This document shows, piece by piece, positions 1 to 64,000 of a DNA stretch of 64,000 nt; positions within the stretch are counted from its first letter, which is position 1, and each line of letters opens with the position of its first letter. The DNA is from Pseudoalteromonas marina (lineage in GTDB: Bacteria; Pseudomonadota; Gammaproteobacteria; Enterobacterales; Alteromonadaceae). The stretch covers positions 62,001-126,000 of the forward strand of contig NZ_AHCB03000006.1 in assembly GCF_000238335.3 (NCBI RefSeq). The letters run 5' to 3'. The notes beneath the pieces are model-generated. The model worked only from the letters and a program-made list of their open reading frames with translations. It had not been told where the DNA came from and did not search any database. The translations under genes and the position numbers were made by a program.

Positions 1-516
1 TTTAATTGAAACTTCCAATTTGCGGGCAGGCCATTTAGCATCAAAGTAGCCAAGCTCCAAAAGCATAGATTCTATTTTTTTATACGCTGACTCATAGTCA
101 CCATGGTTTAGCACATCACCCTGTTTTAAATTGGTATTTTTAATAAGGGTTTGTAATTGTTTATCGTTCTTCCCTTCACCATTTAATGTAATATTAATGG
201 CGTCTATCCGTGTTGCAGGACCACGCTCAATTTTTACAACGAGTTCACTATCGTCTTTATCAAATTCAACCTCAACTGTTGGGCTGTAGTAACCCAGTGC
301 TTTTATGCTGTTTTGTACCTGGCTTTTAGCATAACGTTGAAGGGTTCTTGTTGGTTTTTCACCTGTAAGCTGCTTTAGGTATAGCGCTACGTTTTTTTCT
401 AAATCACCATTTATGCCTTTAATTTTGTAGTCTTCGATGACTCTTTCTGCCGCATAGGAATTTGCAGTCATAAAAACAATGGCAATGCACATGCAACGTA
501 AAAACTTAATAAACAA
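1..516 (-). CDS. tamA: TamA-type outer-membrane assembly protein (5' part, runs off window)
   Basis: The 172 visible residues begin with a signal peptide ending near SYAA and continue into POTRA-type repeats (GDLEKNVALYLKQL, then ALGYYSPTVEVEF, then ELGYFDAKWP). This is the N-terminal periplasmic part of TamA, the Omp85-family partner of TamB that helps insert proteins and lipids into the outer membrane. The barrel lies beyond base 1. The best start is TTG at 516, because AAGGA sits just upstream; an ATG at 492 has no ribosome site but would still leave a hydrophobic leader. BamA also has POTRA repeats; the short first repeat and single-leader layout fit TamA better. Confidence 0.8.
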   Translation of the reverse strand, partial: MFIKFLRCMCIAIVFMTANSYAAERVIEDYKIKGINGDLEKNVALYLKQLTGEKPTRTLQRYAKSQVQNSIKALGYYSPTVEVEFDKDDSELVVKIERGPATRIDAINITLNGEGKNDKQLQTLIKNTNLKQGDVLNHGDYESAYKKIESMLLELGYFDAKWPARKLEVSIK

Positions 517-718
517 GCAAATATCCTTACTCTTATATACTACTTAAAACGAGCTAATGTGGCGCATATTAACATAGCCATAATGACCAACACATTAACT
601 TAATGACAAACTCAGTTTAAATATGAAATGTGAAGAAGATAAAATTAGTACGCGTTAAGACAATATTTTAGTTACAATAGTGCCAACGAACACAAAATTA
701 TTTTTAGATGAGTTTTTA

Positions 719-1054
719 ATGCAATTTCCAGATGACGAAAACGGCCAGCTGTTAGCCGAAATAGCCGCTGCAGGCGTCGATTTAAGTAAAATGCAGCAAA
801 TCGACTTTTTCATTTTATTTGAGCAACAAGCCGATGCTGATAAGTTTGCTAAAGATATTGTTTCTGATGCATTAGTACAAACCGCTGACGTCGAAAAATG
901 CAAAGACACTGGCGTTTGGGAAGTAATCACTCATGTACAAATGGTACCAGAGCACACATTACTAGGCCAAGCTGAACAGTACCTAGAAAGTATAGCGAAT
1001 GGCTATAACGGTTACGGTGACGGCTGGGGATTAATGGACGAAGACGCCGCTTAA
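719..1054 (+). CDS. RraB-like protein (possible regulator of RNase E)
   Basis: About 111 residues. The N-terminal FPDDENGQLLAEIAAAG and the C-terminal GYNGYGDGWGLM followed by an acidic tail match the RraB fold family, whose E. coli founder binds the RNase E scaffold and inhibits RNA cleavage. Many genomes hold such stand-alone RraB domains whose target is unknown, so the role is inference. ATG 719 is preferred because family members commonly begin just before the FPDDE motif and AGATGAG lies upstream; GTG 680 in the same frame would add 13 residues. The gene is divergent from tamA and convergent with radD. Confidence 0.75.
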   Translation: MQFPDDENGQLLAEIAAAGVDLSKMQQIDFFILFEQQADADKFAKDIVSDALVQTADVEKCKDTGVWEVITHVQMVPEHTLLGQAEQYLESIANGYNGYGDGWGLMDEDAA

Positions 1055-1062
1055 TATATTAA

Positions 1063-1094
1063 AAATCAGTTAAGTTTAACGACTTAACTGATTT
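1063..1094. terminator. Bidirectional hairpin between rraB-like gene and radD
   Basis: A perfect 13-bp inverted repeat (AAATCAGTTAAGT, 6-nt loop, then its complement) lies between the convergent genes. Its right arm covers the last codons and the stop of radD, so the hairpin is partly coding. A-rich and T-rich flanks allow it to work in both directions. Confidence 0.75.
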
Positions 1095-2827
1095 GCCTTT
1101 CTAAAACTCCCCTTATAATCAAATAGCTTATCTGCTACTTTCCAACCATATTTTTTACTTTTTCGCGCAATCACAAAGTCAGGGGGCACCAAGTCGAACT
1201 GCGCTTTAATTACCTGTTCTGCTGCTTCAAAGTCTGTTGGTTTTTGTCCATGCGCAAGCCGTTTGCCAAATTGTTTATTAAATATAAACTGACCGCCTTT
1301 ACTGGCAAGGTTATAGACTTCATCACAACTAGTGCCGTCTTCGTCAAAATAAGTAACTTTGATTAGCTCGTCTTTAAGTTGAGTTACTGTTAGCCCACTA
1401 CAACGAAGCACTAATGCATTTTTTAAGTTTAGCGCATTACGCAACTTGTCGTCAGGATCAGCCATTATAACGCCGCAGTCGTGGCATTTTCGAGCAGCAA
1501 TATCGTTTTGCGCACCACATTCCTCACACTCTTTAAATCTAAAACGATAATCACACTGCTCTTTGCTACCTTCATCGTCTTCTAATAATCCTTGGCAACG
1601 TCTACCAAAATGCTCAACAACTTTGCCAGCAGAGTCCGTTTTACCCCAAAATATATTAGCAAACCCACAACCTGGACAAAGTACTTGTACAGGTTCATTA
1701 TCGCTGCCGCCTTTTTTATCCCCTACTTCAGGGTGAAATAAATTAAAACCATTTCCGGCATAATCAATCACTAAGCAATCGGTTTTAGATTCTGATAATC
1801 GTAAGCCCCGACCTACAATTTGTTGGTATAAGCTTACAGACTCTGTAGGACGCAAGATGGCAATAAAATCTACATGTGGCGCATCAAAGCCGGTTGTTAA
1901 CACAGAAACATTAACCAAATACTTTAACGTTTTACTTTTAAACGCAGAAATGATTTTATCGCGTTCAATATTAGGCGTATCGCCTGTAATTAGCGCGCTT
2001 TGGCCTGTTGGTAAGTAGCTTAATATTTCTTGGGCATGCATAACTGTTGCCGCAAAAACCATTACACCTTTGCGCTGCTCGCTATATGCAATCACTTGTT
2101 TAAGAATAGCCTGAGTTGCTCGCTCGTTACTTTTTAAAAGCGCGTTCATATCATCGGCAGTGTATTGGCCAAACGCATTCGTCTCTAGAGACGAAAAATC
2201 GTAGTGGTTAATGGCAGCATCAACTTCATTTGGTGGGGTTAAATAGTTATTTTTAATCATGTACCTAAGCGGCAATTCAAATATACAACGTTTAAATGGG
2301 CTTTCTGTCGTCCCTTTAACAAAACCATGATAATGGTGATGGTATATCCACCCCATGCCTAAACGATAAGGCGTAGCCGTTAAGCCTAATACTTTTAAAT
2401 GCGGGTTGTACGCTTGTAATGCACTTATAACTTTGCCGTATTGGCTTTTTTTATCACCATTTACTCTGTGGCATTCATCAATGATAAGTAAAGAATAATG
2501 CTCATTGAGTTTATCCAAATTACGTGAAAGTGACTGCACACTAGCAAAAGTGACTTGATGCGTTAAAGATTTTTCTTTTAAACCTGCTGAAAATATACTC
2601 GCCTCTAAACCAAAGCTTTTATATTTTTGTGAATTTTGCTCTACGAGTTCTTTAACATGAGCAAGTACCAATATTTTTTGTTTAGCTATACGGGCAAGCT
2701 CAGCGATGACTAAACTTTTACCTGCACCTGTTGGCAACACAATAACTGCGGGATCGTTGGTTTTTCTAAAGTGAACAACGGTGCGTTCAACCGCCTCTTG
2801 CTGATAGGGTCTAAGTTTATAGCTCAT
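1076..2827 (-). CDS. radD: RadD (YejH) superfamily 2 helicase/ATPase
   Basis: 583 residues, close to the 586 of E. coli RadD. Helicase motifs are visible: Q/RPYQQ at about 7-10, Walker A PTGAGKS at 32-38, DECH at 117-120, SAT-like GLTATPYRLG, and motif VI QQIVGRGLRLSES. After the helicase core come CPGC, CxxC and CxxCG pairs of a zinc-binding region typical of RadD. RadD helps recover from double-strand breaks and stimulates RecA-mediated strand exchange. The gene stands alone with a promoter gap upstream and a shared terminator at its 3' end. Confidence 0.9.
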   Translation of the reverse strand: MSYKLRPYQQEAVERTVVHFRKTNDPAVIVLPTGAGKSLVIAELARIAKQKILVLAHVKELVEQNSQKYKSFGLEASIFSAGLKEKSLTHQVTFASVQSLSRNLDKLNEHYSLLIIDECHRVNGDKKSQYGKVISALQAYNPHLKVLGLTATPYRLGMGWIYHHHYHGFVKGTTESPFKRCIFELPLRYMIKNNYLTPPNEVDAAINHYDFSSLETNAFGQYTADDMNALLKSNERATQAILKQVIAYSEQRKGVMVFAATVMHAQEILSYLPTGQSALITGDTPNIERDKIISAFKSKTLKYLVNVSVLTTGFDAPHVDFIAILRPTESVSLYQQIVGRGLRLSESKTDCLVIDYAGNGFNLFHPEVGDKKGGSDNEPVQVLCPGCGFANIFWGKTDSAGKVVEHFGRRCQGLLEDDEGSKEQCDYRFRFKECEECGAQNDIAARKCHDCGVIMADPDDKLRNALNLKNALVLRCSGLTVTQLKDELIKVTYFDEDGTSCDEVYNLASKGGQFIFNKQFGKRLAHGQKPTDFEAAEQVIKAQFDLVPPDFVIARKSKKYGWKVADKLFDYKGSFRKANQLSR

Positions 2828-2913
2828 GGGAAAATAATTGGATTTGAATAAGAATACGTTATCTAATAACGGATGGCGTTTTTTAGCTTTATTTAAATTA
2901 TTGACAGGAAATA

Positions 2914-2938
2914 AAAAGAGAAGCTGCGCCTCTCTTTT
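2914..2938 (-). terminator. Terminator after the H-NS family gene
   Basis: On the minus strand AAAAGAG pairs with CTCTTTT around an 11-nt loop, followed by TTATTT. It lies just after the stop of the H-NS family gene and before radD. The stem is short, so confidence is moderate. Confidence 0.55.
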
Positions 2939-2944
2939 ATATTG

Positions 2945-3247
2945 TTAAGCTAGGTGTTTTTGTAAATCAACATTTTCAAACGCTTTTGGGCGGCGGCCAC
3001 GGCCAGTCCACTCAATGATTTCACCATCAACTTCAATGCGATATTTAGCTTTAACTTTAGTGCGCTTATCTGCGGATGTGTCTTGTAAATCTTCTAACGT
3101 AAGTCCTTTTTCTTTTAAAAGATCCAAAACTTCCTGTTTTGCTTTTTGCTGTTGGGTATATTTTGAAATTGCATCAGTAACTAATTGTTGTGCTTTTTCA
3201 AGTTCAGTTAAGGATGCAGTCTTTATAAAAGCTCGAACTTCTTTCAT
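2945..3247 (-). CDS. H-NS family nucleoid-associated protein
   Basis: 100 residues. The N-terminal two thirds is charged and helical (oligomerisation coiled coil), and the C-terminal part carries EWTGRGRRPKAF, the AT-hook-like DNA-binding motif of the H-NS family (W-T-G-x-G-R-x-P). Such proteins silence AT-rich and foreign DNA and bend DNA in the nucleoid. Start ATG 3247 follows an AAAGAGATAT stretch that serves as the ribosome site. It is single-gene, with an intergenic AT-rich leader of about 190 nt upstream. It could be a paralogue and not the main H-NS. Confidence 0.85.
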   Translation of the reverse strand: MKEVRAFIKTASLTELEKAQQLVTDAISKYTQQQKAKQEVLDLLKEKGLTLEDLQDTSADKRTKVKAKYRIEVDGEIIEWTGRGRRPKAFENVDLQKHLA

Positions 3248-3434
3248 TTATATCTCTTTAAATTTATAAACATAACAAAATAAGTATAGATACTTTAATT
3301 TAAAATAACTATGACAAAGAATAAAGATTTTAAAAATAAGAAATTGCTATTACTAAAATTAATACACAAAATAACTAAAAAACTATCAACTTTTTTAAAA
3401 GCAAAATTGATATAAACTGTTAACTAAATTAAAG

Positions 3435-4364
3435 CTACATTTCCTTTGGAGAAATTTTTATTTGCCAACAAAACAGTTCATTATTTACATTGAATGTCGC
3501 AATAGACATTTTCATATTTTTAAGCTTTGCAGCTTCAAATTTTTCGTAAATTTCATCTTCACTAAATGCAACAGAAGTTTGATCTAATAACCTTTCAATT
3601 TGTTGTCTTAAAGCATTTTGTAAGCTATTTAATTTTGTTTTACTCGTTTGATCAATATTTAGCATTATCTTTGATACTTTAGACATTATATCTGCAAACC
3701 AGAGCTTTTCTTCATCATTGGATATATTTAAGCTCTGAATTTTTTGAATCACTTCTTTATTTCGTGTCTGAAATAACTCAATATGACCTTGAAGCTTCAA
3801 AGTTACTAAGCTTTCAAGTTCATTTAATATGTTGTTTTCCAACATCCAATTAAGTATTTTCAAACCGCTTTTGCAATCGTTGGTTATAACTGAATCAGGG
3901 TGATGCATCATTAATATAATTTCACCATCTTTATTAAGCACTCTACGTGCCTCATTTAAAGAGTGTGACCAATTAGAATACTCAAAACCGAATTGGCTAA
4001 CTAATATATCAAAATACTCATTTGGATAAGGTAGATTTTCTAATGAAGTATTAAACTGAAACTTAACTTTATTAATAGCACTATTAATTTCATCAACATC
4101 ACTGGTAATTTTTAACTCATCAATGTTTGCTAAGTCGCAGCCATACACCGAGCCAGATAAGTTTTTTCTTTTTAAAAGGCATTGTAGCCAGATTGCTAAC
4201 GCTCCCTTACCGGTTGCTAAATCAAGATAAACAGCACCTTCTCCTTTTTCTAATACAACGTCATCCCAAAAGTTTAACACTTCTTCTGGGTAACCTAGGG
4301 CTGTATTTGCATCACCAAAACTAGATAAAGCTTTTGTAAGGTCCCAGTAATGATCCCAGTGCAT
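3435..4364 (-). CDS. Class I SAM-dependent methyltransferase
   Basis: 309 residues. Motif I is VYLDLATGKGALAIWL (about residues 45-60), and YFDILVSQFGFEYS matches motif IV/post-motif of Methyltransf_11/25 enzymes, so SAM binding is well supported; the substrate is not recognisable. The C-terminal half is helical, about 150 residues, and unlike common small-molecule methyltransferases. GGAGAAAATAAA precedes ATG 4364. The start codon lies only about 18 nt after the T-run of the preceding receptor's terminator, which leaves little room for its own promoter. It is therefore likely expressed by read-through from the receptor. Confidence 0.8.
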   Translation of the reverse strand: MHWDHYWDLTKALSSFGDANTALGYPEEVLNFWDDVVLEKGEGAVYLDLATGKGALAIWLQCLLKRKNLSGSVYGCDLANIDELKITSDVDEINSAINKVKFQFNTSLENLPYPNEYFDILVSQFGFEYSNWSHSLNEARRVLNKDGEIILMMHHPDSVITNDCKSGLKILNWMLENNILNELESLVTLKLQGHIELFQTRNKEVIQKIQSLNISNDEEKLWFADIMSKVSKIMLNIDQTSKTKLNSLQNALRQQIERLLDQTSVAFSEDEIYEKFEAAKLKNMKMSIATFNVNNELFCWQIKISPKEM

Positions 4365-4381
4365 TTTATTTTCTCCAAAAA

Positions 4382-4407
4382 AAAGAGTGACTCAAGAGTC
4401 ACTCTTT
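4382..4407 (-). terminator. Strong hairpin between TonB receptor and methyltransferase
   Basis: AAAGAGTGACTC, a 2-nt loop, then GAGTCACTCTTT; on the minus strand it is followed by a run of eight T. The 12-bp perfect stem and T-run are a textbook intrinsic terminator for the TonB receptor ending at 4428. The ribosome site of the methyltransferase begins directly after the T-run. Confidence 0.9.
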
Positions 4408-4427
4408 ATTATATCTAAACTAAAAAC

Positions 4428-7022
4428 TTAGAAAGACTGTTTAAAGTTTAAGTACATTGTACGACCAAAACCTGAGTAAAGATCGAAGTTGTAGTCACGA
4501 CCGCCAAAAGCGAAAAGTGGTGGCTGCTTGCCAAATGCATTTTGTGCACCGAAGCTCACTTTACCGTTCCAAGGTGTGTTGTACGCAACTTGTAGATCAT
4601 GAGTTACCCATGAAGGAATGTGACCTTCACACTCACCATCTGCAGTGATGTCTTCACACTGGCTATCAATCAGGTTTAGATTCCAAGTGAAATCAAAATC
4701 AGAAATAGAGTAAACGTTAGACAGGTTTAGACGCATTTGCGGTACACCTGGATCATCTACGAAGTTACGACCACCATCTGTTTTGAAATCAACAATGTGA
4801 GATAGGTTAAAGTTAGTTCTTAAAGTACCAGCATCACCAAATTCAAACATTGAATTAGCTTTAAAGTCGATACCTGAAGTTTCTAAACTACCATCGTTAC
4901 CAAAACCACGTACTAGCTGAGTAATCGCACCGTTTGGTGAACGAGATACAGTGAATGCATCTGGCACAGAGTCACCACGTAAACGTGCATCAATGATAGC
5001 TTGAGCAGAAAACGCACGGATTCGGTTAGTGATTTCAATGTTGTAGTAATCAAGCTCTACAGAAATCGCATCTGTTACTTGGTAAACAACACCAAGTGAG
5101 TATTGGTCAGACTGCTCTGAACCTAGATTAGGGTTAGCAATAACTAATGCGTTGATTTGTGAAGAACAATCTGCAGCTTCACCAATTGCTAAACATGTAG
5201 CTTCATCAGAAACTGAATCAGCTGATTCAGAAGGCTGTTGAGTTAAGTCTGGTAATGAAGGAGCGCGGAAACCTTTACCCCAAGATGCACGAAGTACTAA
5301 GTCATCGATTGGGTTGTAACGTGCTGATACTTTAGGTGAGAAATCTGAACCATAGTCAGAGTAATCATCGTAACGACCGGCAAAGTTAAGCTCAAACTCT
5401 TCAGTTACTGGAACTAATGTTTCAAAGAATAAACCACGAACTGAACGTCCACCACCTGCACTGCTACCTGAAGAACCACCTACTTGACCTGCTGCAGAAA
5501 GTGAATCGTATACGTCAGCATAATCTTCTGAACGGTATTCAAAACCTACGAATGCTTGGATTGCACCTGCGTCTGTTTCCATGATGTCAAACGCAGCATT
5601 TGCGTAAAACTCTTCTTGGTTAAACTTACCAGTACGTGAAGTAGTTACCGTCATTGCGCCTCTAACTTCTTCAGATGCACCGAACGGGTCGTTAAGCATG
5701 TAAGTACCGTCGTTAATGTATTGACGAGCAATACTACGAAGGATGTAACCTGTACCTACGTTGTGGCTTTCGTTAATTGTTTTACGAACACCTGTTTCAA
5801 CAGAAACGTCACCAATCATGCCTTTAGCGCCAAAACCGATATCTTTAAGCTCTGTAGAAAGGTTGTTGTCACGATTACCTAACGCAGCAAAACGATGCCA
5901 AAAATCTAGACCTTGCTGTTCCATTTCTAGAGAAGCATCGTAGATTGGGCTGTTAGGGTTAGTTGGGTTGTTAGGGCTATCGGCACTAACAAATACTGTA
6001 TCTGTTGATGCGTCAAACGCTGTTGTATCTAGACCTGGAGCGTAACGACCGAATGATTTAGTTTGTGCGATGTTGATGTCTGTGTAAATACTCCAGTCAT
6101 CGTTCACATCGTATGTAGCTTTAACGAAAGCTGAGCGGTTTTTGATTGACGCTTCATCAGCAGATACTGCTGCGAAGTTAAAACCACAACGTGCGCCAAT
6201 GCGGTAGAAGTTTTCATTACCTACGCCTTCACATGTAGCTTCTGGAGAGAAGAAATCAAAATTACTTGCTCTTTCACCATCTGTAGTTGTGAATGTTGTG
6301 AAGTTGTTTGAATAAACTGAACCACCTGGGCTGTACCATGGGAAGTCACGAGCGTAAACAATGTCACGACCACTCCAAGATGCACCAGCAAGTACACGAG
6401 AGTTGTCTGAAGAAGCACCGAAAAGTACAGAACCATTTTCACGGTCGCCGCCTTCATGCTCAATACGGCCAGAACCTAAAGTAACTTCTGCACCATTAAA
6501 GTCTTTACGTAAAATTACGTTAATTACACCACCGATAGCATCTGAACCGTAAAGTGCAGAAGCACCATCAGTAAGGATTTCAACACGCTCAACAGCTGCC
6601 ATTGGGATTGAGTTCAAATCTTGGCTTGAACCAGTAAGAGTTGACTTAGGTAAACGACGGCCATCTACTAAAACTAGAGAACGGTCAGAACCTAAACCAC
6701 GTAAGCTTACCGTAGTAGCGCCCTGAGCAGAACTACCAGACTGCGGACGGAACGAACCCAGACTGTTAAATGTAGTATTACGTAATAAATCAGCTACTGA
6801 AGTTTCACCACTAAGCTCGATTGCAGTACGGTCGATAACTGTTACTGGTAAATCACCAGCCATATCAACACGTTTGATACGTGAACCAGTTACTTCAATA
6901 CGCTCAACTTTTTCTGCAGAATCTTCTTCTGCAGCAAAAGAACTTGCTGAAAATGCAGCTGTAGATGCTGCGCCAAAAGCGATCGCTAAGCGAACTGCTT
7001 TTGAAACTTTGTTATTTAACAT
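4428..7022 (-). CDS. TonB-dependent receptor, outer-membrane
   Basis: 864 residues from ATG 7022, chosen because GGGAGAA lies 5 nt upstream; an in-frame ATG at 7043 adds seven residues without a ribosome site. Signal peptide ends near SSFAA; the TonB-box region VERIEVTGSRIKR is followed by a plug (LPVTVIDRTAIEL to VINVILRKDFNGAEV) and a 22-strand-type barrel ending in the terminal Phe of NFKQSF. The plug wording (GSRIKR, SMAAVERVEILTDGASALYG) belongs to the large Xanthomonas/Alteromonas-type receptors used for peptides, sugars or other nutrients, not classic siderophores. No Fur-like site is seen upstream. Substrate unknown; the linked gene is a methyltransferase. Confidence 0.9.
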   Translation of the reverse strand: MLNNKVSKAVRLAIAFGAASTAAFSASSFAAEEDSAEKVERIEVTGSRIKRVDMAGDLPVTVIDRTAIELSGETSVADLLRNTTFNSLGSFRPQSGSSAQGATTVSLRGLGSDRSLVLVDGRRLPKSTLTGSSQDLNSIPMAAVERVEILTDGASALYGSDAIGGVINVILRKDFNGAEVTLGSGRIEHEGGDRENGSVLFGASSDNSRVLAGASWSGRDIVYARDFPWYSPGGSVYSNNFTTFTTTDGERASNFDFFSPEATCEGVGNENFYRIGARCGFNFAAVSADEASIKNRSAFVKATYDVNDDWSIYTDINIAQTKSFGRYAPGLDTTAFDASTDTVFVSADSPNNPTNPNSPIYDASLEMEQQGLDFWHRFAALGNRDNNLSTELKDIGFGAKGMIGDVSVETGVRKTINESHNVGTGYILRSIARQYINDGTYMLNDPFGASEEVRGAMTVTTSRTGKFNQEEFYANAAFDIMETDAGAIQAFVGFEYRSEDYADVYDSLSAAGQVGGSSGSSAGGGRSVRGLFFETLVPVTEEFELNFAGRYDDYSDYGSDFSPKVSARYNPIDDLVLRASWGKGFRAPSLPDLTQQPSESADSVSDEATCLAIGEAADCSSQINALVIANPNLGSEQSDQYSLGVVYQVTDAISVELDYYNIEITNRIRAFSAQAIIDARLRGDSVPDAFTVSRSPNGAITQLVRGFGNDGSLETSGIDFKANSMFEFGDAGTLRTNFNLSHIVDFKTDGGRNFVDDPGVPQMRLNLSNVYSISDFDFTWNLNLIDSQCEDITADGECEGHIPSWVTHDLQVAYNTPWNGKVSFGAQNAFGKQPPLFAFGGRDYNFDLYSGFGRTMYLNFKQSF

Positions 7023-7114
7023 TTGATTCTCCCAGGAATACATTTATTAATTATAATTTTTTCAGTCTAGCGGTACAAAACGTATTGAGTACCCCAATCA
7101 CTGTGCCTTCAATG

Positions 7115-7141
7115 ATAATACTAGTGAAAGAGCAAGGTCAA
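7115..7141 (-). promoter_or_regulatory. Candidate sigma-70 promoter of the TonB receptor
   Basis: On the minus strand TTGACC, a 15-nt spacer, then TATTAT, about 90 nt before the receptor start. The spacer is short, so this is a moderate match only. Confidence 0.4.
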
Positions 7142-7148
7142 CAAGGAA

Positions 7149-7163
7149 TTAACGTTGCGTTAA
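7149..7163. promoter_or_regulatory. Candidate palindromic operator upstream of the TonB receptor
   Basis: TTAACGTTGCGTTAA: 6-bp arms around TTG. It lies just upstream of the candidate -35 box, a position typical of a regulator site; the size resembles LacI-family operators, but the regulator is unknown. Confidence 0.3.
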
Positions 7164-7353
7164 TAATTAATTACTAAAAAGAGCTAAACGTAAATTACAT
7201 CAAAAAAAAATAAATCTTAAACTATTGTTAATTAACAAATAAATACACAATCTAAATTTAGTGCATTAACAGTTTGTTGCTTTTTTCACTTCAAATTAAA
7301 ATATTTACTTTTGTAAGTTTTGTAGTTCAACGCAAATTTAATAAGCAAAGAGC

Positions 7354-9714
7354 TTAAAAATCAGGCAGAAAAAGCTGACCGAGGTTGTTTTTTTTATTAT
7401 CTATCACTAAGGCATCAAATATTGCTGCAGATATCGGAACCAGCTGTCTCTGTTGGTATAATGGGTAATTAAGTGCATTTTTTCCATTAAATATTTCTGC
7501 CCCTGACATCGCATAAACATACTCTATAATTTGCCCGCGCCTGACTTCAAAGTCAGGATGTTCTGCCTTGTGTTTTTTTACCGCTTGTACATGTGGTGGA
7601 ATATTTTTTTCGTAATCGTTTAGATTTCTACCAAGGCGTTTTTTGTAAACAAGCTTTTGATCAAACTCACCGGCAAAAAGTCGCTTAGTATAATCTTTTA
7701 CTATTTCGTCAAGTTGGGCAATTTCAAACTGTGAATCAAACAAAGCCTCAAATAGCTCTTTTTGAAACTCTTGGGCAAATTCAGTCCAATCACTTCTCAC
7801 GGTTTCCATACCTTTAAAGACGATTTTAGATTCATCACCTTTTGCTATTTTACCAACGTAACGTTTTTTAGAGCCCGTTTTTTTATCGCGAATTGTAGGC
7901 ATAAAAAAGGGACTGTAATGGGTTTCAAATTCAATTTCTAAATAGCTTTTTAAATTAAAATGCTTCGCTATATGCCGCTCCCACTGATGATTAATATGAG
8001 TCATCAATTCATTACCAATTTTATTGCAGCATTGGGCAGTTAAGCTCTCATCCACTTTTACAAAAATTGAGTCTGTATCACCATAAATAACACTGTACCC
8101 AAGCTCCTCCATCCATTTACGCGTCGTTTGCATAATTTCATGGCCGCGCAGCGTAATAGAACTTGATAAACGAGGATCATAAAATCGACATCCCTTAGAT
8201 CCAAGTACACCATATAAGCTGTTCATAATAATTTTAATTGCTTGCGATAACATTGGTTGGTTGGTGTCTTTGGCGTTTTGACGGGTTTTAGTTAGGTATT
8301 CAATTAACTTTGGTAAATGATGCTCACTACGAGAAAACACTGCATTATTAAAGCCTTGTATTGCATCATTAGGGGCATTTAACCCTTTTATTAACCCTAG
8401 GGGATCAATACAAAAAGTGCGCATAATAGAGGGGTATAAACTTTTAAAATCTAAAACCAGAATATTTTTATAAAGCCCAGGCAATGAGTCCATCACGTAA
8501 CCACCAGGGCTGTCAAAAGACAAACCATGGTCGCCTAAATTAGGGGCTACATAACCACTGCGGTGCAGCAAGGGTAAATACAAATTAGTAAAAGCAGCTA
8601 CAGAGCCGCCCATTCGCTCAAGCTCAAGGCCTGTTAACTGTGTGCGAACAATTGCAAACTCATATAAATTTAATTTTGTGAAAATACGATTAACTAGAAT
8701 ACAGTCTTGGCGGTTGTAAGCCGCTAGAGTCAGTTTATCCTCATTAAATTGACGAATAATTTCGCCTAACCGGTTATCTGATTGAATTAGCTTGGCTTCA
8801 CCTAATACTTTTTCGGCAATGTTCCCTAAAGAGTAATTATCAAAGTGGTAAGTCGCATTTTTTAAAGTGTCAATTCCATCAACAACACATCTCCCTGGCA
8901 ACGTAAGGCGTGTATAGTGCCCCGTATTGATATTAATTGGTTGGTTATCTCTGCCCAATTTAAGGGAAATACCAAGCGCTTCAGCACGGGTATTAAGTAC
9001 TGTAAAATCAAATTCTATTACATTCCACCCAATAATAATGTCGGGATCATTACTACTTAAATAAGTATGTAACTTTGTAAGTAACTCAAGCTCATCTAAA
9101 CACCAGTCAATGTTGATTTGTTCACTATGATTGTGTGGTTCGCCAATCATTAAAACGCAGTCAAGTCCATTACCAACAAGACCAATTGAAAACAGAACTC
9201 CTTCCCCATCACATTCAATGTCTAATGACAGCGACTTAAGCTTAGGCGTGTAATCTGTATTTGCTTTCAATTTTGCGTTTTGTATAAGTAAAAAGCCGTT
9301 TTTTTGACTAACATCTCCAGTAACCCAAACACCACCTCTAATAAAGCGCTCCATTAAAAAGCGATCGCTGTGGCGAATATCACCCTCGTAAACAGTTATA
9401 GTGTTTTCAAATAATGTTCGTGCCTTATAAAGACTGCTGGTATTGTTAAAATAGCAGGCAACACAGCCTTTGCCGCTAAAGTGACTCATTTCAACTGTTT
9501 TAAAATTAACACTTATACGTGCGCTATCTAATAACTGCTGGGCATGTTGCTGTTGTTCTTGTGCAATAAAAAACACAGCTTGCTGATTTTCAATAACAAC
9601 TTTAATTGGGCCGTGATCGGATGCAAGCCAATAGCATAGTGTGATCCCCTCACTATGTTTAGACGAATATTGTTGCCTTGATAAAATAAAGCCCTGATAG
9701 ATTGCTTGTGTCAA
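7354..9714 (-). CDS. polB: DNA polymerase II (family B, with proofreading exonuclease)
   Basis: About 786 residues, against 783 in E. coli Pol II. Exonuclease motifs: LSLDIECDGEG (about 165) and NVIEFDFTVLN; polymerase motif A DFKSLYPSI (about 422), motif B region KIIMNSLYGVLGS, motif C YGDTDSIF (about 544). Pol II is a damage-tolerant, proofreading polymerase usually under SOS control. TTG 9714 is preferred as start: the protein then begins like E. coli PolB shortly before GFILSR, GGGAT lies upstream, and the gene no longer abuts dinG. An ATG at 9771 is possible but leaves 3 nt to the divergent dinG start. Confidence 0.9.
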   Translation of the reverse strand: MTQAIYQGFILSRQQYSSKHSEGITLCYWLASDHGPIKVVIENQQAVFFIAQEQQQHAQQLLDSARISVNFKTVEMSHFSGKGCVACYFNNTSSLYKARTLFENTITVYEGDIRHSDRFLMERFIRGGVWVTGDVSQKNGFLLIQNAKLKANTDYTPKLKSLSLDIECDGEGVLFSIGLVGNGLDCVLMIGEPHNHSEQINIDWCLDELELLTKLHTYLSSNDPDIIIGWNVIEFDFTVLNTRAEALGISLKLGRDNQPININTGHYTRLTLPGRCVVDGIDTLKNATYHFDNYSLGNIAEKVLGEAKLIQSDNRLGEIIRQFNEDKLTLAAYNRQDCILVNRIFTKLNLYEFAIVRTQLTGLELERMGGSVAAFTNLYLPLLHRSGYVAPNLGDHGLSFDSPGGYVMDSLPGLYKNILVLDFKSLYPSIMRTFCIDPLGLIKGLNAPNDAIQGFNNAVFSRSEHHLPKLIEYLTKTRQNAKDTNQPMLSQAIKIIMNSLYGVLGSKGCRFYDPRLSSSITLRGHEIMQTTRKWMEELGYSVIYGDTDSIFVKVDESLTAQCCNKIGNELMTHINHQWERHIAKHFNLKSYLEIEFETHYSPFFMPTIRDKKTGSKKRYVGKIAKGDESKIVFKGMETVRSDWTEFAQEFQKELFEALFDSQFEIAQLDEIVKDYTKRLFAGEFDQKLVYKKRLGRNLNDYEKNIPPHVQAVKKHKAEHPDFEVRRGQIIEYVYAMSGAEIFNGKNALNYPLYQQRQLVPISAAIFDALVIDNKKNNLGQLFLPDF

Positions 9715-9774
9715 TGCACGATCCCACTTAATATACACACTGTAATTATATACATACTTTAGGCAAATCATTCC

Positions 9775-11850
9775 ATGCTTTCTGACTCTCTAAAAAAAAC
9801 TATTAGGCAAGTGCATCAGCATGTGGCTAAAAACCTGAATGATTATAGGCCGCGCAGCAGTCAAAATTACCTTGTTGCAGAAATTGCAAAAACATTAGCT
9901 GGTGAGTATCACAAAAAACAACGAATTTGCGTCATAGAAGCTGGCACAGGTACCGGTAAGTCACTTGCTTATTGTTTGGGGGCCTTGCCTTTAGCATTGG
10001 CACAAAAAAAGAAGCTAGTAATTTCTACGGCTACAGTGGCATTGCAAGAGCAATTAATTGCAAAAGAACTGCCTTTTTTTAAAACACATTCTGGGCTCGA
10101 CTTTAAGTTTGATTTAGTTAAAGGGCGCCACCGCTATATTTGCGCCCATAAACTTCATAATGCTGTTAATGGTGATAGCCAAACTCAAATGGACTTTATG
10201 CCAACGCTTACCTCTCCACTAAGTGATATGGAAAGCAAGTGCTTGCAAGGGCTATACGATGCTTACGTAAATAAAAAATGGCAAGGCGATAGAGATAGCT
10301 GGGCAGATACAATTCCCGACAGAGTTTGGAATTTAATTGCTTGCGACAAGCATGCTTGTCAGCGCCAAATGAAAGCGCATTTGACTTGCCCATTTCAATT
10401 AGCTCGCCAACAACTCATGCAAATGGATGTGCTGGTTATTAATCACTCTCTGCTACTGGCTGATTTAGACTTAGGCGGTGGTAAAATTTTACCCGAGCCA
10501 GACAACACTATTTATGTAATTGATGAAGCACACCATTTAGCCCATATAACACGCGATTTTTCGTCTGCTGCAGCAACCATTAAAGGCACAATAGAATGGC
10601 TCGATAAGCTCACTAAATTCAGTGGAAAAATGGCAAAAGTGCTAGTAGGACAAGGAGCCATAGGTCAAAACTTTAAGCTTTGCGATAGTATAAACGATGC
10701 AAATAAAGACCTAAAAGTAGTGAGAGATATTCTTGATAATGCTGACTTTGAATATTCAAAAGACGACACATACCGTTTCGAACATGGTGAAATACCCAAA
10801 TCGCTACACAGCAAAGCAAAAGATATAAGCGAAGCCACACAAGATGCACTGCGTTGTTTAAATAAAATGCACGACACCCTTACACAAGATGTGAGCGACG
10901 GCGACATAAAACCTTATATTGCCGATCCTATTCTTGCTGAAAGCGGTCACTACATTAATCGTTTAGAACAACTAAATAAATTATGGTTTAGTTATGCCAA
11001 CAAAGGAGAAGGCATACCCCACGCACGTTGGATAAAACGCCTTGAGTACAAAAGTCATCATGACCACCTTTTAAGCGACTGCCCCATTGAAGTAGGCTAC
11101 TACCTAAAAGACAAACTTTGGAACGAGTGCGCCGGCGCTGTTTTATGTTCTGCCACATTAAGTGCACTTGGTTCGTTTGACCATTTTGCTTATGAAAGTG
11201 GTTTAGCAAAAGAGGAAGGCGTTAAATTTATAAAGGTTCCCTCGCCCTTTGATTACCCAAAACAGGCAACATTACGCATTCCTGTGTCTAAAGTTGAACC
11301 TACCGATAAAGACTTTAGCGATCACTTAGCAACCACCTTGCCAGAGTATTTAAGCACTAAAAAGGCAAACTTAGTCTTGTTTGCCTCGTACTGGCAAATG
11401 GACCATGTAGCAAAGTTTCTTAGAACAAAAGGTTTTAACTTATTAGTACAAGGTGAGATGTCGAGAGAGTCACTGCTTAAAAAACACAGTCAAAATATTG
11501 ATAGCGGTAAAGGTAGTATTTTATTTGGTACGCAAAGCCTTTCAGAAGGTCTTGATTTACCTGGTAAATATTTAGAGAACCTCATTATCACAAAAATCCC
11601 TTTTGCTGTACCTACCTCTCCAATAGAAGAAGCGCAAGCAGAATTTGTGCAAAGCAAGGGCGGTAATCCGTTTTTAACAATTACAGTCCCTGATGCTGCT
11701 AAGAAATTGGTACAAAGCTGTGGTAGACTGCTGCGAAAAGAGAGTGACGAAGGCTGTATTACTATTCTTGATAGGCGTTTAGTAACCAAACGCTACGGTA
11801 AAGCCATGCTCGACACCCTACCACCATTTAAAAGACAAATAGACTATTAA
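9775..11850 (+). CDS. dinG: ATP-dependent DNA helicase DinG
   Basis: 691 residues; superfamily 2 XPD-like iron-sulphur helicase. Walker A GTGTGKS at 57-63, four cysteines at about 123, 190, 195 and 205 that match the 4Fe-4S cluster cysteines of E. coli DinG (120, 194, 199, 205), a DEAH box in VIDEAHHLAH, and C-terminal motif VI near CGRLLRKESDEG. It unwinds 5'-3', clears R-loops and aids fork passage through transcription. It is divergent from polB and its TAA shares one base with the ATG of the next gene, implying translational coupling. Confidence 0.92.
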   Translation: MLSDSLKKTIRQVHQHVAKNLNDYRPRSSQNYLVAEIAKTLAGEYHKKQRICVIEAGTGTGKSLAYCLGALPLALAQKKKLVISTATVALQEQLIAKELPFFKTHSGLDFKFDLVKGRHRYICAHKLHNAVNGDSQTQMDFMPTLTSPLSDMESKCLQGLYDAYVNKKWQGDRDSWADTIPDRVWNLIACDKHACQRQMKAHLTCPFQLARQQLMQMDVLVINHSLLLADLDLGGGKILPEPDNTIYVIDEAHHLAHITRDFSSAAATIKGTIEWLDKLTKFSGKMAKVLVGQGAIGQNFKLCDSINDANKDLKVVRDILDNADFEYSKDDTYRFEHGEIPKSLHSKAKDISEATQDALRCLNKMHDTLTQDVSDGDIKPYIADPILAESGHYINRLEQLNKLWFSYANKGEGIPHARWIKRLEYKSHHDHLLSDCPIEVGYYLKDKLWNECAGAVLCSATLSALGSFDHFAYESGLAKEEGVKFIKVPSPFDYPKQATLRIPVSKVEPTDKDFSDHLATTLPEYLSTKKANLVLFASYWQMDHVAKFLRTKGFNLLVQGEMSRESLLKKHSQNIDSGKGSILFGTQSLSEGLDLPGKYLENLIITKIPFAVPTSPIEEAQAEFVQSKGGNPFLTITVPDAAKKLVQSCGRLLRKESDEGCITILDRRLVTKRYGKAMLDTLPPFKRQIDY

Positions 11851-12626
11851 TGTTTGAACTCGCACTCGACCCGACAACTTGGGCAATTTTATGTGCTGTT
11901 GCATTGGCAGCAGGCTTTATAGATGCAATAGCCGGTGGCGGTGGCATGTTAACCGTGCCCGCATTACTTACAGCTGGTTTACCACCGCACCTAACATTAG
12001 GTACTAATAAACTCGCTGCGAGCTTTGGTTCGTTAACAGCAAGTTTTACCTATTACAAAAAAAACCTTTTTAGCCCCAAGTTTTGGTTGGCATCAATTAT
12101 CGCAACCGCAATAGGCGCGCTACTTGGTACGGTTATTGTTGATTATTTAAGCATCGACTTTTTAAATAAGTTGCTACCAATTATTATAATTGTTGTTGCC
12201 TGCTATAGCTTATTTGGAAATTTGAGCACCACACAAGGTGATGAGTTACCAAAACTCAACAATACAATGAAAATAAAGCAATGGGTCCAAGGCCTAGCAC
12301 TCGGTTTTTTTGATGGATTAGCAGGCCCAGGCACCGGCACATTTTGGACCGCGTCTAACGGCATGCTTTATAAAATGAACTTGCTTCTTAATTGCGGTTT
12401 AGCCCGCTCTATGAACTTTGTGTCTAACTTTATTTCTCTTATAACCTTTGTAGCTTTAGGGCATGTAAACTTTTTGCTTGGTATAACAATGGGCTTTTTT
12501 ATTATGTTAGGAGCCTGGTTTGGTGCGCACTCTGCAATTAGGTTTGGTAGTAAATTTATACGCCCTGTTTTTAATACCATGGTTATACTTTTAGCATTAA
12601 AACTCATTTACGAGGCTTACTTTTAG
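11850..12626 (+). CDS. TSUP/TauE-SafE family membrane permease (YfcA-like)
   Basis: 258 residues with seven to eight hydrophobic segments. The glycine-rich AGFIDAIAGGGGMLTVPALL near the N-terminus and its repeat LGFFDGLAGPGTGTFWT in the middle are the twin signatures of the TSUP family (sulfite exporter TauE/SafE). E. coli YfcA is the closest named relative I recognise. Family members move sulfur oxyanions or organosulfonates; the substrate here is unknown. It overlaps dinG by one base and priC starts one base after its stop, so the three likely form one transcript. Confidence 0.88.
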   Translation: MFELALDPTTWAILCAVALAAGFIDAIAGGGGMLTVPALLTAGLPPHLTLGTNKLAASFGSLTASFTYYKKNLFSPKFWLASIIATAIGALLGTVIVDYLSIDFLNKLLPIIIIVVACYSLFGNLSTTQGDELPKLNNTMKIKQWVQGLALGFFDGLAGPGTGTFWTASNGMLYKMNLLLNCGLARSMNFVSNFISLITFVALGHVNFLLGITMGFFIMLGAWFGAHSAIRFGSKFIRPVFNTMVILLALKLIYEAYF

Positions 12627-12627
12627 C

Positions 12628-13236
12628 ATGCAAGTGAATGCATTAGAAAAACTACAACAGCAAGTTACTTCGCTCAAGCAACAAGCTGAGCAATTTGACA
12701 GAGCTAAATTGTTTGCTAAAAACCGTTATATGCAAGCACAACCTAGCCTATTTGACCGCGCTGTATTTCAAACTAAAAGCATGAACCTGGCTGATTACGT
12801 AAACGAAATAGAAGAAGAAGTAGCAAGCTTACCACCAAGCGATCACCGCCATGCTTATACCTACGCGCTAGAGCGAATTGCATCGCAAGTCCAGGCCGTA
12901 TTTAATGTCATTAAATCAACACCAATTTGGGAAAAAGAAAATAAAAGTCGGTATAAACCTCGCCCAAAACAAGCTGTTTATAAGCAAGCTGTAAAAAAAG
13001 TGATGCAGTCTTCTCATGAACTTTACGACGAGTTAAAACAAAACCATGAGTTTGAACGCCGCTTAATGCTGATGATAGAAGAGCGTAAAATGCAAATGGA
13101 AAATGCATCCCCAGCAAAAGCCCAAAAGCTTAACCTTGAAATATTAAGTACTCACGCACGTTTAGGTCGATGCAGAAAAGCCATTTCAGCCACTGAAGAT
13201 AAAATACAACAAGTAGAAAAACAGCAACTCCGTTAG
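12628..13236 (+). CDS. priC: Primosomal replication protein PriC (N'')
   Basis: 202 residues, mostly helical and basic. SLFDRAVFQTK and the spaced Q/E helical regions with EERKMQMENA are characteristic of PriC (PF07445). PriC reloads DnaB at stalled forks with gaps on the leading strand. The 1-nt spacing after the TSUP gene and the presence of ybaM downstream (adjacent to priC in E. coli) support the call. Confidence 0.85.
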   Translation: MQVNALEKLQQQVTSLKQQAEQFDRAKLFAKNRYMQAQPSLFDRAVFQTKSMNLADYVNEIEEEVASLPPSDHRHAYTYALERIASQVQAVFNVIKSTPIWEKENKSRYKPRPKQAVYKQAVKKVMQSSHELYDELKQNHEFERRLMLMIEERKMQMENASPAKAQKLNLEILSTHARLGRCRKAISATEDKIQQVEKQQLR

Positions 13237-13246
13237 GGCTTTTTTC

Positions 13247-14146
13247 ATGCAGCTATACTACCACCCTCTTTATTCAAATTTGCCTTTGCCCGAAAGGCAC
13301 CGCTTTCCAATTCAAAAATATCAACGGCTTAAAACCGAAATAGAGCATTTAGGCTTTTTACCAACCGCATTCAAGCAGCCCGCTAAGGCAAGCCCCTCGC
13401 AATTGGCCTTATGTCATAGCGAGCAATATATTAATAATTTTTTAACTGGAAACTTATCTGATAAAGCGATAAAAAAGATAGGCTTTCCTTATTCGGCTCA
13501 ATTAGTTGAACGAACATTGCTGTCTGTCGGTGGGAGTATTCAAGCAGCAGAAGAGGCTTTAAAAAGCGGACTAGCCTGCAATTTAAGCGGTGGTTATCAC
13601 CATGCCTATAGCGATTACGGCAGTGGTTTTTGTATATTTAACGATTTAGCCATAGCGGCCACACACTTATTAAATACTCATAAAGCTAAAACTGTGCTGA
13701 TTTTTGATTGCGACGTGCACCAAGGCGACGGCACAGCGCAGATTATTAATCAGCAAAGCCATAAAAATATCATTACTTGCTCAATTCATTGCGAGCAAAA
13801 CTTTCCGCGTTTAAAGCAGCAATCTGATTACGACTTTTCTTTACCTGCTAAATCTGGCGACGATGAGTATATCGACACATTACAACACTCACTTGCGCTG
13901 TGTGTAAGTATCCATCAGCCAGATATTATTCTGTACAACGCGGGCGCAGACATTTACACAAAAGATGAGCTAGGTTTATTAAATGTATCTATTACAGGTG
14001 TTTATGAACGAGATCTTTTTGTTCTTGATTTTTGTAAGCAACATAACATTCCCCTTATGTGTGGTTTAGGCGGCGGTTACCAACGTAATTTAGACAGCTT
14101 AATCAATGTGCATAAACAACTATTTAAAGCGGCTATCGATTTATAA
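13247..14146 (+). CDS. Histone deacetylase-fold zinc hydrolase (class IV/bacterial)
   Basis: 299 residues. HDAC catalytic residues are visible: the HH pair in GGYHHAYSDYG (118-119), metal ligands in FDCDVHQGDG (Asp156, His158), the third ligand in NAGADIYTKDELG, and the catalytic Tyr region GLGGGYQRN. Bacterial members deacetylate acetyl-lysine, polyamines or acetoin-related small molecules; substrate here is not known. It begins 10 nt after priC and is probably in the same operon. Confidence 0.88.
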   Translation: MQLYYHPLYSNLPLPERHRFPIQKYQRLKTEIEHLGFLPTAFKQPAKASPSQLALCHSEQYINNFLTGNLSDKAIKKIGFPYSAQLVERTLLSVGGSIQAAEEALKSGLACNLSGGYHHAYSDYGSGFCIFNDLAIAATHLLNTHKAKTVLIFDCDVHQGDGTAQIINQQSHKNIITCSIHCEQNFPRLKQQSDYDFSLPAKSGDDEYIDTLQHSLALCVSIHQPDIILYNAGADIYTKDELGLLNVSITGVYERDLFVLDFCKQHNIPLMCGLGGGYQRNLDSLINVHKQLFKAAIDL

Positions 14147-14197
14147 CAATCCTTAGTATAGACTTACTTAAATGGAACATAACAAAGCGGTAGGAAC

Positions 14198-14479
14198 ATG
14201 CGATTACACGACGATATACATAACTATTACGAAAAAATTGTTGTTGAAGAAATCATAAAACGAAAACTAGACGAAAAATATGACGACGACGTTATGGCCG
14301 ACTTTTGCTGTACCGTGTTAAACCAACTGCCACCTCGTTACATTCGTTACGACGTAGATATGGCGTTTTATTTACCACAAGCTGAACGCATACACATGGA
14401 AGAACGTGTTCAAACCGCTATTGATGTGGCTATTAGTCAAATATCTAAAAAGAAAAATTTAAATGACCAACCCTCTTGA
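14198..14479 (+). CDS. ComFB family protein
   Basis: 93 residues. The DIHNYYEKIVVEEI start and CCTVLNQLPPRYIRYDVDM centre match late-competence protein ComFB (PF10719). ComFB proteins have been described as small cyclic-dinucleotide-binding or regulatory dimers; the role in this organism is inference. GGTAGGAAC is the ribosome site. Its last 17 nt overlap ybaM in another frame. Confidence 0.82.
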   Translation: MRLHDDIHNYYEKIVVEEIIKRKLDEKYDDDVMADFCCTVLNQLPPRYIRYDVDMAFYLPQAERIHMEERVQTAIDVAISQISKKKNLNDQPS

Positions 14480-14615
14480 GGAAGCGCCAACGCATATTAA
14501 ACTCGCTGTTGATTTAATTATGATACTGGAGCAACACAACGTAGAGCCTGAAGAAGTATTAAAAGCGCTCGATATAGTGAAAAGTGACTTTGAAAAGAAG
14601 CTAGTTAACAACTAG
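14463..14615 (+). CDS. ybaM: YbaM family small protein (DUF2496)
   Basis: 50 residues: APTHIKLAVDLIMILEQ, then VLKALDIVKSDFEKKL. This aligns residue by residue with E. coli YbaM (APDDVKLAVDLIVLLEE, VLRALDIVKRDYEKKL). Function unknown. In E. coli ybaM neighbours priC, and here it ends the priC transcript, overlapping the ComFB gene by 17 nt; TTGAGGAAG cannot be its site because it lies inside the gene, so translation is probably coupled to comFB. Confidence 0.88.
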   Translation: MTNPLEEAPTHIKLAVDLIMILEQHNVEPEEVLKALDIVKSDFEKKLVNN

Positions 14616-14619
14616 CTTC
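14597..14619. terminator. Hairpin overlapping both stop codons of ybaM and the lipoprotein gene
   Basis: GAAGCTAGTT, loop AAC, AACTAGCTTC: a 10-bp perfect stem that contains the stop codons of both convergent genes. No long T-run follows, so termination strength is uncertain. Confidence 0.55.
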
Positions 14620-15142
14620 ATTCAACTGTGTCTACTTCATACACAGTGACCGCTCCGTCACGTTTAGTGCAATCAATTTTAATTTCGCCAAATGTTCTTC
14701 TAGCTGATGTTGACCTTCGGCAAGTCATGTTTTGAGCTTTAACACCAAACTGCTTAATGTAGAGCGCAACAATTGCATCTATTTGCTGCTTCTCTTCTAA
14801 TGTTGCAGCGGCATAGAAAGTATCATATTGATGTGACCAATTTTCAACGCCAGCTTCTGCAGCTACACCTAACCACCCCATGCCAAGTTTGGTTGATTGA
14901 TCTAAATATTGACCTTTTAAAAACATAAACGCTAGGGTGTATTGTGCGCTTTTATACCCAAGTGCTGCAGGCTCTTTTAAATCATTAAAAGATTGTTCGT
15001 ACAGCCCGTTTTTATAGGCTTTAATACCGTTGTATTCTTTTTTCTTCATTGTATTATCGCTGTATAAATTAACTGGGGTCGACCCACACCCACTTAATAA
15101 ACTCACAGCCAAAATTGCTGTAGCCAGTAAATACCTAACCAT
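14618..15142 (-). CDS. Lipoprotein with Sel1-like repeat region
   Basis: 174 residues. Lipobox LLSGC at residues 15-19 marks a lipoprotein. YKNGLYEQSFNDLKEPAALGYKSAQYTLAFMFLKGQ resembles one Sel1/TPR-like repeat; the C-terminal part contains a Cys pair (C...C) in MTCRRST and IDCTKRDG. No enzyme signature. Likely an envelope protein of unknown role. It starts 104 nt from the divergent EamA gene. Confidence 0.75.
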   Translation of the reverse strand: MVRYLLATAILAVSLLSGCGSTPVNLYSDNTMKKKEYNGIKAYKNGLYEQSFNDLKEPAALGYKSAQYTLAFMFLKGQYLDQSTKLGMGWLGVAAEAGVENWSHQYDTFYAAATLEEKQQIDAIVALYIKQFGVKAQNMTCRRSTSARRTFGEIKIDCTKRDGAVTVYEVDTVE

Positions 15143-15245
15143 AACTAGTCCTTTATTATTTTTAATATGCGAGTACCGAATCTGGCTTACACTCTTCGTA
15201 AAGCCTGTTATTCTATAACTCTATTCGTATAATTAAAATATTATC

Positions 15246-16130
15246 ATGAGCTTAGCAAGTTTACTTCGATTATTTTTTCTGGCTGCAATTTGGGGCGCGT
15301 CATTTTTATTTATGCGCATGGCCGCCACTAGTTTAGGGCCCGCAGTCTTAATAGAATTTAGAGTCGGCTTTGCGGCACTCACACTATTTATAGTTGCGCT
15401 GTATTTAAAACGTCGCTTGGCGTTTACTAAACACAAAAAGCACTTTTTTATAATTGGCGCTCTTAACTCCGCCCTGCCTTTTTTACTTTTTGCTTATGCC
15501 GCGCAAACTATCAGCGCATCTACGTTATCTATTTTAAATTCTACAACGCCTATTTGGGGCGCAGTTGTGGGTATTATCTGGAGTAAAACCAAGCCAACTA
15601 AGAGTATGGTTTTAGGCTTGCTGTTGGGTTTAGTAGGTGTGGCAATTTTAGTTGGGCAAAACCATCTTATATTAAATACTCAGTCACTTATTGCTATTGT
15701 AGCAGCGCTAAGCGCTTCATTTTGTTATGCCATTGCATCCCATTACACAAAAAATGCGCCAAAGCTTGCACCGTTTGATAACGCACACGGCTCAATGTGG
15801 GCAGCAAGTTTTATGGTACTGCCCCTTATACTTTTTATGCCAATGCGTGAAGTGCCAACCACCAACGTTATGCTTGGCGTTTTAGCCCTTGGCGTAGTAT
15901 GTACAGCGCTTGCTTATATTTTATTTTTTAAGCTTATTGACGATATAGGCCCAACCTCAGCTTTAACGGTCACGTTTTTAATTCCGCTATTTGGCATTTT
16001 TTGGGGACATTTAATTTTAGATGAGCAAATTGGGCCAAACACGTTACTAGGCGCTTTATTTGTTATTGTGGGCACTATGCTGGTTACTGGATTTTTACCG
16101 CGAAAAAAGCACCTAGCTAAAACACGCTAA
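15246..16130 (+). CDS. EamA/DMT family transporter
   Basis: 294 residues with ten predicted membrane helices in two homologous halves (EamA repeats at about 5-135 and 150-285). AAIWGASFLFMRMA at the start and PTSALTVTFLIPLFGIFWG in the second half are typical drug/metabolite exporter sequences. It could export amino acids, nucleobases or other metabolites; the substrate cannot be read from sequence. Its 3' end forms part of a terminator hairpin. Confidence 0.88.
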   Translation: MSLASLLRLFFLAAIWGASFLFMRMAATSLGPAVLIEFRVGFAALTLFIVALYLKRRLAFTKHKKHFFIIGALNSALPFLLFAYAAQTISASTLSILNSTTPIWGAVVGIIWSKTKPTKSMVLGLLLGLVGVAILVGQNHLILNTQSLIAIVAALSASFCYAIASHYTKNAPKLAPFDNAHGSMWAASFMVLPLILFMPMREVPTTNVMLGVLALGVVCTALAYILFFKLIDDIGPTSALTVTFLIPLFGIFWGHLILDEQIGPNTLLGALFVIVGTMLVTGFLPRKKHLAKTR

Positions 16131-16138
16131 GTGCTTTT
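16105..16138. terminator. Terminator between EamA gene and lipoprotein gene
   Basis: AAAAGCACcTAGC pairs with GCTAaGTGCTTTT (one mismatch) across an 8-nt loop; the left arm lies inside the EamA coding region. A-rich and T-rich flanks suit both directions. Confidence 0.7.
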
Positions 16139-16147
16139 ACAAAGCGC

Positions 16148-16660
16148 TTACTTTTGTGCTTTTTTGCTTAAGTTTTCAATTAAGTCTTGTGCGCTATAGC
16201 TATTGTCTCTGGGTTTAATGCCTTTGCCCATTTTAATATCAATCAGGGTGTGCACTTCTTTACGTTTATCATGGTTGCTTACCTGTACGCCTACGCTGCT
16301 TGTTGGGCGTGCGCGTGTTTCGCAGGTTAATAAACCGCAGCTTCGCTCATATTGCTGGCTATGTGATGCACTAATAGATGACGCGGGCGCTTGCGATTTA
16401 GACTCAACAAAGGTTTCTTTATTCGTTACAACAAACCAGTCGTAGCCTTGCGCTTGGGTAAGCTCAGCCGCGCGTAACAATGCATAGTCACCGGCATCTG
16501 CTACGTTGTTTGACACACTTTTAAACTCTACTCGGTATTGATCGTCGCTAATTTTTTGCTCGCTGTAACCTTGTGAGCCATTATTCGCGGCGCGGTAATC
16601 AGGTTTAGATGCGCAACCCGCCATAAGTAAAATACTGATAATTAAAATAGATGTTTTCAT
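16148..16660 (-). CDS. CC0125/CC1285-type lipoprotein
   Basis: 170 residues with lipobox LLMAGC at 11-16. The core YRVEFKSVSNNVADAGDYALLRAAELTQAQGYDWFVV is the family signature: a small domain found in many proteobacterial lipoproteins of unknown function. It is the third gene of the ECF sigma operon, 25 nt after the anti-sigma gene, and so probably under the same control. Confidence 0.8.
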   Translation of the reverse strand: MKTSILIISILLMAGCASKPDYRAANNGSQGYSEQKISDDQYRVEFKSVSNNVADAGDYALLRAAELTQAQGYDWFVVTNKETFVESKSQAPASSISASHSQQYERSCGLLTCETRARPTSSVGVQVSNHDKRKEVHTLIDIKMGKGIKPRDNSYSAQDLIENLSKKAQK

Positions 16661-16685
16661 AATTCACCTCGTTTTATACACATTA

Positions 16686-17426
16686 TTATTTGTTTAACTG
16701 CCACTTTGCGCTAATTGCTTGCTGCTCTTGCGCTCTATCTAGTGGTGCGCCGCTGATCATGCTGTCTATAACAGCATCTAACTCACTGTTATTAGACGCC
16801 GTTTGATATTGCGCGCCATTATTACTTTGCTGCGTAGCTGTTTGCGCTTTAATTTGCCAACCGCCTTGCGTTTTACATGCAATACTTGTTTGCGTTGTGT
16901 TGTTTGAACTTAGTGCATACTGCCTACAAAGCTCACCTTGCTGATTTTTAAAACTAAGCTGCGCGCTAAATACTGAGCCATCACTTTGCTCATACTCTCC
17001 ACTACTTAGCTGTGTATTAAGGGCTGAGGCTATGCTACTGGCTACTAAATTTTGCGACTCATTGGGTTGTAAATAACTAGTCATTGCAATACCAAATACC
17101 ACGGCAACACTTGCAGCTATTGCTAAGCTTTTATTAGCCGAGTGCTTAGCCTTTTGCCAAGGCGTTAACGTTACTACATTGCTATTTAACATTTTTTTTG
17201 TCGTTGCTGTATCAAGCTTTGCAACCGTTTTAGCTAATGAGTCACTAAGGGGGGCGTCATCAATACTTGTTGCGTTCTCTTTTACTCGCATGTCTACTTC
17301 GCTTAGCTCTGCAAGTCGCATTACTAGTTCATCATCCGTTTCAAGGGCTTTACGCACTTGTTCCATTTCGTGCTCGCTTAGCTCTGAGTCTAAAAAGGCG
17401 CTAAGTGTTTCGTCGTTAATGTTCAT
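16686..17426 (-). CDS. Membrane anti-sigma factor (RseA-like)
   Basis: 246 residues. N-terminal cytoplasmic domain LSAFLDSELSEHEMEQVRKAL (about 8-28) is a typical sigma-binding anti-sigma start; one membrane helix at about 100-119; a periplasmic domain with two cysteines follows. No zinc-binding HxxxCxxC motif, so it is closer to RseA-type than ZAS-type. Its ATG overlaps the sigma stop by 4 nt, the usual sigma/anti-sigma coupling. Release of sigma by regulated proteolysis is the family expectation, not shown here. Confidence 0.85.
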   Translation of the reverse strand: MNINDETLSAFLDSELSEHEMEQVRKALETDDELVMRLAELSEVDMRVKENATSIDDAPLSDSLAKTVAKLDTATTKKMLNSNVVTLTPWQKAKHSANKSLAIAASVAVVFGIAMTSYLQPNESQNLVASSIASALNTQLSSGEYEQSDGSVFSAQLSFKNQQGELCRQYALSSNNTTQTSIACKTQGGWQIKAQTATQQSNNGAQYQTASNNSELDAVIDSMISGAPLDRAQEQQAISAKWQLNK

Positions 17427-17914
17427 ACTTGCTCCTTTTTAAAGTCGGGTTTTATTAAATTATAAAGTGTACAGCGTGCACGCGATAATTTACTCATTAC
17501 ACTGCCTATAGGTATATCGAGTGTATGTGCTACGTCTTTATAGGCCATGCCCTGCACTGCCACCAGCGATACAATGGCGCGTTGCTCTTCGGGTAATTGC
17601 CCAAGTGCTGTATTTACATTTTTAAGCATTTGTTTGTTTTCGAGTGTTTGGTGCTCATTACTTGTAATTGGCTCTGGTAATATATCGGCCTGGGCCGTAT
17701 TTTGCCTTACCTTGCGTGAGCGGTATTCGTCTATCCACACATTGCGGCAAATTTTAAACGCCCATTTAGCAGGCTCAACGTCATCCGGAATGCCTTTTAC
17801 TAATAGTTTTTCAATTGTTATTTGCACTACATCGTCTGCATCTGCTTTACTACCCGTTAGCGAATAGGCAAAACGCCTAAGCATGGGCAATAAGGTTTTT
17901 AATGTTTCGTTCAT
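17423..17914 (-). CDS. ECF RNA polymerase sigma factor
   Basis: 163 residues. Region 2 contains DADDVVQITIEKLL and FKICRNVWIDEYR; region 4 contains LPEEQRAIVSLVAVQGMAYKDVAHTLDIPIGSVMSKLSRAR, the helix-turn-helix that reads -35 boxes. It heads a three-gene operon with its anti-sigma and a lipoprotein, and an ECF-type promoter 24 nt upstream is nearly identical to one before the secreted-protein operon at 21282, implying autoregulation and a small regulon. Confidence 0.92.
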   Translation of the reverse strand: MNETLKTLLPMLRRFAYSLTGSKADADDVVQITIEKLLVKGIPDDVEPAKWAFKICRNVWIDEYRSRKVRQNTAQADILPEPITSNEHQTLENKQMLKNVNTALGQLPEEQRAIVSLVAVQGMAYKDVAHTLDIPIGSVMSKLSRARCTLYNLIKPDFKKEQV

Positions 17915-17937
17915 TGATTTTTACCCCTTTTATAAAG

Positions 17938-17964
17938 AAGACGATTCAAAAAAACATTTATTCC
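17938..17964 (-). promoter_or_regulatory. ECF-type promoter of the sigma operon
   Basis: Minus strand GGAATA, 15-nt spacer, CGTCTT, then CTTTAT. The same boxes and the same 12 nt CGTCTTCTTTAT occur at 21312-21345. GGAAT/CGTC is the general form of ECF promoters. Confidence 0.75.
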
Positions 17965-18054
17965 CAAATAATCAAAATAATTTGAATAATGAAATATTTT
18001 TATGTGTTAAACGTTAACTAATCAGCATGATAAATTTAATAAAAGTAACCCACT

Positions 18055-19401
18055 ATGAACATGAAAAAAGTCCGCGTTAAACACATAATAGCCACTTCGC
18101 TTTGCATATTTAGCGCAACGAGTTCTGCCAATATAGTCAAGGTCGATCAAGTGCTTGGGCAGTTAAACCCAATAGAGCAGCGTATTGAGCAAACTATAGA
18201 GCGCGCACAACGCCTGCCGCTTCAGGTGCCTGTACCACAAGTGTCGATTGATGAACTAAAAGCGCAAATTAGTGAGCCAATTAGCCGTTTACCTAATGTG
18301 CTTAACATTAATATAAATAGTCAAAACACCGCATTTGTTGAAGTAGAGCTAGAAAACGGCTTTAGAGCAATAGAGCGCCAATGGTTATTAATGGCAAATA
18401 GCCAACAACTTAATACCCTACAGCATCAAAATGTGACTATTGTATCGGTAAAAAATTACAACGCACTTAACATGAGCTTAGTGCGCTTTAACGTGCCCCA
18501 AGGTGTTAATTCTAAAAGTGAGTTATTAAAAGCGCTTAACTTAGATGAGTCTGCAATACTTGACCGAAACCACATATACCAAGCGCAAACAGGCGAGCCT
18601 ACTGCAAAAGTAACACCAAATAACTCTATTGCCCCTTACTGCACACAAAGCGTAAAAATTGGCATGATCGACAGCGCCATTAATACCAAACACAGTGCTT
18701 TTAAAGGCGCAAATATCACTACGCAAAGCTTTTTACCACAAGGGTTAAGCTCGCCAAATTTACACGGCACCGCCATTGCAGGGCTAATTACAGGTAAAGG
18801 CGCAAAACTTAGCCCGCTTTTAGGCAGTGCCAAGCTTTACAGTGCCGAGGTGTTTTATAGGCAATCTGAATATGCACAAGGGGCTACATTATTTGCCATA
18901 GTAGAAGCACTTAACTGGTTAGTAAGTAATAAAATACCCGTAATTAATATGAGCCTAACAGGGCCAAATAACGCAGTTTTAGAAGCAAGTATTACTGCAG
19001 CAATAAAACAAAACATGTTGATTGTAGCTGCTGCAGGTAACCAAGGGCCGGCGTCGCAGCCGTTATACCCAGGTGCGTATAAAAGCGTGATAGCGGTAAG
19101 TGCTATTGATGCAAATAACCAAATTTATAGATGGTCAAATAAAGGTGATTACATAGACTTTGCAGCCCTTGGTGTAAATGTTGTTACAAGCCAAGGCAAT
19201 GGAAAATTTGGTAGGGAGTCGGGTACGTCAATGGCGGCGCCGCATGTAAGCGCAGCATTAAGTTGTTTATTGTTAAAGCATGGTAATAATAAAACCAAAG
19301 CACTTAACGAGCTTACATCGCTGGCCGTCGACTTAGGCGAGCAAGGCAAAGACACCACCTTTGGTTATGGTGCCATTTACCCACCTAAAAGTGCACTTTA
19401 A
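18055..19401 (+). CDS. Secreted subtilisin-like serine protease (S8)
   Basis: 448 residues. Signal peptide to about residue 25 (SATSSA). A prodomain-like helical region spans about 30-190. Catalytic triad: Asp206 in IGMIDSAIN, His237 in NLHGTAIAG, Ser392 in SGTSMAAPH, with oxyanion Asn329 in AAAGN. No C-terminal sorting or pre-peptidase domain, so it is likely periplasmic or secreted. It lies between the two arms of an ECF-sigma cassette, divergent from the sigma gene, and its last 17 nt overlap the barrel gene on the other strand. A second ATG at 18061 is an equal start candidate. Confidence 0.9.
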   Translation: MNMKKVRVKHIIATSLCIFSATSSANIVKVDQVLGQLNPIEQRIEQTIERAQRLPLQVPVPQVSIDELKAQISEPISRLPNVLNININSQNTAFVEVELENGFRAIERQWLLMANSQQLNTLQHQNVTIVSVKNYNALNMSLVRFNVPQGVNSKSELLKALNLDESAILDRNHIYQAQTGEPTAKVTPNNSIAPYCTQSVKIGMIDSAINTKHSAFKGANITTQSFLPQGLSSPNLHGTAIAGLITGKGAKLSPLLGSAKLYSAEVFYRQSEYAQGATLFAIVEALNWLVSNKIPVINMSLTGPNNAVLEASITAAIKQNMLIVAAAGNQGPASQPLYPGAYKSVIAVSAIDANNQIYRWSNKGDYIDFAALGVNVVTSQGNGKFGRESGTSMAAPHVSAALSCLLLKHGNNKTKALNELTSLAVDLGEQGKDTTFGYGAIYPPKSAL

Positions 19402-20338
19402 CTGACGCAGATAAAACCGATCGCGTATAGGTATTGCTACTAAGCTTTGATTGATAATCGCCATATTCAGCCTCGGCTATGAGTGTTACGTGCTCAAATA
19501 AAGCTAGGTTATAAAACGCATTAACGATATTTCGGTGCTCATCTCGTGACGGTATTTGCTCAAAAAAATCATCCGTTGTTTGCTCATCGTAATCTTTATT
19601 TTGATAACGCCAGCCTGCGCCCACTTTATTCGCTACATTAAAGGCCGTAAATTTGTGCGTAACTTTAGTAGTAAAACCGTAGCCGTTAAAGTCGTATTGG
19701 TTGTCGTCGGCGTTTTCTTTATCGGCACTTAGCGCTGCCATTAGCATGGTTTGGCCATTATTTATAAAATGATAAAGCGCTACATCGCCACCTACGCCGT
19801 CGGCATTACGTGCTTTTGCAGTAGCAAAACGTTTAGCTTTGGTTTTTACACTCATACGCAAGTACGTATGCGGGTTTAAAAAATGGCCATAGTAGGCGCT
19901 GGCTTGATTAAAATGTAAAAATGGTTCGCCATCTACATTTGCTTTTGCACCATCGTAACGAACCCCTACCTCATGGCTATTAAAGCTATAGCTGCCATCT
20001 AAACCATATTGATGTAGGTCTAAATCGTATTGATCAAACTCATCGTAGTCTTGTTGTTCAAACTTATAGCTTGAGGTTAATTTAGCGCTTTTGGTTACTT
20101 GCCATTTAGCATTAACACCGGCTGCGGTTTTGATGCCGCTGTCGCTTTGCGACGAAATATCGTCAAGCTCCTGAACAGAGAGCGCCGAGTTACTTAATAC
20201 CCCAACTTCAGCATCTGCATTTAGCTCAAAGCTACTTTTAAAGGGCTTATTTTGCTCAGCTGTTTTAATGTGGTTAGTTTGTGCAAGCACCGCTTGAGCA
20301 CTAAAAACACACAATGTGGCGGTTATAACTGCTTTCAT
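19385..20338 (-). CDS. Outer-membrane beta-barrel protein of unknown function
   Basis: 317 residues from ATG 20338, chosen because TTGGAGAATAAAT gives a good ribosome site; an upstream in-frame ATG at 20392 lacks one. Signal peptide MKAVITATLCVFSAQAVLA. The mature protein alternates aromatic/polar strands (LTSSYKFEQQDYDEFDQYDL, FTTKVTHKFTAFNVANK) and ends with SASVKVHF, whose terminal Phe is the barrel-assembly signal. The strand wording is reminiscent of surface-lipoprotein assembly modifier (Slam-type) barrels, but I cannot place it. It follows the secreted protein gene by 62 nt and shares its promoter. Confidence 0.75.
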   Translation of the reverse strand: MKAVITATLCVFSAQAVLAQTNHIKTAEQNKPFKSSFELNADAEVGVLSNSALSVQELDDISSQSDSGIKTAAGVNAKWQVTKSAKLTSSYKFEQQDYDEFDQYDLDLHQYGLDGSYSFNSHEVGVRYDGAKANVDGEPFLHFNQASAYYGHFLNPHTYLRMSVKTKAKRFATAKARNADGVGGDVALYHFINNGQTMLMAALSADKENADDNQYDFNGYGFTTKVTHKFTAFNVANKVGAGWRYQNKDYDEQTTDDFFEQIPSRDEHRNIVNAFYNLALFEHVTLIAEAEYGDYQSKLSSNTYTRSVLSASVKVHF

Positions 20339-20400
20339 ATTTATTCTCCAACAGGCCGAATAGGTTTCCCCATTCGGCATTTGTGCAAGCACTTGGCGTA

Positions 20401-21282
20401 TTAAAGGCCTAGGTCTAAATCGTTAGTAATGTTGGTTACTACTTCACTTGCGGTGCTGAGTGCTACATCGTTACTAACTTGATCAGTAACCGCTGCACTC
20501 ACCTGCCCGCTAACACTTTGTTGTACTGTGCTTTGTAAACTACTAACCGTACTGTCTTGCACACTGGCAATTAAAGATTGCTGAACATTGCTTACTACTT
20601 CATTACTGGTATTAATTGCATCACCCATTTGCAGTGCAGAACTCACTGAGTTTGCAGCCGTATTAGTAATTGCTAATTGGTTTGTAAGCTCACCCGCATT
20701 AAGCGTATTATTTGCATCAGCTTGTGTAACTGAATCGGTTGCGCTGCCCACATTTGAAAGTAAAGAGGTATCGGCTGGTGTATCGGTAGTATCTGGCTGA
20801 GCGCCTTGCTCAGAGGTAACAGAAAGTAATGACGACTGGCTCACAGCGGTTGTTAAATTACTCGCCGATGAGGTTAACTGCGCTGTTGCATCAAGCGCTG
20901 TATTGGCTGTGGAATTGGCTGTGGCATTTAAAGACGAGGCCGATGCATTTAATGCATTATTTAAAGATCCGCTTGCAGATGCAACTAATGTATTTGCAGG
21001 CTCTGCGGCCTCACTGCTTTCTTGCGCTGGAGTTTGCGTGTTATTCACCGTTGAATCTGTGTTTTGCGAATCATCAGCCGTTACTTGTGTATCGTTAGAT
21101 ACGTCTGACTCGTTGCTACCACTGGCTGTTAAGCCATTTTGTGAAAGCGCAATAGATGTAGATGTTTGTTGCTGCGCCGACGTTGACTGAGATAGTTCAA
21201 TATCAGCGGCGTGCACTGCACCTGTAAAAGTACACACACCGCTTAACATCATTACGCTTACAATTTTATTTAATTTAGTCAT
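20401..21282 (-). CDS. Secreted low-complexity Ser/Thr/Asn/Ala-rich protein
   Basis: 293 residues, signal peptide ending at VHAA. The mature chain is nearly all S, T, N, A, Q, D, V and L with frequent amphipathic stretches (ASSLNATANSTANTALDA, QQSLIASVQDSTVSSLQS) and no cysteine, so it looks like an extended surface fibre or matrix-type protein. No fixed-period repeat. A match to any named family is not evident. It is the first gene behind the second ECF promoter and is followed by the barrel protein, which may secrete or anchor it (inference). Confidence 0.7.
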   Translation of the reverse strand: MTKLNKIVSVMMLSGVCTFTGAVHAADIELSQSTSAQQQTSTSIALSQNGLTASGSNESDVSNDTQVTADDSQNTDSTVNNTQTPAQESSEAAEPANTLVASASGSLNNALNASASSLNATANSTANTALDATAQLTSSASNLTTAVSQSSLLSVTSEQGAQPDTTDTPADTSLLSNVGSATDSVTQADANNTLNAGELTNQLAITNTAANSVSSALQMGDAINTSNEVVSNVQQSLIASVQDSTVSSLQSTVQQSVSGQVSAAVTDQVSNDVALSTASEVVTNITNDLDLGL

Positions 21283-21317
21283 TGTTTTGTCCTCTAGTTT
21301 GTCGGATTGACATAAAG

Positions 21318-21345
21318 AAGACGATTTACAAAAACACTTTATTCC
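21318..21345 (-). promoter_or_regulatory. ECF-type promoter of the secreted-protein/barrel operon
   Basis: Minus strand GGAATA, 16-nt spacer, CGTCTT, then CTTTAT, 36 nt before the ATG at 21282. Near-copy of the promoter before the ECF sigma gene. Confidence 0.75.
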
Positions 21346-21417
21346 AAAATAAATTAAAAATTTATAATAAAGCTACTTATTATTTAAATTTCAAATACTT
21401 AAAAACAAGATAATAAG

Positions 21418-23616
21418 CTACTGCGTTAGCGTTTCACTTTTTTGTATCAGCAATAACAGCTCAGCAGTGGCAGTTGCATCAGCCAATGCGCGGTGATGGC
21501 TGGGTAAGTTTAAATTAAAATGCGCGCTAAGGTTACCAAGCGAATACGACTTTAACCCTTTAAAAGCTCTGCGCGATTCAACCACGGTGCACATTTTTGG
21601 CATTTTAAAAAAGTGCCCTGCAATCTCACATTCTTTTTTAATAAAACCGTAATCAAAGTTCACGTTATGGGCTACAAAAATACTGCCTGCAAGTTTATCT
21701 AGTAGTGGCTGTGCTATATCGGCAAATACAGGCGCGTTGTACACCATGCCATCGCTTATGCCGGTCAATTTAGTAATAAAGCTTGGGATATGGCGCTGCG
21801 GATTAATAAGTGTCGTCCAGGTATCAATTACTTTACCGTGCTGTACTTTAACTATGCCAATTTCGGTAATGCGGTTACCACCTTTTAAGCTGCCCGTGGT
21901 TTCTATATCAACCACGCTGTAAATACGGCTAGGGTCTACAAACCACTTAACTGCAGCAATATGTACTGTAAAGCCCACATTTTTTAAATTATCAATGGTG
22001 GTTAATTGGTTGCGCCTTAGCTTATCGCCTGGGGCTTTTACCTCTTCAAAATGTACTTTGCCATTATTAATAACCATTAAGTCGGGGTAGCCGTCTTTTA
22101 GCTGTAAATAGTGTTTGCTCATAGCCGTTAAGTGCGCAATTAACGCTTCAAGCGGGCTGTTTAAAATAAGTGCCTCTAGTGGCTCTAATAAATTGCTGCG
22201 CCATCTAAATAAACCATTGGGCTGCTCAAAATACTGCGCGGCATGCTTACATACCAAATTAAGCAGCGCCTGATTAGTGCTACAGCTTTTTAAACGTGCG
22301 TCAATTTGCGTGCTTTGTGCTTCATAAAAATTACCAAGCTGTAAAACTTGCGGGTAAATATCAAATTCATTACACGGCGGGTATGGCGACTCAATAAATA
22401 ACTCGTGCCAAAATACTAAGCCAAACAAGCTTTGCCATAAGGTGTTTTCGGTATTAAATACCGTTAACCCTTTTGCACTGTAATGCTCATTTACGCCTTG
22501 TTCTACATCGCCTCGGTAAATTTCGTCAATTTCAAGCACACACTGGGTATCGGCCAGCATAGTACTTAAGCGCGAACGTGTTTGTTTATTAAACTTACGC
22601 ATTAAAAAGTCATCAGCAAAGTACAGTAAATCGTCGGTGAGCGGGTTTTCTATAATTTGCTCTAGCTGCGCTTTTACCCACGCTTTATTACCTAGGCGGT
22701 ATTGCTCTCTTATTTGAATCTCTTGTGCTTCGGCGTAATCGGTGCAGCCTTCAAGTAAGCTAAAAGCAAGTTCGCTATCGGTATTTTTAAGTTGTTTGTG
22801 CAGCCTAACCAGCAGTTTGTTTTTAATATCGTGCGCTTGTGCGCCATGCGACGGTTGCGCCAATACTAAATGCGCAAGCTCGGTGTAAGGGGTTTTGTCA
22901 TCAAAGGTTTCAGCTTTTGAATTACCGCCCGTTTTGCCGATATTTTTAAACGCTAAACGGTAACGATTTAAAACGTAATTAGATTGCGCCTCAGAGGGTG
23001 TATTAAAGCGCGACAAGCTCTCGCTGTGCCCTTCGCGGGTAGCGGTTAACCCTAAATCGCGCATAACAAAGCGGTTTTGATGGTTTACATCTCCACTACT
23101 TAAGCGCCCTGCAAATAAAAACTCAAAATACTCGTAATAATCTTCACGGTTATTTATCACATATTGGCTATATAAAGGGGCTAAATCATCTTCGCGATCA
23201 CTAAAAAATTGGCACGCAATACTAACCAACTCCCCTTTAGCTGCGCTTTTTTTAAAGCTTACTTGCTCACTGTAATTACTGAGTAAATCCACTAGCATGG
23301 GCTTGGTTAAATGCGCTATAAGCTGCTTGTAATGCTGTGCATTTGGCTCATATAAAATACCCGCTGTTTTTAGCGTATAAATAGCCTGATGCGGCGAAGT
23401 TATTTCTTCATAATTAAGCGATTGCGCCTGCACTAAATAAGGTTTGCGCGAATACACACGCGCCAACATGCATTGGCTTTGCTCATCTAGTTGGTTAATT
23501 TTACTAATAAATTGGCTGTGTTTGGGCTCAAGTAAATGCATACATTTACTTGTTACAAACTCAATAAGTTCTCTAAAATGCGCTAAATAGTATTTTGCTG
23601 GTAATTCTTTTTTCAT
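21418..23616 (-). CDS. FAN1-type VRR-NUC nuclease fused to DnaQ-like exonuclease
   Basis: 732 residues from ATG 23616 (an in-frame ATG at 23655 adds 13 residues without ribosome site). Residues about 1-560 resemble bacterial FAN1: ENTLWQSLFGLVFWHELF with the conserved Glu, then the VRR-NUC core GYPDLMVINNGKVHFEEVK with Pro-Asp at about 511 and Glu-Val-Lys at 525, followed by GDKLRRNQL. Residues about 565-732 are a DEDDh 3'-5' exonuclease: VVDIETTG, FVAHNVNFDYGFI, HRALADATAT. FAN1 resolves interstrand crosslinks and branched DNA. The usual bacterial FAN1 is about 560 residues, so the exonuclease is an added module. Single gene. Confidence 0.82.
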   Translation of the reverse strand: MKKELPAKYYLAHFRELIEFVTSKCMHLLEPKHSQFISKINQLDEQSQCMLARVYSRKPYLVQAQSLNYEEITSPHQAIYTLKTAGILYEPNAQHYKQLIAHLTKPMLVDLLSNYSEQVSFKKSAAKGELVSIACQFFSDREDDLAPLYSQYVINNREDYYEYFEFLFAGRLSSGDVNHQNRFVMRDLGLTATREGHSESLSRFNTPSEAQSNYVLNRYRLAFKNIGKTGGNSKAETFDDKTPYTELAHLVLAQPSHGAQAHDIKNKLLVRLHKQLKNTDSELAFSLLEGCTDYAEAQEIQIREQYRLGNKAWVKAQLEQIIENPLTDDLLYFADDFLMRKFNKQTRSRLSTMLADTQCVLEIDEIYRGDVEQGVNEHYSAKGLTVFNTENTLWQSLFGLVFWHELFIESPYPPCNEFDIYPQVLQLGNFYEAQSTQIDARLKSCSTNQALLNLVCKHAAQYFEQPNGLFRWRSNLLEPLEALILNSPLEALIAHLTAMSKHYLQLKDGYPDLMVINNGKVHFEEVKAPGDKLRRNQLTTIDNLKNVGFTVHIAAVKWFVDPSRIYSVVDIETTGSLKGGNRITEIGIVKVQHGKVIDTWTTLINPQRHIPSFITKLTGISDGMVYNAPVFADIAQPLLDKLAGSIFVAHNVNFDYGFIKKECEIAGHFFKMPKMCTVVESRRAFKGLKSYSLGNLSAHFNLNLPSHHRALADATATAELLLLIQKSETLTQ

Positions 23617-23744
23617 AACATCGCCACAACTGTATATAAAAACAGTATCTAGCATTTGTGCTTATTATTCAATCTTAAACTTGTAACTAAAACACGCTAT
23701 AGTGAGCGTATAATAGTAAATTTATTAAAAATAAAGGACTTACC

Positions 23745-24239
23745 ATGAGCGCGCACCCGTACGATGTTTTATCACTCAATAACGGCGCAAATATTATTTT
23801 TACGCCTTGCCCTGGTACAAAAACGCAAAGCCTAGCGGATTCAATCGCTACATTAAAAGCCGCTGGCACTCACTTGCTGTTATCGCTTATGCCGCAAAAG
23901 GAGCTTGAAAAAAACAACGTACAAACAATTAATACTGAGTGCCAAAAGCACAATATAACTTGGTTTCATTTACCTATAAATGACGACGAAGCACCCAAAC
24001 AGCCTTTTATATCAAGCTGGAACACACACAAAACAGACATATTACAAGCCATACAGCAAAAACAAACCATTGCCATACATTGCAAAGGCGGCACTGGCCG
24101 CACAGGGTTGGTTGCTGCGCTTATTTTAAATTCAGCAGGTTACACAAAGGATGAAGTGTACAGCTTAGTACAAGGTATTCGCCCTAAAGCACTAATTATA
24201 GAATTGCAAAAAGAATACTTTGAAGAGTTTATGATTTAG
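23745..24239 (+). CDS. Dual-specificity/tyrosine phosphatase family protein
   Basis: 164 residues. The P-loop IHCKGGTGRTG contains the Cys-x5-Arg catalytic motif, and LPINDDEAPK supplies a candidate general acid Asp. The family (CDKN3/PTEN-like bacterial phosphatases) removes phosphate from phosphotyrosine or other phospho-substrates; the target is unknown. AAAGGACTTACC is the ribosome site. Single gene ending in a convergent terminator. Confidence 0.85.
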   Translation: MSAHPYDVLSLNNGANIIFTPCPGTKTQSLADSIATLKAAGTHLLLSLMPQKELEKNNVQTINTECQKHNITWFHLPINDDEAPKQPFISSWNTHKTDILQAIQQKQTIAIHCKGGTGRTGLVAALILNSAGYTKDEVYSLVQGIRPKALIIELQKEYFEEFMI

Positions 24240-24321
24240 GTATTTACGAGGTGTAACATTAACCTGGCATGGCTTTGATTTTAAATCTAGAACTAAAAAT
24301 GCGTTTATTCAACGTTTCTTA

Positions 24322-24355
24322 AATAATAGTTGACCTTAAAAGGTCAACTATTATT
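24322..24355. terminator. Bidirectional terminator, 16-bp perfect stem
   Basis: AATAATAGTTGACCTT, loop AA, exact complement. Lies between convergent phosphatase and lipoprotein genes and is flanked by T-rich (plus) and A-rich sequence. Confidence 0.85.
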
Positions 24356-24368
24356 GTTGTTATTAAAT

Positions 24369-24797
24369 TCAACTTTGGATAGGATTTCCAATACTTTCTA
24401 AATGCTCTGTTTGGCCAGCAGTAAGTGGGTAAATCGATTTTATAAAACATTTTTTTGTAGGTTGTTCAATGGTAGAAATTGAATCCCCTTCCTTATGTAT
24501 AACAAAATTAGAAAAGCGGTTTAACTCAATTCCATGAGATTCATTTAGGTCATGGCAAGTGCCCTGGGTTTCAATCAAATAATCTTTTTTATGTGCCGCT
24601 GAAATAATTAAGAATTTATCAGAAAGTGGTTTCCAACCTTTAAACCTAAAGCTATTGATTTTATCTTCACCTGCTAAGTTTTCTTCAGACAAGTACTTTG
24701 CATATGCTTGGTCTTTTTCTTTCAGTGAAATATTGCTTGTTGCTGAACAGCCTAAAAGCACTGTTGCTGCTAATGTAATAACTAAAATGTTTTTCAT
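24369..24797 (-). CDS. DUF6491-like lipoprotein
   Basis: 142 residues with lipobox LLGCS at about 14-18. The order SFRFKGWKPLSDKFLII, KDYLIETQGTCHDL, and KKCFIKSIYPLT with two conserved cysteines fits the DUF6491 family of small periplasmic lipoproteins of unknown function. AGGGATAATTT precedes the start. Single gene. Confidence 0.7.
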   Translation of the reverse strand: MKNILVITLAATVLLGCSATSNISLKEKDQAYAKYLSEENLAGEDKINSFRFKGWKPLSDKFLIISAAHKKDYLIETQGTCHDLNESHGIELNRFSNFVIHKEGDSISTIEQPTKKCFIKSIYPLTAGQTEHLESIGNPIQS

Positions 24798-25122
24798 AAA
24801 TTATCCCTATAAATTAAAATAATTAGGTAAATTACAAATGTATATTTATTGCGAAAACATACAACTTAGTAGAGCTTAATTTTTACACTCATTCTAAGAA
24901 GAACAAAAAATACACAGCCAATCTTACAGTAGAATATTATTTTATCTTTGTCATCTTTTTGTTAACATTTTAGGTAAATTTAAAGTATTTTATTTTATAA
25001 AAGAGGTGGCAATAAATCCCCTCTTATAACTTTAAGATATATGAATTCTAAAAACCATTTATAAAAATCAATTTATAATCATATGAATTAGCGTCTACCC
25101 GCTGCAAACAACACATTAATAG
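24798..25122. other. AT-rich intergenic region
   Basis: About 325 nt without a credible gene. The only structure I see is TTATAAAAGAGG...CCTCTTATAA at 24995-25029, an imperfect hairpin that could terminate the minus-strand DUF6445 transcript; the rest presumably holds the lipoprotein promoter. Confidence 0.45.
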
Positions 25123-25842
25123 TCAGCACAGAACCACAAAGCTACTAATAGTTAAACGCCCATTAATTGGATCGCGAGCATAACCGTTAGCCGCATTTAT
25201 ATTACCAGAATGCAATAAGTTGCTTGGATATATAACAACCCGATTTAGCTTTGCCTCTAAACTGTAAACTTGCTCAAACAAAGCTGTGCTGCCATTTATA
25301 TAATGTGGGTTTTTATGAAGCTTTTGTGCCATGGCTTGTTGCTTTATAGCTTGCCTATAAGGGATAAGTCGCTCTTTTGTTATGCGTTCATACCCCAGGG
25401 CTTTATGTTTATAAAATGAAGTACCCCCATGTGTTTCATCACATAAAAAATGCACCATAGCAAGTTGCTTCATATTAGGTGTGTCAAAATGGGGAAGCAT
25501 TTGTATTGGCCTGAGTTTATCAGGTTCAGTGCATGCAATTGAAAAGGCAGAAAGTATTACATCAAACTCGCTTTTATCTGCCATATTAAAGTGTGAATTA
25601 ATAATTGGCGACAGTGCTTTTAGCTGCTCTATATAACTAAGCGGTGCTGCTTTTCTTACTCCTGGATAAAAATCACTTTCTTGTGCGTAAAATGTTTCCC
25701 TCGTATTTTGAGAAAACACAGCAAAATTAATTAGCGCATCTACATTATTTACAAAATCATCAATAACAATAATTGGGGTTTGCTCTTCCCCAACAGTGTG
25801 TATCTGTAACACCATATTTTTGTTAAGTGTAAAATCAATCAT
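25123..25842 (-). CDS. DUF6445 family protein, probable 2-oxoglutarate/Fe(II) oxygenase fold
   Basis: 239 residues. DUF6445 genes occur beside SapC and Trp-halogenase genes. The sequence shows His118-x-Asp120 in LPHFDTPNMK, a distal His211 in LLHSGNI, and Arg229 in NGRLTIS; this HxD...H...R order is the metal and 2-oxoglutarate ligand pattern of that oxygenase superfamily (my reading, not an established assignment). GGTSFYKHK between them resembles the GG-x-F strand of prolyl-hydroxylase-like enzymes. Last gene of the receptor-halogenase-SapC cluster; its start overlaps the SapC stop by 8 nt. Confidence 0.75.
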   Translation of the reverse strand: MIDFTLNKNMVLQIHTVGEEQTPIIVIDDFVNNVDALINFAVFSQNTRETFYAQESDFYPGVRKAAPLSYIEQLKALSPIINSHFNMADKSEFDVILSAFSIACTEPDKLRPIQMLPHFDTPNMKQLAMVHFLCDETHGGTSFYKHKALGYERITKERLIPYRQAIKQQAMAQKLHKNPHYINGSTALFEQVYSLEAKLNRVVIYPSNLLHSGNINAANGYARDPINGRLTISSFVVLC

Positions 25843-26575
25843 CGGCTAAATTAAGCACCGCATTTTTACGCTCTATTAATGGGTATATCTGACCAAGTGA
25901 GGTTATTACTGTATAAATGGCAGGTAATAAAGCGCGTTGATGTAAAAGCGTAATTTGATCACTATTAAGTTGTGCGAGTCTTTCTTGATTAATAGTGTAT
26001 AAGCCGTTTAACTTTGTTCTTTGACTGTTCTGAAACGTTACCTCAAGCGATAAAGGCTGCAGTAGCTCATGCTGTAACAAGGTATCTATTAACTTTTTAT
26101 TGTCTAATTCGCCTTGTAGTAAATGCCCTAAACACTGCTTTATTTGTTTAAAATAGCCACTTTCTTCTGCGCTTTGGGTATAAATTGGTTCTAAATTATT
26201 TTCGCTTTGCACAGAGCTATTAACTACTGCAGGGCTGTTTAAATTAATACACACAGGGTATTGCGTCTGCTGCGAATGCGTATCACCAACAAAAAATGGC
26301 TGACGCTGTAACTGAAGCGGTAAATATACGCCCTGCCACTGTGATTGCTGATAAAACAAGTTCTCATGTTGCTCAAAGCCTAATAAAGCATTGAGTGTAA
26401 ACTCGCCTGTTTCTGAGTTTTTTGCAAAAACTATAGGCTGCTGAACGGCAATTTGGCTAAGCTCCGCCATAACTACGGGGATCATATTAAGATTTTTAGC
26501 GTGTGATTGTGCTTTTTGTGTATCTATTTTTATATGCTGATGAGCACTTTGCTCTAATGCGACTAAATTTTCCAT
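25835..26575 (-). CDS. SapC family protein
   Basis: 246 residues. NLNMIPVVMAELSQIAVQQPIVFAKNSETGEFTLNALLGFEQHENLF is the signature of SapC (PF07277), a domain first named from an S-layer locus and now found mostly next to TonB receptors and flavin halogenases. Function unknown. Cytoplasmic: no signal peptide. It lies between halogenase and DUF6445 genes in one minus-strand transcript. Confidence 0.88.
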   Translation of the reverse strand: MENLVALEQSAHQHIKIDTQKAQSHAKNLNMIPVVMAELSQIAVQQPIVFAKNSETGEFTLNALLGFEQHENLFYQQSQWQGVYLPLQLQRQPFFVGDTHSQQTQYPVCINLNSPAVVNSSVQSENNLEPIYTQSAEESGYFKQIKQCLGHLLQGELDNKKLIDTLLQHELLQPLSLEVTFQNSQRTKLNGLYTINQERLAQLNSDQITLLHQRALLPAIYTVITSLGQIYPLIERKNAVLNLADD

Positions 26576-26613
26576 GCGTGTCTCTTTATTGTTTTTATGT
26601 GTAATTTTTTAAG

Positions 26614-28170
26614 CTAGATAGCACTAAAACCATGGTGCTTAATTTTATTAAGCAGCTCTCGGTTACTAGGTAAGTTAGTGACTGCTTGGTTTATCATGCT
26701 CTTATTTTTATCAAACTGACTTTTAGCGAAAACAGTGTCTTTAAGCATATAGGCAGTTGTGCTGTAATCACTTTTAAAGCCCATGCCGTATAAAACATAT
26801 TGATAACTGGCCGCTGGAAACACCTCATTATTACTTGTAAAGTCGTGATCAGCAGGAGCGCGGTATTGCCACAACTTCATTAGATCTAGTAAGCTTTGAG
26901 GAATCGTTTTTGGGTCTCTGTTATCACGCCAAAATGCGTTATCGTCACGGTTTGATAAAATATAATGCAGTTTTAAAAAGTCGATTATTTTTTCCCACCT
27001 ATAGGTAAACGTCTCGTTAAAGCGTTTGGCGGTAATATCCATAATATCGCGGGTCTGGGGGAGTTGTTCGCTTATCATTTGCGCTGACATTTCTACTAAT
27101 ACCAATGCAGAGGCTTCAAGCGGCTCTAAAAAACCAGCTGAAAGCCCAACCGCAACACAGTTGTTCTGCCAAAAGTGTGAGCGGTGGCCGCTTTTAATAG
27201 GGATTTTTCTAATTGTTAACGACTCTATTTTATCGCCTACATACGCATTGAGCTTTTCTCGTGCTTCAGCTTCGCTACTATATTTACTCGAATACACATA
27301 ACCCACACCACGGCGGTGCTGTAATCCTATATCCCATATCCAACCTGCTTCTTGCGCTGTTGAAATTGTGTGGGATGCAATACGCTCATCTTCATTCTCA
27401 TAAGGGACTTGCACTGCTAAGGCGGTATCAATGAATAGCACGTCATCGCACGGCTTAAAAGGAACCTTATAATGCTCACCTAATAACAATGAAGAAAAGC
27501 CGGTGCAATCAACAAATAAATCACCGCTAATTTCACCTTGTTGCTTTGTGATAACGCTTGCAATATCGCCATTATCAGCACTATTAACCTGTGTTACATC
27601 AGCCAAAATATGTTTAACGCCAAGCTGCTGCGTACAATGCTTTTGTAAAAAAACGGCAAATTTTGCCGAGTCTAAGTGGTAGGCATAATTAGCTATAGCA
27701 GCATATTCTGGGGTGTGAATTGTTTTAGGGGCAAGCCCTTGCTCACAAATAGCTTCTTGGTAACACACTGCATTTGAAAAAGACGTGGACTCAGCGGCAT
27801 TATTTAACCAATGCCCTGCCATATCTGTTTTTGAAAAGCCCTGTGGCAAAACTAATGGGTGGTAATAAAAATCATCATTGCTCCCATCCACCCACTTGGC
27901 GAATTTTGCACCTTGCTTAAAGCTTGCTTCACACTCGCGTATAAAATCAGTTTCGCTAATACCAAGTGCTATTAATGTACTGCGCATGGTAGGCCAAGTA
28001 CCTTCCCCAACACCTATAATTGGTACATTTGGAGACTCAACGAGAACAACATTAAGGCCATCCGGGGTATTACTTTTGTGGTGCGCCGCTAATCGTCCGG
28101 CTGTTAGCCAGCCCGCTATACCACCACCAACGACAACCACTGTTTTTATTTTTTTATTTTGCTGGTTCAT
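26614..28170 (-). CDS. Flavin-dependent tryptophan halogenase family protein
   Basis: 518 residues. FAD-binding GGGIAG at 15-20; catalytic lysine equivalent Lys85 in ECEASFKQGAKF; the GWxWxIP motif is present as GWIWDIG at 276-282 with Gly in place of Pro; catalytic Glu at about 352 in FLEPLEASA. Classic members halogenate tryptophan; those coded beside TonB receptors and SapC (for example BrvH) act on free indoles in vitro and prefer bromide. No flavin reductase gene is nearby. Seawater habitat makes bromination plausible, but the natural substrate is unknown. Confidence 0.88.
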   Translation of the reverse strand: MNQQNKKIKTVVVVGGGIAGWLTAGRLAAHHKSNTPDGLNVVLVESPNVPIIGVGEGTWPTMRSTLIALGISETDFIRECEASFKQGAKFAKWVDGSNDDFYYHPLVLPQGFSKTDMAGHWLNNAAESTSFSNAVCYQEAICEQGLAPKTIHTPEYAAIANYAYHLDSAKFAVFLQKHCTQQLGVKHILADVTQVNSADNGDIASVITKQQGEISGDLFVDCTGFSSLLLGEHYKVPFKPCDDVLFIDTALAVQVPYENEDERIASHTISTAQEAGWIWDIGLQHRRGVGYVYSSKYSSEAEAREKLNAYVGDKIESLTIRKIPIKSGHRSHFWQNNCVAVGLSAGFLEPLEASALVLVEMSAQMISEQLPQTRDIMDITAKRFNETFTYRWEKIIDFLKLHYILSNRDDNAFWRDNRDPKTIPQSLLDLMKLWQYRAPADHDFTSNNEVFPAASYQYVLYGMGFKSDYSTTAYMLKDTVFAKSQFDKNKSMINQAVTNLPSNRELLNKIKHHGFSAI

Positions 28171-28197
28171 ACTTGTTACCTATAAAGGCATATTGAA

Positions 28198-28230
28198 AAA
28201 GTGGCTATTACTAATTGTAAAAGCCACTTT
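28198..28230 (-). terminator. Hairpin between STN-TonB receptor and halogenase
   Basis: AAAGTGGCT ... AGCCACTTT, 9-bp stem with 15-nt loop, followed on the minus strand by TTTTT. It follows the receptor stop (28242) and precedes the halogenase ATG by about 30 nt, so downstream genes may depend on read-through or a weak promoter here. Confidence 0.7.
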
Positions 28231-28241
28231 ATTAATTAAAG

Positions 28242-31200
28242 TTAAAAACTACCGCGAATACCTAACGCAAAACGTCGTCCGCTATCTTCAACCAACAATA
28301 ATTGATTAGAAAAACGACCACGCTTGTGCACGTATTCTTCGGTTAAGTTAATACCTTCAAAAAATACCGATACATTTTCGGTAATGTCATAGCTGCCGCT
28401 AGCATCAAGTTGTGCGTAATCTTCTACAATGGTTACACCATCGCCATTTAGCTGTGTTAGTGACTGTACAAAGCTATCGCGCCAGTTATAAGCTAAACGC
28501 GCTTGAAATGGTCCATTCTCATAAAAGCCAACCACATTATAAGAGTCGCTTAAGCCTGTTAATGCAAAAACTTGAGTTATATCTGCAGAGTCTAACTCTG
28601 CATCGCTGTCTACAAATGTTGCATTAACCATAAATCCAAAGCCACTATCAAAACTATGTTGTAAGGCGACTTCCCAGCCATCAACAATCGCCGATTCGCT
28701 ATTATTTGGTAATGTATTAGTAAATACAGCCGTTGAGTCGCCAGCATCAGGGTTGTCTACATCGTTACCTGTAGAGGGGTCAGTTAACAATCCGCCGCCA
28801 GACAATTCAAAGGTTAAGTCTTCGGTCGTATTAATAATGAAGTTAGCAACATTTTTTCTAAAGTAACCCGCAGATAAATAACTGGCATCAGCGTAATACC
28901 ACTCCAACGATAAATCTAAGTTATCAGAGGTAAATGGCTCAAGCGCTGGGTTACCAGAGCTTGATGTTAAATTGCCGCCTTGACGAGTTGTTTCAATAAC
29001 TGTTACAGGCGACATACTATCGAGCGTTGGCCGTGTAATTGTTTGTGATACCGCAGCACGTGCTATTAGCTCATCACTTATTTCAAGCTTTACACTAAAG
29101 TTAGGCAAAATCGCTTCGTAATCTGAACTTGCTGAAATATTTTCTACAGCGCCAAAGTTAGCGAGCATTTCTGTTTTATCTAAAATGGTTAATGCACTAA
29201 CCGGCTCATCTGTGCCCTTTACTTTTACATCAGTGCTTTCGTATCTAAAGCCCGCTGTTGCGTATAAAGGCATGCCTGCAAGTTCAGCTTCAAAGTCGAA
29301 CTCTGTATAAAACGAGAACGTATCTTCAGTGATCTCAAACGACTTATTACGTTTAACTGCATCAAAACTAATGGGCTGACCATTCGCCGCAGCTATTTGC
29401 TCAAGGTAAGCAAAATTTGCCTCGCCATCGTGTGCAAGCCATGACGTTGGCATTCGACCGCTACCGCTTACATCACCTAAAAAGTCATCCCCTGCGTCAA
29501 ATACGAATTGCGCTAAGCCATCCATACTTGGATCATTCGGGTAACCACAAAAAGTACAGTGAATACCAACACCTTCGTTGTCCCAACGATCAAGGTTTTT
29601 AGTTTCTGTTGAATACATAGCGCCAAATTTGACCGAAACTAGGCCAGAGGTGCCATCGTTATACCAAATGTTATCCCAGCGAAATTGATCCACGGTATCT
29701 TCTACAGCCCAACCACGGCGTAGCATTACATGTGCTCGGCTATTGGCGGTATCTAAATGGTTTGATACGCCATCGGGCGTAACAGCAGGGTTATAAGCAA
29801 CACCGTCAAGCTCTTGCTGACCGCTGTAAATATTGGGATTAGCAGAAGCAAACTCACTCGCGTAAGGCAAAATACCGCCATCAACTTCGAATCGAACTCG
29901 GTTAGCATAGCCAATCAAGGATAGCTGATCGCCACCACCGTTATTAGCCTCACGCTCAGCTTTTGAGTGGCTTAAATCAAATTTCATATTTAAATTATCG
30001 TTTACATGCCAATCAAAGTTTAAACCTAATGCGCTAGAGTTTGTTAAGCGATCAAACTTTTTAGCGTGCATATCAGTAGCAAGGCCTACCTCTTGATATA
30101 GATCAACCACAGTACCATTTTCGTCTACGGTTGGGCCTGCAGCCCCGCCAAAGCCTTCTAAGTTTGGTGCTGTAAACCAATGCCCGTATGACGTGGTGTC
30201 TGCTTCTACATCGAAATCAGAATAAAGCCCATCAGCTGTTATGACTAAATCATCTGAGGGTGCATACTGTATAACTAAATTTGCATTAGTACGTGTACGT
30301 GTTTCTGTAGTAACTTTATGATCATAGTTACGCGGCGAAAAAATATTACCGGTGTATGCTTGCCCGCTTTGAGTTTGCGGGTTTGGGACGCCTACATTTT
30401 CTAACCAGCCATCTACCTGCGCCTGGTTTAAGCGTGTTTCGCGCTCTTGGCGAGAAACAGCAAATAACACACCCAGTGTGTCATCATTAAATGTATTGCT
30501 GATTAACCCAGATATCTCAGGTGTAGTTTCTTCACTATTTTCATCGTAAATACCCTTAGCACTGCCCGCAACTTTAAAGCCATTAATAGCAAATGGGCGC
30601 GCTGTATTTACATTGACTGTTGAACCAATACCACCTGACTGCTTTGTGGCTGTTGAGGTTTTAAATACGTCTAAGCTTTTAACCAGCTCTGATGCAATGG
30701 TATCAAAACTAAACGCACGGCTTTGATTTTCAGAGGCCATTTGGCGTCCATTTACAAGCACTGTATTAAACTGAGGGCCAAACCCACGTACTGTAATGAG
30801 CTGCCCTTCACCGCCTGAACGGTCTATTGAAACCCCTGTAATACGCTGTAAAGACTCAGCTAAATTTGTGTCAGGAAATTTACCAATATCTTCAGCTGAA
30901 ATGGAGTCAACCACGCCACCCGCTTCTCTTTTGGCATCCATAGCTCGGCCAAGCGAGCCTCTAATTCCGCGTACTTCAATTATTTCTGGTTCTTGTGCTG
31001 CTGTCTCTGCTACTGCAGGGAGCGTTGCCATTGTGCTTAGTACAGCTAGTACAGCACTCGACACGCCATTTTTTTTATAGTTAGCCATGTTGTCAGTTCT
31101 CTCGAAGCTTGGATCTATTAAAATAGATATTTGCCCATCTTCGCTAACATGCGGTTGCAACCCTGTGCCATCGAGTAAAATCTGTAATGCGTTTATTATT

Positions 31201-31535
31201 GAATACTCGCCAGCAATAGTATTTGTTTGTAACTGCTGAATTTTATCCAGCGGAAAAAGCAAAGTAATATCGGCTTGCTCGGCAAAATTTATTAGCGATA
31301 AATCGGCCCTTTGTCTGGGAATATTAAACACTGCTTTATCGTTTACAGGGCTCGCTTTTACCTCGGTGGTGAATAAGCTAAAAACCAGCACATAAATTGG
31401 TAAACAAAGCGGCAAATGCACATATTCCTTGTGTATAGTTTTTGGCCATACACTGAACAAAGACGAGTGACTTTTTATTTTCCTCCATAAATATTTTTTA
31501 TTTTTTTTAAATAAATTATTTTTTTGACTTGCCAT
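28242..31535 (-). CDS. TonB-dependent receptor with N-terminal STN signalling domain
   Basis: 1097 residues. A hydrophobic leader (about 40-61, ending TTEVKA) is followed by an STN domain (FNIPRQRADLSLINFAEQADI to DGQISILI, about 70-140), then a second signal-peptide-like segment (about 150-178: ANYKKNGVSSAVLAVLS...AVAETA), a TonB-box region PEIIEVRG, plug (GKFPDTNLAESLQRITGVSI) and barrel ending in GIRGSF. STN receptors pass a ligand signal to a FecR-type anti-sigma; a FecI/FecR pair is divergent 355 nt away. The plug class is that of carbohydrate-type receptors. ATG 31088 (Met150) could start a version without STN. Confidence 0.88.
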   Translation of the reverse strand: MASQKNNLFKKNKKYLWRKIKSHSSLFSVWPKTIHKEYVHLPLCLPIYVLVFSLFTTEVKASPVNDKAVFNIPRQRADLSLINFAEQADITLLFPLDKIQQLQTNTIAGEYSIINALQILLDGTGLQPHVSEDGQISILIDPSFERTDNMANYKKNGVSSAVLAVLSTMATLPAVAETAAQEPEIIEVRGIRGSLGRAMDAKREAGGVVDSISAEDIGKFPDTNLAESLQRITGVSIDRSGGEGQLITVRGFGPQFNTVLVNGRQMASENQSRAFSFDTIASELVKSLDVFKTSTATKQSGGIGSTVNVNTARPFAINGFKVAGSAKGIYDENSEETTPEISGLISNTFNDDTLGVLFAVSRQERETRLNQAQVDGWLENVGVPNPQTQSGQAYTGNIFSPRNYDHKVTTETRTRTNANLVIQYAPSDDLVITADGLYSDFDVEADTTSYGHWFTAPNLEGFGGAAGPTVDENGTVVDLYQEVGLATDMHAKKFDRLTNSSALGLNFDWHVNDNLNMKFDLSHSKAEREANNGGGDQLSLIGYANRVRFEVDGGILPYASEFASANPNIYSGQQELDGVAYNPAVTPDGVSNHLDTANSRAHVMLRRGWAVEDTVDQFRWDNIWYNDGTSGLVSVKFGAMYSTETKNLDRWDNEGVGIHCTFCGYPNDPSMDGLAQFVFDAGDDFLGDVSGSGRMPTSWLAHDGEANFAYLEQIAAANGQPISFDAVKRNKSFEITEDTFSFYTEFDFEAELAGMPLYATAGFRYESTDVKVKGTDEPVSALTILDKTEMLANFGAVENISASSDYEAILPNFSVKLEISDELIARAAVSQTITRPTLDSMSPVTVIETTRQGGNLTSSSGNPALEPFTSDNLDLSLEWYYADASYLSAGYFRKNVANFIINTTEDLTFELSGGGLLTDPSTGNDVDNPDAGDSTAVFTNTLPNNSESAIVDGWEVALQHSFDSGFGFMVNATFVDSDAELDSADITQVFALTGLSDSYNVVGFYENGPFQARLAYNWRDSFVQSLTQLNGDGVTIVEDYAQLDASGSYDITENVSVFFEGINLTEEYVHKRGRFSNQLLLVEDSGRRFALGIRGSF

Positions 31536-31582
31536 GCTAATTTGTTTTTGCCTTGATTATTTTTATTGTTAGCGCGTTTACT

Positions 31583-31608
31583 TGTATTTTTAAACGATTA
31601 AAAATACA
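31583..31608. promoter_or_regulatory. Palindromic candidate operator upstream of STN receptor
   Basis: TGTATTTTTAA, spacer ACGA, TTAAAAATACA: perfect 11-bp arms, 48 nt before the receptor start. Could bind a dimeric regulator; identity unknown. Confidence 0.4.
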
Positions 31609-31755
31609 GTCCAAATTGCCATTTTTTACTTATTAATTAAAAAGTTAAAGTTTTTAAAATGAATAATCAGTACCTGGTGAGGTATTTGTAATGAAAAAAA
31701 CTGTAGTACACTTCGCCTTTACATTACAAGCTTTATGCCCCGTGCGGTTAATGAA

Positions 31756-31802
31756 CATTAAATTTAAAAAATAAAATGCTGATTTATTTTTTAAATTTAA
31801 TG
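31756..31802. repeat. 20-bp perfect inverted repeat (AT-rich)
   Basis: The left arm from 31756 (CATTAAATTTAAAAAATAAA) is exactly complemented up to 31802, with the 7-nt loop ATGCTGA. It lies about 90 nt before the FecI-like gene. It could be a cruciform or transcript hairpin acting as an attenuator or block between divergent units. Confidence 0.6.
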
Positions 31803-31890
31803 GCGGATTTTTTCTTACCATTCGTCTTAGTTTGTAGTGGCAAAACAATAACAATAATTGCCGTAAACACACACACGAGACACACACTAA

Positions 31891-32463
31891 ATGACGAAAG
31901 ACACACTTTTTTATAAGGTCTATTTGGCCTCGCGCAAAAGTCTCTCAAATGTAGTTGCACGCATAGTGCCGCCACATGAAATTGAAGATATAGTGCAAGA
32001 AACTTATGTGCGAATTTGTCAGATTAAAAACACTGAAAACATAAGCTCACCAAAATCTTTTATTTATAAAACGGCGCGAAATTTAGCGCTCGATTACCAA
32101 AAGCAAGCCAATATACGCCTAGTCGATGGGATCGACAACATGGAAGCGTTAGAGCAACTCTTAGCGGAGCATCAGCAAGACGAAATGTATGAAAAAGCAC
32201 TAACCGATAGTGAGTTTTCTAATTTTTGTGAAGCCATACGGCTTTTACCTGTGCAGTGCCGCAAAGTGTTTGTATTAAAAAAAGTGTATGGTTATTCGCA
32301 GCGAGAAATTGCTGCTCAATTAAACCTTAGTGAAAGTACCGTGGAAAAACATATAGCAACAGGCATGAAACGTTGTACGCAATTTATGCGTCAATCTAAA
32401 AAAAGTGTTTATGAGCAACCAAATACTTCTTCGCAGCTAAATGCAGGAGGTGGGAATGACTAA
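31891..32463 (+). CDS. FecI-like ECF sigma factor
   Basis: 190 residues. Region 2: PHEIEDIVQETYVRICQI and PKSFIYKTARNLALDY; region 4: LPVQCRKVFVLKKVYGYSQREIAAQLNLSESTVEKHIATGMKRC. This is the FecI (iron-starvation-type) subfamily that pairs with FecR and an STN receptor. The FecR gene overlaps its 3' end by 8 nt. The partner receptor is probably the divergent one at 28242-31535. Confidence 0.9.
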   Translation: MTKDTLFYKVYLASRKSLSNVVARIVPPHEIEDIVQETYVRICQIKNTENISSPKSFIYKTARNLALDYQKQANIRLVDGIDNMEALEQLLAEHQQDEMYEKALTDSEFSNFCEAIRLLPVQCRKVFVLKKVYGYSQREIAAQLNLSESTVEKHIATGMKRCTQFMRQSKKSVYEQPNTSSQLNAGGGND

Positions 32464-33550
32464 TATTCATCACATAAACGAGCGTAACACTAGCGACGAT
32501 TCACGCCTTGATAAGGCCAGTGAGTGGTTGGCTAAACTTGACCGTGGATTGACTAAATCTGAAGAGCAAGCGCTAAAGCAATGGTTAGCACAATCTTATA
32601 AAAATGTAGAAGTGTTACTTGAGGTAGCAAAGCTGTGGGATAAAATGGACGATCTCAGTCGTTTGTCAGATTTATTTCCACAAACACCAGTAAAACAAAA
32701 ACGTCTCCCTATGTGGTTGAGTGCAACTGCTGCTTCTATTTTATTAGCGGTTGCACTTAGCCTTTTTCAAGAAGCGTTTAACTTTTCATTTTTTTACCCA
32801 GTTAATCAGTCAGCAGTGGTTGCTAAACAACTCAATTTTCAAACCGACGTAGGTGAAAGTAAGGACATACTGCTTTCTGATAAAAGCAAAATCACCTTAA
32901 ACACAAATAGCTTCGTTCAAGTGAGGTATACCCAACACTCTCGCGTAATAAATTTACTGCGTGGCGAAATTCATATAGACGTAGCTCACGACAAAACGCG
33001 TCCTTTAAGTGTTATCGCTGGTGATAAAGTTATTCAGGCTGTTGGTACTGCATTTAATGTAGAAGTAGGTCAAAAGCAAATAGAACTCATTGTGACAGAT
33101 GGCAAAGTCCTTGTTGCAGAGCAAAAAGCCGAATCGTTACCCAACCTTTCCCTGGGGACTAATAAACAAGGACAGTATTTATCAAATAGTTCAACTTCGG
33201 TGTCAAAGGGAGAAAAACTTGATTTAAGCTTTAAAGGTAAAATTGCTAAAGCGGTCGAAAAAGTTGATCCTATGGATGTAGCCGCTAGATTATCTTGGCG
33301 CAAAGGTAGCTTAATATTTAGAGGTGAATCACTTGCTGAAGCAATGGCTGAAATCAGCCGCTATACAAATATAGATTTTGAGCTTTCAGAAGATGACCGT
33401 CTCAAACAAGTACAAGTAGCTGGCATGTTTAAAACGGGCGATATTAAAGGACTATTAGAAGTATTAAACAATAATTTTAATATTGATTATGAGAGAGTTA
33501 GCCCTGATAAAATTCGTCTAAAATACGCTGCACCACACATCTCAATTTAG
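32456..33550 (+). CDS. FecR-type anti-sigma/signal transducer
   Basis: 364 residues from ATG 32456, placed by AGGAGGTGGGA directly upstream; an in-frame ATG at 32441 contains that ribosome site and is unlikely. Domains: N-terminal DUF4880 (ASEWLAKLDRGLTKSEEQAL), one membrane helix (about 83-100), FecR domain (DILLSDKSKITLNTNS to VIQAVGTAFNVEV), and a C-terminal DUF4974/STN-like region (LAEAMAEISRYTNIDFEL). It holds the FecI-like sigma and receives the receptor's STN signal in the periplasm. Confidence 0.9.
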   Translation: MTNIHHINERNTSDDSRLDKASEWLAKLDRGLTKSEEQALKQWLAQSYKNVEVLLEVAKLWDKMDDLSRLSDLFPQTPVKQKRLPMWLSATAASILLAVALSLFQEAFNFSFFYPVNQSAVVAKQLNFQTDVGESKDILLSDKSKITLNTNSFVQVRYTQHSRVINLLRGEIHIDVAHDKTRPLSVIAGDKVIQAVGTAFNVEVGQKQIELIVTDGKVLVAEQKAESLPNLSLGTNKQGQYLSNSSTSVSKGEKLDLSFKGKIAKAVEKVDPMDVAARLSWRKGSLIFRGESLAEAMAEISRYTNIDFELSEDDRLKQVQVAGMFKTGDIKGLLEVLNNNFNIDYERVSPDKIRLKYAAPHISI

Positions 33551-33586
33551 TAAAGTACACAATAATAAAAACTAGGACACACAATT

Positions 33587-35017
33587 ATGACATCACCTAT
33601 CTCGCCGAGCAGTCATAGCTCGGCGCACACATTGGGCACATGCTCTCTTTTTTATGTAATTTTTATCTCTGCAGTGGCTGCTATTGGTGGCTTTTTATTT
33701 GGTTTTGACTCGGGCGTTATTAACGGTACGGTGTCGGCGCTCGGCAATGCGTTTAATTCAAGCAGTGTGGCTACGGGCTTCAATGTGGCATCGGTATTAT
33801 TAGGGTGCGCCGTGGGGGCTCTTGCTGCGGGCCCGCTGGCTGATAAGTTTGGTCGCCGTGCCATTATGATCATCACCGCGATTATTTTTGCTATTAGTGC
33901 GTTTGGCTCAGGCATTAGCGAAAGCTCGGCCGAGTTTATTTTTTACCGCTTATTTGGTGGCTTAGGTATTGGTGCTGCATCGGTATTGGCGCCGGCTTAT
34001 ATTGCAGAGGTTGCACCACCCGCACTTCGTGGTCGTTTAGCTACACTTCAACAACTCGCTATTGTATTGGGCTTGTTTGCTGCGTTTTTAAGTAACTATT
34101 TAATTGCTGATGCAGCTGGTAGTGCGCAAAACATTTTAATGCTTGATATAGCCGCTTGGCGCTGGATGTTTTGGGTTGAGCTTGTGCCTGCAATACTGTT
34201 TTTAGTGGGTGTGTTGTTTATTCCTGAGTCGCCTCGTTATTTAGTGGCGCAAGGTAAAGTAGACGATGCAAAAACGGTATTTAGTAAAATTTCGAACGAC
34301 AGTGCTGATGCGCAAATAAGCGATGTTAATAGCTCTTTGCATAGCGATAAAAAGCCGAGTATTCGTGATTTATTTATTGATGGCAGTAAAAAAGTACACC
34401 CAATTGTTTGGGCGGGTGTTGCGCTGAGTGTATTTCAGCAATTTGTAGGTATTAACGTGGTATTTTATTACGGCTCTGAGCTTTGGCAAGCTGCTGGGTT
34501 TGACGAGTCGCAATCGCTATTTATAAATGTATTAGCGGGTACTACTAATATTGTATCGACCTTTATTGCTATTGCCCTTGTTGACAAAATTGGTCGGAAA
34601 CCACTTTTACTTGTGGGCAGTGTGGGTATGTTTATTAGCTTAAGTGCGCTTACTTATATATTTGGCAGCGCAGGCCTTGATGAAGCAGGCAAGCTTGCAC
34701 TTAGCGATAACATGGGTACGTTTGCGCTTATAATGGCTAACTTATTTGTGGTATTTTTTGGTTTAAGTTGGGGCCCGGTTGTGTGGGTGTTATTAGGTGA
34801 AATGTTTAATAACCGTATTCGCGGCGCAGCGCTTGCAGTTGCTGCAAGCGCACAGTGGATTGCTAACTTTGCCATTACCATGACCTTCCCTATTATGCTG
34901 GCTAATATTGGCCTTGCAGGTGCGTACGGCTTTTATGCGTTATCGGCACTTATAAGCATATTTTTTGTGGCTAAATACATTAATGAAACCCGTGGTAAAA
35001 CACTTGAGTCTATGTAA
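33587..35017 (+). CDS. Sugar porter family MFS transporter
   Basis: 476 residues, twelve membrane helices. Sugar porter signatures: GFLFGFDSGVINGT, LADKFGRR, FIPESPRYLV, QQFVGINVVFYYG, VDKIGRKPLLLVG, and WGPVVWVLLGEMF. Such proteins (XylE, GalP, GlcP type) bring monosaccharides into the cytoplasm with protons or sodium. It starts 36 nt after the FecR gene and may be co-transcribed with it, hinting that the STN receptor imports a sugar or glycoside (inference). Confidence 0.92.
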   Translation: MTSPISPSSHSSAHTLGTCSLFYVIFISAVAAIGGFLFGFDSGVINGTVSALGNAFNSSSVATGFNVASVLLGCAVGALAAGPLADKFGRRAIMIITAIIFAISAFGSGISESSAEFIFYRLFGGLGIGAASVLAPAYIAEVAPPALRGRLATLQQLAIVLGLFAAFLSNYLIADAAGSAQNILMLDIAAWRWMFWVELVPAILFLVGVLFIPESPRYLVAQGKVDDAKTVFSKISNDSADAQISDVNSSLHSDKKPSIRDLFIDGSKKVHPIVWAGVALSVFQQFVGINVVFYYGSELWQAAGFDESQSLFINVLAGTTNIVSTFIAIALVDKIGRKPLLLVGSVGMFISLSALTYIFGSAGLDEAGKLALSDNMGTFALIMANLFVVFFGLSWGPVVWVLLGEMFNNRIRGAALAVAASAQWIANFAITMTFPIMLANIGLAGAYGFYALSALISIFFVAKYINETRGKTLESM

Positions 35018-35029
35018 TTAGCCCAATAA

Positions 35030-35055
35030 AAAGCGGTGAACCCTCTCACCGCTTT
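35030..35055 (+). terminator. Terminator after the sugar porter gene
   Basis: AAAGCGGTGA, 6-nt loop, TCACCGCTTT, followed by GTGTTTTC. A 10-bp perfect stem. Confidence 0.85.
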
Positions 35056-35229
35056 GTGTTTTCTAGTTAAATGATTGATTCAACAGTTGTATGCAAGGAT
35101 TAAGAAGTTACTGCGCTAAATATTGAATTCACTACCCACCCTTAATATTCTTTTTTACTATAAGTAATCGATTTAAATTCCTTTTTTGAATATAGAAAAT
35201 TAGCTATTGTCCGCCTTTTCCAACTACGT

Positions 35230-36499
35230 ATGTCTGTCAAAATGAAAAATAAGTTAGTATCTGGTTTGGCCCTAACCTTTACCCTAGGTTCTTTTAACGT
35301 ACTTGCTACCAATGGGTATTTTACTCATGGTTATGGCATGACCCACAAAGGCATGGCAGGTGCGGGTGTTGCGCTATCGGAAGAATTGATGTCGGGTGCA
35401 AATAATCCTGCTAGCTTTAATGTAAATGACACTGAAATTTCAGTTGGGTTAGAGTTATTTTCACCTGATAGAAAATACACAGCTTCATCTGTAGATATGT
35501 TTTATCCTAATGCGCTTTATCTTGAAGCAAAAACCCAAAAAAGTGATAACATTATTTGCTATTCCTGAATTTGCCATTGGCCACCAGCTCAATGACAAAA
35601 TAAATATTGGCTTATTAGTTTACGGCAATGGCGGCATGAACACCGACTACAACGCCGAGTCAGAACCCGAAGGCACATTTTATGCTGGCACGACTGGCGT
35701 TGATTTAAAGCAGATGTTTATTAGCCCAACTATTAGCTATCAGTTAAATGAGCAAACAAAAGTGGGGGTTTCACCTATTTATGTTGTGCAACAGTTTAAA
35801 GCGACAGGCCTTGGAAACTTTGCGCCTTTTTCGCAATCACCCCAAGCGCTTACAAATAATGGCACCGACACCAGCACAGGTTTAGGTGTACAAGTGGGTA
35901 TAACTCAAACCGTAGGCACATCGTTTAGCTGGGGTGCCAGTTACCGATCATCGGTGTCTATGGATGAGTTTGATAGCTATAAAGGTTTATTTGCAGAAAA
36001 TGGTGGCTTTGATTTACCAAGCTCGATTCAAATTGGTGCCGCTTATAAGTTAACGCCTACAAACCAGGTTGTATTTGATTGGCAAAAAATAAACTACAGT
36101 GAAGTTAAAAGCATTGCCAATCCAATGAGTAACTTAATGTCTGCACCTTTAGGTGCAAGCGCAGGTGCAGGGTTTGGCTGGGAAGATATGGATATATATA
36201 AACTAGGCTATCAGTGGCAGCGCACTGCAAAGCAAAAAATTCGCTTTGGTGTTTCATACACGCAACAGCCTATTCCATCGTCTGAGGTGTTATTTAATAT
36301 TTTAGCGCCGGGTGTACAAGAGTGGCATTTTACAACGGGTTTTAGTCATAAAGTTAGCGAAAAAGTACAATTAAACGCTATGGCTTTTTACTCGCCAGCT
36401 AAAAAAGTATCGGGTGCAAACTTTTTAGCGCCTAACCAACAATTATCAATTGAAATGCAACAGTCTGGTGTTGGTGTATCTATTGTTTGGGGAATTTAA
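35230..36499 (+). pseudogene. OmpP1/FadL-type outer-membrane transporter, frameshifted
   Basis: The first frame (35230 to stop at 35568) codes a signal peptide (ending VLAT) and NGYFTHGYGMTHKGMAGAG, the FadL N-terminal hatch. The second frame continues from about 35540 with LFAIPEFAIGHQLNDK, VYGNGGMNTDY and a full barrel to GVSIVWGI at 36499. One extra base joins them: a run of six A at 35537-35542, where five would read THE parent frame without a stop. FadL proteins pass hydrophobic compounds across the outer membrane. The downstream YeeE gene begins one base after the stop, so it is in this operon. Could be a true mutation, phase-variable tract, or sequencing error. Confidence 0.85.
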
Positions 36500-36500
36500 A

Positions 36501-36914
36501 ATGGTAACCGAATTTACGCCCATTTCAGCCGCTTTAGGCGGTGCGTTAATAGGTATAGCCTGCGCACTATTACTGGTTTTATTTGGCAAAGTAGCCGGTA
36601 TTTCAGGATTAGTTAAATCGCTGTTCACCCCATTAAAACCCGATAATGTATGGAAAGTATGCTTTATTGCAGGCTTACTACTTGCAGGCGTTGCTACCTT
36701 ATTTGTTGCACCTGAATTATTAGAGGGCGATTTAAATATACCCTCTTGGTTAATTATTGTAGCGGGACTTTTAGTGGGTGTAGGTACTTCACTTGCGAAT
36801 GGTTGTACAAGCGGGCATGGCGTGTGTGGCATGTCGCGTTTTTCTACTCGCTCTTGGGTTTCAACATGTGTGTTTATGCTTGTTGCCGTTATCACTGCTA
36901 ACTTAATTGGATAA
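36501..36914 (+). CDS. YeeE/YedE family half-permease (thiosulfate-transport type)
   Basis: 138 residues, four membrane helices. NGCTSGHGVCGMSRFSTRSW holds the conserved Cys of the YeeE/YedE (TsuA) family, where it binds thiosulfate or related sulfur species. It is a half-length member; the other half is the next gene, 3 nt away. ATG 36501 follows GGGGAATTTAAA; a longer in-frame start at 36450 lies inside the FadL gene and is less likely. Confidence 0.88.
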   Translation: MVTEFTPISAALGGALIGIACALLLVLFGKVAGISGLVKSLFTPLKPDNVWKVCFIAGLLLAGVATLFVAPELLEGDLNIPSWLIIVAGLLVGVGTSLANGCTSGHGVCGMSRFSTRSWVSTCVFMLVAVITANLIG

Positions 36915-36917
36915 AAC

Positions 36918-37319
36918 ATGAAAGCAATTACATCGGTGTTTTTAGGCTTTATTTTCGGCTTAGGTCTTATTATTAGTGGAATGACTAACCCTGATAAAGT
37001 ACTCAATTTTTTAACCTTTGGCGAGAATTGGGATGGCAGTTTAATTATTGTAATGGCTGTAGCCATGGGAATAATGATGTTGGCGTGGTTTTGGGTTTCT
37101 AAAAAAGACAGCCCTTTATTTGGTGAAGCATTTAGCCTGAGTAATCTAAAAAATGTAGATCGTAGATTAATTACGGGCTCTGTTTTGTTTGGTTTAGGGT
37201 GGGGATTGAGTGGTATATGTCCAGGCCCTGGCTTGGTTCAGTTAGTGTCACTCAAAATGGAGTTTTGGCTGTTTTTTGCCTCGGTACTAGGTGGAATGTG
37301 GTTGGCTAAAAAAATATAA
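36918..37319 (+). CDS. YeeE/YedE family half-permease (DUF6691 type)
   Basis: 133 residues with four membrane helices. GWGLSGICPGPGLVQL contains the Cys motif of the second half-permease of this two-gene YeeE/YedE system. In other bacteria these paired genes (PmpA/PmpB-like) sit near sulfide- or persulfide-handling genes; here no such enzyme is adjacent. Ends before a strong terminator. Confidence 0.87.
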   Translation: MKAITSVFLGFIFGLGLIISGMTNPDKVLNFLTFGENWDGSLIIVMAVAMGIMMLAWFWVSKKDSPLFGEAFSLSNLKNVDRRLITGSVLFGLGWGLSGICPGPGLVQLVSLKMEFWLFFASVLGGMWLAKKI

Positions 37320-37324
37320 TCCAC

Positions 37325-37349
37325 TATTGCCGAGCTTGTCTCGGCAATA
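37325..37349 (+). terminator. Terminator after the YeeE/YedE pair
   Basis: TATTGCCGAG, 5-nt loop, CTCGGCAATA, then CACCTTTTTT. Perfect 10-bp stem and T-run. Confidence 0.9.
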
Positions 37350-37421
37350 CACCTTTTTTATTCTAAACATAGGTACATAACTTGCTGTAATAAATATAAA
37401 TATATTTATTAGGTTTAAGTT

Positions 37422-38501
37422 ATGCTCAAAAATACGCTTGACGTTATTAACAACACCCCTTGGTTGAGTACAGTAGCTTACCTTTTACTCATAACTATAC
37501 TCTTGTTTTTTATTCGTTTTTTTATAATGTATTGGTTAAAAAAGTGGACATCAAAAACCACTTTTACCTTCGATACCCTACTTCTTGATTCAATATCTAA
37601 ACCACTCACGCTTTGCACATTTATTGTGCTAATCACCATTTTGGAGCACGATACATTCGTTATTGACCCCGAGTTAGCGAAGCGAATTCCGTTCAACAGC
37701 ATCAATATTGTATTAGCTTTACTTGCGCTTATTTTCTTTTTAAATCACTTTATTATTGGCACGGTTAATCACTACGCTAAACAATCAGCCGTTATATTCA
37801 ATTCTCAAAGTATTATTAAGGGGGTTATTCGCGTTACATTGTTTTCAGTAGGGTTGTTGGTTTTATTAGGCACATTGGGTATTTCAATTACACCTATTAT
37901 TGCATCTCTTGGTATTACGTCATTGGCGGTGGCACTTGCTCTGCAACCCACCCTTGAAAACTTTTTTTCGGGCGTACAGCTCGTTATAGATAAACCCATA
38001 CGCGTAGGTGATTTTATTGAGCTTGAGTCAAAGGAGCAAGGCTTTGTAGAAAAAATTGGTTGGCGCTCTACGTGGGTTAAAATGCTGCCAAATAATATGA
38101 TTATTATTCCTAATAGTCAGCTTTCTAAATCGCGTATTATTAATTACTTTTACCCCGAAAAAGAGCTGAGTGTACCTGTTGATGTAAGCGTACATTACAG
38201 CTCAGACCTAGAATTTGTAGAGCAGGTAACGCTTGAAGTTGCGCGACAAGTACTGATTGACCATGAGTGGGGCGTTGATGATTACAATACCTTTGTGGTG
38301 TATCACACCTTTGATAACTCAAGTATTAATTTTACCGTAATGCTGCGCGCAAAAGAGTACTTTAATCGGTTTTGGGTTAAATCTGCATTTATTAAAGCGC
38401 TGCACAAACGCTATAACCAAGAAGGTATTGTGATCCCCTTTCCTATTACAGCTATCAACACAGCTCAAGAAGCCGCTAATTTTAATAGTGATAAAAATTA
38501 A
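37422..38501 (+). CDS. Small-conductance mechanosensitive channel family protein (MscS)
   Basis: 359 residues. Four to five N-terminal helices, then the pore and beta domain: TLGISITPIIASLGITSLAVALALQPTLENFFSGVQLVIDKPIRVGDFIEL is the MscS-family core, followed by LPNNMIIIPNSQLSKSRIINY. These channels release solutes on hypo-osmotic shock. No nucleotide-binding or extra domain is seen. Single gene with shared terminator downstream. Confidence 0.92.
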   Translation: MLKNTLDVINNTPWLSTVAYLLLITILLFFIRFFIMYWLKKWTSKTTFTFDTLLLDSISKPLTLCTFIVLITILEHDTFVIDPELAKRIPFNSINIVLALLALIFFLNHFIIGTVNHYAKQSAVIFNSQSIIKGVIRVTLFSVGLLVLLGTLGISITPIIASLGITSLAVALALQPTLENFFSGVQLVIDKPIRVGDFIELESKEQGFVEKIGWRSTWVKMLPNNMIIIPNSQLSKSRIINYFYPEKELSVPVDVSVHYSSDLEFVEQVTLEVARQVLIDHEWGVDDYNTFVVYHTFDNSSINFTVMLRAKEYFNRFWVKSAFIKALHKRYNQEGIVIPFPITAINTAQEAANFNSDKN

Positions 38502-38527
38502 GCGCGAGATAAGCTCGCGCTTAATTT
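38495..38527. terminator. Bidirectional terminator between MscS and siderophore receptor
   Basis: AAATTAAGCGCGAG, 5-nt loop, exact complement (14-bp stem). It abuts the downstream stop at 38531 of the receptor gene, not the premature stop at 38723, which supports 38531 as the original end. Confidence 0.9.
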
Positions 38528-38530
38528 ACT

Positions 38531-40666
38531 TTAAAATTTATAGGTTACTTGGCCTACTATTTCACGTGGGCTGCCCGGGAAGTGGCCGTTACGCTCACTA
38601 AAGCCACTTACTGCGTATTTTTTATCGAATAGATTATTAATATTTACGCTTAATAACACATCATCAAAGCGGGTAGTCCAGCTCATATCAAATACAGTAA
38701 AAGGTTTAACTTTTTGGCCATCTTAGCTTATTTGCTCGCTTACGTAATTTGCGCCAAATGCTATAGACGAGTCGATGCTATCAAGCGCAAAACGCGACCA
38801 TAAACCAGCTTGGTGGCGCGGGGCATTAGCAAAGCGAGAGCCATCACCGTAGGTGCTTGAAATAGTATCGCCCGTTACACCCTCAACAACCAGTGTATCG
38901 TTATATGCGTAGTTAGCAGTTAGCGTCCAGTGCTCGGTTAAATCGCCCACCAGCGTTGTTTCAAACCCACGGCTTTCTACCTCACCAATATTTAAAAGTG
39001 CTGCAATGCCATCCCCCGCGCCAGTGTCGTCAGGGTTGCTCATTACTACGTTTTCTTTATTAATTTGGTAAATAGCAAAGGTGCTCATAATTTTGCTATT
39101 AAGCCATTGGTTTTTAATACCAATCTCGGTTTGTTTACCGGTTTCTGGGGTTAAGTTGCCCTCGCCCTCTACATCTTCTTGATCGCCTGATGATGCGGGG
39201 TTAAAGCTTTCTGAGTAATTTATGTATACCGATGTGTTTTCAACAGGTTGGTATGTAACAGCCACGCGCGGTGTTATATCGTTATCTGAGTAACTATAAC
39301 CGGTTTCTTTGTTTAGCTCTTTAAAATGGTCATAGCGCAGGCCGGCAATCACGGTCCATTGCTCGTTAATGCTTACAACATCTTGTACGTAAACACCAAA
39401 ACGGTCGGTTTCAACACCATCGCGGTTCATGTCTGTCAGGTTATAAGTACTTGAGTCGGTTTCGCCGTAATTTAAGTTAAATATGTTTAAATTAGTCACA
39501 CCGTCTGCTTCATAGCGGGCACGTAAGTAATCGTACTCGGTATCAACTATGTGATAGTCGCCGCCAAATAATACTTGGTGTGCTAATTGGCCTTGCTCAA
39601 AGCTATAAACAAAGTCGGTAGTTAAGCTTGTTTCTTCGTTTGCGCGGTATTGCTTACGGTATTCGCGTTTAATAGTTTCGTCATCAATGTTTGCTTCACC
39701 ATCACCGTTTGCATCTACCCAGTTTTGCGACTCATGATAAGCTTGGTCGCGTTCGTTATCCATGTAACGTAGTGTGCTACTTACAGAAAAATCATCATTA
39801 AAGTAATGCTTTAGCTTGCCTTGCAGCACTAACGCTTCCATGTCTTGGTAGTCAAATGCTTCGTTTGCGTTGTAACTTGGGTCAACTAAAAAGTTGCCGT
39901 TATCACCTACCGGTACACCACGTAAACGGTTACCCCCTAAGTCTTGCTTGATGTAGTCAACACTTGTAGTGAGTGTGGTTGAATCTGTTAAATCAAATAA
40001 TAAACCACCGGTAAACTCACTGTTTTTTGAATCTGCATTATTACGAAAGCTGTCTTGTTCCTCATAATAACCACCTGCTCGGTACGCCATGGTGTCGGTT
40101 AAACCGCCGGTCATATCAAGTGATGCACCACGTGTGTTGTAATTGCCAAGCGTTAGCTTTAGCTCTTTGCTTTGCGTGTACAAAGGCTTTTTAGTCACAT
40201 AGTTGATCATACCGCCTGGCTCACCACCACCATATAACGCAGAGGCTGGCCCTTTTAATACTTCTACACGCGCTACATTAAATAACTGTGGTACACCAAA
40301 GCCCGAATACGGGTCGCCGCGGACGCCATCGTAAAATACATTGGCATCGTCTCTAAATCCACGAAAAGTTACACCCGAATAACTGTACTCACTTACCCCT
40401 GCTATAGAACGGTATAAATCGGTAATGTCGCGCGCAGCTTGATCAATAATAAGTTGCTCGGTTAATACCTGCGCAGATTGCGGTAATTTAATAAGATCTA
40501 AATCCGTTTTAGTGCCAATTTTACTTTCGGTTTCTAGGTAAAACTGCTGAGCGCGGCCTGTTACTTCTATTGTTTCAATTTCGTTATTTTGCTCGGCAAA
40601 TGCCACATTAGAAAAAGCAGAAAAAGATGCAGCAATACTGAGCGCCAAATATTTTTGGTTAAACAT
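38531..40666 (-). pseudogene. TonB-dependent siderophore receptor with one in-frame stop
   Basis: Reading from ATG 40666 (CAGGATCAAC upstream; leader ends NVAFA) the gene codes a siderophore receptor: TEQLIIDQAARDITDLYRSIAGV plug, GGEPGGMINYVTKKP, and barrel strands to YVSEQIS, then TAA at 38723-38725. The same frame continues for 63 more codons, with VFDMSWTTRFDDVLLSVNINNLFDKKY and the canonical end REIVGQVTYKF, to a second TAA at 38531. One base change would restore the full 711-residue receptor. A Fur-like box 38 nt upstream predicts iron repression. The truncated product lacks the last barrel strands and assembly signal. Confidence 0.88.
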
Positions 40667-40703
40667 GTTGATCCTGAAAAAAGGTGTATAAAACACCTTA
40701 AAT

Positions 40704-40722
40704 GATAACGACTATCATTATC
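40704..40722 (-). promoter_or_regulatory. Fur box upstream of the siderophore receptor
   Basis: Minus strand GATAATGATAGTCGTTATC matches 17 of 19 positions of the Fur consensus GATAATGATAATCATTATC. It is 38 nt before the receptor ATG. Confidence 0.85.
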
Positions 40723-40840
40723 ATGCGCAATGTAAATAATTTCATATTCACCTTTATTTTTCGTGTGAAGAGTTTTGAGCAACACACTAAATTTGCAACT
40801 CAGCTTTGAATAAATTAAGAGCATTACTGGAATACAGTAT

Positions 40841-40855
40841 TGATATAATATAACA
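40841..40855 (+). promoter_or_regulatory. Candidate Zur box upstream of the COG0523 GTPase
   Basis: TGATATAATATAACA differs at one base from the core TGTTATAATATAACA of the gammaproteobacterial Zur consensus. It is 33 nt before the GTPase start. Confidence 0.75.
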
Positions 40856-40887
40856 TATCTAAAAATGCAATTTAGTAAGATTATTAA

Positions 40888-42087
40888 ATGATAAATAAAC
40901 TGCCCGTCACAGTGATATCAGGTTTTTTGGGGGCTGGTAAAACTACTGTACTTAGTCATATTCTTAATAACAGGCAAGGAAAAAAAGTCGCCGTCATAGT
41001 TAACGATATGAGCGATATAAATATCGATGCCGCAACAATTAAAAGTGGTGTATCGCTTAATCACAGTAACGAAAAACTGGTCGAGATGAGTAACGGTTGT
41101 ATTTGCTGCACCCTACGAGAAGACTTACTTATTGAAGTGGGCAAACTTGCCAATGATGGGCGTTTTGATTACCTCGTCATTGAATCTACAGGCATATCTG
41201 AGCCCCTCCCCGTTGCAGAAACATTTACCTTTGCCGACGAAAACGGGGTTTCACTTAGTGATGTTGCCACCCTCGATACCATGGTAACAGTGGTTGACGC
41301 GGTTAACTTTTTAAACGACTACGAACAAGCAAACGACTTACAAGATACTGGCGAATCGTTAGGTAAAGACGACGAGCGAAGCGTTGCCGACTTACTTGTT
41401 GACCAAGTTGAATTTGCTGATGTTATTTTAATTAGTAAAACTGATTTAATTACAAACAATGAATTAAATAAACTTACTGCTATTTTAAATACGCTTAACA
41501 CTCAAGCTAACATTATTCCTATATCAAACGGGCATATTAATATTAACGAAGTGCTAAACACCGGCTTATTTAATTTTGAACGTGCCCAACAAGCACCGGG
41601 TTGGCTTAAAGAAATGCGTGGTGAACATATTCCCGAAACCGAAGAGTATGGTATTGGCAGTTTTAATTACACTGCGCGCCGCCCATTTGATCCTGAAAAG
41701 TTTTATAACTTTTTGCACAACACCGAGCAATTTGGCGAGCTCATTCGTTCTAAAGGATATTTTTGGTTAGCAACACGTCCTTTATTTTGCGCGCAGTGGA
41801 GCCAAGCTGGCGGTATAGCGCATTACGGGTTTGCAGGCATGTTTTATAAAGCAATACCTAAAAAAGACTGGCCCACAGAGCCCGAACTACTTGCTGATAT
41901 AAACAGTAAGTGGTTAGAGCCCTTTGGTGACATGCGCCAAGAGCTTGTGTTTATTGGTCAGTCGTTAAATAAACACGCCATGATTAAAGCGCTTGATGAC
42001 TGCCTACTCCCAGAAGATGCTGTTCTAAAAGGTAAAGATTTTTGGAAAACCTTTAACGACCCGTTTCCTATTTGGGAGGAAGAGTAA
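40888..42087 (+). CDS. COG0523 (CobW/ZNG1-type) metallochaperone GTPase
   Basis: 399 residues. Walker [11 protein letters not shown] at 11-20; metal-binding CxCC in GCICC (71-74); Walker B/G3 [13 protein letters not shown]4 as SKTD; C-terminal CobW_C domain with [11 protein letters not shown] and the [12 protein letters not shown] motif. The long form with this C-terminus is typical of zinc-starvation GTPases that deliver Zn to client enzymes. The Zur-like site upstream and the coupled DUF1826 gene support this over a cobalamin role. Confidence 0.9.
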
Positions 42088-42782
42088 TGAATGCCCTAGC
42101 CCCAATAACAGCGCAAGTAAAACCGGCGGAACCGCTATACCGAAGAGCAGCTATAGAGAGTAATGCCAATGTATTGCCACAAATTTATAACCAAGACACT
42201 AACATTGTTATTTGGCAAAGAGACCTTGAGCAAACATTAACAAATGCAGTCAATACACTCATTACCGCCAACGCTTTAAAGCCACTTGAACTTGCGGTAT
42301 CACCTGATGATGCGTTTGATCAATTAATAAAAGCGCTTAAGCCAGAAGATAATAACCGCGATGAAATTAAAGCTTTGTGTGAAGACATCACACTGTTGGT
42401 TGAAATGTTTTGCTACCTGTTTGATTTAAAACGCGCCGGTTTAAGGCTAAAAATATTAGATAAACCTATGTGCCCGCGTTTTCATGTAGACAAAATTCCG
42501 TGCCGGCTAGTTACTACCTATCAAGGTGTTGCTACGCAGTGGTTAAATCACAGCGATGTAAGCCGCTCAAAGCTCGGTACTGGTAATTTAGGTAAGCCTG
42601 ATGAGGAGTCTGGCTTAATTAAAAGCCTAAATAATATTAACCAGCTAACAGAAGGCGATGTTGCACTGCTTAAAGGCGAATACTGGGATGAAAACGAAGG
42701 CGCAGGTTTAGTGCATCGCTCGCCACCGTTGGCTGGAACTAATAGCGCCCCTAGGTTACTGCTGACTCTCGATTTTATATAA
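42087..42782 (+). CDS. DUF1826 family protein
   Basis: 231 residues from ATG 42087, which shares a base with the GTPase stop (TAATG); GGGAGGAAGAG is upstream, so translation is coupled. Signature features are IVIWQRDL, MCPRFHVDKIPCRLVTTYQG with a Cys/His cluster, and EGDVALLKGEYW with HRSPP near the end. The His-x-Asp...His layout and fold hint at a cupin/oxygenase-like metal site, but the function is unknown. DUF1826 genes recur beside zinc-regulated COG0523 GTPases. Confidence 0.85.
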   Translation: MNALAPITAQVKPAEPLYRRAAIESNANVLPQIYNQDTNIVIWQRDLEQTLTNAVNTLITANALKPLELAVSPDDAFDQLIKALKPEDNNRDEIKALCEDITLLVEMFCYLFDLKRAGLRLKILDKPMCPRFHVDKIPCRLVTTYQGVATQWLNHSDVSRSKLGTGNLGKPDEESGLIKSLNNINQLTEGDVALLKGEYWDENEGAGLVHRSPPLAGTNSAPRLLLTLDFI

Positions 42783-42798
42783 AATTAAAGCGCCATTC

Positions 42799-42827
42799 AT
42801 AAAGGCCATATTTTGTCTGGCCTTTAT
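42799..42827. terminator. Terminator shared by DUF1826 and histidine kinase genes
   Basis: ATAAAGGCCA, 9-nt loop, TGGCCTTTAT; the stop of the kinase gene (minus) follows at 42837. Perfect 10-bp stem. Confidence 0.8.
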
Positions 42828-42836
42828 CAATTATAC

Positions 42837-45599
42837 TTAACCTATCTTTGTAAGGTTATTAGCAATAACACTGTATAACCCCTGAGAGTTAACCGGTTTT
42901 GAAATAAAGTCATCCATACCTACATCTAAACAACGCTGCTTATCTTCTTCATATGCATTGGCTGTAATAGCGATAATTGGAACCCTTTTATCTTCCCCTA
43001 TTTCATTTTCGCGAATGCGTATAGTACATTCATAACCGTCCATATTAGGCATTTGACAGTCCATTAAAATTAAATCAAACACATTACTTTTTAATGTTTT
43101 AAGCGCTTCTAAACCGTCGTTTGCCATTGTAATAGTAACAGCTGTTGGCTCTAACATTTTTGCAATTACTTGGCGGTTTATAGGATTATCCTCTACTAGC
43201 AAAATATGCTTATTGATCAAATCTGGTAAAGATTGCTCTTGTACACGCTTTGCTAAATCGACAATTTGCGCTTTAAGTGCATGTATCGAAAACTTAATCG
43301 TACTGCCTAAACCTGGCACGCTATTGAGGGTTATTTCACCCTCCATTTTTTTAATCAAACCTTGGCAAATAGCCAGCCCAAGCCCTGTACCGCCATACTT
43401 ACGAGCTACGCTAGCATCTGCTTGGGTAAACTCACTAAAAAGTAATAGTTGCTGCTCTTTTTCAATCCCAATTCCGCTATCAGACACACTTACCGTCAGT
43501 TGCTCATCTTTGTAATCAAACGATAAACGCACAAACCCAGCCTGAGTAAACTTTTGTGCATTTGACAATAAGTTAATAATTATTTGATTTAAACGTAAGT
43601 CATCTACATTTAAGCAATCGGGTAAGTCTGGGCTGCGCTGAATAATAAACTCAACATTGTTAGAATGAATAATGGGTGAGAATAACGAGTGTATATTTTC
43701 TATAAACGGAGCAAGCAAAGTAGCACGGGGGCTTATTTGCATAGCGTTAGCTTCAATTTTAGAAAAATCTAAAATATCATTTAATATTTGTAGTAAATTT
43801 TTTGAGCTTTTTTGTTGTGTTTCAAGAAGGTCACGCTGCTCATCAGTAAGGGTGGTATCACGAAGTAATACCTCACCCATACCTAAGATGCCGTTCATAG
43901 GCGTGCGCAGTTCATGACTCATATTGGCCAAAAACTGTGACTTAGCTTTATTAGCTTCATTAGCAGATTTAACTGCTTTTGTTAGCTCATCTGTTTGCTC
44001 TGCCACTTTAACTTCCAATTGCTGGTTAAATTGGCTTAGCTGTTTATTTAGATCCTGATTTTTAATATTAGACGCTTGTAAGCTCTCTATTGAGTCCCTT
44101 AACGCACTTCCCAGCATCTTAAACTGCTCTTGTAGCTGCAGTACTTCGTACCAACTAGACTCTGTATTAAAATGTTGTTTTTCTGATTTATCAAAACCAT
44201 GCATTAAGTTAGTCAAACCAATAATTGGCTGAACTAATAAGTTAGACAAATGATGTATAAACAACACCACTAAAAATATCAACACTGCACTAAATAATAT
44301 TGTTGGTAACCAGGCACTTGCTACTACCTTTGTTAAGTGCTTACGATTGTAAAACGTGATGACCTGCCATTTACTAACAGTATCAACATACTGATTGGTA
44401 TGAAATACTTCATTATTAACAGAACGGAACAGTTGATTATCGCCCAAGTTACTTATCGTAAAATCTAAAGTTTTAAAGTCAGCCAAAATGTCAAATTGTG
44501 CTAATGAGCTAAAAACAATCCTTTGCTCAGCATCGAGTATAATTAGCTCACCAGTTTGGTTAAACAAATTCGGTATATATTGCTCTAAACGTTCAAGCTT
44601 TAACGACCCTTCCACTACACCATAAAACTCATCATTTCTGTAAATAGGCGCAGAAAGTGCAACTATAGGTTCATTACCAAGGCCACGCCCCTGAAACACA
44701 CCACTGCTATAACCTTGAGGATACTGTTTAGCTTGAGAGAAATAAGGGCGGTCGTTTACAAAGCGCTTTTCTTCACTAAGTCCTTCTAATAATGTGCTGG
44801 GAATACTTTTAGCTACATAGCCATTTGGCATTGCATATAAGCTTGTAGTAAAACCTGGGTATAAATCCATTAACTGCGTTAACTGTTGTTGTATAGTAAT
44901 TCCACCACCTATGGCATCACTGCTCATTACCACCGCGTTTTTATGAAACTGTAAATAGTCATTCAACTGTGTGCTAATTGATTTCGCTTTTTCTTCAAGC
45001 TGAGCATTTACCTCATACTCTATGCGTGAGTGATGATCGTTCACTAAAAAAACACTTGTAATAAGGACAACCAAAACAATAATGACGCTGACAACATAGC
45101 TAAGAATACGGGCGAGTGGGCGTCCTTGATAAGCACGACTAGCAAAGGGTACAAATATGCTCATCAAATCAACGAGTGCTAAACTTATTAATGCGTTTAC
45201 CAGGTATTTAAACACTGCAACAATAAGCGTTAGCGATGCTAAATCCATTACAAACTGGCCTATACCCCAAATGATAGGCAGTCCAACTAAAAACCAAAAT
45301 ACGGCACCTAAGGGTAAAATAGGTTTAGAGCGTCTTAAACAAAAAATATAAAGCCATAAAAGCTCCAACAAATAAACTATGCTGGGCCAACAGTGCCCCC
45401 ACCTATAGAGTAAAAAGCTTGAGACAATTGCGAGCGTAAGGCAGGAATAACGCAGCCCAGTGAATACTAAGCTGCATAAAACAAAAAATTGTCCAAATAA
45501 AAATTCAGAACTATCGAAAAAATACAGGGGTAAAAGGTTAACCAACCCGCCTATTAACCCTAATAAAATAGCTAGTGCCCACTTACTTCTTTGAGACAT
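42837..45599 (-). CDS. Hybrid sensor histidine kinase/response regulator
   Basis: 920 residues. N-terminal multi-helix membrane part (about 1-190, MASE-like), an extracytoplasmic Cache-type sensor (about 205-430, with [17 protein letters not shown]), a membrane helix (about 440-465), coiled linker, HisKA with [18 protein letters not shown] (His about 562), HATPase ([25 protein letters not shown]), and a C-terminal receiver with [14 protein letters not shown], phospho-acceptor Asp in [13 protein letters not shown] (about 846). Signal and output partner are unknown; no separate HPt or output regulator is adjacent. Confidence 0.92.
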
Positions 45600-45766
45600 T
45601 ACAACAACCCTTGGGCATCTGATTTAACATGTGTAGCGTTAACGTTAACGTATTATTTCATTATTGCGCAATATCTAAGTGTTGTCTATATGGCAGAAAT
45701 ATAGGGAATATCAGAAAATAAACTTGTGTGTATTTGGTTAAAGTTTTTAAATTGATTAGCTGTAGT

Positions 45767-45789
45767 CACCCAAATGAGGAATTTGGGTG
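45767..45789 (-). terminator. Hairpin after the 4.5S RNA
   Basis: CACCCAAAT, 5-nt loop, ATTTGGGTG directly at the 3' end of the RNA. T-run weak, so it may be a processing or termination hairpin. Confidence 0.55.
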
Positions 45790-45898
45790 GCAGTCTTACC
45801 AGCCACATCTCGGCACACACGTCACAAACTGTGGCTGCTCCCTTCCGGGCCTGACCAGGTTCGCCTGCTAGTGTTGCGAGAGGACCAATAAGACTACC
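45789..45898 (-). ncRNA. ffs: 4.5S signal recognition particle RNA
   Basis: On the minus strand the conserved apical loop GAACCTGGTCAGGCCCGGAA followed by GGGAGCAGCCA is the SRP domain IV (Ffh-binding) sequence. The ends GGTAGTCTTA and TAAGACTGCC pair to close a single long hairpin of about 110 nt, like E. coli 4.5S RNA (114 nt). It binds Ffh to target membrane proteins. Overlapping protein reading frames are not genes. Confidence 0.95.
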
Positions 45899-45926
45899 AT
45901 TGAGGGCCTTGGTTGGCGCGGGAGAG

Positions 45927-45955
45927 ATTATCTCTACTTTTACTGTGTTATTCAA
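45927..45955 (-). promoter_or_regulatory. Sigma-70 promoter of ffs
   Basis: Minus strand TTGAAT, 17-nt spacer, GATAAT, then GC-rich CTCTCCCGCGCC. It leaves a 5' leader of about 20 nt before the mature RNA end, as in E. coli where RNase P removes a similar leader. The GC-rich discriminator suits growth-rate control. Confidence 0.75.
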
Positions 45956-46028
45956 GGGATAATCAAAAAAGAAGGTGCGATTGCATACTTCATATACAAT
46001 CGCGGCTTTGAAATTTAATTTGTGACTG

Positions 46029-46901
46029 TTATTTGCTCTCTAATTGCGCTTTTATATTACGAAGTGCTGCTTTTACTTTTTTCATGTTGTCTGGACCCAT
46101 GCGTAAAAGCTGTTTTTGAGCAGCAGGAAGTTGCTCCCACTCTGAAAACGCATACTGATAAGTTACTGAGTCACGTAAAAGTGGTAAGGCGCCTTCAGGC
46201 TCCGGAGTATCAAGTAGTAAATCGATAGCGTCGTTCAATGTTTGTTTAAACTCGTCATCGCCATAACCAATTTCAGTGTATGCATCGTTAATAAGTGGCT
46301 GGTACTCTTCAAACATACGGACCACTTGCGCTGCACTCATGCTAGTAAAAATTTTTACATACGGTGTGTAACGCTCATAACTATTTGGATCAATTGTTAA
46401 AATATCCCCTTCGGTAACACTGAAGCTTTCTTGGGGTTTAATAACAGGATTGTGTTTTTTAGCTACTTTGCCTTGAGCTAAGTTGTCAATAAAAACAACA
46501 CCTCGACGAATAACATCATCAGTGACTAATAGGCTCATCACAGAGTCACTTAGGTACTCGTCAATTTTGGCAACAACCATAGTATCACTATCGTTTAAGG
46601 CAGGTAGCGTAGCTACTTCTGGTTCGGGTTCAACTATGCGCTGCGCTGGCACTTCGAGCTCTGCGGGCTGTTCAACTGCTGTTGGCTCTTCTGGCTCAAT
46701 TATATCTGGTTCATTTAATGGCTTAAGTTCCATTATTGGCCGCTCTTTAACGGGCTCTGTTGCTTCTATGCGCGCAACCGGTTCGTCACTTGGTTTGAGT
46801 AATACAAATGCAACCACACAAGCAACAACAATTAGCGTAATAATGGCAAGAAGTAAGTTACTGTTTGTTGAGCGTTTTTGAACATCTGGTGAGTCTGACA
46901 T
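46029..46901 (-). CDS. DUF3014 family membrane-anchored protein
   Basis: 290 residues. One membrane helix at about 15-34 (LLLAIITLIVVACVVAFVLL), a long Pro/Glu-rich linker (about 40-95), and a C-terminal DUF3014 domain (LSDSVMSLLVTDDVIRRGVVFIDNLAQG to the end). Likely periplasmic; function unknown. Starts 210 nt from the divergent patatin gene. Confidence 0.85.
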   Translation of the reverse strand: MSDSPDVQKRSTNSNLLLAIITLIVVACVVAFVLLKPSDEPVARIEATEPVKERPIMELKPLNEPDIIEPEEPTAVEQPAELEVPAQRIVEPEPEVATLPALNDSDTMVVAKIDEYLSDSVMSLLVTDDVIRRGVVFIDNLAQGKVAKKHNPVIKPQESFSVTEGDILTIDPNSYERYTPYVKIFTSMSAAQVVRMFEEYQPLINDAYTEIGYGDDEFKQTLNDAIDLLLDTPEPEGALPLLRDSVTYQYAFSEWEQLPAAQKQLLRMGPDNMKKVKAALRNIKAQLESK

Positions 46902-47009
46902 ACGAACTCCATAAAAAATAAAAATGCGGTATCACTTAGAGTGGGCTAAGTGGATTAAATTCATTCTGTTCGAGTTTTTTATTAAATCAATAGTTATCTT
47001 AAGTTAGAC

Positions 47010-47025
47010 ATGCTGAATTCAGCAT
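47010..47025. promoter_or_regulatory. 16-bp palindrome between DUF3014 and patatin genes
   Basis: ATGCTGAATTCAGCAT is a perfect palindrome in the divergent region. It may be a regulator site, or chance; no matching regulator is known. Confidence 0.25.
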
Positions 47026-47111
47026 TAAATTATACAGTTATAACTCTATGAACAGTTAACCTTTGATTCTTCTAGCTTAAAGACTTAAAGTTAATAAATA
47101 AAGTAAAGACG

Positions 47112-48278
47112 TTGAACAGTTTAACCACCAATATGAAAATTAAGCAAATAGATCCCAAAAAACCTAAAACAGCCTTATTACTCACTGGTGGTGGTGCTCG
47201 AGCGGCGTATCAAGTAGGTGTTTTAAAAGCGCTAGCGCATAGTATGCCACGTACGGCACCTCTTCCTTTTAGAATAATAAATGGTACGTCTGCAGGCGCA
47301 ATAAACTCTGCAGCCTTGGCTTGTTATGCCTCTTGCGCGCACTTAGCAGTGCGAAAATTAGAATCTGTTTGGAAAAACTTTTCGACCTCAATGGTGTATA
47401 AAAGTGATTTTTTAAGTGTATTTGGCCATATTGCGCGTAATATTTTAACTAGCTTTCAATCAGAGCATATTAACCACCCACCAGCAAGCTTGCTTAACAA
47501 CCGCCCTTTACGTGGTTTACTTAACGAAATTTTAGACTTGCATCGCATAGAGCGTAATTTACACCGAAACTATTTAGAGGCGCTTTCGATTACAGCCTCA
47601 AGCTATACCACAGGTGATTCAGTCGCTTTTTTTCAGTCAAATACACAAACAGCTTGGCAAAGAGCTAAACGAGAAGGCCGCCCAACACGCATTAATGTTG
47701 AGCATTTAATGGCATCAAGTGCTATTCCAATGGTGTTCCCAAGCGTGAATATTCATAACCACTACTTTGGCGATGGATCTATACATCAACTATCGCCACT
47801 TAGCCCTTCAATACATTTGGGTGCCGAAAAAATATTTATCATTGGTGTAGATGAACCTACAGAGCCGCATCCACCGGGATATTCTGCGCATTACCCTGGG
47901 CTTTCTGCTGTAGCCGGACACTTGCTTGATAGTGTATTTACCGACACCATGCAGTCAGATTTAGAACGCTTAGATAGAATAAACCGCACTTTGGGGCTTT
48001 TACCTGCGCGAGATAAACACCAAGAGCTAAAGCAAATAGATAGCTTTATTATTAACCCCTCACAAAACTTTAATGTCATTGCAGCACAGTATTACAACGA
48101 TATGCCATGGGCGATAAAAGTATTATTGCGTACTATTGGTGTTAAAAAGCACTCTCAATCAAGTTTAACGAGTTACTTATTATTTGAAAAACGCTATACC
48201 CAGCACTTAATGGAAATAGGGTATCAAGACGGCATGGCTAAGCTACCTGAAATAAGAGCTTTTTTAGGGCTCGATTAA
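47112..48278 (+). CDS. Patatin-like phospholipase
   Basis: 388 residues. Oxyanion region GGGARAAYQVGVLKAL, nucleophile Ser in NGTSAGAIN (GxSxG), and the catalytic Asp in FGDGSIHQLSP complete the Ser-Asp dyad of patatin hydrolases. No signal peptide or transport domain, so it is probably a cytoplasmic or inner-face lipid acyl hydrolase. TTG 47112 is the start favoured by frame length; ATG 47133 is possible, and neither has a strong ribosome site. Its stop is one base from the convergent antiporter stop. Confidence 0.88.
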   Translation: MNSLTTNMKIKQIDPKKPKTALLLTGGGARAAYQVGVLKALAHSMPRTAPLPFRIINGTSAGAINSAALACYASCAHLAVRKLESVWKNFSTSMVYKSDFLSVFGHIARNILTSFQSEHINHPPASLLNNRPLRGLLNEILDLHRIERNLHRNYLEALSITASSYTTGDSVAFFQSNTQTAWQRAKREGRPTRINVEHLMASSAIPMVFPSVNIHNHYFGDGSIHQLSPLSPSIHLGAEKIFIIGVDEPTEPHPPGYSAHYPGLSAVAGHLLDSVFTDTMQSDLERLDRINRTLGLLPARDKHQELKQIDSFIINPSQNFNVIAAQYYNDMPWAIKVLLRTIGVKKHSQSSLTSYLLFEKRYTQHLMEIGYQDGMAKLPEIRAFLGLD

Positions 48279-48279
48279 T

Positions 48280-50253
48280 TTATTCAATGCCGTCTAATAA
48301 AAAATGTTCTACGCGTTCCACACGCCTTGGTTTACCTTGTAAAACGAGTATATCGTTGGCAAGCAAAATGATTTGATCTGAAGGGGCGTCTATTTCTCGG
48401 TCTTGGCGTCGTAATGCCTTAATAGATACCTTGCGCTTTACTAAATTAAGCTCATTTATACTTTTATTAACCGCATGTGCTTTATCGGGCAGAGCAACCA
48501 CATGCAAATACTCTAATTTATCTGAATTACTTTCATCGTTGTTTATATGCTCACCTGTAAAAAAACTTTGCAAAAATTGATAACGATTTCTTCGCTCATC
48601 ACTCACTCGCCTAATAATTCGGCTCATGGGTACACCCGACATAGACAAAACATGCGAAACGATCATTAAACTTGCTTCAAGCGTTTCTGGTACAACTTCA
48701 GTGACACCAAGCTCTCGTAGTTTTTCAAGCTGGCTATCGTCTCGGGTACGTATAAGTATTTTTACCTCTGGAGCTATTTGCTTTATTGCATCTATCACTA
48801 TTTGTGTTTGTTCAAACTCGGTAAATGTAATAATCACCAATCGGGCTCGCTCTACGCCCGCACACTTTAAAATATCTTTTTGTTTAACGTGGCCAAATAT
48901 TACAGGCTCACCTGCGGCCTTACCTTCTTGAACAAGTATGGGGTTACTTTCAACAGCAACATATTCAATAGCTTCTGGCTTTAAAAAGCGCGCTATAGTT
49001 TGCCCTACCCTCGAAAAACCACAAATGACTACATGGTTTGTGTAAAGCGCACTTACTTGTGGCTCGCTTTTCCATGTAATGCTAGGGCTATTTAATAACC
49101 CTAAACGTCTTAAAATATAGGGTGTTTTTTCAATTAAAAATGGGGTTAACGCCATCGATAACACACCAAGGGCAATTAAAAATGAAATGTGTTCGCTGGT
49201 TAATAATTGATGCTGCCTACCCAAGGCAATTAATACAAAACCAAATTCACCCATTTGCCACAGCATAATGCCACACGCTAATGAGTCCTGCTTTCGCTCA
49301 CCCATAAGTTGTGCACTGATGGCAAGCACAGTTATTTTTAAAACCAATAATCCAAATAATGCGCCAACAATAATAAGACCATTGCTAAACACATAGAGTA
49401 AATCGAGCTGCATGCCTACGGTAACAAAAAACAGCCCCATTAAAATATCGCGAAATGGCCGTATATCGGCTTCAAGCTGGTGCCTGTAATGACTTTCACC
49501 AAGCATCATCCCGGCCAAAAATGCACCTAGCGCCATTGATAAGCCAAACATATAGGTTAGTAAACCCGCAAACAAAGCAACTAGTAGCGTAGTAAGTACA
49601 AATAACTCATCAGTGCGCACTAAGGCTATTTCGCTGAATACTTTAGGCAGTAACCACTTCCCAATAGCCCACAGTAATACGCAAACAAAAGCCCCTTTAG
49701 TTAGAGAAAATGCTAACGCCCACCCAATTGTTTGTGAATCGCTTGTGGCAAATAAAGGAAGAATAATAAGTAAAGGGACTACGGCAATGTCTTGAAACAA
49801 CAATACACCGATTGCTAATTGCCCTCTACGCTGATTAAGTTCACCACTTTCTTTAAGCAATTTAACGACTACCGCCGTTGAAGACAGCGCCATAATCGAA
49901 CCAATAGTAAAGCTGGTAAGCAAACTGAAGTTTAAACAGTACAAAATTATAATAAGCACTAAGCTTGTTACAATCACCTGCAGTGAACCTAAGCCAAATA
50001 CAATATTACGCATGGCCATTAATCGAGATATTGAAAACTCAAGCCCTAAGCTAAAAAGCAAAAATACAATACCAAGCTCTGCAACAAAGTCTATTTCGTG
50101 CGTATGTTCAAGCCATCCAACGCCATGGCTGCCAGCTAAAACACCTGTTGCTAGGTACGCCAAAATTGGCGGCAAGCCGATGCGCTTAAAAAACCACACA
50201 AAAATAACGGCAGCGACAAGCAAGCCAAAAAATTGAGCATTAGTACTTTGCAA
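48280..50253 (-). CDS. CPA2 cation:proton antiporter with RCK domain (KefB/YbaL type)
   Basis: 657 residues: about twelve membrane helices (1-385), with LLFSLGLEFS and ALSSTAVVVKLL typical of CPA2 transporters, then an RCK-N/TrkA-N nucleotide-binding domain (HVVICGFSRVGQTIARFL, about 410-430) and an RCK-C/TrkA-C domain at the end. Likely K+/H+ or Na+/H+ exchange gated by NAD(H) or other ligand; no KefF-like partner gene is adjacent. Confidence 0.9.
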   Translation of the reverse strand: MQSTNAQFFGLLVAAVIFVWFFKRIGLPPILAYLATGVLAGSHGVGWLEHTHEIDFVAELGIVFLLFSLGLEFSISRLMAMRNIVFGLGSLQVIVTSLVLIIILYCLNFSLLTSFTIGSIMALSSTAVVVKLLKESGELNQRRGQLAIGVLLFQDIAVVPLLIILPLFATSDSQTIGWALAFSLTKGAFVCVLLWAIGKWLLPKVFSEIALVRTDELFVLTTLLVALFAGLLTYMFGLSMALGAFLAGMMLGESHYRHQLEADIRPFRDILMGLFFVTVGMQLDLLYVFSNGLIIVGALFGLLVLKITVLAISAQLMGERKQDSLACGIMLWQMGEFGFVLIALGRQHQLLTSEHISFLIALGVLSMALTPFLIEKTPYILRRLGLLNSPSITWKSEPQVSALYTNHVVICGFSRVGQTIARFLKPEAIEYVAVESNPILVQEGKAAGEPVIFGHVKQKDILKCAGVERARLVIITFTEFEQTQIVIDAIKQIAPEVKILIRTRDDSQLEKLRELGVTEVVPETLEASLMIVSHVLSMSGVPMSRIIRRVSDERRNRYQFLQSFFTGEHINNDESNSDKLEYLHVVALPDKAHAVNKSINELNLVKRKVSIKALRRQDREIDAPSDQIILLANDILVLQGKPRRVERVEHFLLDGIE

Positions 50254-50386
50254 ATTTGGCCTCCGGCTTCAATTAAACTAGGGGATGTAGTTTAACTATA
50301 GCAAGCAATTGTTTTTAAGCTAATTTTAAAATATGGCACAAAAATAGCTTAATACTTATAAAGCAACACTCTCGGGGGAGAATTTA

Positions 50387-51283
50387 ATGGAAAATGTCCA
50401 TATTTTGACGCAACGTGTCTCTGGTCGCGGCGACTTTTTGCCGTTTTCGGCTGAACACACACCAAATAATGAAACAACGGCAACACACGAGTTAGTCGCT
50501 GAGCTACAGACTAGTTTAGTTATTGAAGATGTATTGGCCATATACGCAAAATTTACAAAAAAGCTTTTAAATTTTACGGGATTGCAGTTTCAGTCAACGC
50601 TTGGCACTGCACAAACGTCTGAAAGCGATACTAATAGCACGCCCTATATATTTGACTTAACGATTGGAAGAGAGCACTTAGGGCAACTTATATACTTTAG
50701 TAAATACCCTTTAGGCAAAGCAATTGAAAGCAAGTTACGCTCGCTTCACTCTGCGCTAGTTTACCCACTACGTAATGCAATGATGTATAGCCGCGTTCTT
50801 AAATTGGCGACAAAAGACTCATTAACGGGTTTGAACAACCGTAGTCAATTTAATGACATTTTATCTCAAAAGCTCGAAAATTGTCGCCGTTATCAGCGCC
50901 CTTTTAGCCTAATGTTACTTGATCTAGATAATTTTAAGCAGGTAAATGACAAGTTTGGCCACAAAATTGGCGACGATACCCTTAAAGAATTTGCAACAGT
51001 ATTAAATTCAAGTATACGCGCTACTGATACCGTATTTAGGTTTGGTGGCGATGAATTCGCAATACTAATAGAAGACCCTGAATTCAAAACTAATCAGGTT
51101 GTATCTGAACGTATAATGCAATTTGTAAAGCAATCTAGCTTAATGTCAAAGCATGAAGTTACGGTTAGTATTGGCTATACCTTAGCAATGAGTAATGACT
51201 GCGATATAGAAATCTTTTCTCGCGCAGATAAAGGCTTGTACAAAGCAAAAGCGTCTGGCAGAAACTGCGCTAAAGCATATTGA
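50387..51283 (+). CDS. Diguanylate cyclase (GGDEF)
   Basis: 298 residues. C-terminal GGDEF domain: DSLTGLNNRSQF, FGGDEFAIL at about 218-226, and an intact inhibitory site RATD five residues before GGDEF. The N-terminal ~120 residues hold no named sensor domain that I recognise. An active site and product-inhibition site both look complete, so it should make c-di-GMP. CGGGGGAGAAT upstream is the ribosome site. Single gene with terminator. Confidence 0.92.
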   Translation: MENVHILTQRVSGRGDFLPFSAEHTPNNETTATHELVAELQTSLVIEDVLAIYAKFTKKLLNFTGLQFQSTLGTAQTSESDTNSTPYIFDLTIGREHLGQLIYFSKYPLGKAIESKLRSLHSALVYPLRNAMMYSRVLKLATKDSLTGLNNRSQFNDILSQKLENCRRYQRPFSLMLLDLDNFKQVNDKFGHKIGDDTLKEFATVLNSSIRATDTVFRFGGDEFAILIEDPEFKTNQVVSERIMQFVKQSSLMSKHEVTVSIGYTLAMSNDCDIEIFSRADKGLYKAKASGRNCAKAY

Positions 51284-51298
51284 TTATAAGGCTTTTTT

Positions 51299-51329
51299 AA
51301 AAGGCTTAGCTTCCCCCGCTAAGCCTTTT
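51299..51329 (+). terminator. Terminator after the diguanylate cyclase
   Basis: AAAAGGCTTAGC, 7-nt loop, GCTAAGCCTTTT followed by TT. Perfect 12-bp stem. Confidence 0.88.
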
Positions 51330-51349
51330 TTATGTAAACCCTTGCCCTA

Positions 51350-51697
51350 TTACTTAATAGACTTTGCAGGTAAAAATTTATAAATTGTCAGTGCCACACA
51401 AAAACCTAAAAAGTAACCGCTCACTAAATTTATTAAAGCTGTGGCGGTATCAAGAGGCGTAAATAACACTAAAACGAGCGGTAAACTCACCCCTAATATA
51501 AAAAATATGCCGCCTTTTCCTAACCAATAGGCCATTAAAATAACCGCTGATATAGCACCGCCCAAAATAGCATACGCTAAAGTGACAATGTTCAAATCAA
51601 GCAACACATTAGCAACTATCGCTATTAGGGCTGTTAATAGTATGCCTAGTGGCGCTTTATTGACTAGCGATAATCCAACATGTGGCTGTTTACTCAT
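51350..51697 (-). CDS. Small membrane protein of unknown function
   Basis: 115 residues with four membrane helices (about 13-33, 38-58, 62-82 and 88-108) and short charged ends. I do not recognise a family. It starts directly after the tilS stop with no gap, so it is co-translated with tilS; the association may be conserved but the role is unknown. Confidence 0.65.
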   Translation of the reverse strand: MSKQPHVGLSLVNKAPLGILLTALIAIVANVLLDLNIVTLAYAILGGAISAVILMAYWLGKGGIFFILGVSLPLVLVLFTPLDTATALINLVSGYFLGFCVALTIYKFLPAKSIK

Positions 51698-53002
51698 TTA
51701 TTTACACTCCCAATAAACACCATTTTCATCATAATGTTTTTCACTTATAAAATAACCAACCACTTGTACTAGTTCATCATTATAAAAAATAAGCGGCACT
51801 TGACTTCGAAGCCAAGGCGCTACTTTTGCGTCCTTAAACCAGTGCTTAACGCTATTACTTCCGGGCTTTTTAAGAGGCTTTATACGAGCGCTGTTATAAT
51901 TAAATCTTACTGAAACCTGCTCATTGGCATGCGGTGTTCTTATTCCTACACCACTTTGCTTTGTTAATACGCGGCCATCGTTGAGAGTGAGTTCATGAGT
52001 GATTAACTCATCATCATTCACAATGTTTTTTTGAGTTACAAAGTATAAATACCCTTGGTGGCGCCTAACCTGCCCATCAACTAAGTCAATTTGAATTTTA
52101 GCATCGGCCTGAGCGTTTATTGCCTGATTAATAATTTGTGACAACTGCTTTTGAGATGGCATTACTTGGGTAAATAAGCTAAGCCACGCACGAACCACAT
52201 TTGTTATGCGCACGTCGCTATAATGAATTATTTGGCTAATACACAATGCTTGCTGGTCATTTAAACTTTGGCTTAAATCAATTTGAGTGTACTCATCAAG
52301 TAGCGCTTGTTGTTGCTGCAATAACTCAATGCTGCGCCCAGCACACTGTTCAAAACCTTTAAACCGCATAGCCAGCTCAGGCACTACACGTGCACGCAAA
52401 AAGTTACGATCAAAACGCTCATCGGTATTTGAGTCATCAGTTATATGCGTAATATTAAACGCTGTGGCAAAGTGCTCTATATCACTGCGCGCAATGTTTA
52501 AAAGCGGCCTATAGCATATTCGCCCGCTTTGTAGTTCACGCATTGCTTGCATTGCGCCTAACCCTTTTAAGCCCGAGCCACGCTTTAAACGCAGTAAAAA
52601 CGTTTCTATTTGGTCGTTTAAATGCTGCCCTAATAAAATAACACTTTGCGGTGCGCTTAGTTCATCAAGTGCTTGATAACGTGCCTCACGTGCCTGCGCT
52701 TCAAGGCTTGTTCGTGTTTGCGGGCTTATTGTTACCTGTGTGGTATTAAACGGTGTATCTAGCTCAACGCATAGGTTTTGGCAAAAAGCCTGCCAGTCAT
52801 TAGCGTATTCGCTTAAGCCATGATTAACGTATATTGCACTTACATTTAGCTTTGGCATTTCTTGCTTTAGCATGTGCATTACATGTAACAATACAACTGA
52901 GTCGACCCCACCCGAAAGCGCAACAGTAAAATTATACTGTTGTTTATTAAAAAAGTACTCAAGGGCGTGTTTAACGTGCTGATAAATCGCTGATGATTGC
53001 AT
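51698..53002 (-). CDS. tilS: tRNA(Ile)-lysidine synthase
   Basis: 434 residues. PP-loop SGGVDS at 30-35, GQHLNDQIETFLLRLKRGSGLKGLG, and the C-terminal substrate-binding domain (KHWFKDAKVAPWLR). TilS converts the CAU anticodon cytidine of tRNA-Ile to lysidine, an essential step. In many gammaproteobacteria it follows accA, as here, but a terminator lies between them. Confidence 0.92.
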   Translation of the reverse strand: MQSSAIYQHVKHALEYFFNKQQYNFTVALSGGVDSVVLLHVMHMLKQEMPKLNVSAIYVNHGLSEYANDWQAFCQNLCVELDTPFNTTQVTISPQTRTSLEAQAREARYQALDELSAPQSVILLGQHLNDQIETFLLRLKRGSGLKGLGAMQAMRELQSGRICYRPLLNIARSDIEHFATAFNITHITDDSNTDERFDRNFLRARVVPELAMRFKGFEQCAGRSIELLQQQQALLDEYTQIDLSQSLNDQQALCISQIIHYSDVRITNVVRAWLSLFTQVMPSQKQLSQIINQAINAQADAKIQIDLVDGQVRRHQGYLYFVTQKNIVNDDELITHELTLNDGRVLTKQSGVGIRTPHANEQVSVRFNYNSARIKPLKKPGSNSVKHWFKDAKVAPWLRSQVPLIFYNDELVQVVGYFISEKHYDENGVYWECK

Positions 53003-53042
53003 TTAATACGCTATAAAATTTGTGTTAGAAGTATTTTAAAAC

Positions 53043-53068
53043 AAAAAAGCCGCATAAGCGGCTTTTTT
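53043..53068 (-). terminator. Terminator after accA
   Basis: AAAAAAGCCGC, loop ATAA, GCGGCTTTTTT: 11-bp stem with A/T tails, between accA and tilS. Confidence 0.9.
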
Positions 53069-53095
53069 TAACATTTAATGTAATAGCTACTTTTA

Positions 53096-54052
53096 TTAGC
53101 AGTAACCAAACGACATTAAACGTTTGTAACGTTGATCAAGCATGTCTTCAAGCGAAAGCGCTTGTAAGTCTGCTAAATCACGTTTTAAACGAGTTTTTAA
53201 GTTACGTGCCATGGCATCGTAATTTCGGTGTGCACCACCTAAAGGCTCATCAACTAAGTTGTTGATTAAATCAAGCTCTTTAACGCGCTCAGCGGTTACG
53301 CCCATAGCCTCTGCAGCAAGTGGCGCTTTGTCTGCGCTTTTCCATAAAATAGATGCGCAGCCTTCTGGCGAAATTACCGAGTACGTGCTGTATTGCAACA
53401 TATTAACTCTGTCGCCAACACCAATCGCTAATGCACCACCTGAGCCGCCCTCACCAATAACCGTACAAATAGTTGGCACTTTAAGCGCCGCCATTACTTT
53501 AAGGTTACGTGCAATTGCTTCAGACTGACCACGCTCTTCAGCGCCAACACCAGGGTATGCACCTGGCGTATCGATAAAGGTCATTATTGGCATTTTAAAA
53601 CGCTCGGCCATTTCCATTAAACGAAGTGCTTTACGGTAGCCTTCTGGTTTTGGCATACCAAAGTTGCGTTTAATTTTTTCAGCTGTGTCGCGGCCTTTTT
53701 GTTGGCCAATAACCATAACGGGTTCGCCATCTAAACGTGCAACACCGCCTAAAATAGCCGGGTCGTTAGCAAAAGTACGATCGCCTGCAAACTCGTCAAA
53801 TTCCGTGAAAATACGCTCGATATAATCTCGAGTATAAGGACGCAACGGATGACGCGCTAACTGCGATACTTGCCAAGCGCCTAAATTTGAGAATATTTCC
53901 TCTTTTTGCTTAGCACTTTTTTCTTTTAATTTGCTGACTTCCTCTTCTAGCTCAAGGTCTAACTCGCCAGCGCGGCTTATGCTTTGTAATTCTTCAATTT
54001 TTGCTTCTAATTCTGCAATCGGAAGCTCAAAATCAAGATAATTGAGGCTCAT
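53096..54052 (-). CDS. accA: Acetyl-CoA carboxylase carboxyltransferase subunit alpha
   Basis: 318 residues, the usual length. [22 protein letters not shown] start, [53 protein letters not shown] and [16 protein letters not shown] are diagnostic. With AccD it transfers carboxyl from biotin to acetyl-CoA, the first step of fatty acid synthesis. It follows dnaE by 16 nt. Confidence 0.96.
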
Positions 54053-54068
54053 GCTCTAAACTACCTAA

Positions 54069-57000
54069 TCAGTTAAATTCTAGTTCTACATCTTGTGCCG
54101 CCATGAGTGATAACTTGTGAATCAAGTCGTCGCTCGGCGTGACACACCATTCGATCCCTAGGGTTAATTGCGCCAACGCATCTGGGCGTTGGTAATAAAC
54201 CTTGATCGGACACGTTCCCATTTTATAAGGTTCGAGTACTTTTTGTAATTTATCGAAGAAACCTGCCTCGATTTGCACCATGTTCAGAGTCATTTTAATC
54301 GCTTTAATACGTTTTTCACGCGCTTGAGCAATGGTGTTTATTTCTCTGGCGGTCATTGTAATGCCACCGGAGAAGTTATCAAAGCTGACCTGTCCAGATA
54401 TTACCAAGATATTATTAACTTGAAGCATTTCTTGGTACATTTCAAACTGTTCTGGAAACAAGCGTACATCAATACGGGCGCTCTTGTCATCTAAAGTTAT
54501 TAAGCCCCAACGGTTGCCTTTTTTATTAATTAAGGTCCGCGCTGAAATAACTAGACCAGCGGCAGTAGAGAGTACATCACGATTAGTTGGTTGTAAATCC
54601 ACCAGCTTTCCGCTGGTGTAATACCTAAGCTCCTTGCGATACTGATTTATCGGATGCCCAGTTAAATAAAGGCCTAGGGTATCTTTTTCACCTTCAAGCC
54701 ATTCATTGTCGGTCAGGCCCGTGGCCTTAATAAAGGCTTGCTCTACTTCCTCTGGCTCAGTAGCCAATAAACCAAATAAATCGCTTTGTCCAAGTTGCTC
54801 TGCCTTGTTGTGCTGATCGGCCGCGCGCATAGCGTCTTTTAAACTTGCCAGTAATGTTGCACGCCCTGCTTGGGTTTTCTCTGGCCCAAGCTTATCAAGT
54901 GCACCGGCATAAATTAATTTTTCGGTGACACGTTTATTCAGACGTTTTAAGTCAACGCGAGCACAAAAATCAAATAAATCCTTAAACGGGCCGCCCTTTG
55001 CGCGCGCTTCTAAAATAGCGTCTACGGGCGCTTCACCTACACCTTTAATTGCGCCAATACCATACACAATTTCGCCTTGCAGGTTTACCGTAAACTTAAA
55101 TTCACCGGCGTTTACATCGGGCGGTAATAAGGTAAGTTTCATGTTTTCACATTCATCTACCAAAATTACTATTTTGTCGGTGTTATCCATATCGGCCGAC
55201 ATTACCGCAGCCATAAACTCAGCTGGGTGGTGCGTTTTCATCCACAAGGTTTGGTACGAAACCAGTGCATACGCTGCTGAGTGAGATTTATTAAAACCAT
55301 AACCTGCGAACTTTTCTACCAAGTCGAAGATTTTTATCGCCAGTTCGCCATCAATACCATTATTACGCGCGCCATCTTCAAACGTTGAACGCTGCTTTGC
55401 CATTTCTTCAGGTTTTTTCTTACCCATTGCACGGCGTAACATATCTGCACCACCCAGCGTATAGCCTGCGAGTACCTGCGCTATTTGCATTACTTGTTCT
55501 TGATACAAAATAATGCCGTAAGTGGGATCGAGTATTGGTTTTAAGCTTTCGTGTTGGTACTGCGCATCTGGGTATGAAATTTCCTCTCTACCCAGTTTTC
55601 GGTCGATAAAGTTATCTACCATGCCTGATTGCAATGGACCTGGGCGGAACAGGGCTACTAATGCAATCATATCTTCAAAGCAATCAGGCTTAAGGCGGCG
55701 TACTAAATCTTTCATGCCGCGCGATTCTAGCTGAAACACCGCGGTTGTTTCGGCGCGCAGTAATAGTTCTATGCTTTTTTTATCATCCAGTGGAATAGTG
55801 TTTATATCAACAGGGTCTTTGCCTTCGCGCTGCATACGCACGTTGGTCATATCCACTGCCCACTGCAAAATGGTCAAGGTACGTAAACCCAAGAAATCGA
55901 ACTTAACAAGTCCCGCAGTTTCTACGTCGTTTTTATCAAACTGTGTTACCGGAAATTTCCCTTCATCGTCACAGTAAAGTGCAGCAAAGTCGGTAATGGT
56001 GGTCGGCGATATTACAACACCACCGGCGTGTTTACCGGCATTACGCGTACACCCTTCTAGGATGCGACACATATCGATTAAATCTTTTACCTCTGAGTCA
56101 CCATCGTAGGCTTCTTGCAAACGCGGCTCTACTTCAAAGGCTTTGGCAAGGGTCATCCCCGGATCGCCTGGTATCAGTTTCGAAATACGATCAACAAACC
56201 CATAAGGGTGTCCTAGTACACGACCTACATCGCGTATTACCGCTTTTGCGGCCATAGTACCAAAAGTAATAATTTGTGATACCGCATCACGCCCATACAA
56301 TGCCGATACGTGATCAATTACTTCGTCGCGTCTGTCCATACAAAAATCGACGTCGAAGTCGGGCATTGATACACGTTCTGGATTCAAAAATCGCTCAAAA
56401 AGCAAGTCGAACTCAAGGGGATCCAAATCGGTAATTTTAAGTGCGTATGCTACTAACGAACCTGCACCTGAACCACGACCAGGTCCAACCGGAATATTGT
56501 TATCTTTACTCCACTGAATAAACTCCATTACGATTAAGAAGTAACCCGGAAATCCCATTTGGTTGATTACGCCAAGCTCTACGGCTAAACGTTCATCGTA
56601 TTCAATACGTTTTACTTTTCTATCTTCTTCGTCAGGGAACAAAAACTGTAGTCGTTCTTCAAGGCCATCCTCTGACACTTTAACCAAAAACTCATCAATA
56701 TTAAGAGAGCCTGTTGGATAATCTGGTAAAAAGTATTCGCCTAACTTTACAGTCACATTACAGCGCTTAGCTATTTCTACCGTATTTTGCAATGCTTCAG
56801 GTATATCACTAAATAGCTCAGCCATTTGCTCAGGCGTTTTTAGGTATTGCTCTTCTGAGAAACGTTTTGGACGGCGTTTGTCATCAAGTGTGTAGCCATC
56901 AAATATAGCTACACGAATTTCGTGCGCTTCAAAATTTTCAGGTTTTAGAAATACCACTTCGTTGGTTGCAACAACGGGCAGCTGCTCTTTAGCTGCAAGC

Positions 57001-57560
57001 TCTACCGCCATGTGCAGGTAGTCTTCTTCAAGCGGGCGGTTAGTTCGTACAAGCTCTAAATAGTAATGATCGCTAAAGTGCTGCTTGTAAAAGCTAATTA
57101 CGCTTTCTATAACGCCCGGATTATTTTTTAATAATGCTTTACCTAAATCACCGTCTTTTGCGCCCGAAAGAATAATTAATCCTTCTTTGTGATTAACTAA
57201 CCATTCTCTGTCAATTACTGGACGATGAAATACATGACCACGCTGATACGCCTCAGAAATTAATAGCGTTATATTTTTATAACCCACATTGTCTTTAGCT
57301 AAAATTGTAATGCGACATGGCTCATCGGGAAATTCAGGGCTGCGCAGCCAAAAATCAGCGCCAACAATCGGCTTTATACCGGCATTATGGGTCGCGCCAT
57401 AAAAGCGTACTAATCCACAAAAGTTCATTTGGTCGGTAATGGCAATCGCGGGCATTTCTAGCTCTTGCGCCTTAGCGACTATTGGCTTGGTTTTAGCTAA
57501 GCCATCAACCATCGAAAAGTCTGAGTGGACCCTTAAATGTACAAAATCAGGTGCTGCCAT
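54069..57560 (-). CDS. dnaE: DNA polymerase III subunit alpha
   Basis: 1163 residues, as in E. coli (1160). N-terminal PHP domain ([21 protein letters not shown]), catalytic aspartates in [16 protein letters not shown], [17 protein letters not shown] region [14 protein letters not shown], HhH near [15 protein letters not shown], and OB domain ([14 protein letters not shown]). Replicative polymerase. Its ATG shares a base with the rnhB stop. Confidence 0.97.
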
Positions 57561-58165
57561 TATTTTGCCTCGCCTTTCGCTTGCATAAGTACACGCTGCA
57601 CGGGTTTAAAACTTTTACGATGTTCATCTATTGCACCGTACTGCTCAAGTGCTGCAAAGTGCGCTTTAGTTGGGTAACCTTTATGCCCTGCAAACCCGTA
57701 TTGCGGGTGGCGTTTATCAAGTTCAAGCATTTCATCATCACGCGCGACTTTGGCTAAAATAGAGGCTGCTGATATTTCGGCAACCAGGCTATCGCCTTTA
57801 ACAACCGCTTGAGCAGGCATAGTAAGTTTTGGTAAACGGTTACCATCTATAAATACAAACTCAGGCTGTGTGCTTAACCCTTCCACAGCGCGGCTCATAG
57901 CAAGCATGGTCGCGTGTAAAATGTTTAAGTCATCAATTTCTGATGGACTACAACGGCCATAGGCATAGCATAATGCGTTTTCTTTTATCTCTGTGGCTAA
58001 TGCTTGGCGCTTTTTGTCTGTTAATTTTTTAGAGTCGGCTAGACCAGCTATTGGCTTAGTTGGGTCAAGTATTACTGCTGCGGTAACAACGTCGCCAACA
58101 AGCGGGCCTCGCCCTACTTCATCAACACCGGCAATTAAGGTTACATTGGGTCGTTCAATTTGCAT
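57560..58165 (-). CDS. rnhB: Ribonuclease HII
   Basis: 201 residues. Catalytic Asp-Glu in [12 protein letters not shown], Asp in FIDGNRLP, and the conserved [12 protein letters not shown] and [17 protein letters not shown]. It cuts RNA in RNA-DNA hybrids and starts ribonucleotide excision. Overlaps lpxB by 11 nt and dnaE by one. Confidence 0.95.
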
Positions 58166-59312
58166 GTATTAACTCCGCCACAGCATTGGCTGCTTGCTCG
58201 CTGGCATTTAATCTAATGTTTTCATGAATTGCTAAAAAACGTGCTTTTAATTGTCTATTGTCTGTTTCTAGCATTGGGGTAAGTGCTTGAGTTAAGTTTT
58301 TAACGTTACAGTCGCTTTGTAAAAACTCAGGCACAAGCTCTTCATCTGCCAATAAATTTGGCAACGAAAAATATTTGATGTTAAAGGTAAACAAGGTTTT
58401 AAAAATCCAGTAGCTTAATGGTTTTATTTTATACCCAACAACCATTGGCTTTTTATACAGCATGCCTTCGAGTGTGGCAGTGCCAGACGCAAGTAAAATG
58501 GCATCTGCCGCTTGCATTGCTAATTTAGATTGCCCATCTAGCAAGCTAATATTAAGACTAGGCGCTGTGGCATTTAAAATATCAGTAAACTGCGCTTTGC
58601 GCTTTTCGTTTACCAGTGGAACCACAATTTTAAGGTCTGGGTTTTGAGCTTGAAGTTGCTGCGCTGTTTTTATATAGGTTTCACTCAGTAAGCCCACTTC
58701 AGAGCCTCGGCTACCTGGCAATAATGCCAGTACTTTGTCATCAAGACTTAAACCTAGTTTTGCACGTGCTTGGCTATCGTCGTGCTCAAGCGCTATATCG
58801 TCTGCTAATGTGTGCCCTACAAACGTACACGGTACTTGGTGCTTGTCGTAAAATTCTTTTTCAAACGGCAATAGTGCAAGCACTAAGTTAGTAGCTGCGC
58901 TAATAGTATGAATACGTTTTTCTCGCCATGCCCAAACTGAAGGGCTTACGTATTGAACTGTTTTAATGCCTGCATCTTTTAATGGTTTTTCGACGCGAAG
59001 ATTAAAATCAGGAGCGTCTATTCCAATAAATACATCGGGTGGGTTATCTATAAAATGTTGAACCAATTGTTTACGGATTTTTAATAAACGCGGTAAACGT
59101 CCGAGTACTTCAACCAAGCCCATTACAGACAGTTCATCCATGTCGTATAGAGTTTTACAACCTTGAGCTTGCATTTTTGGTCCTGCAATCCCCTCAAAGG
59201 TGGCATCTGGAAAATGTACTTTTAATGCTTTTATTAGGCCTTCGCCTAAAATATCGCCCGACAGTTCGCCTGCCACTATACCTATTCGTAGTTGTTTTTT
59301 TTCTTTCATCAT
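58155..59312 (-). CDS. lpxB: Lipid-A-disaccharide synthase
   Basis: 385 residues. [15 protein letters not shown] start, [28 protein letters not shown] and [10 protein letters not shown] are diagnostic of the GT19 enzyme that joins UDP-diacyl-glucosamine and lipid X. It heads the lpxB-rnhB-dnaE-accA transcript. lpxA is not upstream as in E. coli; the next gene is divergent cydA, 299 nt away. Confidence 0.95.
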
Positions 59313-59486
59313 TTGCTTTTTAGTTCATATTTTAATCGGGCGTCATGAGTTTAGTTTACCGCGTTTTGGTATGTGTTTAAACGCTTTAAATAACTCGTTT
59401 TTTAACTGTAAATATAATCTCTATTGTTATTTATTTTTAATACTGATGTAGCATATAAATCATATATTAAGTTTTACTAATATATA

Positions 59487-59515
59487 TTGACAAGTATTGT
59501 GTAGTTGTGAATAAT
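59487..59515 (+). promoter_or_regulatory. Predicted promoter of the cyd operon
   Basis: TTGACA, 17-nt spacer, AATAAT. Predicted transcription start is near 59522, leaving a 5' leader of about 90 nt. Confidence 0.55.
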
Positions 59516-59521
59516 ATTACA

Positions 59522-59545
59522 AACTTTCAGTAATTACTGAAAGTT
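59522..59545. promoter_or_regulatory. 24-bp perfect palindrome at the predicted cyd transcription start
   Basis: AACTTTCAGTAA followed at once by its exact complement. Position at the predicted start suggests a repressor operator or a 5' hairpin in the leader. No FNR (TTGAT-N4-ATCAA) match is seen. Confidence 0.6.
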
Positions 59546-59611
59546 CATTTAATTATTAACTCTGCCAATAACTCATTGCCCAGTTAATCCGTCACATTCA
59601 AGGAGCATAAA

Positions 59612-61186
59612 ATGATAGATGAAACCTTTGTGGATCTATCGCGACTACAGTTTGCTGTTACCGCACTCTTTCACTTCATATTTGTACCGTTAACAATAGG
59701 TATGACTTGGATCTTAGTTATTATGGAATCAGTTTATGTTATGACTGGTCGCGAAATTTATCGTGATATGACTAAGTTTTGGGGTAAGTTATTTGGTATT
59801 AACTTTGCCATTGGTGTTGCCACAGGCCTCACTATGGAGTTTGAATTTGGCACTAACTGGTCTTATTACTCACATTATGTGGGTGATGTATTTGGTGCCC
59901 CACTGGCTATTGAAGGGTTAATGGCATTCTTTTTAGAATCAACCTTTGTGGGTATGTTCTTCTTAGGATGGGATAGACTTTCTAAACGTCAACATTTAGG
60001 CGCTACCTTTTTAATGGCACTGGGTACAAACTTATCAGCATTATGGATATTAATTGCTAATGGTTGGATGCAAAACCCAGTAGGCGCTGAATTTAACTAC
60101 CAAACTATGCGAATGGAAATGACCAGCTTTGCAGAGCTGGTATTTAACCCTGTTGCACAGGTTAAGTTTATTCACACGGTATCTGCAGGCTATGTCGCCG
60201 CGTCTATGTTTGTTTTAGGTATAAGTAGTTGGTACATACTAAAAGGTCGCGATTTAGCATTTGCTAAACGTTCATTTTCAGTGGCTTCAGGGTTTGGTTT
60301 AGCCTCAATTTTATGTGTTATTTTACTTGGTGATGAATCAGGCTATGAAGTAGGCGAAATTCAAAAAGTAAAATTAGCAACTATTGAAGCCGAGTGGCAC
60401 ACAGAAGAAGCGCCCGCTGCGTTTACTGCATTTGGTTTTCCTGACTCTGAAGAGCAAGTAACCCATGCAGCTGTAAAAATACCCTATGCACTGGGCATTA
60501 TTGCTACACGCTCACTTGACGAAAAAGTTACGGGCATATCTGATTTAGAGAAAAAACATGAAATACGTATTCGTAACGGCATGATTGCCTATGGTTATCT
60601 CACTAAACTAAGAAACGGTGAAGATACGCCTGAAAACATTGCTAAATTTGACGCAGTGAAAGATGACTTAGGCTACGGTTTGTTGCTTAAACGATATACA
60701 TCTGATGTTGTTGATGCCACAGAAGAGCAAATTCAAAAAGCAGTGAAAGATTCATTCCCAAAAGTAGGCCCTATGTTTTGGTCGTTTAGAATTATGGTTG
60801 CCTGTGGTGTCGCTATGCTTGCTGTGTTTGTATTAGCATTTTACTACAATGCACACCGTATTATTGAGCAAAAACGCTGGTTACTTTGGGCTACAGTATT
60901 AAGTATTCCATTGCCATGGATTGCGATTGAATTTGGCTGGATCGTTGCAGAATATGGACGCCAACCTTGGGCTATTTCTGAAATACTACCGACTTTTTTA
61001 GCAACGTCATCATTAACGGTCAATGACATTTTAATTAGCTTAACGGGTTTCATCATTTTTTACACTGGCCTTGCCATTGTTGAAGGCTGGTTAATGATTC
61101 ACTTTATTAAAAAAGGCCCTAGCTCATTACATACTGGTAAATACCATTTTGAGCTGCCAAACAACACACAAGCAAAAGGAGAATAA
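59612..61186 (+). CDS. cydA: Cytochrome bd ubiquinol oxidase subunit I
   Basis: 524 residues, the long-Q-loop length (E. coli 522). RLQFAVTALFHFIFVPLTIG holds the haem b595 His; GVATGLTMEFEFGTNWSYY and GWIVAEYGRQPWAI are diagnostic CydA blocks. It is the quinol-oxidising, haem-carrying subunit of the high-affinity terminal oxidase in the inner membrane. CAAGGAGCATAAA precedes ATG. First gene of cydABX-cydD. Confidence 0.97.
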   Translation: MIDETFVDLSRLQFAVTALFHFIFVPLTIGMTWILVIMESVYVMTGREIYRDMTKFWGKLFGINFAIGVATGLTMEFEFGTNWSYYSHYVGDVFGAPLAIEGLMAFFLESTFVGMFFLGWDRLSKRQHLGATFLMALGTNLSALWILIANGWMQNPVGAEFNYQTMRMEMTSFAELVFNPVAQVKFIHTVSAGYVAASMFVLGISSWYILKGRDLAFAKRSFSVASGFGLASILCVILLGDESGYEVGEIQKVKLATIEAEWHTEEAPAAFTAFGFPDSEEQVTHAAVKIPYALGIIATRSLDEKVTGISDLEKKHEIRIRNGMIAYGYLTKLRNGEDTPENIAKFDAVKDDLGYGLLLKRYTSDVVDATEEQIQKAVKDSFPKVGPMFWSFRIMVACGVAMLAVFVLAFYYNAHRIIEQKRWLLWATVLSIPLPWIAIEFGWIVAEYGRQPWAISEILPTFLATSSLTVNDILISLTGFIIFYTGLAIVEGWLMIHFIKKGPSSLHTGKYHFELPNNTQAKGE

Positions 61187-61188
61187 TC

Positions 61189-62328
61189 ATGATTTTTGAT
61201 TATGAAACATTAAAAATGTTGTGGTGGTTGATCATTGGTGTCCTTTTAATCGGCTTTGCAATTACCGATGGTATGGATATGGGGGTTGCTATGCTCCTTC
61301 GCCTAGTTGGTAAAACAGATTTAGAACGACGCACTGTAATTAATACAATTGGCGCACACTGGGATGGTAACCAAGTTTGGTTTATCACCGCAGGCGGAGC
61401 ATTATTTGCGGCTTGGCCAATGGTGTATGCAGCCGCTTTTTCGGGGTTTTACTTTGCCATGATGCTGGTGCTATTTGCACTCTTTTTTAGACCTCTTGGT
61501 TTTGATTACCGCTCTAAAATTGATTCTAAGCGCTGGCGTAATAACTGGGATTGGGGATTATTTGCAGGTAGCGCAATTCCGGCTTTAGTATTTGGTGTAG
61601 CATTTGGTAACTTGTTTTTAGGTGTACCATTCAATATTGATAATTTATTACGTGTAAGTTATCAAGGTTCGTTTTTTGGCTTGTTAAACCCGTTTGCACT
61701 TCTCGCTGGTTTAATTAGTATAGCTATGCTTATTGCACATGCAGGTATGTGGTTACAACTTCGCACAGCAGATGCGGTTGCAGAACGCTCTGGCCAATAC
61801 GGACGTTATGCATTGATTGCATTTATTGTTTTATTTGCCGCGGCCGGAGTTTGGGTGGCTAATTTAAGCGGCTACCAAATTGTGTCTATGGGCGATACTC
61901 AAGGCCATGCTGATCCGCTCGCTAAAGTAGTTACCACAGCAAAAGGCGCTTGGCTAAATAATTACACTGAGCGCGCATGGACAGTAACCTTCCCTGTTCT
62001 AGCGTTTGCTATGGCATTGAGTGCATTAGTATTTTCAAAGCTCAATAAACCAGCGTTAGGGCTTATTTCGACTGCACTTATGTTAGTAGGTGTCATTATG
62101 ACGGCGGGCGTTTCATTATTCCCATTTATTATGCCATCAATTAACAACCCAAATATTAGCTTAACAATTTGGGATGCCGTTTCGAGCCATAAAACGCTTA
62201 ACATTATGCTTGTAGCCGTGGCCATTTTTGTACCATTAATTTTAGCCTACACCACGTGGTGTTATGTAAAAATGTGGCGCAGAGTAACCGTAGAAGAAAT
62301 TGAAACTAACACTCACGGCAGCTACTAA
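61189..62328 (+). CDS. cydB: Cytochrome bd ubiquinol oxidase subunit II
   Basis: 379 residues, eight to nine membrane helices. FAITDGMDMGVAML and AHWDGNQVWFITAGGALFAAWP are diagnostic. Partner of CydA; 2 nt after it, with AAAGGAGAATAATC as ribosome site. Confidence 0.97.
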   Translation: MIFDYETLKMLWWLIIGVLLIGFAITDGMDMGVAMLLRLVGKTDLERRTVINTIGAHWDGNQVWFITAGGALFAAWPMVYAAAFSGFYFAMMLVLFALFFRPLGFDYRSKIDSKRWRNNWDWGLFAGSAIPALVFGVAFGNLFLGVPFNIDNLLRVSYQGSFFGLLNPFALLAGLISIAMLIAHAGMWLQLRTADAVAERSGQYGRYALIAFIVLFAAAGVWVANLSGYQIVSMGDTQGHADPLAKVVTTAKGAWLNNYTERAWTVTFPVLAFAMALSALVFSKLNKPALGLISTALMLVGVIMTAGVSLFPFIMPSINNPNISLTIWDAVSSHKTLNIMLVAVAIFVPLILAYTTWCYVKMWRRVTVEEIETNTHGSY

Positions 62329-62340
62329 GGAGACTGAACT

Positions 62341-62505
62341 ATGTGGTATTTTGCTTGGATTTTAGGTGTACTTTTAGCCTGTACCTTAGGGGTAATAAAT
62401 GTAATGTGGTACGAATTTCATCAAAATAAAAACAGCATTGCTGATGATGAACAACCGATGCATGATTTATTGAACGAGGCTAACTCGACCAACAATGACG
62501 ACTAA
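62341..62505 (+). CDS. cydX: Cytochrome bd small subunit CydX
   Basis: 54 residues: MWYFAWILGVLLACTLGVIN, then VMWYEFHQNK and an acidic tail. E. coli CydX begins with nearly the same MWYFAWILG helix and stabilises the haem b558 pocket. The tail is about 15 residues longer than in E. coli. AAGGAGACTGAACT is the ribosome site, 12 nt after cydB; the cydD ATG lies inside its end. Confidence 0.93.
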   Translation: MWYFAWILGVLLACTLGVINVMWYEFHQNKNSIADDEQPMHDLLNEANSTNNDD

Positions 62506-64000
62506 CCCCCGACCAAATCGCGCGCAGCAACAAACACTGCGCGCTTTTTTAAAAACACAAAGTAAACCCGCCTCATTATGGTTAAAGCTCAGTATTGCAC
62601 TGGGTACTTTTAACGCTATTTTAATGATTGCTGGGGCATATTTACTCGCTCAGGCTATTCATAACGTAATGTTTGAAGGTAGTAGCTTAAGTGAAGTCAC
62701 TCACTTGCTGTGGCCATTAGCAGGTATTGTTTTGCTTCGCGCTATTTTTTTAGCGCTAAGTGAAAGGCTAAGTGCTTTTGCTGCCCTTAAAATAAAATCG
62801 GCTATGCGCCAAACACTGTTAACTAAATTAAGCTTGCTTGGCCCTAGTTATATTGAGCAACACGGTCAAGGTGCAACTTTAAATACATTGCACAATGGTG
62901 TAGAAGAACTTCATGACTATTACGCAAAGTACCTGCCTGGTGTTGCTTACAGTGCTCTTATTCCACTAGCAATCTTGGTTGTTATTTTTCCGACCGATTA
63001 CAAAGCGGGATTAATATTTTTATTAACAGCTCCGCTTATCCCTTTTTTTATGATTTTAGTTGGATCAAAAGCAGAAGCGTTAAATCAAAAGCGTTGGCAA
63101 CAACTTGCTGTTCTTGGTAATTACTTTTTTGACAGAGTACAGGGATTAACCCAGCTAAAACTATTTAATGCAACGCAAACCGAATTAAAACAAATAGCTA
63201 AAATTTCTGATGACTTTAGGCATACCACGCTAGGCGTGTTAAAAATTGCGTTTTTATCATCTTTTGCCTTAGAGTTTTTAGCTACAATCAGTGTGGCTTT
63301 AGTGGCTGTAATTATTGGTTTTAGGCTTTTTTTTGGCACACTTGATTTTTCTACTGGCTTTGTTGTGCTGCTTTTAGCTCCCGAGTTTTATTTACCGCTT
63401 CGTCAATTAGGAAGCCATTATCATGCTCGCTTGCAAGGTATCAGCGCCGCTGCTGACATGGTGACTATTTTAAATGCCCCCTTACCCAATCAAGATACTG
63501 AACTAGTTAACAATACAACCGAATACACCACGTCTGATACTATTGATTCAATAAACATCAAAAACTTAACCTACATTTACCCTGACAGTAACGAAGGCAT
63601 ACACAATGTCACCTTAAGCCTACCAAAAAAAGGCTTGGTTGCAGTTGTGGGTAACAGTGGCTCAGGGAAAAGTACTTTATTTGATTGCCTGCTGGGTTTT
63701 CACCCCCAAGTAATACCTTGTATTTATATTAACGGATTGCCATTAGCAACAAACGATATTACCCAACTACAGAATCAAGTTGCGTGGATACCACAAAATC
63801 CAACACTATTTTTCGATAGCATTGGCGCTAATATAAAATTAGCTAAACCAGACGCATCACAGCAAGAGCTAGAGCAAGCAGCGCAACAAGCAGGCGCCCT
63901 TGAGTTTATAAATACCCTACCCTCTGGGTTTGATACGTTAATAGGAGAGCAAGGTGAAGGACTCTCTGGAGGGCAAAAGCAACGTATTGCACTTGCTCGG
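62495..64000 (+). CDS. cydD: CydD, ABC exporter subunit for thiol reductants (5' part)
   Basis: 502 residues to the window edge. Six membrane helices (about 25-310), then the ATPase domain: Walker A GNSGSGKST (about 385) and signature LSGGQKQR (about 489). CydDC exports cysteine and glutathione to the periplasm and is needed for bd oxidase assembly, so its place after cydABX is the usual one. ATG 62495 overlaps the cydX stop by 11 nt. cydC should follow beyond 64000. Confidence 0.93.
   Translation, partial: MTTNPRPNRAQQQTLRAFLKTQSKPASLWLKLSIALGTFNAILMIAGAYLLAQAIHNVMFEGSSLSEVTHLLWPLAGIVLLRAIFLALSERLSAFAALKIKSAMRQTLLTKLSLLGPSYIEQHGQGATLNTLHNGVEELHDYYAKYLPGVAYSALIPLAILVVIFPTDYKAGLIFLLTAPLIPFFMILVGSKAEALNQKRWQQLAVLGNYFFDRVQGLTQLKLFNATQTELKQIAKISDDFRHTTLGVLKIAFLSSFALEFLATISVALVAVIIGFRLFFGTLDFSTGFVVLLLAPEFYLPLRQLGSHYHARLQGISAAADMVTILNAPLPNQDTELVNNTTEYTTSDTIDSINIKNLTYIYPDSNEGIHNVTLSLPKKGLVAVVGNSGSGKSTLFDCLLGFHPQVIPCIYINGLPLATNDITQLQNQVAWIPQNPTLFFDSIGANIKLAKPDASQQELEQAAQQAGALEFINTLPSGFDTLIGEQGEGLSGGQKQRIALAR

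Follow-up and report, generated by a model that had tools for sequence, protein, structure and literature searches.

In a 64,000-nucleotide stretch of Pseudoalteromonas marina DNA, hereafter the window, two minus-strand promoter-like strings beginning with GGAATA are found, one before the operon of an ECF sigma factor and the other before an operon for an exported protein and an outer-membrane barrel. The original prediction had described this pair, and both sites were located where it had placed them. The question raised by the locus is whether the strings belong to a promoter code read by the sigma factor, and how many operons such a code would govern. As judged from sequence comparison, the locus would be a self-contained, ECF26-like sigma module with a shared promoter code, in which the stress-type sigma factor transcribes its own operon, the exported-protein/barrel operon and the operon of an S8 protease; the probability of this reading is estimated at about 0.84. 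The regulon appears to be real, conserved and local, and it probably comprises three operons.

Two minus-strand operons make up most of the locus (Table 1). The first consists of the sigma, anti-sigma and lipoprotein genes, of which the first two overlap by 4 nt, and the second of the exported-protein and barrel genes. The plus-strand S8 gene sits between them, convergent with the barrel gene. By eye, the anti-sigma factor has one membrane span and the S8 protease an export signal; two cysteines in the C-terminal part of the anti-sigma factor are invariant in an alignment of 19 sequences. No Pfam or NCBIfam family matched the exported protein at E<=0.1. For the barrel, the ATG at 20338 was taken as the start, rather than the GTG at 20392. 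Two other genes of the minus strand were recorded further along the window: one (21418-23655) encodes a 745-aa protein with FAN1-type HTH, VRR-NUC nuclease and RNase T exonuclease domains, and the other (26614-28170), by impression from its sequence, a flavin-dependent enzyme of the tryptophan-halogenase type.

Table 1. Genes and predicted promoters of the module (window coordinates).
Feature	Position	Strand	Basis
ECF sigma factor, 163 aa, regions 2 and 4	17423..17914	-	PF04542 8.6e-12, PF08281 1.7e-12
Anti-sigma factor, 246 aa	16686..17426	-	NF052375 6e-6, under that model's cut-off
CC0125/CC1285-family lipoprotein, gene 3 of sigma operon	16148..16660	-	NF047637, 143 bits vs cut-off 40
S8 (subtilase) serine protease, divergent from sigma	18055..19401	+	PF00082 4e-36
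Ser/Thr/Ala/Asn-rich exported protein, 293 aa	20401..21282	-	export signal by eye
14-stranded outer-membrane beta-barrel, 317 aa	19385..20338	-	AlphaFold model pLDDT 84.3, pTM 0.77
P1, ECF-type promoter of sigma operon	17938..17964	-	GGAATA-N15-CGTCTTCTTTAT, 24 nt before sigma start codon (17914)
P2, ECF-type promoter of exported-protein/barrel operon	21318..21345	-	GGAATA-N16-CGTCTTCTTTAT, 36 nt before start (21282)
P3, variant, possibly weak ECF-type promoter facing S8 gene	17991..18018	+	GAAAT-N16-CGTTAAC; p=0.023 alone in window

The -10 blocks of P1 and P2 are identical over 12 bases. In the window, the pattern GGAATAN{14,17}CGTCTT matched twice, against a mean of 0.02 in 100 shuffled sequences, none of which contained two matches. 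A genome-wide search had been proposed along with the original prediction. GGAATN{15,18}CGTCTT had 8 matches (3 for the reversed control), and GGAATAAN{14,15}CGTY had 11, about as frequent as its reversed control (10). When both loose patterns were pooled, 17 distinct sites were obtained, of which 14 were inside or overlapping mechanical ORFs with 100 or more codons. Only three were outside ORFs with an ORF start at most 250 nt downstream: P1, P2 and one site with an N18 spacer; the last precedes, by 27 nt, a 291-codon ORF for which no connection to the module could be seen. Because most genome matches are ORF-borne, the promoter string alone is not specific, and the specificity resides in its position and conservation. 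This distribution of sites also left a large regulon scattered over this genome unsupported.

Conservation was examined in 108 Pseudoalteromonas genomes. A relative of the sigma factor (E<=1e-25) was present in 15 and absent from 93. In 14 of the 15, namely the window genome and 13 others (sigma identity 69% or higher), tblastn placed all six genes in one block, with only a weak match to the exported protein in the four most divergent. A strict pattern, GGAATAN{13,18}CGTCTTCT, was present in 21 of the 108 genomes; it occupied both cassette places in all ten genomes with a sigma factor at least 79% identical, and in exactly those. None of the 93 sigma-less genomes had the P1/P2 pair, and 11 of them had one or two strict-pattern matches elsewhere. 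In one genome (G101) the boxes were kept, while the P2 spacer differed almost throughout and was one base shorter. Four more divergent Pseudoalteromonas had GGAATAAA-N13-CGTTA before both operons.

In the fifteenth genome (G014, sigma 45% identical) only sigma and anti-sigma were seen by tblastn. It has an 82-codon ORF at the S8 position, near a contig end, and was dropped as a member of the module. Its more distant sigma/anti-sigma pair (L067, 14626-15732) has GGAATAAA..CGTTA sites on either side and faces the 82-codon ORF.

Beyond the genus, in an order-wide sample of 394 genomes (E<=1e-10), the anti-sigma factor was found in 21 and the barrel in the same 21; the carriers belong to 9 of 114 genera and to three families. 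In the 19 of these 21 genomes that were new to the comparison, sigma and S8 matches were obtained in all 19 and the lipoprotein in 18. An Ala/Ser/Thr-rich ORF, recognised by composition (only two gave a BLAST match), preceded the barrel in 18 of the 19. At one locus (G197, L168, 2284-4833) the place of the exported protein is taken by an 849-residue protein of a different type; a site lies upstream of it and the same barrel follows. A distant barrel was seen in G514 (L182, 6020-9024, minus strand) beside an Ala/Thr/Asp-rich ORF and, by eye, a trypsin-like protease; there is no sigma and no S8 around it in that stretch.

A weight matrix was trained on 18 sigma promoters only. With it, every one of the 33 sigma loci, including the 18 used for training, showed a site before sigma. 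For the exported-protein operon, which was outside the training, sites were detected at p<=0.01 in 28 of 32 loci and at p<=0.05 in 31, the last locus (L160) reaching p=0.066; a second run on different shuffles raised these counts to 29 and 32, respectively. On the opposite strand of the same upstream regions, the corresponding control numbers were 0 and 1 of 32. A second control, a stretch within the barrel gene, gave 1 and 6 of 32, the latter possibly reflecting a single stretch shared among close relatives. One locus (L150) was omitted from this test because of its differing arrangement; a GGAATAAA..CGTTATC site was found there by pattern (L150:7514, minus strand). In G322 the barrel operon lies on a separate contig and has retained its upstream site (p=0.027).

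The code that emerges before both operons consists of a -35 box GGAATAAA and a -10 box CGTYWTC; GGAAT and CGT are separated by 16-17 nt. At both operons the sites are kept in nearly every lineage examined, while the spacers diverge. Of 24 lineages, 22 have the same fourth base of the -10 box (C or T) in both promoters (Fisher p=4e-5, uncorrected for relatedness). Counts of loci and genomes overstate the number of independent events, because related genomes are not independent. Chance repetition of the motif is rejected on the strength of its conservation, even though the string by itself is not rare. The joint switching of the sigma and exported-protein operons, as originally proposed, is well supported by the comparison, both in the sites (33/33 and 31/32 loci) and in the co-occurrence of the genes (the same 21 of 394 genomes).

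The extent of the regulon depends on the S8 gene. It had been stated that no third copy of the motif precedes this gene, which holds for the exact string and fails for the variant site P3. In most relatives a site of the form GGAATTTTTT-N-CGTY lies ahead of S8, usually back to back with the sigma promoter; the S8-facing variant can be written GGAATTTT ... CGTY in most relatives and GAAAT ... CGTTAAC in the window. Since a variant site is present, the regulon probably contains three operons and not two, so that the two-operon version was incomplete.

The main competing explanation is that only P1 and P2 are sigma-dependent, the S8 gene having a promoter of its own and its variant site being a relic. 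The window clade does have GAAAT in place of GGAAT at the -35 position, with p=0.023 alone, and in its nine loci the sigma and S8 sites are 27-28 bp apart, the back-to-back spacing (9-10 bp) having been lost. Moreover, the sigma-trained matrix reached p<=0.05 in only 17 of 32 S8 upstream regions. This low score is probably due to a -35 box of the type GGAATTTTTT rather than GGAATAAA, and to some S8 starts having been set too far inside the gene. A second matrix was built from 13 S8-facing sites outside Pseudoalteromonas. It added GAGAATTTT variants in L157, L161 and L162 (p=0.003), gave p=0.023 for the window and p=0.053 for L062, and found no S8-facing site in two of the 33 loci (L167 and L168); in L066 its best match was away from the site found by pattern. 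With this matrix, the opposite strand of the S8 upstream regions likewise gave p<=0.05 at many loci, and it is not a clean control since it holds the sigma promoter.

Against a relic, the pattern G[GAC]AAT-N15-17-CGTY matched facing S8 in 28 of 33 loci, and among the loci outside the window clade showing both sites, 16 of 17 were back to back, with 9-10 bp between the first bases of the S8-facing and sigma -35 boxes. The boxes of P3 are shared by the eight nearest relatives (L054-L061), and CGTTAAC with the N16 spacing is retained in the window and in the nine loci closest to it (L054-L062). In addition, RpoE6 of S. meliloti raises its own divergent protease (PMC6180224). An S8 promoter independent of the sigma factor is considered unlikely.

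Several ECF genes per genome are usual, and this counts for another explanation, in which the boxes are read by, or shared with, a different ECF sigma factor within a wider, cross-talking regulon. The precedent is in S. meliloti, where the ECF26 factors RpoE1 and RpoE4 cross-activate one another's targets (PMC6180224). Against it stand the missing P1/P2 pair in all 93 sigma-less genomes and the co-occurrence of anti-sigma and barrel in the same 21 of 394 genomes, which make this explanation quite improbable. That the shared box is a conserved operator of a regulator and not a sigma recognition site is highly improbable: the identical block does run beyond the -10 box (CTTTAT), and TATGTCA follows the -10 box of the exported-protein operon in many lineages, but the two-block shape, the 16-17 nt spacing, the closeness to start codons and the agreement with the mapped ECF26 consensus (PMC6180224) all speak for a promoter. 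As a separate observation, the block TATGTCAAT and its variants just after the -10 box of P2 (window 21304-21317, minus strand) recur in many lineages and would exceed the needs of the sigma factor.

Which sigma group would read the promoter code is suggested by comparison with ECF26, a group described as poorly characterised (PMC3511301). According to PMC6180224, its consensus promoter is GGAATA at -35 and GT at -10; in S. meliloti the ECF26 genes are followed by membrane anti-sigma factors with an N-terminal anti-sigma domain, a span and a periplasmic C-terminal domain; and a divergent serine protease next to rpoE6, SMa0142, represents an arrangement widely conserved in the group. All three traits recur here. 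P1 and P2 of the window and its relatives agree with the consensus, the S8 gene diverges from sigma, and the anti-sigma factor is encoded downstream, is a homologue of EcfR6 and has a membrane span by eye. Compared with RpoE6-EcfR6/SMa0142 on pSymA (L171), the sigma factor is 43%, the anti-sigma factor 29% (E 1e-18) and the S8 protease 31% identical. The same divergent sigma/anti-sigma/protease trio was found on Rhizobium and Agrobacterium plasmids (L169, L170). The module is best read as local, self-contained and ECF26-type, the class being assigned indirectly, from the 43% identity to RpoE6 and the shared traits.

The two systems also differ. Overexpression of RpoE6 raised 40 genes in S. meliloti, among them the anti-sigma gene and SMa0142, and was read by the authors as autoregulation. 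The start mapped for rpoE6 itself belongs to a promoter of another type than GGAATA (PMC6180224). On pSymA, GGAATA..CGTT sites lie before the protease and the anti-sigma gene, both mapped in PMC6180224, and the RpoE6-dependent anti-sigma site is within the end of rpoE6 rather than before it. Unlike in all loci of the present module, no GGAATA..CGTY site was seen before sigma in L169-L171, and tblastn gave no relatives of the exported protein or barrel in these three alphaproteobacterial stretches. On L169 and L170, GGAATA-N-CGTT sites precede anti-sigma, DUF6065 and glycerate kinase genes, which suggests a local ECF26 regulon there too. SigAb of Acinetobacter likewise has a small direct regulon with autoregulation and anti-sigma genes in its operon; it differs in being metal-responsive and in its targets, relA and a small RNA (PMC12153292; compared by description). 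ECF26 factors with a GGAATA -35 box, a membrane anti-sigma factor and a divergent serine protease are thus known already (PMC6180224). What is new is the partner operon, with its exported Ser/Thr/Ala-rich protein and 14-stranded, TPR-less barrel. No description of the module was found in the open-access papers searched, a set outside which most subscription papers fall.

The barrel itself is remotely like Slam in having 14 predicted strands and about 290 barrel residues (AlphaFold model). Profile-profile comparison with the barrel parts of Slam proteins, of which 12 of the 13 fetched were matched, gave an alignment of 269 columns at 97% probability (E 3e-11 for a one-profile comparison). PF04575 (DUF560) matched 3 of 21 barrel relatives and not the window protein itself. 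In contrast to all Slams of PMC5449769, which have an N-terminal TPR domain, the window barrel has none: it is 317 aa in total, its first strand is at residue 36 and no TPR match was obtained. Slam cargo is encoded next to its exporter and has a TbpB-like 8-stranded barrel; the candidate cargo here, the exported protein, had no match to known cargo families in Pfam or NCBIfam. An alignment of the barrel against sequences of solved structures gave a single match (E 0.5). In a separate comparison no Slam protein was among the 50 matches listed, which proves nothing. Membership of the barrel in Slam is not claimed, because the TPR domain is missing; from its sequence, it would be a TPR-less and remotely Slam/T11SS-like protein.

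A working scheme for the ECF26-like module would be as follows. The membrane anti-sigma factor may hold the sigma factor until some envelope signal arrives, and its breakdown would release sigma, which would then transcribe all three operons. Alongside the exported protein, the barrel and the protease, sigma would raise its own anti-sigma factor and thereby provide feedback. With less certainty, and speculatively, the barrel might export or display the Ser/Thr/Ala-rich protein, and the S8 protease might process that protein or feed back on the anti-sigma factor. An extension of this scheme, tentative and on balance doubtful, is a minimal sigma-controlled export machine: the TPR-less, Slam-like barrel would export a surface protein, and the co-induced S8 protease would mature or release this cargo and also act on the anti-sigma factor. 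If true, it would couple the state of the cell surface to gene expression.

In all, a pair of promoter-like strings becomes a testable regulon, probably of three operons, with a clear promoter code. Among the genomes sampled it spans three families of the order, and it is tied to a barrel family of no assigned function. ECF26 would gain a gammaproteobacterial version that has an effector operon dedicated to it, and the module offers a candidate set of cargo, exporter and protease for experiments.
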